In this document: positions 1 through 47,617 of the stretch, piece by piece
How positions within the stretch are numbered: position 1 is the stretch's first letter
Layout of the letters: every line of letters begins with the position of its first letter
NCBI GenBank assembly: GCA_019695345.1
Contig: JAIBAE010000027.1
Coordinates: 1 to 47,617 of the forward strand
Length of the DNA stretch: 47,617 nucleotides
Origin: Bacteroidota bacterium
GTDB lineage: Bacteria > Bacteroidota > Ignavibacteria > Kapaibacteriales > NICIL-2
Direction: 5' to 3'
The notes under the pieces: model-generated
Told to the model about the DNA's origin: nothing
Seen by the model: the letters and a program-made list of their open reading frames with translations, nothing else
Database searches by the model: none
Translations under genes and position numbers: made by a program

Positions 1-120
1 GTTGCCAATAAGTATACGCGGTAGTGTCTGCGCAGTAAGCAACGGAGTTATAAAAAGAATAGCACTCACAATCAATGTGAATGCTATTGTAGTACGTAAG
101 CTTATTCTAATATCTGCCAT
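1..120 (-). CDS. Exported protein, N-terminal fragment (runs off the left edge)
   Basis: An ATG at 118-120 opens a reading frame of 40 codons that stays open to the window edge. It begins MADIRISLRTT, continues with a hydrophobic stretch (about residues 12-27), and reaches an alanine-containing site (LLTAQ) typical of signal peptidase I cleavage, so the product is probably exported. A GGAAAAAAG tract precedes the start. It lies 67 bp downstream of the deoxyhypusine-synthase-like gene on the same strand and may be cotranscribed. The mature protein is outside the window, so no function can be given. Confidence 0.6.
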   Translation of the reverse strand, partial: MADIRISLRTTIAFTLIVSAILFITPLLTAQTLPRILIGN

Positions 121-187
121 CACTTTTTTCCAATACTTTTTCAACTACCTTTTGCGAGAGACACAGTACCGAGTTAATTAGTAACTC

Positions 188-1168
188 TTACCACCGCAAT
201 AACCATCCAAATAATAACGGAGCAACAATTGTTGCATCGCTCTCAACTATAAACTTAGGTGTTTCAATACCAAGTTTGCCCCATGTAATTTTTTCGTTTG
301 GAACTGCACCCGAATACGAGCCATAACTTGTGGTGCTATCGCTAATCTGGCAGAAGTAACTCCAGAACGGAATATCGTGCATTTCCATATCCTGATACAA
401 CATAGGCACAACACAAATTGGGAAATCACCTGCAATACCACCGCCAATCTGGAAGAACCCTACACCTTTACCGCTACAATTTTCAATGTACCATTGTGCC
501 AACCAAGCCATATACTCAATACCGCTTTTCATAGTGCTAGCTTTAATCTCGTTTTTAATTACATACGAGGCAAAGATGTTACCCATTGTGGAGTCTTCCC
601 AGCCCGGAACGACTATTGGTAAGTTCTTTTCGGCAGCGGCTAACATCCATGAATTCTTTGGGTCAATCTCGTAATACTGTTCCAACACACCCGAGAGCAA
701 CATTTTGTACATGTACTCATGTGGGAAGTACCGCTCACCATTATCATCAGCTTCTTTCCAAAGTTTATGAATGTGCTTTTGTAAACGACGGAACGCTTCC
801 TCCTCCGGGATACATGTATCTGTTACACGGTTATAATGATTCTCTAACAAATCCCATTCATCCTGAGGCGATAAATCACGGTAATGCGGAACTCGTTTGT
901 AATGTGAGTGAGCAACCAGATTCATTATATCTTCTTCAAGATTAGCCCCCGTACAAGAAATAATAGCAACCTTATCCTGACGTATCATTTCAGCGAGTGA
1001 TTTTCCTAATTCGGCAGTACTCATAGCACCTGCCAAGGTTATCATCATTTTACCGCCTTCATCAAGATGACGTTCATATCCTTTAGCTGCATCCATCAAT
1101 GCTGCGGCATTAAAATGCAGGTAATGCTCTTCCATGAATTGAGAAATTGGTCCACGGGTTGTACTCAT
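188..1168 (-). CDS. Deoxyhypusine synthase-like / homospermidine synthase-like enzyme
   Basis: This 326-residue protein belongs to the NAD-dependent deoxyhypusine synthase family, which transfers the aminobutyl group of spermidine through a lysine imine. Visible family features are GAMSTAELGK near residue 47, the nucleotide-fold segment IISCTGANLEED near 69-80, the glycine-rich QIGGGIAGDFP near 242-252, and the WGK motif near 296-298 with the presumed catalytic lysine. The end of the family fold (ESDATIVAPLL) is intact. Bacteria lack eIF5A, so bacterial members are thought to use small amines, for example making homospermidine; the substrate here is not determined. A TATTTTTG box and a perfect 12-bp palindrome lie just upstream. 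Confidence 0.85.
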   Translation of the reverse strand: MSTTRGPISQFMEEHYLHFNAAALMDAAKGYERHLDEGGKMMITLAGAMSTAELGKSLAEMIRQDKVAIISCTGANLEEDIMNLVAHSHYKRVPHYRDLSPQDEWDLLENHYNRVTDTCIPEEEAFRRLQKHIHKLWKEADDNGERYFPHEYMYKMLLSGVLEQYYEIDPKNSWMLAAAEKNLPIVVPGWEDSTMGNIFASYVIKNEIKASTMKSGIEYMAWLAQWYIENCSGKGVGFFQIGGGIAGDFPICVVPMLYQDMEMHDIPFWSYFCQISDSTTSYGSYSGAVPNEKITWGKLGIETPKFIVESDATIVAPLLFGWLLRW

Positions 1169-1203
1169 GATAATTTTATAGTTTGTGGGTAATTCTTACA
1201 AAA

Positions 1204-1219
1204 TTTGCGCGCAAAAATA
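1204..1219 (-). promoter_or_regulatory. Promoter -7-like box overlapping a perfect palindrome
   Basis: Read on the minus strand, TATTTTTG (1212-1219) matches the Bacteroidota -7 pattern TAnnTTTG and lies 43 bp before the start codon at 1168. The perfect 12-bp palindrome TTTGCGCGCAAA (1204-1215) overlaps its downstream end, where a repressor would block initiation. The operator role is inferred; no convincing -33 TTTG is seen. Confidence 0.35.
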
Positions 1220-1252
1220 CGGGATTTGCCTGTTTCAGAGTAGTTAATATTA

Positions 1253-1312
1253 TGCTATCGCAAACGGCACCTAATTTCAGTTTCTAAAGTCCCTCCTTTT
1301 GCCGGAGAGAAC
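1253..1312 (+). repeat. Dispersed intergenic element, family A copy 1
   Basis: Left box TGCTATCGC, then ACGGCACC, and right box GCCGGAGAGAAC. CGGCA (1265-1269) can pair with TGCCG (1300-1304) across 30 nt. It lies between two divergent genes. Confidence 0.7.
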
Positions 1313-1346
1313 AGTAGTTATAAATACTCTCATCATCTTGTTTCTC

Positions 1347-1364
1347 CTGAAACAACTGTTTCAG
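1347..1364. promoter_or_regulatory. Operator-like dyad upstream of the 1420 gene
   Basis: Perfect 8-bp inverted repeat CTGAAACA / TGTTTCAG with a 2-bp spacer, 55 bp before the start at 1420. A single half-site TGTTTCAG also occurs at 1231-1238, nearer the divergent gene. This arrangement suggests binding of a dimeric regulator; the regulator is unknown. Confidence 0.35.
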
Positions 1365-1419
1365 ATTGTTATTATTGTAACATGAAAGCTTTTAACGTAC
1401 TACAATTAGGTTACTACAT

Positions 1420-3699
1420 ATGATACACAGGCTTATTTTATTAGTACTCGCTGTTACGGGTTTCAATTTGTGTACTGCTTCTGCACAACAAAATTCATGG
1501 ATTGCACAGAGCATGCACCCATTTACAACAGCTATGGTATTTTCTCCTAATAGAAGTGCAGTCTGTTTTTATCAGAATCTCCCGAATAATAAATGCGACG
1601 TAAACATACATGACACGTACAGCAGAGCCGTTTCAGCTTTATTTTTGGTGTCTGGAAATCCAACAATATGCAGAATCTCAAACAGTAGCAAGTATCTACT
1701 AACAGTTGATACAGCAAAACAGGTTACTATATATAATCAACTCACCGGCGAAAAGCTCAACTCATACATTGTAGATAATCTTACAAAGTCTTATATAACC
1801 GATATAAAGTTTAGAGATGATGATTCAACATTTACTATGGTACGAAAGTACTTAGACTACTATGTGTTTGTTGATACATGGAGTATACATAATTATCTTC
1901 CAATTTCATCTGACACTCTTACTGAATTCAACATTACTGAACGTTTACAACTCTCATCATCAGGTAAACTACTTTGCTATACAAAAGATAAAAACATATT
2001 CACCTATTTAGTACCCAATAAAAAATTACAAACTACAACCTCACAGTACACAGATAACTCCGGTAAAATCATAGGGTATTCCCATGATGATTCAATGTTT
2101 GTGTACTATGGGAAATCAGGTATTACCACCTATGCAATAAGAAGTACCGGAATAATTCCTGTTGCAAACAATTCTGAACTTTCCGGTAACTACGCAGAAT
2201 TCAATAACGAAAAATCATACATTGCTTTGGAAGGCGGTATTTACAAAGCTTCCTTGCAGGACAACCCCTTATTTACCCCGGAAGAAGGCGAATTTAATTC
2301 TCCTTTTACCACTACTTCAGACTTCTTTAAATTCTGTGATAACAATGATTTTTGGGTAGGTGCGAATAGAACTACTACATGCCAAATGGAGTTTTATGCC
2401 AAGTATAAAATTAATACTCTTGGTAAAGCATTTTTAGTTTATGATTTGAATAGCGAAACCCTCAAAGATCAATTCCCATGCGGACATGGAAATCTTAAGA
2501 ATATCATATCAACTGAATTTTCTTTAAATGATGCAACGTTAGTGACAACCGACCACACCAATCTATCCTGTTTTTGGCGTACATCAAATGGGGCTTTTAT
2601 CAGAGAATTTTTTGCTCCTAATGTAAAACCGTATTTATCAAGTACCGGGGCTGAGTTCTATATTGCCGACTCAAAACAAATAAAGGAGTACAGCGTTGAA
2701 TTTCCAACTATGAATTGGAGTTTGAATTACGACGAACTGCCTGAAATTCCAAAGGTATTCAATACTCCCAATAAAATGTACATTCTCGTTGTTTCAAGAA
2801 GTAAGGGTTATTGCATCAACTCAGAAAGCCGGAGTATTATCTCATCATTTTCCGAGACAATAAACAATCCTTCTGTTACTTCAAACAACACCTTATTATT
2901 TACTTCCGGTTCAGATATTAAAGAATTCAATCCAAGCACAAGGGTAGTGAAAACTATAATGTCCATTTCAAATGAAACACTAAAACCAGATTCTGTAAAT
3001 TTTTCATATTCTGGTAATGCGCTTGTAACCTATACAATAGCACGGAAGTTCACAAATCAATCGGGTCTCAATACATATCTTTCCAAGGTATATTCTATAC
3101 CCGATGCCAAGCTTTTATATGTTGATTCGTTGATAAACACAGCGTTAGTACCGTATCTCCACCCGGACGGTAAATACATACATTTTTCTCGTTCAACTAA
3201 AATTAACAGCGAAAACAATTTCAAAGGGCAGGCACTAACTGTAGAGACATCCACTAAGCATCCATTATGCGATACTAATTATTATGGAGGCATAACATCA
3301 CCAATTGTGTTTCAGGCAATTCCATCAAGGTCTGCTAAGGTTATAAGTTATACTTTTTCATGTGGTTCAACTATAATTGTTAGTCCTCCCCCATGCGATG
3401 CAGCACTGGATGTTTACGAAAGTCCAATCTCAACTACTAACGTTAATACTACCCCTAATCCTTATTCATCAACCGTAAAAATTACGTTTCAATTAGAACA
3501 ACCACATTCATTTTCGGGTGAGGTAAAACTTTACAACATTCAGGGTGAGGTTGTTTTCTTCAACAACATCAAGGTAACCGATGCCTCAGAACAACAGATT
3601 ATTCTGAATACACCTACCTTACCTCAAGGTTTATACTTTACAGAAATAACGATCGGCTCAACAATCATCCGAGGAAAACTAATGAAGAGTAATGAATAG
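1420..3699 (+). CDS. Secreted beta-propeller-like protein with T9SS sorting domain
   Basis: A 759-residue protein with a clear N-terminal signal peptide ending near residue 23 (TASAQ). The body holds irregular WD40/propeller-like blades recognisable by segments such as MVFSPNRSAV, CRISNSSKYLL and EFSLNDATLV, similar in style to the 22305-23639 protein. The last 80 or so residues form a T9SS type A sorting domain: PNP near the beginning, a beta-strand with LYNIQGEVV, then LPQGLYFTEI and a terminal basic KLMKSNE. The protein is therefore expected to cross the inner membrane by Sec and be exported or anchored at the cell surface by T9SS. No catalytic motif is recognised. It is monocistronic and convergent with the ABC-F gene. 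Confidence 0.8.
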   Translation: MIHRLILLVLAVTGFNLCTASAQQNSWIAQSMHPFTTAMVFSPNRSAVCFYQNLPNNKCDVNIHDTYSRAVSALFLVSGNPTICRISNSSKYLLTVDTAKQVTIYNQLTGEKLNSYIVDNLTKSYITDIKFRDDDSTFTMVRKYLDYYVFVDTWSIHNYLPISSDTLTEFNITERLQLSSSGKLLCYTKDKNIFTYLVPNKKLQTTTSQYTDNSGKIIGYSHDDSMFVYYGKSGITTYAIRSTGIIPVANNSELSGNYAEFNNEKSYIALEGGIYKASLQDNPLFTPEEGEFNSPFTTTSDFFKFCDNNDFWVGANRTTTCQMEFYAKYKINTLGKAFLVYDLNSETLKDQFPCGHGNLKNIISTEFSLNDATLVTTDHTNLSCFWRTSNGAFIREFFAPNVKPYLSSTGAEFYIADSKQIKEYSVEFPTMNWSLNYDELPEIPKVFNTPNKMYILVVSRSKGYCINSESRSIISSFSETINNPSVTSNNTLLFTSGSDIKEFNPSTRVVKTIMSISNETLKPDSVNFSYSGNALVTYTIARKFTNQSGLNTYLSKVYSIPDAKLLYVDSLINTALVPYLHPDGKYIHFSRSTKINSENNFKGQALTVETSTKHPLCDTNYYGGITSPIVFQAIPSRSAKVISYTFSCGSTIIVSPPPCDAALDVYESPISTTNVNTTPNPYSSTVKITFQLEQPHSFSGEVKLYNIQGEVVFFNNIKVTDASEQQIILNTPTLPQGLYFTEITIGSTIIRGKLMKSNE

Positions 3700-3704
3700 C
3701 TTTC

Positions 3705-3768
3705 TGCTATCGCATGACGGCACCGCAACTCATATACGGTAAACGCCGTTACTTGCCGGACGGACTCT
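3705..3768 (+). repeat. Dispersed intergenic element, family A copy 2
   Basis: Starts 5 bp after the stop codon of the preceding gene. TGCTATCGC box; CGGCA (3718-3722) pairs with TGCCG (3754-3758) across 31 nt. Confidence 0.7.
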
Positions 3769-3811
3769 CCTGCACCAACAAGGGTTAACCGTGCATGTTG
3801 GTTGGTGCAGG
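3769..3811. terminator. Hairpin between convergent genes
   Basis: CTGCACCAAC (3770-3779) pairs with GTTGGTGCAG (3801-3810). The stem lies between two convergent genes and could stop transcription from both sides, although neither strand has a strong T-tract. It follows directly after a family A element. Confidence 0.5.
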
Positions 3812-3827
3812 CAAATAAAGAAGAGTA

Positions 3828-5753
3828 TTAACTCAATTGTTCACTTAATGCTGCCCATTCTTCCATTTTACGTGCTAGTTCTTCTTTAGCTTTATTGTGT
3901 TGTTCTACTGTTGTGCTAAAATCTTTTTGTTTATAAAATTCAGCATCCGCAAGTTTTGAATCAAGTTGTTTTATGGTGCTTTCAAGTTCGGCAATACGTT
4001 CTTCGCATTGTTCAATAGAGCGTTTAATCTTGCGGGTCTCGTTATCCTTTTGTTTGTTTTGCTCACGCTCTACCTGCATTGGTTTCTTTTCTTCTTTTGC
4101 ACTTGCCTTTTCCGCTCTGCTTGCTTCCAACTGGCGGAAAGATTCCAATTTACGTGCCTGCAAATAACCGTAAATATCACCAAGATATTCCGTTAACTTT
4201 CCCTCGCGGAATTCAATCACTTTTGTGGTTAATCCCTGTAAAAAGTCACGGTCGTGCGATACCACTATCAACGCGCCCTCATAATCCATCAATGCTTGTT
4301 TTAACACATCCTTACTTTTCATATCAAGGTGGTTTGTCGGCTCGTCAAGAATCAATAAATTCACCGGTTCTAACAACAGCTTTGCCATAGCCAATCGTGA
4401 TTTTTCTCCACCCGATAACACTCGTACCTTTTTGTTTACCGAATCGCCACTAAACAAAAACGCACCTAACAAACTGCGAATCTTTGTACGCATCTCACCT
4501 TTAGCCGCGCGGTCAATTATATCAAAAACACTTGCATCACTATCTAACGATTCCGCCTGATGCTGTTCGTAGTAACCAATCACTACATTGTGTCCTAACG
4601 TAAGAGTCCCCTCAAACTCGTCGCTACCGGCAATCAATCTGGAGAACGTAGATTTACCTTCACCATTTTTTCCAACAAACGCTACTCGCTCGCCACGACC
4701 TAACGAAAACTCAATGTCGTGTAATACATGTTTGGTTCCGTATGATTTGTTAAGCCCATGTGTTTCAACAACACTTAAACCACTGCGTGGCGCAGGCGGA
4801 AACTGAAAACGTATACTTGATGTATCTTCTTCTTCTACTTCAATGCGTTCAATTTTATCTAACATTTTCACTCGCGATTGCGCTCTGGATGCAAACGATG
4901 CCTTTGCCTTAAAGCGCTCTATAAAACGTTCTTGTTGTGCTATCTCGCGTTCTTGGTTAGCAGCAGCTGACATTTGTATTGACCTGCGTTCTGCGCGTTG
5001 TTCAAGATATTTAGAGTAAGCGCAATTGTAGTCATCAATATCGCCGTTTGTAATTTCAATTGTGCGGTTTGTAACGGTATCTAAAAATGTTTTATCGTGC
5101 GATACTAGCACCACAGCGCCTTCGTAGTTTTTAAGGAACTGCTCTAACCACTGAACAGACTCAATATCCAAGTGGTTAGTTGGCTCGTCAAGCAAGATAC
5201 AATCGGGCTTGCGTAGTAATATCTTACCTAACTCAATTCGCATTTGCCAACCACCGGAAAACTCTTCGCAGAGTCTGTCCATATCGGCAGTAGTAAAACC
5301 AAGACCGTTCAAAATACTTTCAATATCTGCACGCATTGTTGCACCACCTAAACGAATAAACTCATCGTTGGCGTCGCTCATATCGTGCAGGATTTTACTG
5401 TACTCATCACTTTCGTAATCGGTGCGGATTGTAAGTTCATCACTCAGTTTGTGAACCTTGTCATTCAGCTCTAATGCTCGGGTGAACACATGGCTTGCCA
5501 CTTCATCAAATACTGTTTTTCCTGCAGCGGTAATTCCATCCTGCGGTAAGTATCCAATAGTGTACGCGTTGGGAGTAATAATCTCGCCTTCATCGGCACG
5601 GTGAAGTTTTGCCAACAATTTTAGCAACGACGACTTCCCTGCCCCGTTTTTCCCAACTAACCCTATTCTATCGCGTGGGTTTATAGTAAAGGTAATATCA
5701 TCAAACAGGGCTTTGCCGCCAAAGCGAATCGTTATATGTGAAATCGTAATCAT
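3828..5753 (-). CDS. ABC-F family ATPase (ribosome-associated type)
   Basis: A 641-residue protein with two ABC ATPase domains in tandem and no membrane segment, the ABC-F layout (EttA, Uup, YdiF). Domain 1 has Walker A GKNGAGKSS (34-42), signature FSGGW (165-169) and Walker B ILLDEP (186-191). Domain 2 has Walker A GKNGEGKST (361-369), signature LSGGE (446-450) and Walker B LILDEP (467-472). The charged interdomain linker (about 250-310) is the element that reaches the ribosomal E/P site in this family. Residues from about 540 onward are a charged coiled coil, as in Uup/YdiF types. Such proteins adjust stalled ribosomes or protect them from antibiotics; the sequence does not tell which. A TATCTTTG box lies 32 bp upstream. 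Confidence 0.93.
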   Translation of the reverse strand: MITISHITIRFGGKALFDDITFTINPRDRIGLVGKNGAGKSSLLKLLAKLHRADEGEIITPNAYTIGYLPQDGITAAGKTVFDEVASHVFTRALELNDKVHKLSDELTIRTDYESDEYSKILHDMSDANDEFIRLGGATMRADIESILNGLGFTTADMDRLCEEFSGGWQMRIELGKILLRKPDCILLDEPTNHLDIESVQWLEQFLKNYEGAVVLVSHDKTFLDTVTNRTIEITNGDIDDYNCAYSKYLEQRAERRSIQMSAAANQEREIAQQERFIERFKAKASFASRAQSRVKMLDKIERIEVEEEDTSSIRFQFPPAPRSGLSVVETHGLNKSYGTKHVLHDIEFSLGRGERVAFVGKNGEGKSTFSRLIAGSDEFEGTLTLGHNVVIGYYEQHQAESLDSDASVFDIIDRAAKGEMRTKIRSLLGAFLFSGDSVNKKVRVLSGGEKSRLAMAKLLLEPVNLLILDEPTNHLDMKSKDVLKQALMDYEGALIVVSHDRDFLQGLTTKVIEFREGKLTEYLGDIYGYLQARKLESFRQLEASRAEKASAKEEKKPMQVEREQNKQKDNETRKIKRSIEQCEERIAELESTIKQLDSKLADAEFYKQKDFSTTVEQHNKAKEELARKMEEWAALSEQLS

Positions 5754-5785
5754 GCAAAAATTGACAGTATTTTAAAATCAGAATA

Positions 5786-5793
5786 CAAAGATA
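5786..5793 (-). promoter_or_regulatory. TAnnTTTG promoter box for the ABC-F gene
   Basis: TATCTTTG on the minus strand, 32 bp before the start at 5753. It matches the Bacteroidota -7 consensus; the -33 partner is weak. Confidence 0.4.
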
Positions 5794-5814
5794 GAACCTA
5801 TTCAAGGATTTTTC

Positions 5815-5878
5815 TGCTTTCGCATGAACGCGCCGGTCAATATTCTTTAAAAGAGACCTCCTATTGCGTGAGTGTTCC
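5815..5878 (+). repeat. Dispersed intergenic element, family A copy 3
   Basis: A divergent copy in the 337-bp gap between the ABC-F gene and kbl. The stem sequence has changed to ACGCG (5828-5832) and TGCGT (5865-5869), which still pairs (one G-T) across 32 nt. Apart from this element and the two promoter boxes I see nothing in the gap. Confidence 0.6.
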
Positions 5879-6047
5879 TTGTACGTTAGGATAGCGTTTA
5901 TCGTTTGGGTGTTGCGTCCCACCAAAAGAGTGTTTGATTGCAAAGGTTCTTTCCGCAATGCGTTGGCTTGCCCTTTAATTACCCGTTTGGTGCCACAACC
6001 AAGAAAAATACTAGTACTATAACCACAGTTAGGTGGCGCATGTGTGT

Positions 6048-6055
6048 TATTTTTG
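6048..6055 (+). promoter_or_regulatory. TAnnTTTG promoter box for kbl
   Basis: TATTTTTG, 35 bp before the kbl start codon, at the same distance as similar boxes before gap and pgk. No Shine-Dalgarno sequence is visible before kbl. Confidence 0.35.
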
Positions 6056-6090
6056 CCAAACTTTAGAATGTTAACATTATTGGTTGCAAT

Positions 6091-7290
6091 ATGTACGGTT
6101 CATTTCAGCAGTATCTACAACAAGAGATTTCTTCGATTCGCGTAAGCGGTTTGTATAAGGAAGAACGTATAATTACTTCGCCACAGGGTGCAGAAATTTC
6201 TGTTTCGGTTAGCGACAAACCTGTTCTTAACTTTTGCGCTAACAATTACTTAGGATTATCATCTCACCCAAAAGTTATTGAAGCAGCTAAGCTTGCGTTG
6301 GATTCTCACGGGTTTGGTATGTCGTCCGTTCGTTTTATTTGTGGTACTCAGGACATACATAAAACCTTAGAACAAAAGATTGCTGAATTCTGCCATACCG
6401 ATGATACAATTTTATATGCTGCGTGCTTCGATGCAAACGGCGGTGTATTTGAACCGTTAATTGGCGAGATGGATGCAATCATTAGTGATGAACTTAACCA
6501 TGCATCTATTATAGATGGTGTCCGCCTTTGTAAAGCAAAACGATATCGTTACAAATGTTGCGATATGGCAGATTTGGAGGCACAACTTCAGCAAGCAAAA
6601 ACTGATGGAGCTCGGTTCATCATGATTGCAACTGATGCAGTATTCTCGATGGATGGAACGATTGCCCCACTTGATAAGATTTGTAATCTGGCTGATAAAT
6701 ATGAAGCATTAGTGATGGTTGATGAATGTCATTCTATGGGTTTTATGGGTAAAAACGGTCGTGGTGTGGTTGAACATTGCGGCGTCACCGGCAGAGTTGA
6801 TATTATAACCGGGACACTTGGCAAAGCTCTTGGTGGTGGCATTGGTGGATTTACAACCGGAAGAAAAGAAATTATTGATATGTTGCGCCAGCGTTCAAGA
6901 CCATATTTGTTTAGCAACTCGTTACCACCAAGTGTTGTTGGTGCAAGTATAGCAATCTTTGATTTGCTATCTTCTACCACAGAACTTCGCGATAAATTAG
7001 AATGGAATACAAATTACTTCCGTACAAAGATGAGCGGTTTGGGATTTGACATTAAACCGGGAACACATCCTATAACACCTATCATGCTATACGATGCACC
7101 TTTAGCACAAGAGTTTGCTAAACGCTTGTTGACAGAAGGTGTGTATGTAATTGGTTTCTTTTATCCGGTTGTTCCAAAAGGTTTGGCAAGAATACGCGTG
7201 CAGATAAGTGCAGGTCATACTCAGGCACATCTTGACCATGCTGTTTCCGCATTCGAGAAAATAGGACGTGAGTTAGGTGTTTTAAAGTAA
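6091..7290 (+). CDS. kbl: Glycine C-acetyltransferase (2-amino-3-ketobutyrate CoA ligase)
   Basis: A 399-residue PLP enzyme of the alpha-oxoamine synthase family, the usual Kbl length (about 398). It interconverts glycine plus acetyl-CoA with 2-amino-3-ketobutyrate plus CoA in threonine degradation. Seen in the sequence: NFCANNYLGLSSHP (47-60), SSVRFICGTQ (78-87), DELNHASIIDG (133-143), DECHSMGF (211-218), and the PLP-lysine motif GTLGKALGGG with K245. The RFICGTQ and MVDECHSMG wording fits Kbl better than BioF, SPT or HemA, but a related ligase cannot be wholly excluded. A threonine dehydrogenase partner is not adjacent. The gene ends 5 bp before the convergent bshA stop, with no terminator between them. 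Confidence 0.9.
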   Translation: MYGSFQQYLQQEISSIRVSGLYKEERIITSPQGAEISVSVSDKPVLNFCANNYLGLSSHPKVIEAAKLALDSHGFGMSSVRFICGTQDIHKTLEQKIAEFCHTDDTILYAACFDANGGVFEPLIGEMDAIISDELNHASIIDGVRLCKAKRYRYKCCDMADLEAQLQQAKTDGARFIMIATDAVFSMDGTIAPLDKICNLADKYEALVMVDECHSMGFMGKNGRGVVEHCGVTGRVDIITGTLGKALGGGIGGFTTGRKEIIDMLRQRSRPYLFSNSLPPSVVGASIAIFDLLSSTTELRDKLEWNTNYFRTKMSGLGFDIKPGTHPITPIMLYDAPLAQEFAKRLLTEGVYVIGFFYPVVPKGLARIRVQISAGHTQAHLDHAVSAFEKIGRELGVLK

Positions 7291-7295
7291 AAGCC

Positions 7296-8420
7296 TTACA
7301 AAAGTCTTTGGTAAAGCTGTTCGTATTGCGGTACTATTTTATTAGTATCAAAATTATCTACAGCAAAAGAACGCGCTTTGGCACTAAAGGCATCCCAACG
7401 TTTTGGTTGAGTAAGCAATTCTACTGCATATTTTGCCATACGTTGTACATCGCCAAGTTCGGAAATGTATCCGTTTTCGCCGTGTAATATAACTTCGGGA
7501 ATACCCCCAATGTTTGCACCAATAACGGGGACGCCACAACTTAGAGCTTCTAAGGCAGCCAAGCCAAAACTTTCTGATTGCGATGGGAGTAAAAATACAT
7601 CAGCTGCTGAAAGTATCTCAGGTAAGGCAGATTGTTTCCCAAGGAATGTAACGTAGTCATTCATGTTTAGTTCTCGGCATAGGCGTTCGGTATCAGCACG
7701 GTCGGGGCCATCGCCAACAAGAACTAACTTAGCATCTACGGTTTTTCTAACTTCAGCTAATATTCTAACGGTGTCTTGCACACGTTTTACCGAGCGAAAA
7801 TTAGAAATGTGCATCAGTATTTTTTCGTTGTTCTTTGCAATTCTTCTTCGTAAACCATCACAACGGTCATCGTGACGGATGTACACATTTGTATCAACAA
7901 AGTTGTGTATTACACTCATATCTGTTCTTGGAGTAAAGTTCTGTTTTGTTTTCTCCATTAGGTAACTCGAAACAGCAGTAACAGCATCAGACTGCTCTAA
8001 CGAAAATTTTACTAACGGATGAAACCCTGGCTCAAGCCCAACTAGAGTGATGTCAGTACCGTGTAATGTAGTTACAAGTTTAATCTGCTTTTTGGTGTTC
8101 AATATTTGTTTAGCCAAATAACCACTAATTGCATGTGGAATTGCATAATGCACATGAAGAACATCAAGATGTTCGTATTTATCAACATCAATTATTTTTC
8201 CTGCCAAGGCAAGAGTATATAATTGATGTTCCATTAAAGGATAACTGGGTATTTCCACCTCGTGGAAAAACACATTATCCTGAAATCTATCTAAGCGTAT
8301 CGGCATGGCATACGTAATAAAGTGAACTTGATGGCCTCGCCGAGCGAGTTCCATCCCAAGTTCAGTTGCAACAACGCCACTACCACCATACGTTGGATAA
8401 CAAACAATACCAATTTTCAT
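7296..8420 (-). CDS. bshA: N-acetyl-alpha-D-glucosaminyl L-malate synthase (bacillithiol synthesis)
   Basis: A 374-residue GT-B fold, GT4 glycosyltransferase that joins UDP-GlcNAc to L-malate, the first step of bacillithiol synthesis. The N-terminus MKIGIVCYPTYGGSGVVATELG is diagnostic of BshA rather than other GT4 enzymes, with the GGSG loop at 12-15. Further motifs are HVHYAIPHA near 94-102, TTLHGTDITLVG near 116-127, ISNFRSVKR near 206-214, and the nucleotide-sugar-binding ESFGLAALEAL with the two conserved glutamates. BshB and BshC are not in the window. The start is 28 bp from the divergent YigZ-family gene, so its promoter must overlap that short gap or the neighbouring coding sequence. 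Confidence 0.93.
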   Translation of the reverse strand: MKIGIVCYPTYGGSGVVATELGMELARRGHQVHFITYAMPIRLDRFQDNVFFHEVEIPSYPLMEHQLYTLALAGKIIDVDKYEHLDVLHVHYAIPHAISGYLAKQILNTKKQIKLVTTLHGTDITLVGLEPGFHPLVKFSLEQSDAVTAVSSYLMEKTKQNFTPRTDMSVIHNFVDTNVYIRHDDRCDGLRRRIAKNNEKILMHISNFRSVKRVQDTVRILAEVRKTVDAKLVLVGDGPDRADTERLCRELNMNDYVTFLGKQSALPEILSAADVFLLPSQSESFGLAALEALSCGVPVIGANIGGIPEVILHGENGYISELGDVQRMAKYAVELLTQPKRWDAFSAKARSFAVDNFDTNKIVPQYEQLYQRLL

Positions 8421-8448
8421 ACGTTAAAAGTAATTCGTGTCGTAAATA

Positions 8449-9078
8449 ATGATTGACAACGGTACAAATACAGAAGACACCTATCATACCATTGAAACTG
8501 AACAAAGGGCAGAATTCAAGGTCAAAAGTAGTGTTTTTATTGGTACCGCAACCCCTATTAATTCTAAAGAGCAAGCTATTGAGCGTTTAGAGATGATTCG
8601 TAAAGAATTTTACGATGCTACACACAATTGCTATGCTTACAGACTGGGAGAGAAAGGTTTGGACTTCCGAGCCGCCGACGATGGTGAACCAAACGGTACA
8701 GCAGGCAAACCAATTCTCTTTTCAATCCAGAAGTACGGCGTAAGTGACATTTTATTGGTTGTTACCAGATATTTTGGCGGTACTAAACTGGGTACCGGCG
8801 GTTTAGCACGTGCATATTCCGCTTCAGCTGAAGCAGTACTAAGCGTTTGCACTAAGAAACCTGTTTACAAAACAAGTTTGGTAAGAGTGTTTTGTACATA
8901 TGAGGATGTAAAGACAATTTTAAAGTTACTTGAAAAACATGCTGTTAGCTTTGAGGGAGATTATCGTGATGCAATTGAATTCACAGCCCATGTATTTAGC
9001 TCTAAAGTCGAACAGTTCTCCAATGAACTTACAACTCTTACTAACGGGAGATCCGGAATTGTCACTAAAGAATTATAA
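8449..9078 (+). CDS. YigZ/IMPACT family protein
   Basis: A 209-residue cytoplasmic protein with the UPF0029 (IMPACT N-terminal) domain in its first 125 residues: KSSVFIGTA near 26-34, THNCYAYRLG near 63-72, DDGEPNGTAGKPIL near 80-93 and RYFGGTKLGTGGLARAYS near 108-125. The remaining C-terminal part matches the smaller alpha/beta domain of YigZ. The length equals E. coli YigZ (about 205). Its function is not settled; eukaryotic IMPACT acts in translational control through GCN1 binding. It is divergently paired with bshA, with a 28-bp spacer. Confidence 0.9.
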   Translation: MIDNGTNTEDTYHTIETEQRAEFKVKSSVFIGTATPINSKEQAIERLEMIRKEFYDATHNCYAYRLGEKGLDFRAADDGEPNGTAGKPILFSIQKYGVSDILLVVTRYFGGTKLGTGGLARAYSASAEAVLSVCTKKPVYKTSLVRVFCTYEDVKTILKLLEKHAVSFEGDYRDAIEFTAHVFSSKVEQFSNELTTLTNGRSGIVTKEL

Positions 9079-9143
9079 AGACAATATCAGAAAACAGTAA
9101 TTCGTTACTCACTAAAAATTCGTTTCACCTAATATTAACTACC

Positions 9144-9350
9144 ATGACAGTTTCAGATAGCACCAACATCTTTGATTATGAGATTCTCATTCGTCGGTAC
9201 GATATGTCGAACCAATATGCTTCGTACTGCCCTCAACTTGCAAGAATGATAAAAGGAGAAGCACACGAAGAAGTTGAAAACGCCATGAAAGATGTTATCA
9301 TGCAGCATATTAACGCATTAAAGGAACAACAACCTAAATCTGTAACGTAA
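9144..9350 (+). CDS. Small HicB-like protein without a HicA partner
   Basis: A 68-residue protein. Residues 12-59 follow the outline of the HicB antitoxin fold: a first strand (YEILIRRYD), the YxSYCPQLARMIKGE segment that parallels the CPELPGC strand and turn of HicB, then HEEVENAMKDVIMQHINAL as the helix. No HicA-like toxin ORF (small, basic, with G-x-H) is next to it and it lacks the C-terminal DNA-binding domain of full-length HicB, so it is more likely a solitary HicB-type domain than an active toxin-antitoxin pair. It is 65 bp after the YigZ-family gene and 70 bp before the TPR gene, all on the same strand. Family assignment is tentative. Confidence 0.6.
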   Translation: MTVSDSTNIFDYEILIRRYDMSNQYASYCPQLARMIKGEAHEEVENAMKDVIMQHINALKEQQPKSVT

Positions 9351-9420
9351 CATCCTGTTACTTTTTATATTACATGATGTCGTAAGCGCAAATTCAATTC
9401 TATAGGTTGGAGAAACAACA

Positions 9421-10578
9421 ATGAAACGTACATTATTTGGAATTATACTTATTCTTTGTGCATTTGTAACTGTTAGTAATGCACAGTGGGTTTTTTCTAA
9501 GCAGGATGCAGAGTTTAATATACGTCGTGGCATGACATGTGTGTATAATACACGTTTTGACAGCGCCACTATTTATTTCAATAGGGTTATTTCCGATTAT
9601 CCAGATCACCCTGCTGGTTATTTTATGGACGCTATGGTAGAATGGTGGAAAATACAAATTCAAGGAGTTAGCAAATCCGATCCATCAGCATTTCTGTATA
9701 AGATTGACCGTGTTACTACTGTTTGCGATAAACTGATAGAAAAGAATGAGAACGATATAATAGGATTGTTCTTTAAGGGTGGGGCACTTGGTTTCAGAGG
9801 TAGGTATTATGCATCCTCGCAAAGCTGGCTTAAAGCTGCAAACGACGGACGTGAAGCATTAGATATATTAGTTCGCTGTAGTAAAATTGCACCGGGAAAC
9901 AGCGATATTATGCTTGGTACAGGAATCTACAATTATTATGCTGCTTCACTACCGGAGAAATATCCCGCTCTAAAAACAGTAATGGTATTTCTTCCAAGTG
10001 GTGATAAAAAACTGGGACTTCTACAATTAGAATCCGCTTCTAAAAATGCAAAGTTTGCAAATGTTGAGGCAAAAGTCTTACTTCAACAAGTATACGGTCC
10101 ACAGTTTGACGATAACAGAACCGAATACAACCGTATCTGTACCGATCTTTATACTTCATACCCCGGAAATGCTATTTTCCATAGAAAGTATGCGTACAGT
10201 TTAACATTGTTAGGACAAAATGATACCGCACAGAGTGAGTGGCGCAAGGTGTTAAATGGGTACAGAACCAAACAATTTGGATATGATATTCAAGCTGCCC
10301 GAGAGGCATTGTACTATATTGGAACAATCAACTTTACAAACGGGAAAATTGATGAAGCACTTCCCTATTTATACAAATGCGATGAAGCATGCAGAGCACT
10401 CAATCAAGATGATGATGCTTTTATGATAAAGCTAAATATTACAATTGGAAAGATTTACGACCTACAAGGTCAACGTGAGCTTGCACTAAAACAATATAAT
10501 AAAGTACTTTCGTGGGATGACCTAAAAGGTAGTCACGACGAAGTAAAGCAATACATCCAAAAACCATACGGTAAATAA
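9421..10578 (+). CDS. Exported tetratricopeptide-repeat protein
   Basis: A 385-residue protein with a signal peptide (hydrophobic core residues 6-17, cleavage near SNAQ-W). The mature part is helical with TPR-like units, for example around residues 35-70 (ATIYFNRVISDYPDHPAGYF), about 230-260 (ELYTSYPGNAIFHRKYAYSLTLLGQND style) and about 290-370 (ALYYIGTINFTNGKIDEALPYLYKCD, then KIYDLQGQRELALKQYNKVL). It is probably periplasmic and may serve as a scaffold; no enzymatic motif is seen. GGAGAAAC sits 8-9 bp before the ATG and fixes the start. A strong hairpin terminator follows directly. Confidence 0.8.
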   Translation: MKRTLFGIILILCAFVTVSNAQWVFSKQDAEFNIRRGMTCVYNTRFDSATIYFNRVISDYPDHPAGYFMDAMVEWWKIQIQGVSKSDPSAFLYKIDRVTTVCDKLIEKNENDIIGLFFKGGALGFRGRYYASSQSWLKAANDGREALDILVRCSKIAPGNSDIMLGTGIYNYYAASLPEKYPALKTVMVFLPSGDKKLGLLQLESASKNAKFANVEAKVLLQQVYGPQFDDNRTEYNRICTDLYTSYPGNAIFHRKYAYSLTLLGQNDTAQSEWRKVLNGYRTKQFGYDIQAAREALYYIGTINFTNGKIDEALPYLYKCDEACRALNQDDDAFMIKLNITIGKIYDLQGQRELALKQYNKVLSWDDLKGSHDEVKQYIQKPYGK

Positions 10579-10584
10579 AAAAAA

Positions 10585-10611
10585 ACGAGAGTATCCTGTT
10601 CATACTCTCGT
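10585..10611 (+). terminator. Rho-independent terminator after the TPR gene
   Basis: A perfect 10-bp stem ACGAGAGTAT / ATACTCTCGT with a 7-nt loop, 6 bp after the stop codon. An A-tract precedes it and a short T-run follows. Confidence 0.8.
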
Positions 10612-10689
10612 TTACCCTGTTGCTATACTGTTTTACTCTACAACTAAATATCGTCAGCATTTGGTAGTACTTTAACACGGATGAATATT

Positions 10690-10750
10690 TTTTTTTCAAA
10701 GCGGCACCAAGCCAAGTCCTAATTTATTATCGCCATTTGCCGGAGAGAAC
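10690..10750 (+). repeat. Dispersed intergenic element, family A copy 4
   Basis: The left box is degraded, but GCGGCACC and right box TGCCGGAGAGAAC are intact. CGGCA (10702-10706) pairs with TGCCG (10738-10742) across 31 nt. It lies between two terminators of convergent genes. Confidence 0.65.
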
Positions 10751-10786
10751 CTCAATAAAGCAACAACGCTAACCATGAATAACAAA

Positions 10787-10815
10787 AAAGCCCGATAGGA
10801 AACCTATCGGGCTTT
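10787..10815 (-). terminator. Rho-independent terminator of rpsA
   Basis: A perfect 13-bp stem AAAGCCCGATAGG / CCTATCGGGCTTT with a 3-nt loop. On the minus strand it is followed by TTTTTT-type sequence. It lies 22 bp past the rpsA stop codon. Confidence 0.9.
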
Positions 10816-10836
10816 AGTTTTTCCTAGCGGCTGATA

Positions 10837-12804
10837 TTATTCAGCAGCTGGTGCTTCCGGAGTTGCCTCTGGTGCAGCTTCTTCGGTAGCAGGAGCAGCA
10901 GCTTCTTCAGTTGCTGGTGCTTCGTATGGTAAGCCTTGTAATTCTTCGCCAACTACTGCAGCAATTGCAGCTACTTCTTCAGGAGCTATAGGTTGACCGC
11001 CCTCAGCAACATATTTATCTGCATTTGGAACCGGATGCGCGGTGTTATATGTATTAATAACATCTGCATCTTTATCTTTTAATGCATCAACAGCAGAAAG
11101 AACAATCTTCTTAGCTTCTTTGTCGAACTCAACTACTTTTAATGGTAAGTTGTCGCCAACGTGGAAGAAATCAGCAATACTGCGAACTGGAGCAAATGAT
11201 AACTGTGATGAAGGTACAAAACCGTCAACGCCTTCAGGCATTTCAACAATAACACCTTTGTCAATAATGCGAACAATCTTACCTTCGGTTTCTGTTCCTA
11301 CAGTAAAGCGCTCAGCAAATACATCCCATGGGTTTTCAGTTATTTGTTTGTGACCTAAAGAAATTCTGCGGTGTTCTGGGTCAATTGTTAATACAATCAC
11401 ATCCAAAGAGTCACCTTTTTTAACAAATTCACCTGGGTGGCGAATTTTCTTGGTCCATGATAAGTCGCTGATGTGAACAAGACCATCAACACCCGGCTCT
11501 AATTCTACGAATACGCCGAAGTTTGTAAGGTTACGAACAATACCTTTGTGTACAGAACCAACAGGATATTTGTTCATTAAATCTTGCCATGGATCCGGCT
11601 CTAATTGTTTCATACCAAGAGCCAGCTTGCGTGTATCTTTATCAATATTCAATACAACAGCTTCCAACACCTGACCCAAGGAAACAAGTTGTGATGGGTG
11701 TTTAATGTGTTGTGTCCAAGACATTTCACTGATGTGAATAAGACCTTCGATACCTTTTTCAATTTCAATAAACACACCATAATCGGTAATGCTAACAACT
11801 TTACCTTTAACACGTGTGCTTGTGTCATACTTCTCACCAATGGTATCCCATGGATGTGGTGTGAGTTGTTTCATTCCCAACGAAATACGTTTCTTGTCGC
11901 CATCAAAATCAAGAACAACAACTTTAACGGTTGAGTCAAGCGTAACAATTTCTGATGGATGGTTAACACGACCCCATGATAAATCTGTGATGTGAACCAA
12001 ACCGTCAACACCGCCCAAGTCAACGAATACACCGAAGTCGCTGATGGCTTTAACAACACCCTCAAGTACCAAACCTTTATCCAACGAGTCAAGAATTTTG
12101 CCGCGTTGTTCGGTAAGTTGTTCTTCAAGAAGTACTTTATGGCTCACAACAACATTTTCACTTGGGTTGTTTACTTTAACAACACGAACGTCAATTGTTT
12201 TACCAACCCATGCATCAAAGTCGCGTACAGGGCGTGTATCAATTTGTGAACCCGGTAAGAATGCTTCGATACCTAATAAATCTACAACCATACCACCTTT
12301 AATACGACGTAAGATACGAACCTGAATAATATCTTGTTTCTCGTAGTGAGCCATGATATCATTCCATGTTTTCATAAAGTCAGCGCGTTTACGCGACAAT
12401 ACTAATCTGCCGTTTCCATCTTCAATCTTATCAACAAATACGTCTATACCATCACCAACGCTTAATAAGTCTGCCGCAACAGAAAACTCAGCGCGAGGTA
12501 TAACTCCAAGCGATTTAAATCCAATATCAACTAAAATTTCATCTTTGCTGATTGCACGGATTGTTCCGTGAACCATTTCATCTTCTTTAATTGCTGTTAA
12601 AGATGACTCAATCATTTTCCCAAACGCACTCTCGTCCATTTCCGGGAATTCGATATCGCCTTCAAGTAAAGCGGCAATTGCGCTCTTGCGCGATAATTTA
12701 ACCGGTGCTTCCTCGATAATCACCGGTTCTTGCCGAGATTCAGCAACAGCTTCTACCGCTGTTTCTGCTGTTTCTTCAGCTACATTTTCATTCAATTCAG
12801 ACAT
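10837..12804 (-). CDS. rpsA: 30S ribosomal protein S1
   Basis: A 655-residue RNA-binding protein that places mRNA on the 30S subunit. Six S1 (OB-fold) domains are visible, roughly at 76-142, 160-225, 245-315, 332-402, 419-489 and 505-573; the central ones carry the repeated GVFVxL...GLVHISDLSW pattern. It is longer than E. coli S1 (557) because of an acidic N-terminal tail of about 70 residues and a low-complexity Ala/Pro/Glu tail after about residue 610, both common in Bacteroidota-type S1. An AGGAG Shine-Dalgarno sequence lies 7-8 bp before the ATG, unusually clear for this window. A sigma70-like promoter and a strong terminator flank it, so it is monocistronic. Confidence 0.95.
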   Translation of the reverse strand: MSELNENVAEETAETAVEAVAESRQEPVIIEEAPVKLSRKSAIAALLEGDIEFPEMDESAFGKMIESSLTAIKEDEMVHGTIRAISKDEILVDIGFKSLGVIPRAEFSVAADLLSVGDGIDVFVDKIEDGNGRLVLSRKRADFMKTWNDIMAHYEKQDIIQVRILRRIKGGMVVDLLGIEAFLPGSQIDTRPVRDFDAWVGKTIDVRVVKVNNPSENVVVSHKVLLEEQLTEQRGKILDSLDKGLVLEGVVKAISDFGVFVDLGGVDGLVHITDLSWGRVNHPSEIVTLDSTVKVVVLDFDGDKKRISLGMKQLTPHPWDTIGEKYDTSTRVKGKVVSITDYGVFIEIEKGIEGLIHISEMSWTQHIKHPSQLVSLGQVLEAVVLNIDKDTRKLALGMKQLEPDPWQDLMNKYPVGSVHKGIVRNLTNFGVFVELEPGVDGLVHISDLSWTKKIRHPGEFVKKGDSLDVIVLTIDPEHRRISLGHKQITENPWDVFAERFTVGTETEGKIVRIIDKGVIVEMPEGVDGFVPSSQLSFAPVRSIADFFHVGDNLPLKVVEFDKEAKKIVLSAVDALKDKDADVINTYNTAHPVPNADKYVAEGGQPIAPEEVAAIAAVVGEELQGLPYEAPATEEAAAPATEEAAPEATPEAPAAE

Positions 12805-12837
12805 TGAAAACTCCTGTGGTTACCTCATAACCCGCGC

Positions 12838-12864
12838 ATTATAAGCAACCCAAAAAATAGTAAA
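12838..12864 (-). promoter_or_regulatory. Sigma70-like promoter of rpsA
   Basis: On the minus strand TTTACT (12859-12864) and a perfect TATAAT (12838-12843) are spaced by 15 bp; TATAAT ends 33 bp before the rpsA start. It differs from the TAnnTTTG boxes seen before most other genes here. The spacer is short, so this remains a prediction. Confidence 0.4.
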
Positions 12865-12951
12865 ACATACTCCCGCGGAAGAATTAGATACGCAAGTTAC
12901 GTGTTTTCATTGTATTAACAATGGAAGGTGGTAGGTTTTCAACAAAGTTTT

Positions 12952-13014
12952 TGCTATCGCGGGACGGCTCCGAATGTTGTTTATTATTGTAACGATACCT
13001 TGCCGGAATGTAGC
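12952..13014 (+). repeat. Dispersed intergenic element, family A copy 5
   Basis: TGCTATCGC box, ACGGCTCC, and right part TTGCCGGAATGTAGC. The stem CGGCT (12965-12969) / TGCCG (13001-13005) has one mismatch. It lies in the 350-bp gap between rpsA and the gldM-like gene; the rest of that gap (13015-13154) shows only a small inverted repeat, AACCT/AGGTT, at 13063-13074. Confidence 0.6.
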
Positions 13015-13154
13015 GTCATTTTTCAAAACACATTTTCAGACTGAGTTAACTTCATTCACAGTAACCTTTAGGTTGCAATGGTGCTTCTGTCGCGCACGAA
13101 AAGGTTTATAATATAGCTGGCTGTTTGGCGCGCCTGTGCTAACAAAAACCTTAC

Positions 13155-14693
13155 TTAATTATCGTTATAGCGTACTTCGCGTTGTTGGGAGTAACGCTTG
13201 TATCCGTTAATGGCACGCACAGTAATGGTGTTCTGTTGAGGTGGGATAACAAACACCTGCAAATGCACATTATACTGCTTATTATACTCGTGGTCGCCAA
13301 ACATTTCCTGAACTTTACCCTGTAGCCCAGTAGTTTCGAGTTTTACCCGAGACTGATTATCGGTTTGCAAACCATAGCCCCGTGTACGAATTCTGATGCT
13401 TCCATTTTCCATTTTTGATATATCAATAATTTCGGGTGTAGGAAAATTATTAACTGTAATTCCAACCGATTGCCCTATTTTCTTACCGTTCAACATTCTA
13501 TCCAGATAAAATGTTTTTCCGGTATCGGATACTGAAGGTGTGAATGAAAAAGGCTCGCCTTGTAACGATGTTGCCCTGCTATTATCTTTATCATCGCGAA
13601 GCACAGCAGTTGCCTGAGAGCTGTTGATAAATGGCAAACCCGGATTAATTGAATAACTAACACCGGGGTACATTTGCGTTGGTACATTAGGATTACTTAG
13701 TTGCTTTGCAATTACTCCAAACATCACCGAGACTTCCTTTTTATCGCTTGCACGCTGTGCTGTAACCTGATATGTTGTTAACCCAGTTGCAGGAGCAGTT
13801 CCGCGAACAACTATTTCATTACCCTCAATTTTTAAATATGCAGAACCACCTGTAACAGTGGGTGTACCAAGTAAATCGCGGGATGGGTCTGCACCATACA
13901 CGGTAATTCTGTTTTCCCATTCCTGATATGCAAGCGTTGTTAAGTTAGGTTCATACCGAGGTTGAAGTGTAAACTGCCCCGGAGGCGGAATTGCCTGCTG
14001 TCTACTTGCAGCAATTTGTTCTGCAAGCTCACGTATTTTTTGCTGTGTTAAGCTATCATTTAAGGAAAGTGCTTGTTGATTGAGAGTTACTAAGGTGTTA
14101 GGGTTTCCGCTACCGCCATCAACATACAGCATTGCTACTGTAAATTCTGTTTCGGAGGTTAAACGTATTGTTGTATCCGCACCCAACAATTGACGTATAT
14201 AATCTTGTTGGACATCGCTTAAAGTTTGCGGGAGAATTGGAGTAGCAGTGGCTGTAACATGAACTTTAAACAATCTGTTCATGCGTTCTTTAGTAGGTGG
14301 TGTCCATGTAAAGTGCATATTCCCTTGTTCAATATCACCTGTTAAATGAAACAGCTGTGTGTTTGTTTCTCCTGCCGACGTTAACCGAATATGTTGTTTG
14401 TACGAAATGTCTTCAATCTGAAAATCGTAATGAACATCTCGCATTGCACCGGAATAATAAATGGTATTCATTGAATCACACGTAACAACTGCTATTGAAT
14501 CACCTTTACTTACCACTCTGCATAACATGGTTGTACGTTCGGGGTGTACACTAAACGATGATTGCAACAACGACATGATAACACCCGTAGCACGATGCTC
14601 CTCACGACGCTTATCCGGAATTAACAAGATAAGCGAGGCAAGATAGAGAATAAAGTATATCTCTATAAATCGTTTGCGACGGTGTTTTTTCAT
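13155..14693 (-). CDS. gldM: GldM/PorM-like T9SS motor protein (divergent)
   Basis: A 512-residue protein, close in length to GldM (513) and PorM (516). A basic N-terminus is followed by one membrane helix (about residues 9-26), then a large periplasmic part built of beta-rich domains (about 45-150, 245-330, 335-425, 426-512), the GldM architecture. A helical stretch near 205-235 separates the first two. It overlaps the GldL-like gene by one base (TAATG), as expected for a coupled motor pair. GldM couples the proton-driven GldL motor to outer-membrane T9SS parts. Sequence similarity is low by eye, so the assignment rests on architecture, length and the gldL neighbour. GldK and GldN are not adjacent. 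Confidence 0.6.
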   Translation of the reverse strand: MKKHRRKRFIEIYFILYLASLILLIPDKRREEHRATGVIMSLLQSSFSVHPERTTMLCRVVSKGDSIAVVTCDSMNTIYYSGAMRDVHYDFQIEDISYKQHIRLTSAGETNTQLFHLTGDIEQGNMHFTWTPPTKERMNRLFKVHVTATATPILPQTLSDVQQDYIRQLLGADTTIRLTSETEFTVAMLYVDGGSGNPNTLVTLNQQALSLNDSLTQQKIRELAEQIAASRQQAIPPPGQFTLQPRYEPNLTTLAYQEWENRITVYGADPSRDLLGTPTVTGGSAYLKIEGNEIVVRGTAPATGLTTYQVTAQRASDKKEVSVMFGVIAKQLSNPNVPTQMYPGVSYSINPGLPFINSSQATAVLRDDKDNSRATSLQGEPFSFTPSVSDTGKTFYLDRMLNGKKIGQSVGITVNNFPTPEIIDISKMENGSIRIRTRGYGLQTDNQSRVKLETTGLQGKVQEMFGDHEYNKQYNVHLQVFVIPPQQNTITVRAINGYKRYSQQREVRYNDN

Positions 14694-15484
14694 TATTTGA
14701 GTTTAGCGCTTAACAGGTTTTCAACTTCTCTTCGCACAGCAACTTGAATCTCTTCGCGTTGTAAAGTGCGGGTAGCAATATTTAACTCGTGGATTGCTTC
14801 CTTAAACTGTTTAAGTGTTTCGTTGGTTTGTTTCATGGTGTTTATCAGCTCGGGGTTAGGGGCTACCGCATGGGCAGCTGTTTCGGTTGCTGTTCGTACC
14901 AGATTCGAGAGTTCAGAATTCTCGCGGGTAAGTTCTTTCAGAGATTCTACTGCATTCTCTACATTTATAGCAACAGCTGCGTAGTCTCTTCCAATCTCAC
15001 CTATTTCTCGCAGTAAATCATGTTGCTCATCATCATCTTTATTGGAATCGTTAAATGTATCCTCGTCCACTTCATCAGTCGGCGAAAAGTACATAACCAT
15101 AAACATTACAATTAACAAAAACGCTTCAAACGCAATCGAGCCAAGCACGGCGTTATCAGTAACTTTATCGCTGAACCTGCGGATACCAATTACCACTAAC
15201 AAAATAGCTGCACCAAAGTAAACAAACGAGTTTATGGTGGAATAGTAAAATCGGTTTACAACCTCTTGCATCCATAACGAAGTACCCGAAAAAAAACCAA
15301 GCGGATGCAATACCGTAACTTCATGGTGTGAATACCTATACACTTCTTTAACCGAAGTACATAATCTCCACATTGTGGATAACGTGGTAAATCCACTTAA
15401 CTGTTTATCAAAGCGAAGCTCGCGGAATACTTCCCGAACTAACGCTCTTCCCTCGCGGGTTGCTAACGATCTTATTTCTTTCAT
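14693..15484 (-). CDS. gldL: GldL-like T9SS motor protein with N-terminal extension
   Basis: A 263-residue protein from the ATG at 15484. A GTG at 15511, directly next to the upstream stop codon, would add 9 residues; I preferred ATG because neither has a Shine-Dalgarno sequence. Two membrane helices lie at about 85-102 and 110-133. The second carries a buried glutamate (IAFEAFLL, E120), followed by SPTDEVDED; F. johnsoniae GldL has the same pattern, a TM2 glutamate in LLTEALIF then FEPVDDE. The rest is a cytoplasmic coiled coil, also as in GldL. Unlike GldL, about 85 residues precede TM1. It lies between an LptF/G permease and a GldM-like gene, forming a tight operon. Confidence 0.65.
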   Translation of the reverse strand: MKEIRSLATREGRALVREVFRELRFDKQLSGFTTLSTMWRLCTSVKEVYRYSHHEVTVLHPLGFFSGTSLWMQEVVNRFYYSTINSFVYFGAAILLVVIGIRRFSDKVTDNAVLGSIAFEAFLLIVMFMVMYFSPTDEVDEDTFNDSNKDDDEQHDLLREIGEIGRDYAAVAINVENAVESLKELTRENSELSNLVRTATETAAHAVAPNPELINTMKQTNETLKQFKEAIHELNIATRTLQREEIQVAVRREVENLLSAKLK

Positions 15485-15511
15485 AACGTTGTTATTTACA
15501 GGTTTGTACAC

Positions 15512-16600
15512 CTATGTTTTGGTTCTAAGTAAATTCAGAACTCCAATAATAAAGAATATACCATTTGCCGCCCACCCAATCACCGCCGGATGTGTATTTA
15601 TTTCCATCCCGATAGATTGGCTTACTTTGGTAAACACTAAATACACAAACGATACCACCATAGCCGTTGCAATCTCTACGGCAATTCCGCTCTTCTTTTT
15701 AACCGAGGCAAACGGTACTCCAAACATCACCACAATAAAATTGGCAAATGGAAATGCGTACTGACCGTAGTAATCAATTACCTTTTGCCGTACATCTTTA
15801 CCACCGCGTTCTAATATTGTAATGTATTCACGGAGTTCATCAAAATTCATTTCTTCCGGTGCGCGCTGTAATTCTGTAATACTGTGGTGGTTAATACTTA
15901 ACTTCAATGAGTCTTTATAAATTCTTCTAACCCTAAACTTTCCATCTTCAAAAGTACGTTCAAATCCATTGGAAATCATCCACACATTTTGAACACTGTC
16001 CCATTGTAATGTTTTTGCATCCAATCTCTTTTTTACAACAGGGTGCATTTCACTTTCGTAATACTCAACAATAATATCGTTTCCTGTTTTAGAGATAGCA
16101 TCATAATACGATAGCACTACATTGGTTGTAGGTGTCTCGCGGTAATACAAATTATACACCTGCGTTTGGTTACTGCCCGACCCCTTACCCAGATACTGAC
16201 GCTCGATACTTAATTTTTTAGTTAACGCGCGGGGCACTATCCAGCCATTAAAGTATAACTGTCCCGCACAAACCATTCCGCTAAGCAAAAGTATCGGAAT
16301 CATCATTCTGTACAAACTCATCCCGCCCGATTTCATAGCAGTGATTTCGTTCAGGTTTGTTAGTCGTCCAATGGAAAACAAGGAAGCAATAAGCATTGCC
16401 ACAGGAGTCAACAGTTTTAAAATCTCCGGAAAGAAATAGAAATAATACTTCAGGATTATCAACACCTGAACATTCAGGTCTAAGAATTTATCCAAACTCT
16501 CAAGGATATTCACCACTAAAAAAATAGTACACAGCGCAAGCACTGCAAACACAAACGTAGAAGCAAACGAACGGAGTATATAACGGTCAAGTTTATTCAT
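15512..16600 (-). CDS. LptF/LptG family permease
   Basis: A 362-residue inner-membrane protein of the YjgP/YjgQ family, which forms the membrane part of the lipopolysaccharide exporter LptB2FG. The N-terminus MNKLDRYILRSF, three membrane helices (about 11-33, 58-78 and 97-118), the cytosolic coupling segment RLTNLNEITAMKSGGMS between helices 2 and 3, a periplasmic beta-jellyroll domain (about 120-265) and three C-terminal helices (about 275-355) are all present. F and G cannot be told apart securely; the single copy could serve as either. It is the first gene of the operon and abuts the gldL-like gene, an unusual coupling of LPS transport with the T9SS motor. Confidence 0.85.
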   Translation of the reverse strand: MNKLDRYILRSFASTFVFAVLALCTIFLVVNILESLDKFLDLNVQVLIILKYYFYFFPEILKLLTPVAMLIASLFSIGRLTNLNEITAMKSGGMSLYRMMIPILLLSGMVCAGQLYFNGWIVPRALTKKLSIERQYLGKGSGSNQTQVYNLYYRETPTTNVVLSYYDAISKTGNDIIVEYYESEMHPVVKKRLDAKTLQWDSVQNVWMISNGFERTFEDGKFRVRRIYKDSLKLSINHHSITELQRAPEEMNFDELREYITILERGGKDVRQKVIDYYGQYAFPFANFIVVMFGVPFASVKKKSGIAVEIATAMVVSFVYLVFTKVSQSIGMEINTHPAVIGWAANGIFFIIGVLNLLRTKT

Positions 16601-16682
16601 AATGCAATTTACTATTATCGGACGTGCTTACCAACCGCACTCAACTATTTACCGTTATTGACAATATTTTACTAGATGTGTT

Positions 16683-16751
16683 TCCCTCCTCTGCCGAAGC
16701 GACCGCAACTGCGCCGCAACCCGGTCGGGAACAAACGTTACAGCATCGCAA
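16683..16751 (-). repeat. Dispersed GC-rich element, family B copy 1
   Basis: The minus strand reads TTGCGATGCTGTAACG, then CCCGACCGGGTTGCGGCGC, then GTCGCTTCGGCAGAGGAGGG. It is much more GC-rich than its surroundings. Confidence 0.7.
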
Positions 16752-16761
16752 TGAAAATAAA

Positions 16762-16795
16762 AAGGGCGACTGCGCTCCCTGCAACAGTCGCCCTT
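16762..16795 (-). terminator. Rho-independent terminator of the 16824-23639 operon
   Basis: A perfect 11-bp stem AAGGGCGACTG / CAGTCGCCCTT. On the minus strand it is followed by a T-rich run (TTTTTATTTT), 28 bp past the stop codon of the 1822-residue protein. Confidence 0.85.
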
Positions 16796-16823
16796 CGTTC
16801 AGGATTTTTTATAACCCCAAACT

Positions 16824-19800
16824 TTATCGTATAATCACAAACGGAACACTCACAGTATTTACAGAACCTTTTACCCGTACATAGTATGTACCGGATACGA
16901 ATGTACTTGTATTGATGTGAAGATTACTTCCTGATCTTATCAACCCTTTTTCCATCGTCCTGCCAAGCGCATCTGTTACTGCATAAGAATAATCAAAGTT
17001 ACTCGTTTCTATATCTTCTAACAAACCAGTGAACTTTATATCTATTTCATTATCTGCCGGGTTTGGTTTTACCGTTAGTACGTTTTCATGTTGTAGTTCT
17101 TTTCCTAAATCTACAGTTATGACTTCTGTACTTTCTGATTCTTTCCCTAATTGGTCATCAGGTGTTATCCCATCAATTTGTATTTCTTCTGTATATCTTA
17201 CGTTCTCACCACATCCATTAATAATAATAACTCGATACTCATCATTACCACCACGTATCAAACGAACCCCGTTTCGATATTTTTCATCTGAGTTACGTGA
17301 TGTATAAGGCAGTGCCACTCTGTTTCTTCTGTTACTTTTGCTTTGTAACTCCATTCTGAAACATGGATTCATTATACCTTTTACATATGTTCGTAACAGT
17401 GAAGAATTACCAACTTTGAACCATGATGTTTTTAGGGTATCGTACTGATTTTGTTTTCCATCTTTCTCATTATCACCACGTGCTACAATATTTAACTCTT
17501 TTCCATCTATATCCGGTTGAGCGTACAATAACCTACGTCCGCTTGGCAGAATATATCCAGACCAATACAATGGTTTGTAATCTTCCATTGAAGCAGCTTT
17601 ATAGAACATTTCCGCAGATGAAACCAAAGTATCAGATTCATATTTTGGTTGATACAATCGGCGAGTTTGATTCCATTGGTTCATAGATTGCACTGCATGC
17701 TGTGCAGACAATCGTGGAGATTTACCTTCAAATACAAAGTGTAAGTTATTCGGATATAAACTATAATTCTCAAGGACAGGGTTTATTGGTAAGAATGACC
17801 AATATCCATAATTCAATTGCCACAATCTTGGATGCCAGTCAAACCCATTTGCATACCTTGATTGAAAGTTCATTACACAAGAACTATCTGATACATTTGT
17901 AAAATTATCAACTGCATCTAACCTTGAGTTTCCACCTTGTGATATTTGAACTTGTGATAAATTGGACGTTAACGACGTGACTGTCCTGTATTGCCAGCAC
18001 GACCATGACGGAGGTATGTTATTATATGCAAACGCATAGTCAATACCACGTGTAGATAAAAATGTTCTTCCATTCTCAGGTATTGTTTGCCACACAACCC
18101 TATCCCAATGTGCTGTTATATATGAACGTAAAGGAACTGCGCCATTTCCGAACTCCTCCAATCCACGGTATACCATCGGGTACATGTGTCTGCCAGTCCA
18201 GTTGTTTACCGTATCCATTGTAAGAATTGCAATTACGGTGTCGCCATTTGCGGCAGTATCTACCGGACATTGGTAAGCAGTACTTGGTGTTAAGCCGTCC
18301 GGCATTTTATAACTGATAGTAAACGGATTTGTTGAGGTGTTGAGATGTACCACAGAATAATTGATATAATTATTCGGAGCAATTGGAGTTAATCGTTCCT
18401 CCCATACCAAAGCCGCTTCCGTTTCATGTAAATTGATTCTGGAATATGTATTAAGATTTGGATGTTGACAAACAGTATTTGGCGAAGTGCTTAACCGAAT
18501 TGAGATTGCAGGTGTACCATTAGTAAAGTTCCTCGCTTGTGGGAGTTTCCACCGTGTTACGATTCCGCGAACACTATCAGCCCATGAATAATAATTGCCA
18601 AGCCACGAAGCATTTATGGTTGGTGCGCCCCATGTGGAAAGGAATGTACTATCATTCAGCCAAGTACCGTTCTCGAATCTACCTGCCTGTGTTGAATCAA
18701 TTTCTTGCTCTACTCCGGCTGATTGTGTCCCTTCAGCATCCAAAACATTTTCTACAATTCTGATTTTCATTGTATCCGGTTTATCTGCACAGGCATACAC
18801 AACATATACACTTACCTTAGGTGCGTTTGGTGCGCTTGTATCCGCCCTTACAACAAGAGAAGGATAACCACAATACATCAATTGTCTTCCACCATCTAAT
18901 TTTGTAATACTATCTTGGGTAATCTTAATTTCTGATTCCCATTGAATACCTCCCAAAATAGTTGCTTCTTTGGGATAGGGAATTGAGCGTTTGTAAAACA
19001 CATTCATTCTATTTGTTGCAGTATCCACACGATGATAAACAGCATGATAACGTAATTGATTGGAGTATACAAGACGATGCGTTAAAGGGTTTACTGTTGT
19101 TACAGGGTAACTACACATTTTCCTTTGATTGGGATTTTCTACATCACCGGATGAAAAGGTACTCTTAACCCGTTGTATGGTAACCCTGAACAGCTTTCCT
19201 TCTCCAGGGGTGTAATTCATAACTAACTTTGCGTTTGTCTTTATCACCGTGTCCAAAGTACCGCCAACTTCCTGAATGTGAAACACTCTCGGAATAGTAT
19301 CCGGTGGGATGTAGTTAAAAGGAATCGTTATCTCTCTGCATCCTTGACGTTTCCAATATTTATCGCGCCACCATGCTGCTGTTTGACTATTGTTGTCACG
19401 CCAGTATGTTCCACCGTTTTGCAATAGTGCATCCCAATCGGCAGTTGGGACAAATACCATTTCTCCGTTTGCATAGTTTGCATCGCGCCACAAAGCATCG
19501 GTTCTCCTGTTCTGAACTCCAAGATAAAACACACTATCGGTTGACAATGTATTCCGTTTTAAGAGTGTTACATCATAAAAACAAGAATCTTTGCCAGCGG
19601 TTGCGTTTTCATACAAAGGGAGGTTTTGACTATTTACTCTGTTTAGTGGTCGGGTGGTAATACCTGCTACATAGATAAACTTCTTTAGTACACTATCGTT
19701 AGTATTTAACGACGGATGCTGTGTGTATAACTTTATGAATCCCTTTCCATACCATGCTTGTAACGTGAGACTTAACAACTCGCTACCATTATCCTTAACC

Positions 19801-22292
19801 CATGAATTATTACGCTCACATTCAACCCGTAAACTCTTCATACCCAAATAGAAATGGTCCATATCAGTATGCATATCATTTAACCAGTAATACGAAGCAT
19901 TCATATAGTTATGCCAACGTATGGTGTCAGCATCATTTCTATTTACCCAATCACCACCTATATCATCACTTCGTAACAATGCATTACCTTGTAAATTATG
20001 TATTGGGTTTGCCATCCAAAATCCTAAGGTAAAACCGTGGTTGTCAAAATTAGTATTAGGATATGTTGAGGTATATACATTATTGCCGGGTGTAGTTCCC
20101 ATATAATAATACACAACACCTTTAGCACCAAGTAACAAGGGGAATCGAGTCATTAGCTTTATTTCCTCTCCTGTTTTTGGGCGTTCTCCTCCATCTTGAT
20201 AAGCCATTGGTCCTTGCGAAGCAGTATCATCTAATCGCCAATACTCGGTAGATAACCAGATATTGGCAAGCCAAGGTTTTCCCGAATACATAAATCCACG
20301 AGGAATATAATATGAATAGTACAAATCCTTCTCAATTTTTGCTTGAGTCCCTACATGAAATATTAACGTATCTTTTGACGAACCATCCCATGAAAACCGT
20401 TCTGGATAAGGATTAAATGGGAGCGGTATTGTGGTGAGTGATTGTCTTGTGTTTCTACTCGGAAATTTAGTATCATATCGTGTTTCGTAATTTGAATGTA
20501 AACTATCAAGGTTGTCTGTATCATAATACTTATTCTTATTACCATCTAACTCAACATTGCCTAAATATCCTCGTTTCTGTCCGAATGCACGATGAGTCGC
20601 ATCACTCCCATATCTATAAAATGGTACGGCAACATCATTTTGAAACTGTAGGTTTGCTCCAGACCAATAGTAGGAATATCCTTTTGCATGGAGCGCGTGT
20701 GCTGTATATGTCTCAAATTTAGGGGATGATTCCTCGTTGGTTAAGCCACCTGTGAGTAAGTTCTGATAACGATTAGGCCACCACCACAACGCATTACGTT
20801 CTTCCATACCGTAAATAGCCAAAACCTTTAAGTCGCGGGTTGGAAGTGCCGTATTGATGCTATCAAGCATGTGTTCCATACTCATTATCATATTACGATA
20901 GTATATATCAAAATGCCCACGATACAATTTTTGTGATAACGGTGTTTCAAATCGTAACCAATCAAGAGCAATATTCAAATGACCATGATACGTAACCTGT
21001 ATATCTAAACTATCTATGTATGGATCGGTACGTTTTTTTATTTCGTTACGACTTTCCATTTCAGGACGAAATATCTTATTATTAGGTACTATATCATTAC
21101 AAATAAATTCCGCAGAAAGAGTAATACTGCTATCACCAACCGTTGAAGTACCAAGTGCAAGCATTTCACCAGTAATATTCCACGTAACTGCCCCGTTGGC
21201 ATTTACAGTTAAGTTACGGGCAAGTCCGCGATAGTCGTTTCTTGCTCCACGTATGTGAACGGTATCACCACCGGAAAATCTGCTAAACTTGATAGTGTTT
21301 GTGGAATAACTAACACTCCATGTTGTATCGTAGTGAGTACCGGCAGAGTCTGTCCAGACTTTGATGGTATCAATAGTGCCATGTGGGTTTAATAATACAA
21401 TAGGTAACTGAACGGAAAGTATTACACTATCCCGTAGATTTGTTGGGACAGATTCACGGGAACGGAGATTAAGACTCAAATACCAGACACGACCATTGAT
21501 ACTATCTCTTGACCTTTGAAGTTGTTGGAGTGTGACATCATTTTGTGGGTCAAGCATTGCCAAACCTACCGCATCAATAAAATTTACCATTGTATCTTTT
21601 GAGCCCCCTTTGGAACAGTAAAAACCGTAGGAAAGAAATCTAAGTATATCGGGACGCCACAGTTTAGAGAGAACTAATTGAGGGGTAGTAACACTGTCTT
21701 TATCCAATAGTACCCTTGGGTAATCGGGCTGGGTAGTATCACTTAGTATTCGTGTTTTACTTTTTGTTTTAAAACCAAATACACCACCTTCTTTATCGGC
21801 AGGACGGGGGGTAAATGCCTGTGATTCTTGTACGGTTATGGTTGGTTCGATTTGTTGGGCTATACAATTTAACATGGGATGATAGTACTTTCGGATGGTG
21901 TCGTATAAAAACACACTATTTATAGCCTTGTAATCCAGATACATAAAGAATCTTGTACTATCAGGATATTTAAGATTATTATACATGCTATCGGCGGGGC
22001 GATTACCATACCAATTGGTTGCATAATAGAACTTTGTATGCGCCGTATTGGTGTGCATTGCGTTATCAAAGTTACTTACCTCTCCTCCCCAATTCCAACC
22101 TATAATAGGATGCGTTAGGTGATAGGTGCGGTCATAGACATTTGTATTATTGAGGTTAGGCAGTCCGTTTTCATTTGTTAACGTTCCAAGAGGTGGGGGC
22201 GTTTGGATTTGTGCATGTAGCGTATTACCCAAAGTTAGCAATACACCAATAGCTATCGTGACTGTTACAACAGTCTTTCGTAATGTTTTCAT
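16824..22292 (-). CDS. Giant secreted protein with T9SS sorting domain
   Basis: An 1822-residue protein with an N-terminal signal peptide (hydrophobic core residues 10-22, ending TLHAQ) and a C-terminal T9SS type A domain (KPNPADNEIDIKF, DALGRTMEKG, SGTYYVRV, ending FVIIR). The 1700 residues between are rich in Trp, Tyr, Asn and Asp. A stretch around residues 480-760, with WWWPNRYQ, GMEERNALWW and a TRFPLLLGAKGVVYYYMG segment, looks like part of a barrel-type glycoside hydrolase, but I cannot name a family or catalytic residues. Later parts read like beta-sandwich or propeller segments. It is the second gene of an operon, 12 bp after a T9SS propeller protein. Substrate and role are unknown. 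Confidence 0.8.
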   Translation of the reverse strand: MKTLRKTVVTVTIAIGVLLTLGNTLHAQIQTPPPLGTLTNENGLPNLNNTNVYDRTYHLTHPIIGWNWGGEVSNFDNAMHTNTAHTKFYYATNWYGNRPADSMYNNLKYPDSTRFFMYLDYKAINSVFLYDTIRKYYHPMLNCIAQQIEPTITVQESQAFTPRPADKEGGVFGFKTKSKTRILSDTTQPDYPRVLLDKDSVTTPQLVLSKLWRPDILRFLSYGFYCSKGGSKDTMVNFIDAVGLAMLDPQNDVTLQQLQRSRDSINGRVWYLSLNLRSRESVPTNLRDSVILSVQLPIVLLNPHGTIDTIKVWTDSAGTHYDTTWSVSYSTNTIKFSRFSGGDTVHIRGARNDYRGLARNLTVNANGAVTWNITGEMLALGTSTVGDSSITLSAEFICNDIVPNNKIFRPEMESRNEIKKRTDPYIDSLDIQVTYHGHLNIALDWLRFETPLSQKLYRGHFDIYYRNMIMSMEHMLDSINTALPTRDLKVLAIYGMEERNALWWWPNRYQNLLTGGLTNEESSPKFETYTAHALHAKGYSYYWSGANLQFQNDVAVPFYRYGSDATHRAFGQKRGYLGNVELDGNKNKYYDTDNLDSLHSNYETRYDTKFPSRNTRQSLTTIPLPFNPYPERFSWDGSSKDTLIFHVGTQAKIEKDLYYSYYIPRGFMYSGKPWLANIWLSTEYWRLDDTASQGPMAYQDGGERPKTGEEIKLMTRFPLLLGAKGVVYYYMGTTPGNNVYTSTYPNTNFDNHGFTLGFWMANPIHNLQGNALLRSDDIGGDWVNRNDADTIRWHNYMNASYYWLNDMHTDMDHFYLGMKSLRVECERNNSWVKDNGSELLSLTLQAWYGKGFIKLYTQHPSLNTNDSVLKKFIYVAGITTRPLNRVNSQNLPLYENATAGKDSCFYDVTLLKRNTLSTDSVFYLGVQNRRTDALWRDANYANGEMVFVPTADWDALLQNGGTYWRDNNSQTAAWWRDKYWKRQGCREITIPFNYIPPDTIPRVFHIQEVGGTLDTVIKTNAKLVMNYTPGEGKLFRVTIQRVKSTFSSGDVENPNQRKMCSYPVTTVNPLTHRLVYSNQLRYHAVYHRVDTATNRMNVFYKRSIPYPKEATILGGIQWESEIKITQDSITKLDGGRQLMYCGYPSLVVRADTSAPNAPKVSVYVVYACADKPDTMKIRIVENVLDAEGTQSAGVEQEIDSTQAGRFENGTWLNDSTFLSTWGAPTINASWLGNYYSWADSVRGIVTRWKLPQARNFTNGTPAISIRLSTSPNTVCQHPNLNTYSRINLHETEAALVWEERLTPIAPNNYINYSVVHLNTSTNPFTISYKMPDGLTPSTAYQCPVDTAANGDTVIAILTMDTVNNWTGRHMYPMVYRGLEEFGNGAVPLRSYITAHWDRVVWQTIPENGRTFLSTRGIDYAFAYNNIPPSWSCWQYRTVTSLTSNLSQVQISQGGNSRLDAVDNFTNVSDSSCVMNFQSRYANGFDWHPRLWQLNYGYWSFLPINPVLENYSLYPNNLHFVFEGKSPRLSAQHAVQSMNQWNQTRRLYQPKYESDTLVSSAEMFYKAASMEDYKPLYWSGYILPSGRRLLYAQPDIDGKELNIVARGDNEKDGKQNQYDTLKTSWFKVGNSSLLRTYVKGIMNPCFRMELQSKSNRRNRVALPYTSRNSDEKYRNGVRLIRGGNDEYRVIIINGCGENVRYTEEIQIDGITPDDQLGKESESTEVITVDLGKELQHENVLTVKPNPADNEIDIKFTGLLEDIETSNFDYSYAVTDALGRTMEKGLIRSGSNLHINTSTFVSGTYYVRVKGSVNTVSVPFVIIR

Positions 22293-22304
22293 TGATGTCT
22301 CCTC

Positions 22305-23639
22305 TTATTTAATTAGTATGAATGAATAAGAGAAGACTGTATCTAACTGTTTAAACGTAATGGTATATCTACCATTTATCAGTTTTGAGACATCAAATTC
22401 TACTGAGTGATTACCCTGCCGTAATAACGTAATATTAGATGGTGATTGATTCCCGAGATTATCAATTGTTTCAACTAAATAAATAGGACTAACATCGTCA
22501 ATTTTAGTATCAATGATTGTTAACATACCTGTTGTTGGTATTGGTAACAATGTTGGTTGTTTTTGAACATCTGAAGTTACAGAAGTTGTTCCACATAATT
22601 TTGCAACACTATACATCATCATATACCCATTACCTGCCATTAAATATTTTCTATCTTGGCTAATACTTGCCGGAACAGCCCATCCATCCTCACCTAATGC
22701 TTTGCATACTTCTTCGCCTGTACTTGTTTCAACAATTGATAATGTTCCTCCTGCTTTAGTATCATGAAGGAAAAATTTACTACCTTGATTAAAACTGAGG
22801 TATGCCTCGCCAATCCTCAGTGGATATTGAAATTTATTTTTTAGTTGCAAACCATCGTAAAGAAAATACGCATTGTAATCTATTTTGTTAACATCGTTTT
22901 TCCCAAGTGCAATTACATTAGTACTGCCTGGTATAGCATAAAACGCTCTTATATTATCTGCACCTGCTTTTAGTTCTCCTGTTTCAATATCAATAGTTAT
23001 TCCATAGTATTTATTGGAGAGTTCTTTATTTAGACTACCACTGAATACATATTGATTCACAACAATACATAACGTTCTACTGTCACCTAATAAAGCTGAA
23101 CCTTGTAAACTTGTTATTTTATCTGTTGAGTTTTGCCCGCTCCCACTTAATACCGTATCTCTAAATATTTGTGATTGTTTACGTAGTCTTCCCGTTTGTG
23201 CATCCCATAGCGTATAGCCTTTTGCATTAAAGCCAACCAATGTTTGATTATCTGCCGATATTGTGTAGGTATTGCTTAGTGAATCCCATTCAAATGTTGT
23301 TATAACTTGCCAGTTATTACGCCAATCTACTAGCTTGGGGATATTATTATCACCTAACCATATTAGAGCATATTTACCATCTTGTGTAAACTGCTTAAAG
23401 TAAAATGGTCTTTCGTCTAAGAGTTGACCATCTGACGGACGATACATTTTTGAGATTGAATTGTTTGAATTGGTTTCTAATCCCGTCACAATCACAAAAG
23501 AATCATCAGGTGCGAAAGTGACACCGCCAACATCCATATTTGTTTGACGCGTGTATAAGGTGTCCCATGTTCCGGCACGGGTAAGAGAGGAAACTGTACA
23601 AAGTAGAATTGTACAGTACAGAACAATTTTGAGTTTCAT
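22305..23639 (-). CDS. Secreted propeller-like protein with T9SS sorting domain
   Basis: A 444-residue protein. The frame opens upstream to 23729, but the ATG at 23639 has AGGAG at the right distance (AGGAGTTCTTTTATG) and begins a proper signal peptide (MKLKIVLYCTILLCTV), so I start there. The mature part contains WD40/PQQ-like blade segments: GGVTFAPDDSFVIVTG, FTQDGKYALIWLGD, TISADNQTLVGFN and SISQDRKYLMAGNG. The last 75 or so residues form a T9SS sorting domain (LLPIPTTGMLTI, GRYTITFKQ, ending SFILIK). It is the first gene of the operon with the giant T9SS protein. No catalytic motif is seen. Confidence 0.8.
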   Translation of the reverse strand: MKLKIVLYCTILLCTVSSLTRAGTWDTLYTRQTNMDVGGVTFAPDDSFVIVTGLETNSNNSISKMYRPSDGQLLDERPFYFKQFTQDGKYALIWLGDNNIPKLVDWRNNWQVITTFEWDSLSNTYTISADNQTLVGFNAKGYTLWDAQTGRLRKQSQIFRDTVLSGSGQNSTDKITSLQGSALLGDSRTLCIVVNQYVFSGSLNKELSNKYYGITIDIETGELKAGADNIRAFYAIPGSTNVIALGKNDVNKIDYNAYFLYDGLQLKNKFQYPLRIGEAYLSFNQGSKFFLHDTKAGGTLSIVETSTGEEVCKALGEDGWAVPASISQDRKYLMAGNGYMMMYSVAKLCGTTSVTSDVQKQPTLLPIPTTGMLTIIDTKIDDVSPIYLVETIDNLGNQSPSNITLLRQGNHSVEFDVSKLINGRYTITFKQLDTVFSYSFILIK

Positions 23640-23740
23640 AAAAGAACTCCTATAAATATGTGAGTAAAACAATAAGCCCACCTTAACACATCTTGCTCCC
23701 TTACTCCCATGTGCAAAAACGGGCGGCAATTCATTTATGC

Positions 23741-23852
23741 TCTAAGCTCGGTACTTGGCAGAACCGCGAATCGGAACAATAAAGAACGCGCCCGCAAGCG
23801 GGCGTTCCCTTACTGTAATTCCGATTCTTTAACTGCCAAGTTTTAGCTTAGA
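23741..23852. repeat. 112-bp interrupted palindrome (MITE-like or structured RNA)
   Basis: Nested arms pair outside to inside: TCTAAGCT (23741-23748) with AGCTTAGA (23845-23852); ACTTGGCAG (23753-23761) with CTGCCAAGT (23833-23841); GAATCGGAA (23768-23776) with TTCCGATTC (23819-23827); and CGCCCGC with GCGGGCG in the centre (23789-23804). Short non-matching loops separate the arms. No similar sequence occurs elsewhere in the window. It could be a non-autonomous mobile element, a cruciform, or a structured leader about 100 bp before the 23639 start. Confidence 0.65.
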
Positions 23853-24199
23853 ATCCAGTAACTAACGCTATCTATGTATCTAAAAACTATTCTATGTATA
23901 TATCTATACTATGCCTCGTTGTTTTACGTTGCTCCAAACATACAATTGATTGGTTCAATAGCAAAACATTATTATGTTACTTTCGCTTTACAAATGTAAT
24001 ATTGCTCTACATTTACATTTCTTAGCAAAATCTTAGCAAACGTAAACAATGTTTTCTAACAAGGCGGTACTCATTTTCTACGGTGTTAAAATGTAAGTAT
24101 CTGTATTTGTTTGAGATAACTTTTTATGCACATTGTTGTTTAACACTCACTTCTCAATTATTATTAAACAATATCTAATAAACAATTCGTTTTGTGTTC
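23853..24199. other. AT-rich gene-free stretch
   Basis: No supportable ORF. It is AT-rich, with a short direct repeat (TTAGCAAA twice, near 24021 and 24032). It separates the palindrome from the 21-bp tandem array. Confidence 0.5.
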
Positions 24200-24493
24200 C
24201 AAGCCGCAGGTCTTTTATCCCAAGCCACTAGTTGTTTGCCTCAAGCCACGGGTCGTTTGCCTCAAGCCACGGGTCGTTTGCCTCAAGCCACGAGTCGTTT
24301 GCCTCAAGCCACAGGTTTCATGCGTCAAGCCACAGGTTTCATGCGACAAGCCACGGGTTGTTTGTGTCAAGCCACGGGTTTCATGCTCCAAGCCACGGGT
24401 TGTTTGTCTCAAGCCACGGGTTGTTTGCTCCAAGCCACGGGTTGTTTGTCGCAAGCCACGGGTTGTTTGCTTCAAGCCACGGGTTGTTTTGTA
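24200..24493. repeat. Tandem array: fourteen 21-bp units
   Basis: Fourteen head-to-tail 21-bp units without gaps. The core is CAAGCCACGGGTTGTTTG (18 nt) followed by a 3-nt variable spacer. Three interior units (6, 7 and 9) carry the variant ending GGTTTCATG. The core is an imperfect dyad (CAA-x-C-x-AC / GT-x-G-x-TTG). Because 21 is a multiple of three, several frames on both strands stay open; one from GTG at 24194 would encode heptads of the type QATGCLx. No frame has a good start, Shine-Dalgarno sequence or signal peptide, and the varying positions do not favour synonymous sites, so I call it a DNA repeat, with translation possible but unsupported. Confidence 0.85.
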
Positions 24494-24733
24494 TGTTAAT
24501 CCTGTAGTTTCTTGTTTAACAAGTGTTTCACTCACTGCACAATTGATACAATAACTACATGTTGCTCTCCGTTTTCATTACCAAAGCGTTCCCTATTTTC
24601 TCTGTTCTTTTCCAATTCCCTTACTTCTCATTTCTTTGCCTTCCGTCTCTGCACCCTTAGAAATGACTTGTATCTGAATGTGAATACCATGAGAAAGTTG
24701 ATACAACAATTCACCATGTAGCATTATCAACTT

Positions 24734-24754
24734 TGTCCGGTGGTTTGCCGGACA
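24734..24754 (+). promoter_or_regulatory. Hairpin in the leader of the FN3-domain gene
   Basis: A perfect 7-bp stem TGTCCGG / CCGGACA with a 7-nt loop, 38 bp before the start at 24793. There is no T-tract, so it is more likely an operator or leader structure than a terminator. The preceding 24494-24733 shows no gene. Confidence 0.35.
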
Positions 24755-24792
24755 TTCATTTGTTTCACTTTTTTCCAAGGAAGGGGTTACCT

Positions 24793-25728
24793 ATGTCTAT
24801 TCCCCTCGACAACAGTTTTGTAAGCGACACCATTGCCGTCCGTTTGGCACGTTTACAATCAATTCAAAGCAACCACACCAACGTAGGAACTTGGTGCGGT
24901 ACGGTTCCCAACGATATTAGCCAATGGATGGCTGTGTGTTATACTGAATACAGTTCCATTGTCGGCTCGGCAGAAGTTGAAAATCTTGGCGCACAAGCAG
25001 CAACAGCATTGCTTCGCGAAAAACGTACAGCATTGCGCAAAGAACTTCTTACCGCTAAACAGTACATTCAATCATTCTTTGCTTCCGATGACGTTCATAG
25101 AAAAGCATACGGCTTAGAAAACGAAATGCCATCCAAAGCAGATGAATTGCGAACAGTGGCAGGTACAGTGTTACAAGTTCATGCAGACCATGTTACGGCA
25201 AACATAACCCACAGAATGCCCGATGCTCTGGCAACTCGCCTGCAAACTGCACATACCGACTTAACCGATGCGCAAGACACACACTCTAAAGAAAACGCAG
25301 AGAAACGGCAGGCACGTGCGGCAGAACAAGATAGGTTTGATTCCGATACGCGAATGTTACGGAAACTGCTTGCCTTGTGGCACGCGGCTATTGGCGATAC
25401 CGACGAACGCATTGCATTTATTGGAATGGTAAATGTACAAACAGGTGGAAACAGCGGACAACCCGGCGCGCCTGTACTTACATTTAATAACGATGCAAAA
25501 ACATTAACCATAACACCCGATGCAAACCGACCCGAAGCTACAAGCTACAATGTACAATACCGTACAACTGTACCAAATGCCGATTGGAACGACTTTACAA
25601 CAGGTACAACCACAACCGTACCACTAACCGACGAACGCATAACCACAGGTACAGCATATCAGTTTCGCGCTCGTGCCCGTAATGCCAACGGTTACGGAGA
25701 GTGGAGTTCTGTTATCAATGTTGGATAA
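24793..25728 (+). CDS. Fibronectin type III domain protein, no signal peptide
   Basis: A 311-residue protein from the ATG at 24793, chosen because AAGGAAGGGG precedes it at the right distance and the upstream extension would run through a leader hairpin. Residues 1-210 are mostly helical and charged (VRLARLQSIQSNHTN, LLREKRTALRKELLTAK, HSKENAEKRQARAAEQDR), a probable helical bundle of unknown family. Residues about 220-311 form an FN3 domain: PGAPVLTFNNDAKTLTITP, YNVQYRTT, TTVPLTDERITTGTAYQFRARARNANGYGEWS. No signal peptide or T9SS tail is seen, so location is uncertain. It stands alone between the tandem array and a strong terminator. Confidence 0.75.
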   Translation: MSIPLDNSFVSDTIAVRLARLQSIQSNHTNVGTWCGTVPNDISQWMAVCYTEYSSIVGSAEVENLGAQAATALLREKRTALRKELLTAKQYIQSFFASDDVHRKAYGLENEMPSKADELRTVAGTVLQVHADHVTANITHRMPDALATRLQTAHTDLTDAQDTHSKENAEKRQARAAEQDRFDSDTRMLRKLLALWHAAIGDTDERIAFIGMVNVQTGGNSGQPGAPVLTFNNDAKTLTITPDANRPEATSYNVQYRTTVPNADWNDFTTGTTTTVPLTDERITTGTAYQFRARARNANGYGEWSSVINVG

Positions 25729-25751
25729 TTGTAAATAGCAGTATAAAAGGA

Positions 25752-25779
25752 AAAAGGTCAGGTGAAAACCTGACCTTTT
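25752..25779 (+). terminator. Rho-independent terminator of the FN3-domain gene
   Basis: A perfect 12-bp stem AAAAGGTCAGGT / ACCTGACCTTTT with a GAAA loop, followed by GTTTTG, 23 bp after the stop codon. Confidence 0.9.
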
Positions 25780-25930
25780 GTTTTGTTGGGAATCTTTTAG
25801 AATCTAATCTCAACACTAAGAAGCTTTCACATTCATACACATTCTTTCATGTCTAAGATTTACTTTCTATGTCAGAGAAGCCATGAACCAGTTGAATATG
25901 TTGTAAGACAATCTTTAGCAAGAAAAACAT

Positions 25931-27964
25931 CTATGCAAGATTTAACTTATCAAACAGAACTCTGTTTCTCGCCCTAGCATCTTGAAGCAACTTATCAAAC
26001 GAAATAACTTCCGTATATGACTTTTGATTTGGGTTATAAAAGTAACACCCCATATCATCAGGTGTTGGTGTAAAACCACGTTTTCTACATAAAGTTTTCA
26101 TATCAGGTGTATAATCACAAATGATATAGGCATAAAATTGCGTAGAGTCTGGATTGACGGTTATTGGTCGCCCTTTTCTATCCAATGATTTCCCTTCGCG
26201 AATACAATCGATATAATCGGAAACTTGATCAATTGGATTCTTGGTATCACTCGTATCCTTCCTCATGGGTCTTTTAAATTCAATAATGACAATATTACCA
26301 TAAGGTTTTGACTCATCATTCACAACTGAAATTGGATTATTGAATACAATTATGTCTGGTTCTTTTTTTGATGAAGTGATAACTGGATCTAAGGTTGATA
26401 ACGGTTTATCAGATGCTAAATAATAATGATAAGCTAATCTCTCATCAATCATCCAAAGATTTTGTTCCTTATATGTTATCTCGTCAGATGTGCTTCTCAT
26501 AGGAAATATCCATTTATGAATAACATCTTCAATTGAATATTTGCCGTCATCCTGTTTCCCTAAAGCCCTATCAAAAACATCAATTATTGTTTTTCTATGA
26601 ATTATGTATTTTGCTAAACTACTCTTTCCAATTTCATTTTCATCTTCTGAGTATTTTGATAATGCCTCCTTATATTCTGTGGAGTTAACATCTAAGTCTT
26701 CTTGTAGCTTCTTAGCCCTTTTCTTTAGTTCAAGTTCTACTGAGCTCGAGATTCTGAATAATTCTAATTCTATTTTATTATCTGTTATACTTTTAAGAGG
26801 TACTAATTCTAATTCGTCCCTATATTTCTGATTTAATAAATATCGGTATTGAGGACAGTAACTTCTAATGTATTCAGTAACCATATCATACCGATATTGT
26901 TTTATTGTATAAATTTCTGTTGCAAACTTCTCTTTTATTAATTGCACAACAGCATTTGTGAAAGTGCTTTTTTTAATTGTATCTTCAAATATGGTTTCAT
27001 TCTCTGGTGTAAATGCAAAGTCAGTTCGCTCCTGATTCACAATATCATCTAAGATTGTTGACGTTACATAACATTGGAGAACAAACATATTCCTTTCTTG
27101 ATCAAACAATTTGTTATCAATTTCCGGGTTATCTCTCAAGACTTCAGGAAGTACAATTCTATTATTTGCACATAGTACAACTTCATGTTCTCGACTAGAC
27201 GTTGTGTAAATTTTTCTTACCCAGATGTTTGAATTGACATTATTAATAACTATTCCATATCTTGTAACATGAGAAGAGTACTCAGTCTTATAAATTTCGT
27301 GCAACAAAACCGAATTGTCACCATCATAAATAGTAATGTTCGGTATAGTATCCATAATGTAGAACATGATAAAATGCTCCACTACATGTCTAGCTATAGT
27401 ATCTATTTTCTTAGGACATTTGAGTGAATACTTTGTAAAAAAATCGTTTAACATAACAGATGTTACTATCTCTGAAGTAGTGTTCGCTTTTGTACATGAG
27501 TAGTTTTCTACGCCTGTACCATTCGGTACAAAGTCAAAGTTGCGTGTATAATACTCTTTGCCATCAAAAAATGTGCTTGATATTTTTACATACTTAAAAG
27601 CTTTTAACCAGACGAATCGACCAACACCTTTTCCTCCAAGTTTGGATTTATATGTAGATTCCGCTCTTAGAAATGAATCATAGTTTGAGTTATCAAAACC
27701 TTTACCATTATCTGTGATGTTAAATGACACTATAGGTGCTAATACTTCTAAATCAGAATTATTTTCAACGTTTTTATCATTGCTAGACTCACTTAAATCC
27801 ATCTGAGATTTATCTCTTTCAATATAAATCTTAATATATCCATTTTCAATTTTTGCTTCTTGAATGGATTGAATGGAATTAACAATTGCCTCAAAAAGAG
27901 GATACAATGGTTTTGTAGATGGAAGTTGAGTATTATTAACTTTTCCTTTAACATCTGTATCCAT
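25931..27964 (-). CDS. GHKL ATPase fused to a PD-(D/E)XK nuclease-like domain
   Basis: A 677-residue cytoplasmic protein. The N-terminal GHKL (Hsp90/MutL-type) ATPase shows the N-box FEAIVNS (24-30, E25 and N29), the G1 box DNGKGF (85-90) and the G2 loop GGKGVGRF (110-117). The middle (about 220-350) fits a second transducer-like domain; about 385-445 is a charged coiled coil. The C-terminal part has WMIDERLAYHYYLASDKPL (504-522), then PD (536-537) and IIEFKRP (E562, K564), the order of a PD-(D/E)XK nuclease, followed by a QVSDYI helix. Prokaryotic GHKL ATPases fused to nucleases are known from restriction-type and MORC-related systems, so defence is a reasonable inference. It has no partner gene and looks more AT-rich than its neighbours. 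Confidence 0.75.
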   Translation of the reverse strand: MDTDVKGKVNNTQLPSTKPLYPLFEAIVNSIQSIQEAKIENGYIKIYIERDKSQMDLSESSNDKNVENNSDLEVLAPIVSFNITDNGKGFDNSNYDSFLRAESTYKSKLGGKGVGRFVWLKAFKYVKISSTFFDGKEYYTRNFDFVPNGTGVENYSCTKANTTSEIVTSVMLNDFFTKYSLKCPKKIDTIARHVVEHFIMFYIMDTIPNITIYDGDNSVLLHEIYKTEYSSHVTRYGIVINNVNSNIWVRKIYTTSSREHEVVLCANNRIVLPEVLRDNPEIDNKLFDQERNMFVLQCYVTSTILDDIVNQERTDFAFTPENETIFEDTIKKSTFTNAVVQLIKEKFATEIYTIKQYRYDMVTEYIRSYCPQYRYLLNQKYRDELELVPLKSITDNKIELELFRISSSVELELKKRAKKLQEDLDVNSTEYKEALSKYSEDENEIGKSSLAKYIIHRKTIIDVFDRALGKQDDGKYSIEDVIHKWIFPMRSTSDEITYKEQNLWMIDERLAYHYYLASDKPLSTLDPVITSSKKEPDIIVFNNPISVVNDESKPYGNIVIIEFKRPMRKDTSDTKNPIDQVSDYIDCIREGKSLDRKGRPITVNPDSTQFYAYIICDYTPDMKTLCRKRGFTPTPDDMGCYFYNPNQKSYTEVISFDKLLQDARARNRVLFDKLNLA

Positions 27965-27996
27965 ATCTTTATTCCTTTACTACTGTGGGGATTTGG

Positions 27997-28004
27997 CAAA
28001 TATA
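27997..28004 (-). promoter_or_regulatory. TAnnTTTG promoter box for the GHKL-nuclease gene
   Basis: TATATTTG on the minus strand, 32 bp before the start at 27964, with a TTG 21 bp further upstream that could be the -33 element. Confidence 0.4.
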
Positions 28005-28184
28005 TCATAGTTCTTCGAGAGTAGCCAATTATGTCTCAATCTTTTACAACGCGATAGATCTAAAGATACTCCTGAATACTCCAATGTTATCGTCTCGCTA
28101 ATCGCTAAAAAAACAGACAAATAACAACTATGTCACACTATGAAGGAATCGCTTAATCCACTTATCATAATCATAGTTAATGAC

Positions 28185-28204
28185 CTACGTTTAAATTTAC
28201 GTAG
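28185..28204. promoter_or_regulatory. Inverted repeat in the divergent intergenic region
   Basis: A 20-bp imperfect palindrome with 6-bp perfect arms, CTACGT / ACGTAG, in the AT-rich gap between the GHKL-nuclease gene and the 28508 gene. It could be an operator. The rest of 28005-28250 shows nothing I recognise. Confidence 0.25.
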
Positions 28205-28252
28205 TTCAGTATAACATAAGCTAGTAAGATGTTATTTGAAATACATTGATTG

Positions 28253-28321
28253 GTTGCGATGCTGTAACGATTTTTCCCGACGGGGTTGCGGCGCTGGCGC
28301 GGTTGCTACGGCAGTGGACGG
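28253..28321 (+). repeat. Dispersed GC-rich element, family B copy 2
   Basis: Reads TTGCGATGCTGTAACG, CCCGACGGGGTTGCGGCGC and GTTGCTACGGCAGTGG. The open frame of the next gene runs back into this element, which argues for the later start at 28508. Confidence 0.65.
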
Positions 28322-28444
28322 AATCCACCAAACCTCTCATTTTCTCCAATTCTCGCAGATTATTACCCAGAACTACGTAGAAAACGGGTGCACATTAACA
28401 AAAAATACGTAGGGCTACTGATATACCCCTGCACGTTATACAGA

Positions 28445-28452
28445 TACCTTTG
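28445..28452 (+). promoter_or_regulatory. TAnnTTTG promoter box for the 28508 gene
   Basis: TACCTTTG, 55 bp before the chosen start codon and downstream of the family B element. Confidence 0.35.
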
Positions 28453-28507
28453 TTCAGTAACTGTTTTTGAAAGGCGTACGGATATCGCCTTAACGTTTGG
28501 AGGAACA

Positions 28508-31500
28508 ATGAAAACTTTTTTTGCAATACTTGCTACACTTTTAATAACACTTTCCGCACACGCTCAGGTTTTGAACGGTGTGGTAAACGTATATACATCG
28601 GTTTCTGAATACGGCGCGCAATGCGGATGCATTATTGTTGCATCGGCTCGCGGTTTTCAGGTTGGCGACCGAGTTATGATTATTCAAATGCAAGGTGCAA
28701 CCGTTAGCACAGCAGCAAATGCAGCATTTGGTGCAGTTACCTCCTACAACAACACAGGGAAGTTTGAATTCTCCAACATTGCTTCTATCTATGGTAACAC
28801 CGTTACCTTAATGAATCAGTTAAACAACAGTTATGATTTTACAAATGGTTCGGTTCAACTTATTAAAGTTGCTACCGGAACGGACATTATTATTGCAGGC
28901 ACAGTTCAACCAAAAGCTTGGGATGGCACAACCGGCGGTGTAGTAGTAATAGAAGCAAGCAATTCGCTGTTAATTAACGCACCAATTGATGCAACCGGTA
29001 AAGGTTTCCGTGGTGGTGTTTCAACAATGGCTAACTTAAACTGTAACCAACATGGTTATTCCTACGATGCAACATCTATGAATGGTGCACATAAAGGCGA
29101 AGGCGTTGCTAAGTTCCAAATGGCAATGGCACGCGGTCGTGGTGGTTGGGCAAACGGTGGCGGTGGCGGTAACAACCATAACTCCGGTGGCGGCGGTGGT
29201 GGAAATGCTTTTATGGGTGGCTTTGGCGGTTATTCATGGAGTGGTTGCTCGATTAAAAATGATGCTGAAGCACGTGGCATGGGTGGTTTTGGTTTGAATT
29301 ATTCTGCAAATGACTTCCGCGTATTTATGGGTGGCGGTGCAGGTGCAGGACACAGAAATGACGTAAACAATACAGCCGGCGGAAACGGTGGCGGAATAAT
29401 CATTATTGTTGCCCCAACAATCTCGGTAGCAAATGGTTCGATAGTTTCGCGCGGCGGTGATGCAGCTAAAACAGATTTAGATGGTGCAGGTGGCGGTGGC
29501 GCAGGCGGAACAGTAGTTTTATTTACCGATAATGTTGCAAACTCCTTAGTAGTTGATGTAACAGGTGGTAAAGGTGGCGATTGCCATACACCACATGGTC
29601 CTGGCGGTGGCGGCAGTGCAGGTGTTGTATTAATGAAACAAGACCAAATGCCTGCTACAATACAAGTTGTAAAACAAGGTGGCGCAAGCGGTAAAAATTA
29701 TGAATCAGCTCCCGCATTTATTTCAAACCAATATGGTTCAACAAATGGCGATGATGGTTTTGTTGTAAGTTCAGTTCGCATGCCTTTGGTTGGCGCACCA
29801 ACAAATACCGTACGTGTTAATGTAATGAATGACGTAACAGTATGTGCAAACACACCAGTTCAAATAACAACAGAAGTTGAAGGCGGAGTTGCACCTTATG
29901 CTTATACATGGTCGGGTTCTGATATTAACGATACAACAACATCTATCCCAACAGCTCGCCCAAAGAAAAACACAAAATATATCTGTATGGTTCGCGATTC
30001 ACGCGGTTGTGTTGCAGTTGATTCTGTAACAGTAACCGTTGCCGACCCATTAACAGTAGTAGTAGATAAAAACAAAAGTGTTTGCAAAGGTAACAGCATT
30101 TCTTTAGACGCATTTATTAACGGTGGCAGCAATACTGGTTATACATACAAATGGGAACCAACCACAGGTTTGACAGATGCAACTGTAGCTACGCCTTTAG
30201 CAACACCAACAGCAACTACAACCTATACATTAACAGTTACCGATTTTTACGGTTGCAGTAAATCAGATTCTGTTACGGTAAAGGTTAATACATCTGAAAC
30301 ACCTGTTCTTTCCGGCGCTGTAACGGTTTGTACAAACAGCACGGTTGAATACCGCTGTGCAACAAATAGCTCAACTAAACTTTTATGGTCGGTAAGTGGT
30401 GCAAAAGATATGGTACTTGCTAAAGATGGTAAATCAGCAACTATTACCTGGGGTAAAGTTGGAACCGGAAAAATTAGCGTTAGTGGTGATGTAAGCACAG
30501 GAACATGTGTTGGATTATCATCAATGACAGTTTCAATTCAACAAGCACCTGAAGTTTCAATAACGGCAACAAAAAAGAACATTTGCGAAGGTGAAACAAC
30601 AACATTAACAACTACTTCAGCGTTCGATTCATACCGTTGGAACAATGGCTCAACAGAACGCACTATTACCGTTGATGCAATCGGCACTTACACAGTAGAA
30701 GTATCAAACAATGGCGGTTGCACGGCAACATCAAATTCTATTAGCATTGAAGTTGCACAATTACCACACGTAGAAATAACAACAATTGGTAATGCAAAAC
30801 CATGTAGCAACGAAACAGTTACGTTAGATGCAGGTGTTCATACTTCGTACAAATGGAACACCGGTGCAACAACACGCACTATTACACCTTCTGCAAGTGG
30901 AGAATATTCCGTTACAGTTACAAACACTAATGGTTGTTCAGCAACATCAGAACCTGTTACAATCACTGTTGGTGGAGTTGTTACACCTTCAATCTCCGGT
31001 AAAGTTGATGTATGCCGTGATGCAGTTGCAGTATACACAGCAAAAGGTTTAACAGGCAGTACATTTGAATGGAATGTTACCGGTGCAACATCATTTACAC
31101 CAAAGGCAAATACAGTTACAGTGGTTTGGTCAGACAATGCTCAAGGTAAAATTTCAGTTAAAGAACAAACACAATTTGGATGCAACGGCACCTCCGAAAC
31201 TTCAGTTACTATACATCGCGCTGCACAACCAACTGTTGCTGTTCAGAAATCTGAAATTTACGACGACGAAACAACAACACTTGATGCTGGTGATGGCTTT
31301 GCAACATACTTATGGAACAATGGCGCAACAACCCGCACCATAACCGTAAATGCCGAAGGTAACTACAGTGTTGCTGTAACAACAACACAAGGTTGTTCCG
31401 CAAACTCTGGTATTGCATCAATTAAAAAAATACATCGCGCACAACCACGCATAACAACCGATAAAACTGCATTCTGTACCGGACTTTCTACAACGTTAGA

Positions 31501-32515
31501 TGCAGGTACACAATACAATAATATTCGTTGGAACAATGGTGCAACAACACGCACAATCACTGTATCGCAAAAAGGAAATTATTACTTTACTGCAACTCTT
31601 GATAACGGTACCGAGTTAACATCAGACACAATTAAAGTTATTGTTTGGGATAATCCACAGCCATACATCATCAAAGCAAAAGATGCGTTAGTTTCTTCGG
31701 TTGGTGGTACGTATCAGTGGTATCGCAACGGCGAGGCAGTTCAAGGTGCTACAGACAGAATGTACACTCCAACAGAATCAGGCAAATACAATGTAATGGT
31801 AACGTATGTTGGTGGTTGCAAAAACATCTCAGAACAAGAAAACTGGTTAATCGTTCCAAATGTAACAGTTACAGTTCCTTCAACATCAGCAACGGTTGGT
31901 ACAAAAACAGTAATTAAGCTCGAAGCAACTTCAGCTGATGAGCAAGTATCTACACCACACACATTCACAGCAACCATTAGCTTCGATAAAACTATGCTTA
32001 TGCCAACAGGCGCAACAAAGCAAGGTACAATAGTTGGCAACAAACGTTACATCACCGTTACAGGAACAAGTGGCTTTAACGGAACACTTGATGCAATGGA
32101 GTTTGTAGTACTTGCTGGCGCAACCGATAAAACCGATATCACAATCGAGTCGGTAACATTTGGCGATACAGCAACCATAACCAAAGTAAACGGTGAGTTT
32201 ATAGCAACACCTGTTTGTCCATTACTTGGTAACCAAGGAATCTCAACCGGAACAACATTACAATTGTTCCAGAACTATCCAAACCCAGTAACAGAAAACA
32301 CAACAATAGAGTACACCCTCAACGAAACAGGCACAACCGAATTAAGTGTAGTAGATATGTCAGGCAAAACAGTTGCAGTAATCGTATCCGAACACCAAAC
32401 ACGCGGAAGCCACAGCGTAACATTTAATGCAAGCGAACTTGCAAATGGTAAATACGTAATAGTATTAACAACCGTAAGCAAACAAATCAGCAAGAATATG
32501 ATTGTTAGCAAATAA
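28508..32515 (+). CDS. Large adhesin-like protein: Gly-rich, Ig-like, cohesin-like and T9SS domains
   Basis: A 1335-residue protein from the ATG at 28508, which follows GGAGG and starts a clean signal peptide (MKTFFAILATLLITL, cleaved after SAHAQ). Residues about 21-165 are a beta-rich N-terminal domain (GDRVMIIQMQGA). A glycine-rich region with long GGGG runs spans about 195-400. Ig/SprB-like repeats follow, among them four units with the shared core WNxGxTxRTITV (near residues 715, 785, 935 and 1010) spaced by roughly 70-150 residues. About 1115-1235 resembles a cohesin-type beta-sandwich (ATISFDKTMLMPTG, TLDAMEFVVLAG). The end is a T9SS domain (NYPNPVTENTTIEY, ELANGKYVIVL, MIVSK). It is probably a surface adhesin or matrix component. 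Confidence 0.85.
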   Translation: MKTFFAILATLLITLSAHAQVLNGVVNVYTSVSEYGAQCGCIIVASARGFQVGDRVMIIQMQGATVSTAANAAFGAVTSYNNTGKFEFSNIASIYGNTVTLMNQLNNSYDFTNGSVQLIKVATGTDIIIAGTVQPKAWDGTTGGVVVIEASNSLLINAPIDATGKGFRGGVSTMANLNCNQHGYSYDATSMNGAHKGEGVAKFQMAMARGRGGWANGGGGGNNHNSGGGGGGNAFMGGFGGYSWSGCSIKNDAEARGMGGFGLNYSANDFRVFMGGGAGAGHRNDVNNTAGGNGGGIIIIVAPTISVANGSIVSRGGDAAKTDLDGAGGGGAGGTVVLFTDNVANSLVVDVTGGKGGDCHTPHGPGGGGSAGVVLMKQDQMPATIQVVKQGGASGKNYESAPAFISNQYGSTNGDDGFVVSSVRMPLVGAPTNTVRVNVMNDVTVCANTPVQITTEVEGGVAPYAYTWSGSDINDTTTSIPTARPKKNTKYICMVRDSRGCVAVDSVTVTVADPLTVVVDKNKSVCKGNSISLDAFINGGSNTGYTYKWEPTTGLTDATVATPLATPTATTTYTLTVTDFYGCSKSDSVTVKVNTSETPVLSGAVTVCTNSTVEYRCATNSSTKLLWSVSGAKDMVLAKDGKSATITWGKVGTGKISVSGDVSTGTCVGLSSMTVSIQQAPEVSITATKKNICEGETTTLTTTSAFDSYRWNNGSTERTITVDAIGTYTVEVSNNGGCTATSNSISIEVAQLPHVEITTIGNAKPCSNETVTLDAGVHTSYKWNTGATTRTITPSASGEYSVTVTNTNGCSATSEPVTITVGGVVTPSISGKVDVCRDAVAVYTAKGLTGSTFEWNVTGATSFTPKANTVTVVWSDNAQGKISVKEQTQFGCNGTSETSVTIHRAAQPTVAVQKSEIYDDETTTLDAGDGFATYLWNNGATTRTITVNAEGNYSVAVTTTQGCSANSGIASIKKIHRAQPRITTDKTAFCTGLSTTLDAGTQYNNIRWNNGATTRTITVSQKGNYYFTATLDNGTELTSDTIKVIVWDNPQPYIIKAKDALVSSVGGTYQWYRNGEAVQGATDRMYTPTESGKYNVMVTYVGGCKNISEQENWLIVPNVTVTVPSTSATVGTKTVIKLEATSADEQVSTPHTFTATISFDKTMLMPTGATKQGTIVGNKRYITVTGTSGFNGTLDAMEFVVLAGATDKTDITIESVTFGDTATITKVNGEFIATPVCPLLGNQGISTGTTLQLFQNYPNPVTENTTIEYTLNETGTTELSVVDMSGKTVAVIVSEHQTRGSHSVTFNASELANGKYVIVLTTVSKQISKNMIVSK

Positions 32516-32535
32516 GAAAAATTTTCCTCCAACAG

Positions 32536-32569
32536 AAGGCCCGCTTGCATAGGATTTGCATCGGGCTTT
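32536..32569 (+). terminator. Terminator hairpin of the 28508 gene
   Basis: AAGGCCCG (32536-32543) pairs with CGGGCTTT (32562-32569), one wobble pair, followed by the T-rich CTTTATTTTAT, 21 bp after the stop codon. Confidence 0.7.
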
Positions 32570-32579
32570 CTTTATTTTA

Positions 32580-32640
32580 TGCTATCGCAAACTGCACCAT
32601 ATCACACTTTTCAAACAAGCCACTACCTGCGGGAAAGAAC
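32580..32640 (+). repeat. Dispersed intergenic element, family A copy 6
   Basis: TGCTATCGC box; the stem has changed to CTGCA (32592-32596) / TGCGG (32628-32632), still pairing with one T-G, across 31 nt; right box GGGAAAGAAC. It ends 2 bp from the stop codon of the convergent gene. Confidence 0.7.
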
Positions 32641-32642
32641 TA

Positions 32643-34775
32643 TCAGCGCGAAATAACTATTGTTCGTGATTGTGTTGTTACGCCCGATTGAAGTGTAATA
32701 GTATATACTCCGTTTGGAACTTCAGTACAGGAAACAACTAACTCTTCTTCGTTACTTGGAAGTTGAATTGTTTTGATAACTCTTCCTAAATAATCCACCA
32801 TTTTCACCATTCTGTGTGAGTTGATAGGTGTTATACGTAATTGATAACTATCTGAAACGGGATTTGGAGTTATAGACCAATCGTGTTCTTCCTGTTTAAC
32901 AGGAACAACAGAACTAACAATAGGTAAATCAGCTCGGAGGATTCCTTTGTTTGTAGAGGCAAAGATACTACCCTTGTAAAACGCAATAGATCCAATATCA
33001 GTAATACTATCACTCGTACCTACATCCACCCAGGATTCTCCATAGTTTGTACTTAACATCATTGTACTAATTGAAGTGTAACCGTTATAGTTTACTGCAA
33101 CTACAAAATTCTCATAAGCAGTGATTCTTGTAAAGAATCTCATTGTACTCTGCATAATAAGTGGTATCATTCTCCAATTACTGCCGTTATCTAGCGAGAT
33201 ATAATACTGACCCGATTCTGTTACGCCGTAAATAGTTTTACCAGTTACACTAGCAACAATTATTGTTGAGTCTTTATACTTATACGGATTAACACTCCAT
33301 GTTTTCCCGGTATCATTCGAAATGGCAAATGTTGTTCCTATGGAAAAGAGCGTTTCATTGTTTGCAAACAATATGCTTGTATATCCTAATCTATTGAGAC
33401 TATCCACTAACTCAAAATTTAAACATGACTCTGGCTTACTTCTCCTAATTCTTTGATTGATTAGAGCAATAACCTTCCCTTTGTGTTCAAAAATATTCCA
33501 ACATTGCCCACCCCTAACGGATTCAACGGTATGGATAGTATTTCCTTTATCCACAGAATAAGCAACATTCACACTTGTTGCATTAGACTCATTTTCAACG
33601 CCGAACAACAACGTGTCTTTATAGTTATAGTGATAAATTACACCGGATAGTTTGGTAAATGATTCCCAAGAATTAGAACTATAGGTAAAGTGTTTTAATG
33701 AATTCACCTTGTTTGATGAAAACACTCCTTCAACAGTGGTAAATAAGAGTTCAGTTGAAGCGAATATTGAGGGGTAGTTAGAGCGTTTCCATGAATATCC
33801 CATGTCGTCAGAAGTAAAAATTCCATTTACTGTTAATGCAACAAGGTTTTTCTTGTTTACAACTGCCAATTCAACTATAAAAGATGAAAAATTAGTATCA
33901 ATTTTTCTCCACGTTGTTCCGTTGTCTATTGTTATGTAACAATTCGAGTTGAAAATTCGGGTGTTCCCATTCTCTTTTAGTATTTTACCAACAGTGGTAA
34001 AAACCGACACACTGTTACCAACTATCAATTTATTGACGTAATTCTCTACACCGGAAACCTCCAATTTCCAATTACGCCCCCCATCACTCGATACAACAAC
34101 ACCTTTGTTATTTTTTGCCATAAATGTAGATTTACTCTGTTTAATATCTCCAAAGACCCCTAAAGTATCAACTCCCAACATAGCTGGCAGTATCGTGAGA
34201 CCATCATCAGTACTAATAGAAACTTTATTGTTTTTAGATACAAAAAGTGTTGTGGTGTCGTATTGAAAAATATTACTACCAAAAACAGCGTGATGTAGTT
34301 TACTTGAGTACATCCATGTTTGTCCAGAGTCCCTAGAAATGTAGTTATATACAGTATCCTTATACATCAGATATGAATGAAGTATGTTATCACGAAGGTA
34401 AATATACTGAGCATTAAACCATAGGAAGTTAAATACACTCCAGGTTACTCCTCCATCTGAACTTCTCTCCAAATACCTATAAGTAACATAATAATTATTT
34501 GGATAAACAAAATGCCATCTATACTTGTAAGTACCTAGGGTAACCATAGTCTCATACAAATGTAGAGTGTCATCTGGATATTCAATCCAATCATTCCCAT
34601 CATTGATTGAATAATATATCTTTATACCTGTCTGGTATAGAAATAATGTATCACTCTTTACGATAAAATTCCCACCATAATAACCACCACCAACTGTTTT
34701 CTGCCATTGAAGTTTTTGTGCACATGCACAAGAAAGGACGGTTATAAATGCAAGTAGTATGGTAAGACTTTTCAT
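32643..34775 (-). CDS. Secreted Asp-box (BNR) propeller protein with T9SS domain, paralog 1
   Basis: A 710-residue protein from the ATG at 34775, where the signal peptide (MKSLTILLAFITVL) begins; a frame-open ATG nine codons upstream would spoil it. The mature part carries about eight Asp boxes of the S-x-D-x-G-x-x-W type, such as SSDGGVTW, SRDSGQTW, SSDGGRNW, TIDNGTTW, TSDDMGYSW, ISNDTGKTW and SLDNGSNW, marking a sialidase/Vps10-like beta-propeller. No sialidase arginine triad or FRIP motif is evident, so it is more likely a binding or structural propeller. The end is a T9SS domain (WSITPNPVSDSYQL, VPNGVYTITL, TIVISR). It is a tandem paralog of the 35065-37227 gene, sharing order, length and leader. 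Confidence 0.83.
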   Translation of the reverse strand: MKSLTILLAFITVLSCACAQKLQWQKTVGGGYYGGNFIVKSDTLFLYQTGIKIYYSINDGNDWIEYPDDTLHLYETMVTLGTYKYRWHFVYPNNYYVTYRYLERSSDGGVTWSVFNFLWFNAQYIYLRDNILHSYLMYKDTVYNYISRDSGQTWMYSSKLHHAVFGSNIFQYDTTTLFVSKNNKVSISTDDGLTILPAMLGVDTLGVFGDIKQSKSTFMAKNNKGVVVSSDGGRNWKLEVSGVENYVNKLIVGNSVSVFTTVGKILKENGNTRIFNSNCYITIDNGTTWRKIDTNFSSFIVELAVVNKKNLVALTVNGIFTSDDMGYSWKRSNYPSIFASTELLFTTVEGVFSSNKVNSLKHFTYSSNSWESFTKLSGVIYHYNYKDTLLFGVENESNATSVNVAYSVDKGNTIHTVESVRGGQCWNIFEHKGKVIALINQRIRRSKPESCLNFELVDSLNRLGYTSILFANNETLFSIGTTFAISNDTGKTWSVNPYKYKDSTIIVASVTGKTIYGVTESGQYYISLDNGSNWRMIPLIMQSTMRFFTRITAYENFVVAVNYNGYTSISTMMLSTNYGESWVDVGTSDSITDIGSIAFYKGSIFASTNKGILRADLPIVSSVVPVKQEEHDWSITPNPVSDSYQLRITPINSHRMVKMVDYLGRVIKTIQLPSNEEELVVSCTEVPNGVYTITLQSGVTTQSRTIVISR

Positions 34776-34818
34776 CTTATTTTCCAGTTGTTTTTCTACC
34801 AATTTACAAGTGTTACAT

Positions 34819-34826
34819 CAAAGATA
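34819..34826 (-). promoter_or_regulatory. TAnnTTTG promoter box for Asp-box paralog 1
   Basis: TATCTTTG on the minus strand, 43 bp before the start at 34775, at the gene-proximal edge of the 158-bp leader repeat. Confidence 0.4.
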
Positions 34827-34827
34827 T

Positions 34828-34985
34828 AAGATAGAATCCGAGAGTGGGCTATTTCTGATGCTTACACAATTTTGTATTCATGTTTACATCAATTCCACGA
34901 TTAACGGAGTTTTTTGCAGGTTGTTCCTTCCCGCCAGTAAAGATTTTTGATAGGAATTGCCGTGCGGGGCGGTCGGGCGATAGCA
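34828..34985 (-). repeat. Duplicated 158-bp leader, copy 1
   Basis: Matches 37302-37459 colinearly over 158 bp with no net indel; I count 23 mismatches by hand (about 85% identity). Both copies lie just upstream of the two paralogous Asp-box genes. The distal 63 bp are a family A element; the other 95 bp, including TTCCACGATTA and GGAGTTTTTTGCAGG, are specific to these two sites. Confidence 0.8.
34923..34985 (-). repeat. Dispersed intergenic element, family A copy 7
   Basis: On the minus strand it begins TGCTATCGCCCGACC and ends GGCGGGAAGGAAC. The stem is CCGCC / GGCGG (34968-34972 with 34931-34935) across 32 nt, another compensated change. Confidence 0.7.
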
Positions 34986-35001
34986 GAAGTACATAATTTT
35001 G

Positions 35002-35065
35002 TTGCTACCGCAAGCCACACCAAACCTCATTGGTATAAAACCCATCACAATGCGGGAATTAACCT
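35002..35065 (+). repeat. Dispersed intergenic element, family A copy 8
   Basis: TTGCTACCGCAAG box, CCACACC, right box TGCGGGAATTAACC; the stem has one mismatch. It lies 16 bp from copy 7 in the opposite orientation and touches the stop codon of the next gene. Confidence 0.6.
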
Positions 35066-37227
35066 TAGTGCGTTATAATTAACTTTTGTGAATAAATTTT
35101 ATCTACTGTTTTTACCAATACCACATAAACACCGGATTGTAACTGTGAACAAGGAATAGAAAACATCGTATCGGGGGTAAACACAGTGGTGTTCAGTACT
35201 TCATTACCAATTGTATTATATATCATGATGTTTTGTATGTTAAGTTCTGTTGAATGTATAGTGAATTCATTAATTGCCGGATTGGGAGTGATGGAAATAT
35301 TTGTGTGTTCTTTCAACACAGGAACGTCTGTTGTACTTAATGGTAGTGCAGCACGAAATATTCCATATCTACACAAAATAAAGAGTCCCTTAGCATGGGC
35401 AATAACTTCTGCCTCTTTAACACTCTGTTCAGCAGTAAGAATGTTATTTGTAACTTCATTCCATGTACGTCCTAAATTTGAACTATAATAGAAACGTAAA
35501 CGTGATTTAACAACAAACGTATCAACATTCTGTGTTATTAAAAGTATGTTCTGTTTGTAAACATCGTAGCTGTAGAAATACTGTTTATGCAACGGAAGTT
35601 GAATTTCATTCCATGTTGCCCCTATATCAGAAGACACATACATTTTATTAGAAGCTATATAAAGGTAATCATTATCAACCTTGAATTTGGCATAAGCATC
35701 ACTTATTGGTGTTGTAAACTCTTTCCAAGTTTTACCATTATCGGACGACTGTAGTTTATGGTTTGCAAATAACAAGCGGTCATTTGCTCTGATATCAAAA
35801 CAACTGTCCATCAGTTTATTATATTCTTTAATAGTATTTATATTAACTGAATACAACTTTTCTTTTGCAGTAAATAGAGTATTGTTATGTAAACACATCT
35901 TATCAGAATATGGCTTATCAAAGTTTATATAATCAATGTACAGTATACCATTCGTTTGTTTGTTTTGTACAAAAACAGCTTCTTCGCCTGTATTCGGTTG
36001 AAACTGATAACATACAACTGAGTTTGAATCTTCCACTACCGTATGAATAAACGGATACTTCGAAGCTACATCCCAACCTTCTGTAACTTCGTTATACTTC
36101 ATTAACATATTATCACATCTAAAAACATCGTTCTTTGTTTTTGCCATGTTGTTAAAATTTAGATACTGTAAAGTATTTGGTGTGTTTATGGTTTTCCAGT
36201 TATTCAAAGTGCTATCACTTACTAAATAACCATTCATTGTGACACCTAACACAGTACCATAGGGTAGAATAATACAATTTCTAATTGTATGTACAACATC
36301 ATTATTAAAGGTTGTCCAAGTAACACCGTTATCATGACTAATATGTTGTGTAGCTTTCATCAGGTTGTTAACTGTTAGGATACCAGACATCAAATCTCCA
36401 ACAATAATGATTGTAGAATCTTTAACAGTGATATTAACCCCTGTAGAAAGTAATGTATCGTTAGAATACCGATATAGAGGATACCAAAATTCACCTTCAT
36501 CTGTGCTTTGTAACAACAGTCCCTTGTAAGGAATTAAAAGTTTTGTTGTAGCTACAAAATCAGACTGATCATTAATTGAAATTGAGTCGCCGTTATATAC
36601 ACAAGGTATAAATGTTTTACCTAAATCCTGACTTCTGTATAGAATGTTCTTACCATTAATCAAGTTTATACTATAAATATTCTCACCTTTGGCAAAAATC
36701 TGGTTCCTCTCAGGATTCTGTATCGTATAAACAATATCCCAAGTCTCACCATTATCACCTGAAGTCCAAACGTCCAAAGAATTTGTTAGAACATACAACT
36801 TGTTTTTTCGTACAAATAATGAATGATCACCTGGGCCAATATCTTTAATATCGCTCCACACTTTCCCTGTATCATAACTCACTTCAAGTTTGTTATAACA
36901 CCATAAATTTTCCGGGGTAGTTGTTTTTGGTATATTATTCAAAACAGTTTTGTACCTGAATATAGCGTCCCCACCAATAGCTGAATTATGATACCTGTAT
37001 ATGGTATTGGCATACTCTACTGAATCGTATGGGAATGGTATCCATTGTGTTCCTTTATCAACTGAATACACTAATACGTTTTCGTTTCTTGCAAAAATGG
37101 TATCACCATTGAACCAAATCCTATCATGATAATCTGATATTGTAGTAGTTTTTTTCCATTGTAGTTCTTGTGACTGCAAGCTACATTTTGCAACTAATAC
37201 ACAAATGATAATAAGTATTGCCTTCAT
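35065..37227 (-). CDS. Secreted Asp-box (BNR) propeller protein with T9SS domain, paralog 2
   Basis: A 720-residue protein with a signal peptide (MKAILIIICVLVAKC, cleaved near LQSQ) followed by ELQWKKT, which parallels KLQWQKT of paralog 1. Asp boxes include SVDKGTQW, SYDTGKVW, SGDNGETW, SQDLGKTF, STDEGEFW, SHDNGVTW, SSDNGKTW, SSDIGATW and SSNLGRTW, about nine, consistent with a Vps10/sialidase-like propeller. A T9SS domain closes the protein (ISITPNPAINEFTI, LQSGVYVVLV, KLIITH). By eye, identity to paralog 1 is only about a third, far below that of the two leaders. The partner or ligand is unknown. Confidence 0.83.
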   Translation of the reverse strand: MKAILIIICVLVAKCSLQSQELQWKKTTTISDYHDRIWFNGDTIFARNENVLVYSVDKGTQWIPFPYDSVEYANTIYRYHNSAIGGDAIFRYKTVLNNIPKTTTPENLWCYNKLEVSYDTGKVWSDIKDIGPGDHSLFVRKNKLYVLTNSLDVWTSGDNGETWDIVYTIQNPERNQIFAKGENIYSINLINGKNILYRSQDLGKTFIPCVYNGDSISINDQSDFVATTKLLIPYKGLLLQSTDEGEFWYPLYRYSNDTLLSTGVNITVKDSTIIIVGDLMSGILTVNNLMKATQHISHDNGVTWTTFNNDVVHTIRNCIILPYGTVLGVTMNGYLVSDSTLNNWKTINTPNTLQYLNFNNMAKTKNDVFRCDNMLMKYNEVTEGWDVASKYPFIHTVVEDSNSVVCYQFQPNTGEEAVFVQNKQTNGILYIDYINFDKPYSDKMCLHNNTLFTAKEKLYSVNINTIKEYNKLMDSCFDIRANDRLLFANHKLQSSDNGKTWKEFTTPISDAYAKFKVDNDYLYIASNKMYVSSDIGATWNEIQLPLHKQYFYSYDVYKQNILLITQNVDTFVVKSRLRFYYSSNLGRTWNEVTNNILTAEQSVKEAEVIAHAKGLFILCRYGIFRAALPLSTTDVPVLKEHTNISITPNPAINEFTIHSTELNIQNIMIYNTIGNEVLNTTVFTPDTMFSIPCSQLQSGVYVVLVKTVDKIYSQKLIITH

Positions 37228-37301
37228 TACAATTCCTATATTGAATTTACTTTTATGTAGTTATTTCCATTACGAAACTATTGCTACTTATACAGGAAAA
37301 A

Positions 37302-37459
37302 AAGATAGAATCCGGGTGTGGTCTGTTTCTGACACTTATACGATTTTATGTCTTTGTTTTCTACAATTCCACGATTATCGGAGTTTTTTGCAGGTTGTTC
37401 CTTCCCCCCAGAAAAGGTTTTAGATAGAATTTGCCGTGCGGGGCGGTCGGGCGATAGCA
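37302..37459 (-). repeat. Duplicated 158-bp leader, copy 2
   Basis: Counterpart of 34828-34985. It lies 75 bp before the start of paralog 2. The proximal TAnnTTTG box of copy 1 is not conserved here (TATCTTTT). Confidence 0.8.
37397..37459 (-). repeat. Dispersed intergenic element, family A copy 9
   Basis: Same left box as copy 7 (TGCTATCGCCCGACCG). One stem position is broken by a G-to-C change relative to copy 7. Confidence 0.65.
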
Positions 37460-37493
37460 AAATATATTACCCCAATAACCCGCTCTACTTTCG

Positions 37494-38537
<1,044 letters not shown>

Positions 38538-38543
38538 TTTCTG

Positions 38544-38606
38544 TTGCTAACGCAAATCCGCACCAAATGGCGCTGTAACCACAACCATTATCTTGCGGGA
38601 TAGAAC
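38544..38606 (+). repeat. Dispersed intergenic element, family A copy 10
   Basis: Begins 6 bp after the gap stop codon. The stem has switched to CCGCA (38558-38562) / TGCGG (38594-38598), both sides changed relative to CGGCA/TGCCG, across 31 nt; right box GGGATAGAACC. Confidence 0.72.
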
Positions 38607-38620
38607 CTAACTTTTTCAAA

Positions 38621-38651
38621 AAGGCGTTGTTCGTTTACGTGGCAACGCCTT
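38621..38651 (+). terminator. Rho-independent terminator of gap
   Basis: A perfect 9-bp stem AAGGCGTTG / CAACGCCTT followed by GTTATTTT. Confidence 0.8.
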
Positions 38652-38667
38652 GTTATTTTGTACGTTG

Positions 38668-38708
38668 TAAAGACGTTCCAGAGAATGTCTTTACGAGTTC
38701 TAATTTTG
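38668..38708 (+). promoter_or_regulatory. pgk promoter region: inverted repeat plus TAnnTTTG box
   Basis: A perfect 7-bp inverted repeat TAAAGAC (38668-38674) / GTCTTTA (38687-38693) lies just upstream of TAATTTTG (38701-38708), which is 30 bp before the pgk start. The inverted repeat could be an operator or activator site for pgk; this is inference. Confidence 0.4.
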
Positions 38709-38738
38709 GATGACAAATTAAATTCAAAGGAAAACATC

Positions 38739-39926
38739 ATGATTAAAACTATTACCGATCTCGACCTTCACAACAAACGTGTACTTGTTCGAGTGGACTT
38801 CAACGTTCCGCTTGATGATAACAGAACAATAACCGACGACACACGCATTGTTGAATCCTTACCAACCATCAAGAAAATTATTGCCGATGGTGGCATTCCA
38901 ATTCTGATGTCGCATTTAGGCCGACCCAAAGGAGAGCGCAAAGAAAAGTACTCGCTTGCACCGGTAGCGGCACACCTGCAAACATTATTAGGTATTACTG
39001 TTCACTTTGCAACAGATTGCATTGGCGAGCCGGCAACAACAACCGTAGCCGCAGCAAAACCCGGAGAAGTTGTGTTGTTAGAAAACCTCCGCTTTTATGC
39101 AGAAGAAGAAAAGAACGATGCCGGATTTGCCGAACAACTCTCCCACCTTGGCGATGTGTACATTAACGATGCGTTTGGAACTGCACACCGCGCACATGCT
39201 AGTACCGAAGGTGTTGCAAAGTTTTTTGTAGGCAATCGTGCATCTGGCTACTTAATAGCAAAAGAGTTAGAGTATATTGGCGGTGCTTTACAAAATCCTC
39301 AACGTCCGTTTACAGCTATACTTGGTGGTAGTAAAGTATCCGATAAAATCGAAGTAATCAGCAATTTGTTATCCATAGCCGATGCTATTTTAATTGGTGG
39401 TGGGATGGCAAACACGTTTGCAAAAGCTATGGGCTATGAAATGGGCGACTCGTTAGTTGAAACAGATAAAGTTGACCTTGCTAAAGAACTCATTACAAAA
39501 TCCGAGAATAAACTCATCTTCCCTGTTGATGCAGTTATAGCCGATGCGTTTGATGCAAATGCTAACACCCAGATAGTTGACATGAATAAAGTTCCAACCG
39601 GATGGCGAGTGTTAGATATTGGTCCTAAATCAGTTGCGTTATTTGCACAACAGATTGCCAATTCTAAAACCGTTGTTTGGAACGGACCAATGGGTGTGTT
39701 TGAGATGGATGCTTTTAACAAAGGAACATTTGCCGTTGCACAAGCGTTAGCAAATGCAACTACAACCGGAACTATAACAATTATTGGTGGCGGCGATTCT
39801 GCTGCTGCAATTGCGCAAGCAGGATTAAAAGACCAGGTATCTCATGTTTCAACCGGAGGCGGTGCATCGTTAGAATATCTGGAAGGCAAACAACTTCCGG
39901 GAATCGTTGTATTAGATGAGCAATAG
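38739..39926 (+). CDS. pgk: Phosphoglycerate kinase
   Basis: A 395-residue glycolytic kinase that transfers the acyl phosphate of 1,3-bisphosphoglycerate to ADP. The start at 38739 follows AAAGGAAA and gives the usual family length; the 27 extra upstream codons include the promoter region. Motifs are VRVDFNVPL (17-25), SHLGRPKGE, LLENLRFY, NDAFGTAHRAHAS, ILGGSKVSDKI, IGGGMANTF, WNGPMGVFE and GGGDSAAA for nucleotide binding. All are intact. It lies 201 bp after gap and 55 bp before a rhomboid gene on the same strand. Confidence 0.97.
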   Translation: MIKTITDLDLHNKRVLVRVDFNVPLDDNRTITDDTRIVESLPTIKKIIADGGIPILMSHLGRPKGERKEKYSLAPVAAHLQTLLGITVHFATDCIGEPATTTVAAAKPGEVVLLENLRFYAEEEKNDAGFAEQLSHLGDVYINDAFGTAHRAHASTEGVAKFFVGNRASGYLIAKELEYIGGALQNPQRPFTAILGGSKVSDKIEVISNLLSIADAILIGGGMANTFAKAMGYEMGDSLVETDKVDLAKELITKSENKLIFPVDAVIADAFDANANTQIVDMNKVPTGWRVLDIGPKSVALFAQQIANSKTVVWNGPMGVFEMDAFNKGTFAVAQALANATTTGTITIIGGGDSAAAIAQAGLKDQVSHVSTGGGASLEYLEGKQLPGIVVLDEQ

Positions 39927-39981
39927 CAATCAGTTTCAAAACCAATCGTCAGCAAAGAACAAATAACAATTCAGGTTTACT

Positions 39982-40935
39982 ATGTCTCGAAATTTTGGTG
40001 GCAGGAGAATGAGTGCATACTCAATGTTTACACCTGCCATAAAAACAATTATCATTATTAACGTTCTGATTTTTATACTTCAGAAAGGTATTTTTCCAGG
40101 TTTTCAAATTGGAGATCTGACTTTAGAGCAAGTGTTTACCAAGTATTCAGCTCTTTGGCAAATTAACAGTGGACTATTTTATGTTTGGCAACTTGTTACT
40201 TACCAATTTATGCATGGCGGAATCGGACATATATTCTTTAATATGTACGGTCTGTATTTGTTAGGGTCTGAAGTTGAGTACCTTTGGGGTTCTAAGCGGT
40301 TTACCTGGTTTTATCTGTTATCAGGTATTGGTGCTGGGTTAACACACATGTTGTTCCATATGTTGTTTCACACTAACAATCCGTACGGAGTTGAAACATA
40401 CATTCCAACGGTTGGTGCATCAGGTTCAATCTTTGGAGTTATGCTTGCTTTTGCCTACATGTTCCCCGAACGTGAACTCATGATTTTCCCGTTATTCATT
40501 CCAATTCGCGCAAGAATTTTTGTTGGGCTGTATATTGGTTTAAACCTGTTGCAAGGTATAATGGGTACCGACCAAGGCGTTGCACATTTTGCTCACCTTG
40601 GTGGTGCCCTTACAGGATTTCTTCTCATTAAGTTTGGCGATAAACTTGGAATCTTCGGTGCATTAGATAAACTCTCCGGATTGTTTGGCGGGAACAAAGA
40701 AACCTACAACGGCGGTAGAGTTGTTGAAGCACACTTTAAGGAACGAACTGTAGAAACAGAGCAATCCACCGAACGGAAAGTTATGTTTCATGGTGGTACG
40801 TTTTTCCATAATGGCGAACAAATTACACCGGAGATTGTTGATTCCATTCTCGATAAAATAAATGTGGTTGGCTTTGATAATCTATCCGACCGCGAAAAAG
40901 AAATCCTTCGCGAAGTAAGCCGAAGGATGAGCTAA
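39982..40935 (+). CDS. Rhomboid family intramembrane serine protease
   Basis: A 317-residue membrane protein with about six hydrophobic helices within residues 18-220. Rhomboid signatures are present: the amphipathic MHGGIGHIFFNMYGL (77-91), the catalytic serine in GASGS (S147) and the catalytic histidine in AHFAHLGG (H205, with H202 nearby), followed by GALTGFL. It is therefore predicted to be active. The C-terminal 95 residues (about 222-317) are soluble and charged, cytosolic in the usual topology, ending in a short helix FDNLSDREKEILREVSRRMS seen in many Bacteroidota rhomboids. Substrate unknown. It probably shares a transcript with pgk. Confidence 0.93.
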   Translation: MSRNFGGRRMSAYSMFTPAIKTIIIINVLIFILQKGIFPGFQIGDLTLEQVFTKYSALWQINSGLFYVWQLVTYQFMHGGIGHIFFNMYGLYLLGSEVEYLWGSKRFTWFYLLSGIGAGLTHMLFHMLFHTNNPYGVETYIPTVGASGSIFGVMLAFAYMFPERELMIFPLFIPIRARIFVGLYIGLNLLQGIMGTDQGVAHFAHLGGALTGFLLIKFGDKLGIFGALDKLSGLFGGNKETYNGGRVVEAHFKERTVETEQSTERKVMFHGGTFFHNGEQITPEIVDSILDKINVVGFDNLSDREKEILREVSRRMS

Positions 40936-40946
40936 CTATACTATGC

Positions 40947-41010
40947 TTCCCCTCACGTGCCGAAGCAATTGCACTGCGCCGGCACCCGGGCGGAACCAAA
41001 CCTTTAGCGT
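40947..41010 (-). repeat. Dispersed GC-rich element, family B copy 3
   Basis: Minus strand: GCGACGCTAAAGGTTTGGTTCC, then CCCGGGTGCCGGCGCAG, then AATTGCTTCGGCACGTG. It forms an inverted pair with copy 4, 21 bp away. Confidence 0.6.
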
Positions 41011-41031
41011 CGCTTGTTGTTGATTACTAAT

Positions 41032-41100
41032 TGCGATGCAGGTTTGCCCGGAGCGGACACGTTACCGCGCAGGAGGATCGCTTCGGCAGAAGTGGTTAAC
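41032..41100 (+). repeat. Dispersed GC-rich element, family B copy 4
   Basis: Reads ATTGCGATGCAGGTTTGCCC, then ACCGCGCAGG, then ATCGCTTCGGCAGAAG. The frame of ispG is open back into this repeat, which explains a spurious 37-residue N-terminal extension. Confidence 0.6.
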
Positions 41101-41146
41101 CCCAGTAATGGTTAACCCAATATTTTATTCTATTCGTAAGTTGATA

Positions 41147-43075
41147 ATGAAACCATACTGTACTTCGTTAACTGAATACTCGCGCTTTGTTACCAGAGAA
41201 GTTTCCATTGGCGATGTAAAGCTTGGAGGGAATAATCCTATCCGCGTACAAAGCATGACTACAACCGACACAATGAATACCATTGCAACGGTTGAGCAAT
41301 CTATCCGCATGATTGAAGCCGGGTGCGAGTTAGTACGTATCACTGCCCCAAGCAAAAACGAAGCTGAAAATTTAGCGAACATCAAAAAGGAATTACGCGC
41401 TCGGGGTTACAATACACCACTGGTTGCTGATATTCATTTTACTCCAAACGCAGCCGAGATTGCAGCACGCATTGTAGAAAAAGTACGGGTAAATCCTGGT
41501 AACTACGCCGATAAAAAGAAGTTCGAGCTTATTGATTACACCGATGCCGATTACAACGAGGAATTAGAGAGAATACGAGAGAAATTTACACCATTAGTTA
41601 ATGTTTGTAAAGAATACGGTACTGCTCTGCGCATTGGAACTAACCACGGTTCTCTTTCCGATAGAATTATGTCACGCTATGGTGATACACCGTTAGGAAT
41701 GGTGGAATCTGCAATGGAGTTTTTACGTATCTGTGAAGACAACAACTTCAGGAATATCGTAATCTCTATGAAGGCATCTAATACTCAAGTTATGGTACAG
41801 GCCTACCGTTTATTAGTAGCTACCATGATAGAAAACAATATGAACTATCCGTTGCATCTTGGCGTTACCGAGGCAGGTGATGGAGAGGACGGAAGGATAA
41901 AATCGGCTGTTGGAATTGGAACACTGTTAGAAGATGGTTTGGGTGATACCATTCGCGTATCGTTAACAGAGGAACCTGAATTTGAAATACCCGTAGCAAA
42001 GGCATTAGTTGAGCCATACAACAACCGTAGTGAAACACAAACGCCAATTCCTACAATCGCTACATATCCTATTAATCCCTATGAATACACTCGTAGAACA
42101 ACACATGCGACGGTAAACATTGGCGAGCGCAACGTACCACGGGTTATAGTAGATGCGCACAACTTGTCAATTGATTCACACGTAAAATTGTTTAGAGTTG
42201 GATATAACTACTCAGTTCCGTTAGATAAATGGAACATTGCTGATATGGCGTGCGATTATTTGTATGTTGGCAACCAATCAATTCCATTTGAGATTCCGGG
42301 AACGTTAGGAATAATACAAGATTATTCTGTGTGGGAACAAAAAGAACAACATTATCCCCTGTTCAGTTTTGTTGATTATATCAAATCGGAAAAACGTTCA
42401 TCGGAATTGAATTTTGTTGAGTGTACTCTTCCTGATATACTCCATGAAACATTCTCCGTACTGAAAGATGACTCAACAGTAGTAGTGGTATTAAAAAGTA
42501 ACAATACTCACACAATGGCAGAGTTACGCTGTGCAATAGCGCAATTATTAACTATGCAAAGCTCAATCCCCGTAATAGTTAAGTACAACGGTTACGGTTT
42601 AACTAATGAACAACTACAACTTCATGCTTCCACGACTTTTGGTGGGTTATTACTTGACGGTCTTGGTGATGGTGTGTGGATTGAAAGTAATGCAGAACAT
42701 AACCAAAAGTTCCATAACGAAACAATGTTTGGAATTTTACAGGCAACACGTACACGCATTTCTAAAACAGAGTATATTTCTTGCCCATCGTGCGGAAGAA
42801 CGCTATTTGATTTGCAGGAAACAACCGCTAACATTCGCTCAAGAACTTCGCACCTTAAAGGAGTGAAAATTGGCATTATGGGATGTATTGTAAACGGTCC
42901 GGGAGAGATGGCAGATGCCGATTATGGCTATGTTGGTTCGGGCGTTGGTAAGATTTCTTTATACAAAGGTAAAGAGGTTATCAAAAAGAATATCGCGTCC
43001 GAGAATGCCGTAGATGAACTTATTCAGTTAATAAAAGATGGTGGCGATTGGGTAGATGTTCCGCTTGAAATTTAA
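41147..43075 (+). CDS. ispG: 4-hydroxy-3-methylbut-2-enyl diphosphate synthase, long form
   Basis: A 642-residue [4Fe-4S] enzyme of the MEP isoprenoid pathway (GcpE), converting methylerythritol cyclodiphosphate to HMBPP. The start at 41147 (MKPYCTSLTEY) is chosen because the upstream extension lies in a repeat. The N-terminal TIM barrel is seen in IRVQSMTTTDT, LVADIHFTPNAA, RVNPGNY and LHLGVTEAGDGEDGRIKSAVGIG. A roughly 250-residue insert (about 300-530) separates it from the Fe-S domain, the long form known from Bacteroidota, Chlorobi, Chlamydiae and plants. Cluster ligands are C546, C549 (CPSCGR), C580 (GCIVNGPGE) and E587. A strong terminator follows. Confidence 0.95.
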   Translation: MKPYCTSLTEYSRFVTREVSIGDVKLGGNNPIRVQSMTTTDTMNTIATVEQSIRMIEAGCELVRITAPSKNEAENLANIKKELRARGYNTPLVADIHFTPNAAEIAARIVEKVRVNPGNYADKKKFELIDYTDADYNEELERIREKFTPLVNVCKEYGTALRIGTNHGSLSDRIMSRYGDTPLGMVESAMEFLRICEDNNFRNIVISMKASNTQVMVQAYRLLVATMIENNMNYPLHLGVTEAGDGEDGRIKSAVGIGTLLEDGLGDTIRVSLTEEPEFEIPVAKALVEPYNNRSETQTPIPTIATYPINPYEYTRRTTHATVNIGERNVPRVIVDAHNLSIDSHVKLFRVGYNYSVPLDKWNIADMACDYLYVGNQSIPFEIPGTLGIIQDYSVWEQKEQHYPLFSFVDYIKSEKRSSELNFVECTLPDILHETFSVLKDDSTVVVVLKSNNTHTMAELRCAIAQLLTMQSSIPVIVKYNGYGLTNEQLQLHASTTFGGLLLDGLGDGVWIESNAEHNQKFHNETMFGILQATRTRISKTEYISCPSCGRTLFDLQETTANIRSRTSHLKGVKIGIMGCIVNGPGEMADADYGYVGSGVGKISLYKGKEVIKKNIASENAVDELIQLIKDGGDWVDVPLEI

Positions 43076-43158
43076 CTTCTGCATTCGCTAAACAATCACT
43101 AAATTGCATTCGAGTTGAGCAGTATTCTCTCCCCTGAATGCTGCGCCAAGACGCTCTT

Positions 43159-43185
43159 GCCTGATGCGACCCCTATGCATCGGGC
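43159..43185 (+). terminator. Rho-independent terminator of ispG
   Basis: GCCTGATGC pairs with GCATCGGGC (one wobble) and is followed by TTTTTTGTTT. Confidence 0.88.
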
Positions 43186-43196
43186 TTTTTTGTTTC

Positions 43197-43259
43197 TGCT
43201 ATCGCCGGACGGCACCAATTCACAACTACTAAAACCCTCGATGTGCCGATAAATTCCTC
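43197..43259 (+). repeat. Dispersed intergenic element, family A copy 11
   Basis: TGCTATCGCCGGACGGCACC box. It has the longest stem of the family, CGGCAC (43210-43215) / GTGCCG (43243-43248). It lies 14 bp from an oppositely oriented family B copy. Confidence 0.7.
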
Positions 43260-43273
43260 TTTACCAATCATCC

Positions 43274-43344
43274 TCAATCGCGACGCTGAACGATTGGCTC
43301 CGACCGGGTTGCGGCGCTAGATGAATTGCTTCGGCAAAGGCGGG
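43274..43344 (+). repeat. Dispersed GC-rich element, family B copy 5
   Basis: Reads AATCGCGACGCTGAACGATT, GGCTCCGACCGGGTTGCGGC, then AATTGCTTCGGCAAAGGCGGG. Its first 45 or so bases are nearly identical to copy 6. Confidence 0.75.
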
Positions 43345-43348
43345 ATAT

Positions 43349-43384
43349 AACAAATGGCGAAGTAATATAACCTCGCCATTTGTT
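43349..43384 (-). terminator. Terminator hairpin of the 43436 gene
   Basis: A perfect 12-bp stem AACAAATGGCGA / TCGCCATTTGTT, 52 bp past the stop codon on the minus strand. The T-run after it is weak. Confidence 0.7.
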
Positions 43385-43435
43385 AGTTAGCTTACATAAT
43401 ATCAATGAAATTTCTTGAGTATTATTGATGATCTA

Positions 43436-46400
43436 CTAGTTCAACGGAACTGCTGTGATATAGGAGCCAGCAGCCAATTCTGTTGGATTATTGTTTGTGT
43501 TTACTTGTTTAGCCCAACGAAAACGTAGAACACCAGATGTTGTCGTTGTAACAATTCCTTCAACATGACCGGTAGCCCAGCTAGGATTTGCAATCCCAAT
43601 TGATGTCTCAAAATCTGTAGTAAATGAAACATCATTAAAAAGCGGGGCTGCTGAAGTGTTTAGAAGATTTATAAAACCACCATTACTTAATGAACCAGTA
43701 TATGAGAAGTTATAACGGAAATGATCACCACTACCTGCATTTACTCGTCGCATTTGAAATACTATAGTAATCTTGTATGTTTTTCCAGCGGCAAGAGTAA
43801 CAAACATTTCAGCATCATCAGCTACTGTAGTTGAATTGCGTGTTTCGTTAGTTGTTTTGCGACCATAGCTGGGTGAAGTACCACCACCACCACTTGGTGC
43901 AGCCCAAGCAACTGACGAACCGTTGTATGTTAACACGTCACCCGAAGCTGCGCCGGTTGGGTCTATTTTTTCAGTTGTTACTGCATTGCTTGCTAAATGC
44001 CTGTTTGTAACAGAAAATGTCAAGAGTTTTAATCCGCTTATTGCACTATCTGCCATCTTACTGGTTGTTACGGTTCCGTTGGCGACTTTACTGGTTGTGA
44101 TTGCATTAGCCACAATATCTGAGTTTTGAATACTGTTTACAAGATTCAGTTTGCTATATGCTATAGCGGCAGTTGGTGATACATCAGCATTTACTATGGT
44201 TCCATCAGAAATATGACTGCTTGTAACAGCGCCACTGACAATAACTGGATTAGGATAGGTTCCTGATAAATCTCCACCCGCTGCACCACTAGTAGAAATT
44301 GTTATCCAACTTAATGAACTATTTCCATTAGTACTTAACACTTGGCCATTTGTTCCATCGGCATTTGGCAAGGTCCATGTAACATCATTGGCAACGCTAT
44401 TTGGGGCCTTGAATGCCACATAATTAGTACCATTAGGAAAATTACCGGAAGAAGAATATTGCTCATAAAAACGTAGGCTGCGTGTGTTATTATCATTGTT
44501 TGCAAGCCACAAATCTGTATTTCCAAATACAGCTGTATTTATGGCTGATATTGTCATGTCATTACCACCAACGTTACCACCTAAAAAGCCAAAGGAACCA
44601 CTACCATTAAGAATTAATCCTCGCCCACCTGGTACACAAGAAAAATCACTATATGCTTGATTCATCAAACCACCAGACACTGTGGCTGCAACACCAGAAG
44701 CTACATTTGAGTAACCTCCACCTACAGTGGAATAATCTGAGTTAGTTAGAATACTATTTCCTAAACCTCCACTAATGGTTGTAAAATTACTATGTGCCCA
44801 ATTGTGTGTACCACCAGCAACTGTAGCCCCGTATGCAACAGCCCAATTTACATCCCCGCCCCCAACTGTGGCGTAGGTATTTGATGCTTTATTTCCTGAA
44901 CCGCCTAATATAGCAGATTGTTCACCGGTTGCTTCATTAACATTACCTCCTGCTACGGTAGAGTAAAACGAATTTGCAATGTTAGCATATCCACCTCCTA
45001 TTGTGGAAAATGAAAGTCTGGTAGTATTACCTTGACCACCAGCTATTGTAGAGTATGTACCTTTTGCCGTGTTATTATCCCCTCCTCCAACAACAGTTCC
45101 TAAATCATTTGCAATATTGCTACTACCGCCACCGATTACAGACAAACTACCCGTTGCAACTTGCGATGCATCTGAACGCACAGTTTGCCAATCTACTGCA
45201 TTAGCTCCGCGCTTGTTACCACCAGATGTCCCATTATCGGGCATAGTAGCTAATATAGCGCCTGTACCACGAGGTGTCAGAACAAAATCGGTATTAACAG
45301 TTCCTCCACTTACCCTCAGTTGAGCTGCATTAATCGAAGTATTAGGTGCTACAGTGTTAAGAGATTCAGCAAAATTTGTTAACCCACTACTTGTCCATAC
45401 AATGTTCGAACCATTAAAACCAAGAACCTGCCCTGCAGTTGCACCTGTAGCTGAAATTTTAGGTAACGTAACTGATGAATTAGCAATCTTTGAACTTGTT
45501 ACAGCGTCATTAGCTATGGTTGGATTAGGATATGTGCTTGAAAGATCACCACCTGCTGCGCCACTTGGTGGTAAACTTGTTGGAACTCCACTTAACTTAC
45601 TATAATCAATCCCAGCCGATGGTGCTATATCGGCATCTACTATACTTCCATCAGTAATCTTTGCACTGTTTACTGCTCCGTTAGCTATTGTATTATCTCC
45701 TGAACTTCCCGTTACATCTCCAAGCATTGTTACACTTGTGGTTGTTGGGGGTGTTGCCCATACGATACTTGAACCGTTATATGTTATAACTTTGCCATTT
45801 GTTGCTCCAGTTGATGATAACTTTCCCAAACCAATTGAGTTGTTGTTTAATGTTAAATACCCTGTGCCTGATATGTTTGAATTCAAATTAATATTACCTC
45901 CTATCTCAGCCCCACTATTCCATATCAATGCCTGCCCTTTATTTCCGCCTTTGTCTGTATTTTCTTGTAAGCCATTACCAATAGTAATCTCGTTGCCTGT
46001 TTGCGTTACCGAGATTCCGTCACTTCCCTTTATTGATATATTTCCGGTTACATTGTTTACACTTTGAACTACTTTTGCATCCGGGCTTAACGACTTTGCT
46101 ACTTCTGCTGTACCGGCATTCTCAGCGTACAGGGCATACGGTGAGGCTGTTAATGCTGTACGGGGTTGTAACTCTTCGCCCCCGTTTACACTTACTCCCA
46201 TAAAATACGCACGGTCGAACTTCATTCTACTTGGAAATGGATTGACACTCCCGATTATCATATTAAACACACCACGTACTACTGTTACTCGTTGTGTTTC
46301 CATATAGACTACATCTTCTTCATTAACTCCTTCGTACAATCGTACTATTACCTTGTAGTTACCATCCGGTAAAAACTTACCTGTTGCAGGGTCGGCTAAA

Positions 46401-46507
46401 ACGCCTTGATAAGACATTACATGTGGTATAGCACTTTGTGAAAATGTAATTGCGGATGTTGTAATCATTACACAACATGCTACTAATACAAAAAGAAGTT
46501 TCTTCAT
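43436..46507 (-). CDS. Fibre-like secreted protein with YadA-head-type beta-roll
   Basis: A 1023-residue protein; the ATG at 46507 is chosen because GGAGTACTCA precedes it and the signal peptide (MKKLLFVLVACCVM, ending TFSQ) starts there. Residues about 24-135 form a compact beta domain (SYQGVLADPATGKFLPDGNY, PRTALTASPYALYAENAG) common at the start of fibre-like proteins in this group. Two stretches have repeats such as GGDLSSTYPNPTI and GGDLSGTYPNPVI with TSSKI/ADSA units. Residues about 455-640 hold some ten 14-20-residue repeats of STVGGGYSNVASG type, the left-handed beta-roll of trimeric autotransporter heads. The last 140 residues resemble a tail-fibre-like beta-sandwich. There is no membrane anchor barrel and no T9SS tail. 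Confidence 0.78.
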   Translation of the reverse strand: MKKLLFVLVACCVMITTSAITFSQSAIPHVMSYQGVLADPATGKFLPDGNYKVIVRLYEGVNEEDVVYMETQRVTVVRGVFNMIIGSVNPFPSRMKFDRAYFMGVSVNGGEELQPRTALTASPYALYAENAGTAEVAKSLSPDAKVVQSVNNVTGNISIKGSDGISVTQTGNEITIGNGLQENTDKGGNKGQALIWNSGAEIGGNINLNSNISGTGYLTLNNNSIGLGKLSSTGATNGKVITYNGSSIVWATPPTTTSVTMLGDVTGSSGDNTIANGAVNSAKITDGSIVDADIAPSAGIDYSKLSGVPTSLPPSGAAGGDLSSTYPNPTIANDAVTSSKIANSSVTLPKISATGATAGQVLGFNGSNIVWTSSGLTNFAESLNTVAPNTSINAAQLRVSGGTVNTDFVLTPRGTGAILATMPDNGTSGGNKRGANAVDWQTVRSDASQVATGSLSVIGGGSSNIANDLGTVVGGGDNNTAKGTYSTIAGGQGNTTRLSFSTIGGGYANIANSFYSTVAGGNVNEATGEQSAILGGSGNKASNTYATVGGGDVNWAVAYGATVAGGTHNWAHSNFTTISGGLGNSILTNSDYSTVGGGYSNVASGVAATVSGGLMNQAYSDFSCVPGGRGLILNGSGSFGFLGGNVGGNDMTISAINTAVFGNTDLWLANNDNNTRSLRFYEQYSSSGNFPNGTNYVAFKAPNSVANDVTWTLPNADGTNGQVLSTNGNSSLSWITISTSGAAGGDLSGTYPNPVIVSGAVTSSHISDGTIVNADVSPTAAIAYSKLNLVNSIQNSDIVANAITTSKVANGTVTTSKMADSAISGLKLLTFSVTNRHLASNAVTTEKIDPTGAASGDVLTYNGSSVAWAAPSGGGGTSPSYGRKTTNETRNSTTVADDAEMFVTLAAGKTYKITIVFQMRRVNAGSGDHFRYNFSYTGSLSNGGFINLLNTSAAPLFNDVSFTTDFETSIGIANPSWATGHVEGIVTTTTSGVLRFRWAKQVNTNNNPTELAAGSYITAVPLN

Positions 46508-46635
46508 TGAGTACTCCATTTATTATATGAATTAACCTACTTAAATTACTTGTGTTTTTTTATAGCTAAAATGGATGGTATGCCGATTGTATTAGTAACA
46601 GATGCACAGATATAATCGGAAAAAGGTATAGAAGA

Positions 46636-47151
46636 TTATTTCTGAACAATAATCATGATACTTTGTTGTTGTTGTTCTGTGGTAACACGAATATTGTACT
46701 GACCGCTACTCAACTCATCGGTATTGAGGGGTATTTCTACTAAACCTTGATTTGGTGCATTATAGAGCTCTTTTACTCGTTCGCCAAGTATGCTATACAG
46801 TTCTACTCGTATGCTTGTATATTCTTTTGCTGTATAGTTTATTATAGATTGATTTGATACAGGATGAGGATTGATATTGAGCATATTACTTCTATATGCT
46901 AACGTTGTATTATCATTATACCCTTGTTCTTCTGTGGCTGTGTACCAAAATCCCTGTGATATCGTTGTTTCGTAATCATCTATTGGTGATATGATACTTT
47001 GCCCAACGGTACTTTGAAGATGAAATTCAGTGTTTTGAGAGGTACTCCCTCCATTGCTAATTACAGAGTGTTGCACAATTTGTGCAGACGAGATAATTAC
47101 GCAACAGAACAATAAAGCAACTATTGCAAATACTATATTTTTTAGCTGCAT
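46636..47151 (-). CDS. Small secreted protein with T9SS sorting domain
   Basis: A 171-residue protein: signal peptide (IVFAIVALLFCCVII, cleaved after SSAQ), a short region of about 60 residues with NTEFHLQSTVGQSIISP and ISQGFWYTA, and a T9SS sorting domain that makes up half of the protein (NINPHPVSNQSIINY, ELYSILGERVKEL, LSSGQYNIRV, MIIVQK). Such small proteins with the GQ-x-ISQGFW segment often sit directly upstream of fibre-like proteins in this group, as here (128 bp before the 43436-46507 gene, same strand). It may be an accessory or anchoring partner for that fibre; this is inference. Confidence 0.8.
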   Translation of the reverse strand: MQLKNIVFAIVALLFCCVIISSAQIVQHSVISNGGSTSQNTEFHLQSTVGQSIISPIDDYETTISQGFWYTATEEQGYNDNTTLAYRSNMLNINPHPVSNQSIINYTAKEYTSIRVELYSILGERVKELYNAPNQGLVEIPLNTDELSSGQYNIRVTTEQQQQSIMIIVQK

Positions 47152-47272
47152 TTACTTCCCCCTTTAGTTGTAATTACAATGAATGGATGCAAAATAGATG
47201 ATTAATCTACATGTAGCAAAGAAATAAACATTTCATAAGAAAATTATAACAACTAAAATTCATTGAATGCTA

Positions 47273-47337
47273 TGCTATCACCGGACGGCATCAAAACTTT
47301 TATTTATCTCAAAACATTAACTTGCCTGTACATACCT
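47273..47337 (+). repeat. Dispersed intergenic element, family A copy 12
   Basis: Left box TGCTATCACCGGACGGCATC; stem CGGCA (47286-47290) / TGCCT (47323-47327), one mismatch, across 32 nt. A family B copy follows, as at 43197-43344. In the remaining gap from 47152 I see no gene. Confidence 0.6.
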
Positions 47338-47354
47338 CTGCCAACTATTAGCTT

Positions 47355-47423
47355 TAATCGCGACGCTGAACGATTGGCTCCGACCGGGTTGCGGTGCAGT
47401 AGAGTCGCTTCGGCAGTGGAGGG
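47355..47423 (+). repeat. Dispersed GC-rich element, family B copy 6
   Basis: Nearly identical to copy 5 over AATCGCGACGCTGAACGATT and GGCTCCGACCGGGTTGCGG, ending GTCGCTTCGGCAGTGGAGGG. Confidence 0.75.
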
Positions 47424-47437
47424 AAAGCATATAACAA

Positions 47438-47465
47438 AAAGGGCAGACTAACAAATCTGCCCTTT
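47438..47465 (-). terminator. Terminator of the gene at the right edge
   Basis: A perfect 10-bp stem AAAGGGCAGA / TCTGCCCTTT. On the minus strand it is followed by TTGTTAT, 29 bp past the stop codon at 47495. Confidence 0.75.
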
Positions 47466-47494
47466 CATTATTATCTATATCAACATACTTTTTC

Positions 47495-47617
47495 TTATGG
47501 TACCCGATAATAGTTAGTTCCGTCGGTCATAATAGAAAACAATGATATCGCACCAAGAGAAAATGCAGAACTATTTCCACTTGTGAAATGATAATATGAA
47601 CCAGTCGGAGTAACTAA
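47495..47617 (-). CDS. C-terminal end of a probable surface or fibre-like protein (runs off the right edge)
   Basis: The minus strand is open from the window edge to a TAA at 47495-47497, giving 40 residues (…SSAFSLGAISLFSIMTDGTNYYRVP). The Ser/Gly/Tyr-rich end with SIMTDGTNYYRV resembles the termini of tail-fibre-like proteins. A terminator follows directly, which supports it being a real gene end. Nothing more can be said from this fragment. Confidence 0.55.
   Translation of the reverse strand, partial: LVTPTGSYYHFTSGNSSAFSLGAISLFSIMTDGTNYYRVP

Follow-up and report, generated by a model that had tools for sequence, protein, structure and literature searches.

The window analysed here, 47,617 nucleotides in length, is contig C17 of a Kapaibacteriales MAG of 4.56 Mb in 163 contigs. 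Its minus strand carries a gene for an LptG-like LPS-export permease followed directly by two genes that we call GldL1 and GldM1 (Table 1). All three open reading frames lie at the coordinates given by an earlier, sequence-only reading of this DNA, and the one-base overlap of the pair noted there is real (...CAAATAATGAAA...), an arrangement that likely couples their translation. The ATG at 15484 that we take as the start of GldL1 is common to its relatives; a GTG at 15511 would yield a protein of 272 residues. The permease matched PF03739 with E=3.5e-71 and scored 195 bits with TIGR04408 (LptG) versus 121 bits for LptF, both scores lying below the equivalog cut-offs. As had been claimed, neither gldK nor gldN is present at the locus and no equivalent lies nearby. 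Scanned for promoters and terminators, the locus returned sites no more numerous than shuffled sequence did. The neighbouring 1822-residue protein is a putative T9SS cargo, outside the motor. Proteins with a T9SS C-terminal sorting domain (CTD) are encoded within the window at 1420-3699, 16824-22292, 28286-32515 and 32643-34802, and a bacterial deoxyhypusine synthase-family protein (PF01916) at 188-1168.

Table 1. Features of the GldL1/GldM1 locus and of the second, divergent set in the same genome
Feature	Position	Strand	Basis or remark
GldM1, GldM-like single-TM periplasmic subunit, 512 aa	13155..14693	-	ORF, orthologues, AF2, homology to GldM2
GldM1 domains D2-D4, three predicted beta domains, residues 242-507	13173..13970	-	AF2 secondary structure
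GldM1 domain D1, residues 48-190	14124..14552	-	beta in AF2 model
GldM1 TM helix, residues 9-24	14622..14669	-	conserved motif R-x-x-E-I-Y-F-x-L-Y-L then P/S-D; AF2
TAATG stop/start overlap GldL1/GldM1	14691..14695	-	sequence
GldL1, GldL-like two-TM subunit, 263 aa	14693..15484	-	ORF, order-wide orthologues, hhalign, AF2
GldL1 TM helix 2, residues 110-132, invariant E120 (codon 15125-15127)	15089..15157	-	E120 aligned to GldL E49
GldL1 TM helix 1, residues 81-104	15173..15244	-	GAA motif, basic residue 11-12 positions on; AF2, alignment
LptG-like LPS-export permease, 362 aa, directly upstream of GldL1	15512..16600	-	PF03739, TIGR04408
Neighbouring 1822-aa protein with T9SS C-terminal sorting domain	16824..22292	-	TIGR04183 24.6 bits, cut-off 23
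GldL2, 444 aa	own contig C94 (L024:9112-16551, with PorU-like peptidase)		GldL1 search
GldL3, 322 aa	own contig C163 (L025:4986-8069, with following gene)		GldL1 search
GldM2, 734 aa, operon head	own contig C26 (L225:9630-16726)		with three secreted proteins X, Y and Z

The AlphaFold model of GldL1 (pLDDT 84) contains helices at residues 81-104, 110-132, 152-207 and 211-262, the first two forming a membrane hairpin that is preceded by some 80 additional N-terminal residues. A P-T-D-E segment and a long cytoplasmic coiled coil follow the second hydrophobic helix, so that every element named in the sequence-only reading (two helices, a glutamate in the second, an acidic segment, a coiled coil and an additional N-terminal domain) is present. 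The glutamate, E120, is invariant in 28/28 GldL1 orthologues, and its counterpart is kept in the GldL2 and GldL3 paralogues described below. We compared these sequences with alignments of canonical GldL and GldM drawn from 18 Bacteroidota genomes, nearly all of which have the gldKLMN order and in whose GldL the spacing from G-A-A to K27 is 11. Profile-profile alignment with hhalign of GldL1 (28 sequences) against canonical GldL (18 sequences) gave prob 91 and P=1e-6, placing E120 on E49. The hairpins alone scored 30.0 (P=1.2e-5); the best of 60 block-shuffled decoys reached 15.6 and the best LptG window 12.3. Foldseek with the GldL1 model returned two GldLM chains that fit over the hairpin with low rmsd, 7sax_D (TMt 0.67, rmsd 1.8 A over 46 columns) and 7sau_C, both with non-significant E-values. 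These profile comparisons establish GldL1 as a true if distant homologue of GldL. In F. johnsoniae GldL, E49 is strictly conserved and essential for secretion, and E59 is needed for gliding only (PMC8986121). GldL1 has no equivalent of E59: V130 stands 10 positions on from E120, and S134 precedes the proline. With valine at +10, the gliding-specific acid is absent.

Curated models did not detect this relationship. TIGR03513, the curated GldL model, had no match above its cut-off to GldL1, to its own genome or to the order; MotA_ExbB-type Pfam models had no match to GldL1 at E up to 1, and scans of GldL1 and GldM1 with Pfam and NCBIfam yielded nothing informative. Matches of the pair to PRK04778/EzrA, DUF948 and UPF0242 were set aside as coiled-coil noise. 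The hmmsearch match of GldL1 to the GldL chain 7sax_C in the PDB (E=6.5e-4) was likewise rejected, as it covers the coiled coil only and designed coiled coils score higher.

The case of GldM1 is different. Its AF2 model (pLDDT 82) comprises the TM helix at residues 9-24, a second helix (28-46) and four domains that are all beta, whereas in GldM D1 consists of five helices, and D2 and D3 are exclusively beta (PMC5790014). Profile-profile comparison with canonical GldM revealed no detectable similarity (prob 5.6), the curated GldM model TIGR03517 matched neither GldM1 nor anything else in its own genome, and Foldseek returned generic Ig-domain proteins. Homology was found with GldM2 of the second set (P=1.7e-8, hhalign). 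Because there is no significant sequence relation to GldM and the modelled first domain is beta rather than helical, we do not claim membership of the GldM family; as far as profiles and models can tell, GldM1 resembles GldM in position, length and domain count only. The GldL and GldM identities proposed in the sequence-only reading therefore stand in part: remote homology carries the first (P=1e-6) and the hairpin fold agrees with it, while for the second the layout is GldM-like, the sequence gives no GldM match and the fold of the first domain departs from that of GldM.

We next consider how the pair is distributed. Each of the 8/8 family genomes has one clear GldL1 orthologue (39-71% identity), the pair occurs in 13/13 sampled genomes of the order, and it extends at lower similarity to three more families of the class (f10, f34 and f43). 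A GldM-like gene adjoins the GldL-like gene in 33/39 loci from named genomes. LptG lies upstream of the pair in 8/8 genomes of the own family; among the 39 named loci, a few of which are cut short upstream, it does so in only nine, seven from the own family plus L068 and L077. Elsewhere the upstream neighbours vary and include T9SS cargo-like proteins; the pair lies beside a C25 peptidase with a CTD at L075 and L083, and beside a DUF7948/SBBP protein with a CTD at L094. Since the LptG linkage does not reach beyond the own family except at two loci, a joint control of motor and LPS export, which the sequence-only reading had put forward, can be at most a local arrangement, and we set it aside as a general explanation. 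The same distribution bears on the proposal that the pair is no motor at all and that GldL1, with its two TM helices, scaffolds or regulates the Lpt bridge together with a periplasmic Ig-domain partner, the likeness to GldLM being convergent. The LptG neighbour in the own family and the lack of detectable GldM homology in GldM1 would fit such a scaffold; it is nevertheless very improbable, given that the linkage is not general, that the similarity to GldL stands well above both shuffled and LptG decoys and that the intramembrane glutamate is absolutely conserved.

The host genome has the translocon of the T9SS. SprA is present at 867 bits (G000:C100) and in 79/80 genomes of the class, and PorV in 8/8 family genomes (302 bits in the own genome). 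Canonical GldL and GldM were not found above cut-off in the class genomes sampled, and GldK gave generic FGE-fold matches only (88.5 bits in the own genome against a cut-off of 350); the GldL, GldM and GldK models did give matches in Bacteroidia of the same sample, which served as positive control. GldN was found in 0/80 class genomes, an absence on weaker footing than those of GldL, GldM and GldK because its model had no positive-control genome in that search. No canonical gldKLMN set was found elsewhere in the own genome by the curated GldK, GldL, GldM and GldN models. These data agree with an independent 2024 survey, which reports SprA, PorV and Plug as the only T9SS proteins of Ignavibacterium and Melioribacter (PMC11705866).

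Searches with GldL1 revealed two paralogues, GldL2 and GldL3, in most family genomes, and the GldL1 hairpin is homologous to this group (P=9.5e-15). Against canonical GldL, the GldL2/3 alignment gave P=0.0056, so that of the paralogues GldL1 comes nearest to the canonical protein. GldL2 has as its immediate neighbour, in 12/12 order genomes examined, a C25 peptidase (1740-1940 aa; 1942 aa in the own genome) that carries a T9SS CTD and matches the PorU and PorU2 models best, below their cut-offs. The GldM2 family, found through relatives, is present in 7/7 order genomes searched and has the TM motif YFVLYLAVILELLIIIVERD. Of the proteins encoded with GldM2, Z is a VWA-OmpA protein, and counterparts of X and Y occur in operons of Ignavibacteria (L194, L195; P=2e-15 for X); hhalign of X, Y and Z against canonical GldK and GldN gave nothing significant. 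GldL3 is followed by a 695-aa ATPase-like protein, and in G107 and G034 a similar pair comes after a gene that reads like DnaK.

The two sets meet in genomes of families f34 and f43, where the four genes form the array GldL1-GldM1-GldL2-GldM2 (L182, L186, L189, L190, L191). GldM2 was found in 18/18 searched genomes that have GldL1/GldM1, which makes the latter look like an addition to the second motor. The distribution of GldL1/GldM1 is also the narrower: it is missing from many SprA-positive genomes, among them those of families f6, f7 and f38, which have a GldL of the second set. The linkage of GldL2 to PorU, together with a GldM2 operon common to Ignavibacteria, makes the second set the better T9SS candidate. 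SprA-positive families f5, f8, f9, f35-f37 and f39-f41 showed no GldL-like hairpin with any profile, so that the motor question is only partly answered for the class.

We conclude that GldL1/GldM1 is a divergent motor pair of the GldLM type and that the cell has two such motors. The pair may plausibly drive the T9SS, to which the second set is the more strongly linked. A view that follows the sequence-only reading, with GldL1/GldM1 as the main T9SS motor of Kapaibacteriales and some other role for GldL2/GldM2, draws on the rank of GldL1 as closest paralogue to canonical GldL (P=1e-6 versus P=0.0056 for GldL2/3), on the adjacent L-M gene pair as in gldKLMN and on the GldM-like length of GldM1, 512 residues. 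We regard it as unlikely, since the PorU linkage and the class-wide spread belong to the second set and families f6, f7 and f38 have SprA without this pair. The converse, that GldL2/GldM2 is the T9SS motor and GldL1/GldM1 energises another outer-membrane process, such as LPS or lipid transport or adhesin movement, would account for the narrower distribution of the pair, for the GldL2-PorU and GldM2-X-Y-Z linkages that tie the second set to the T9SS, and for the LptG gene directly upstream in 8/8 own-family genomes. However, that gene is absent from this position outside the family save at two loci, and elsewhere the pair often adjoins T9SS CTD proteins (L075, L083, L094), which leaves a purely non-T9SS role rather unlikely. 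A broader and more tentative possibility, which we hold open as a minority view, is that Kapaibacteriales possess two apparently unannotated GldLM-type proton motors, of which the class-level set of GldL2 beside PorU and GldM2-X-Y-Z would power the T9SS without a recognisable GldK/GldN ring, and GldL1/GldM1 would serve another envelope task.

On balance we favour a mechanism in which GldL1/GldM1 is probably a GldLM-like inner-membrane proton motor. GldL1 hairpins would form a ring about the two TM helices of a GldM1 dimer, one from each subunit, with E120 as the residue through which protons may cycle, and the beta domains of GldM1 would act as a stiff shaft that transmits the movement across the periplasm to a partner in the outer membrane. 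The likeliest such partner would be the T9SS or its surface cargo, with this motor working as a second one alongside GldL2/GldM2 and with LptG as an incidental neighbour in the own family. The 2024 survey (PMC11705866) left open what energises secretion in Ignavibacterium and Melioribacter. In our sample 79/80 genomes of the class have SprA, and no canonical motor gene was found. Two divergent GldL-like sets, one of them beside a PorU-like sortase, are concrete candidates for the missing T9SS motor. They broaden the range of sequences known for such motors and offer a natural test of which parts are essential, as the TM2 glutamate is kept and E59, the helical D1 and the KN ring are not.

Comparison with known systems places the pair as follows. 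The upstream gene is LptG-like (TIGR04408), and its relation to GldL1/GldM1 is one of genomic position, in the own family and at two other loci. With GldM/PorM, GldM1 shares a length of about 510 residues, one N-terminal TM helix and four predicted periplasmic domains of which D2-D4 are beta; it differs in having no significant sequence match, a D1 predicted to be beta rather than helical and another TM motif. GldL1 differs from GldL/PorL in escaping detection by the curated model, in lying outside any gldKLMN cluster, in its N-terminal region of about 80 extra residues and in lacking an acid at the position equivalent to E59. It shares with GldL/PorL the two-TM hairpin, the GAA motif with a basic residue 11-12 positions on, the invariant TM2 glutamate, the cytoplasmic coiled coil and a gene directly upstream of a gldM-like gene. 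Although the pair, unlike the T9SS core operon gldKLMN, has no linked gldK or gldN, it resides, like that operon, in a genome that also encodes the translocon proteins SprA and PorV.
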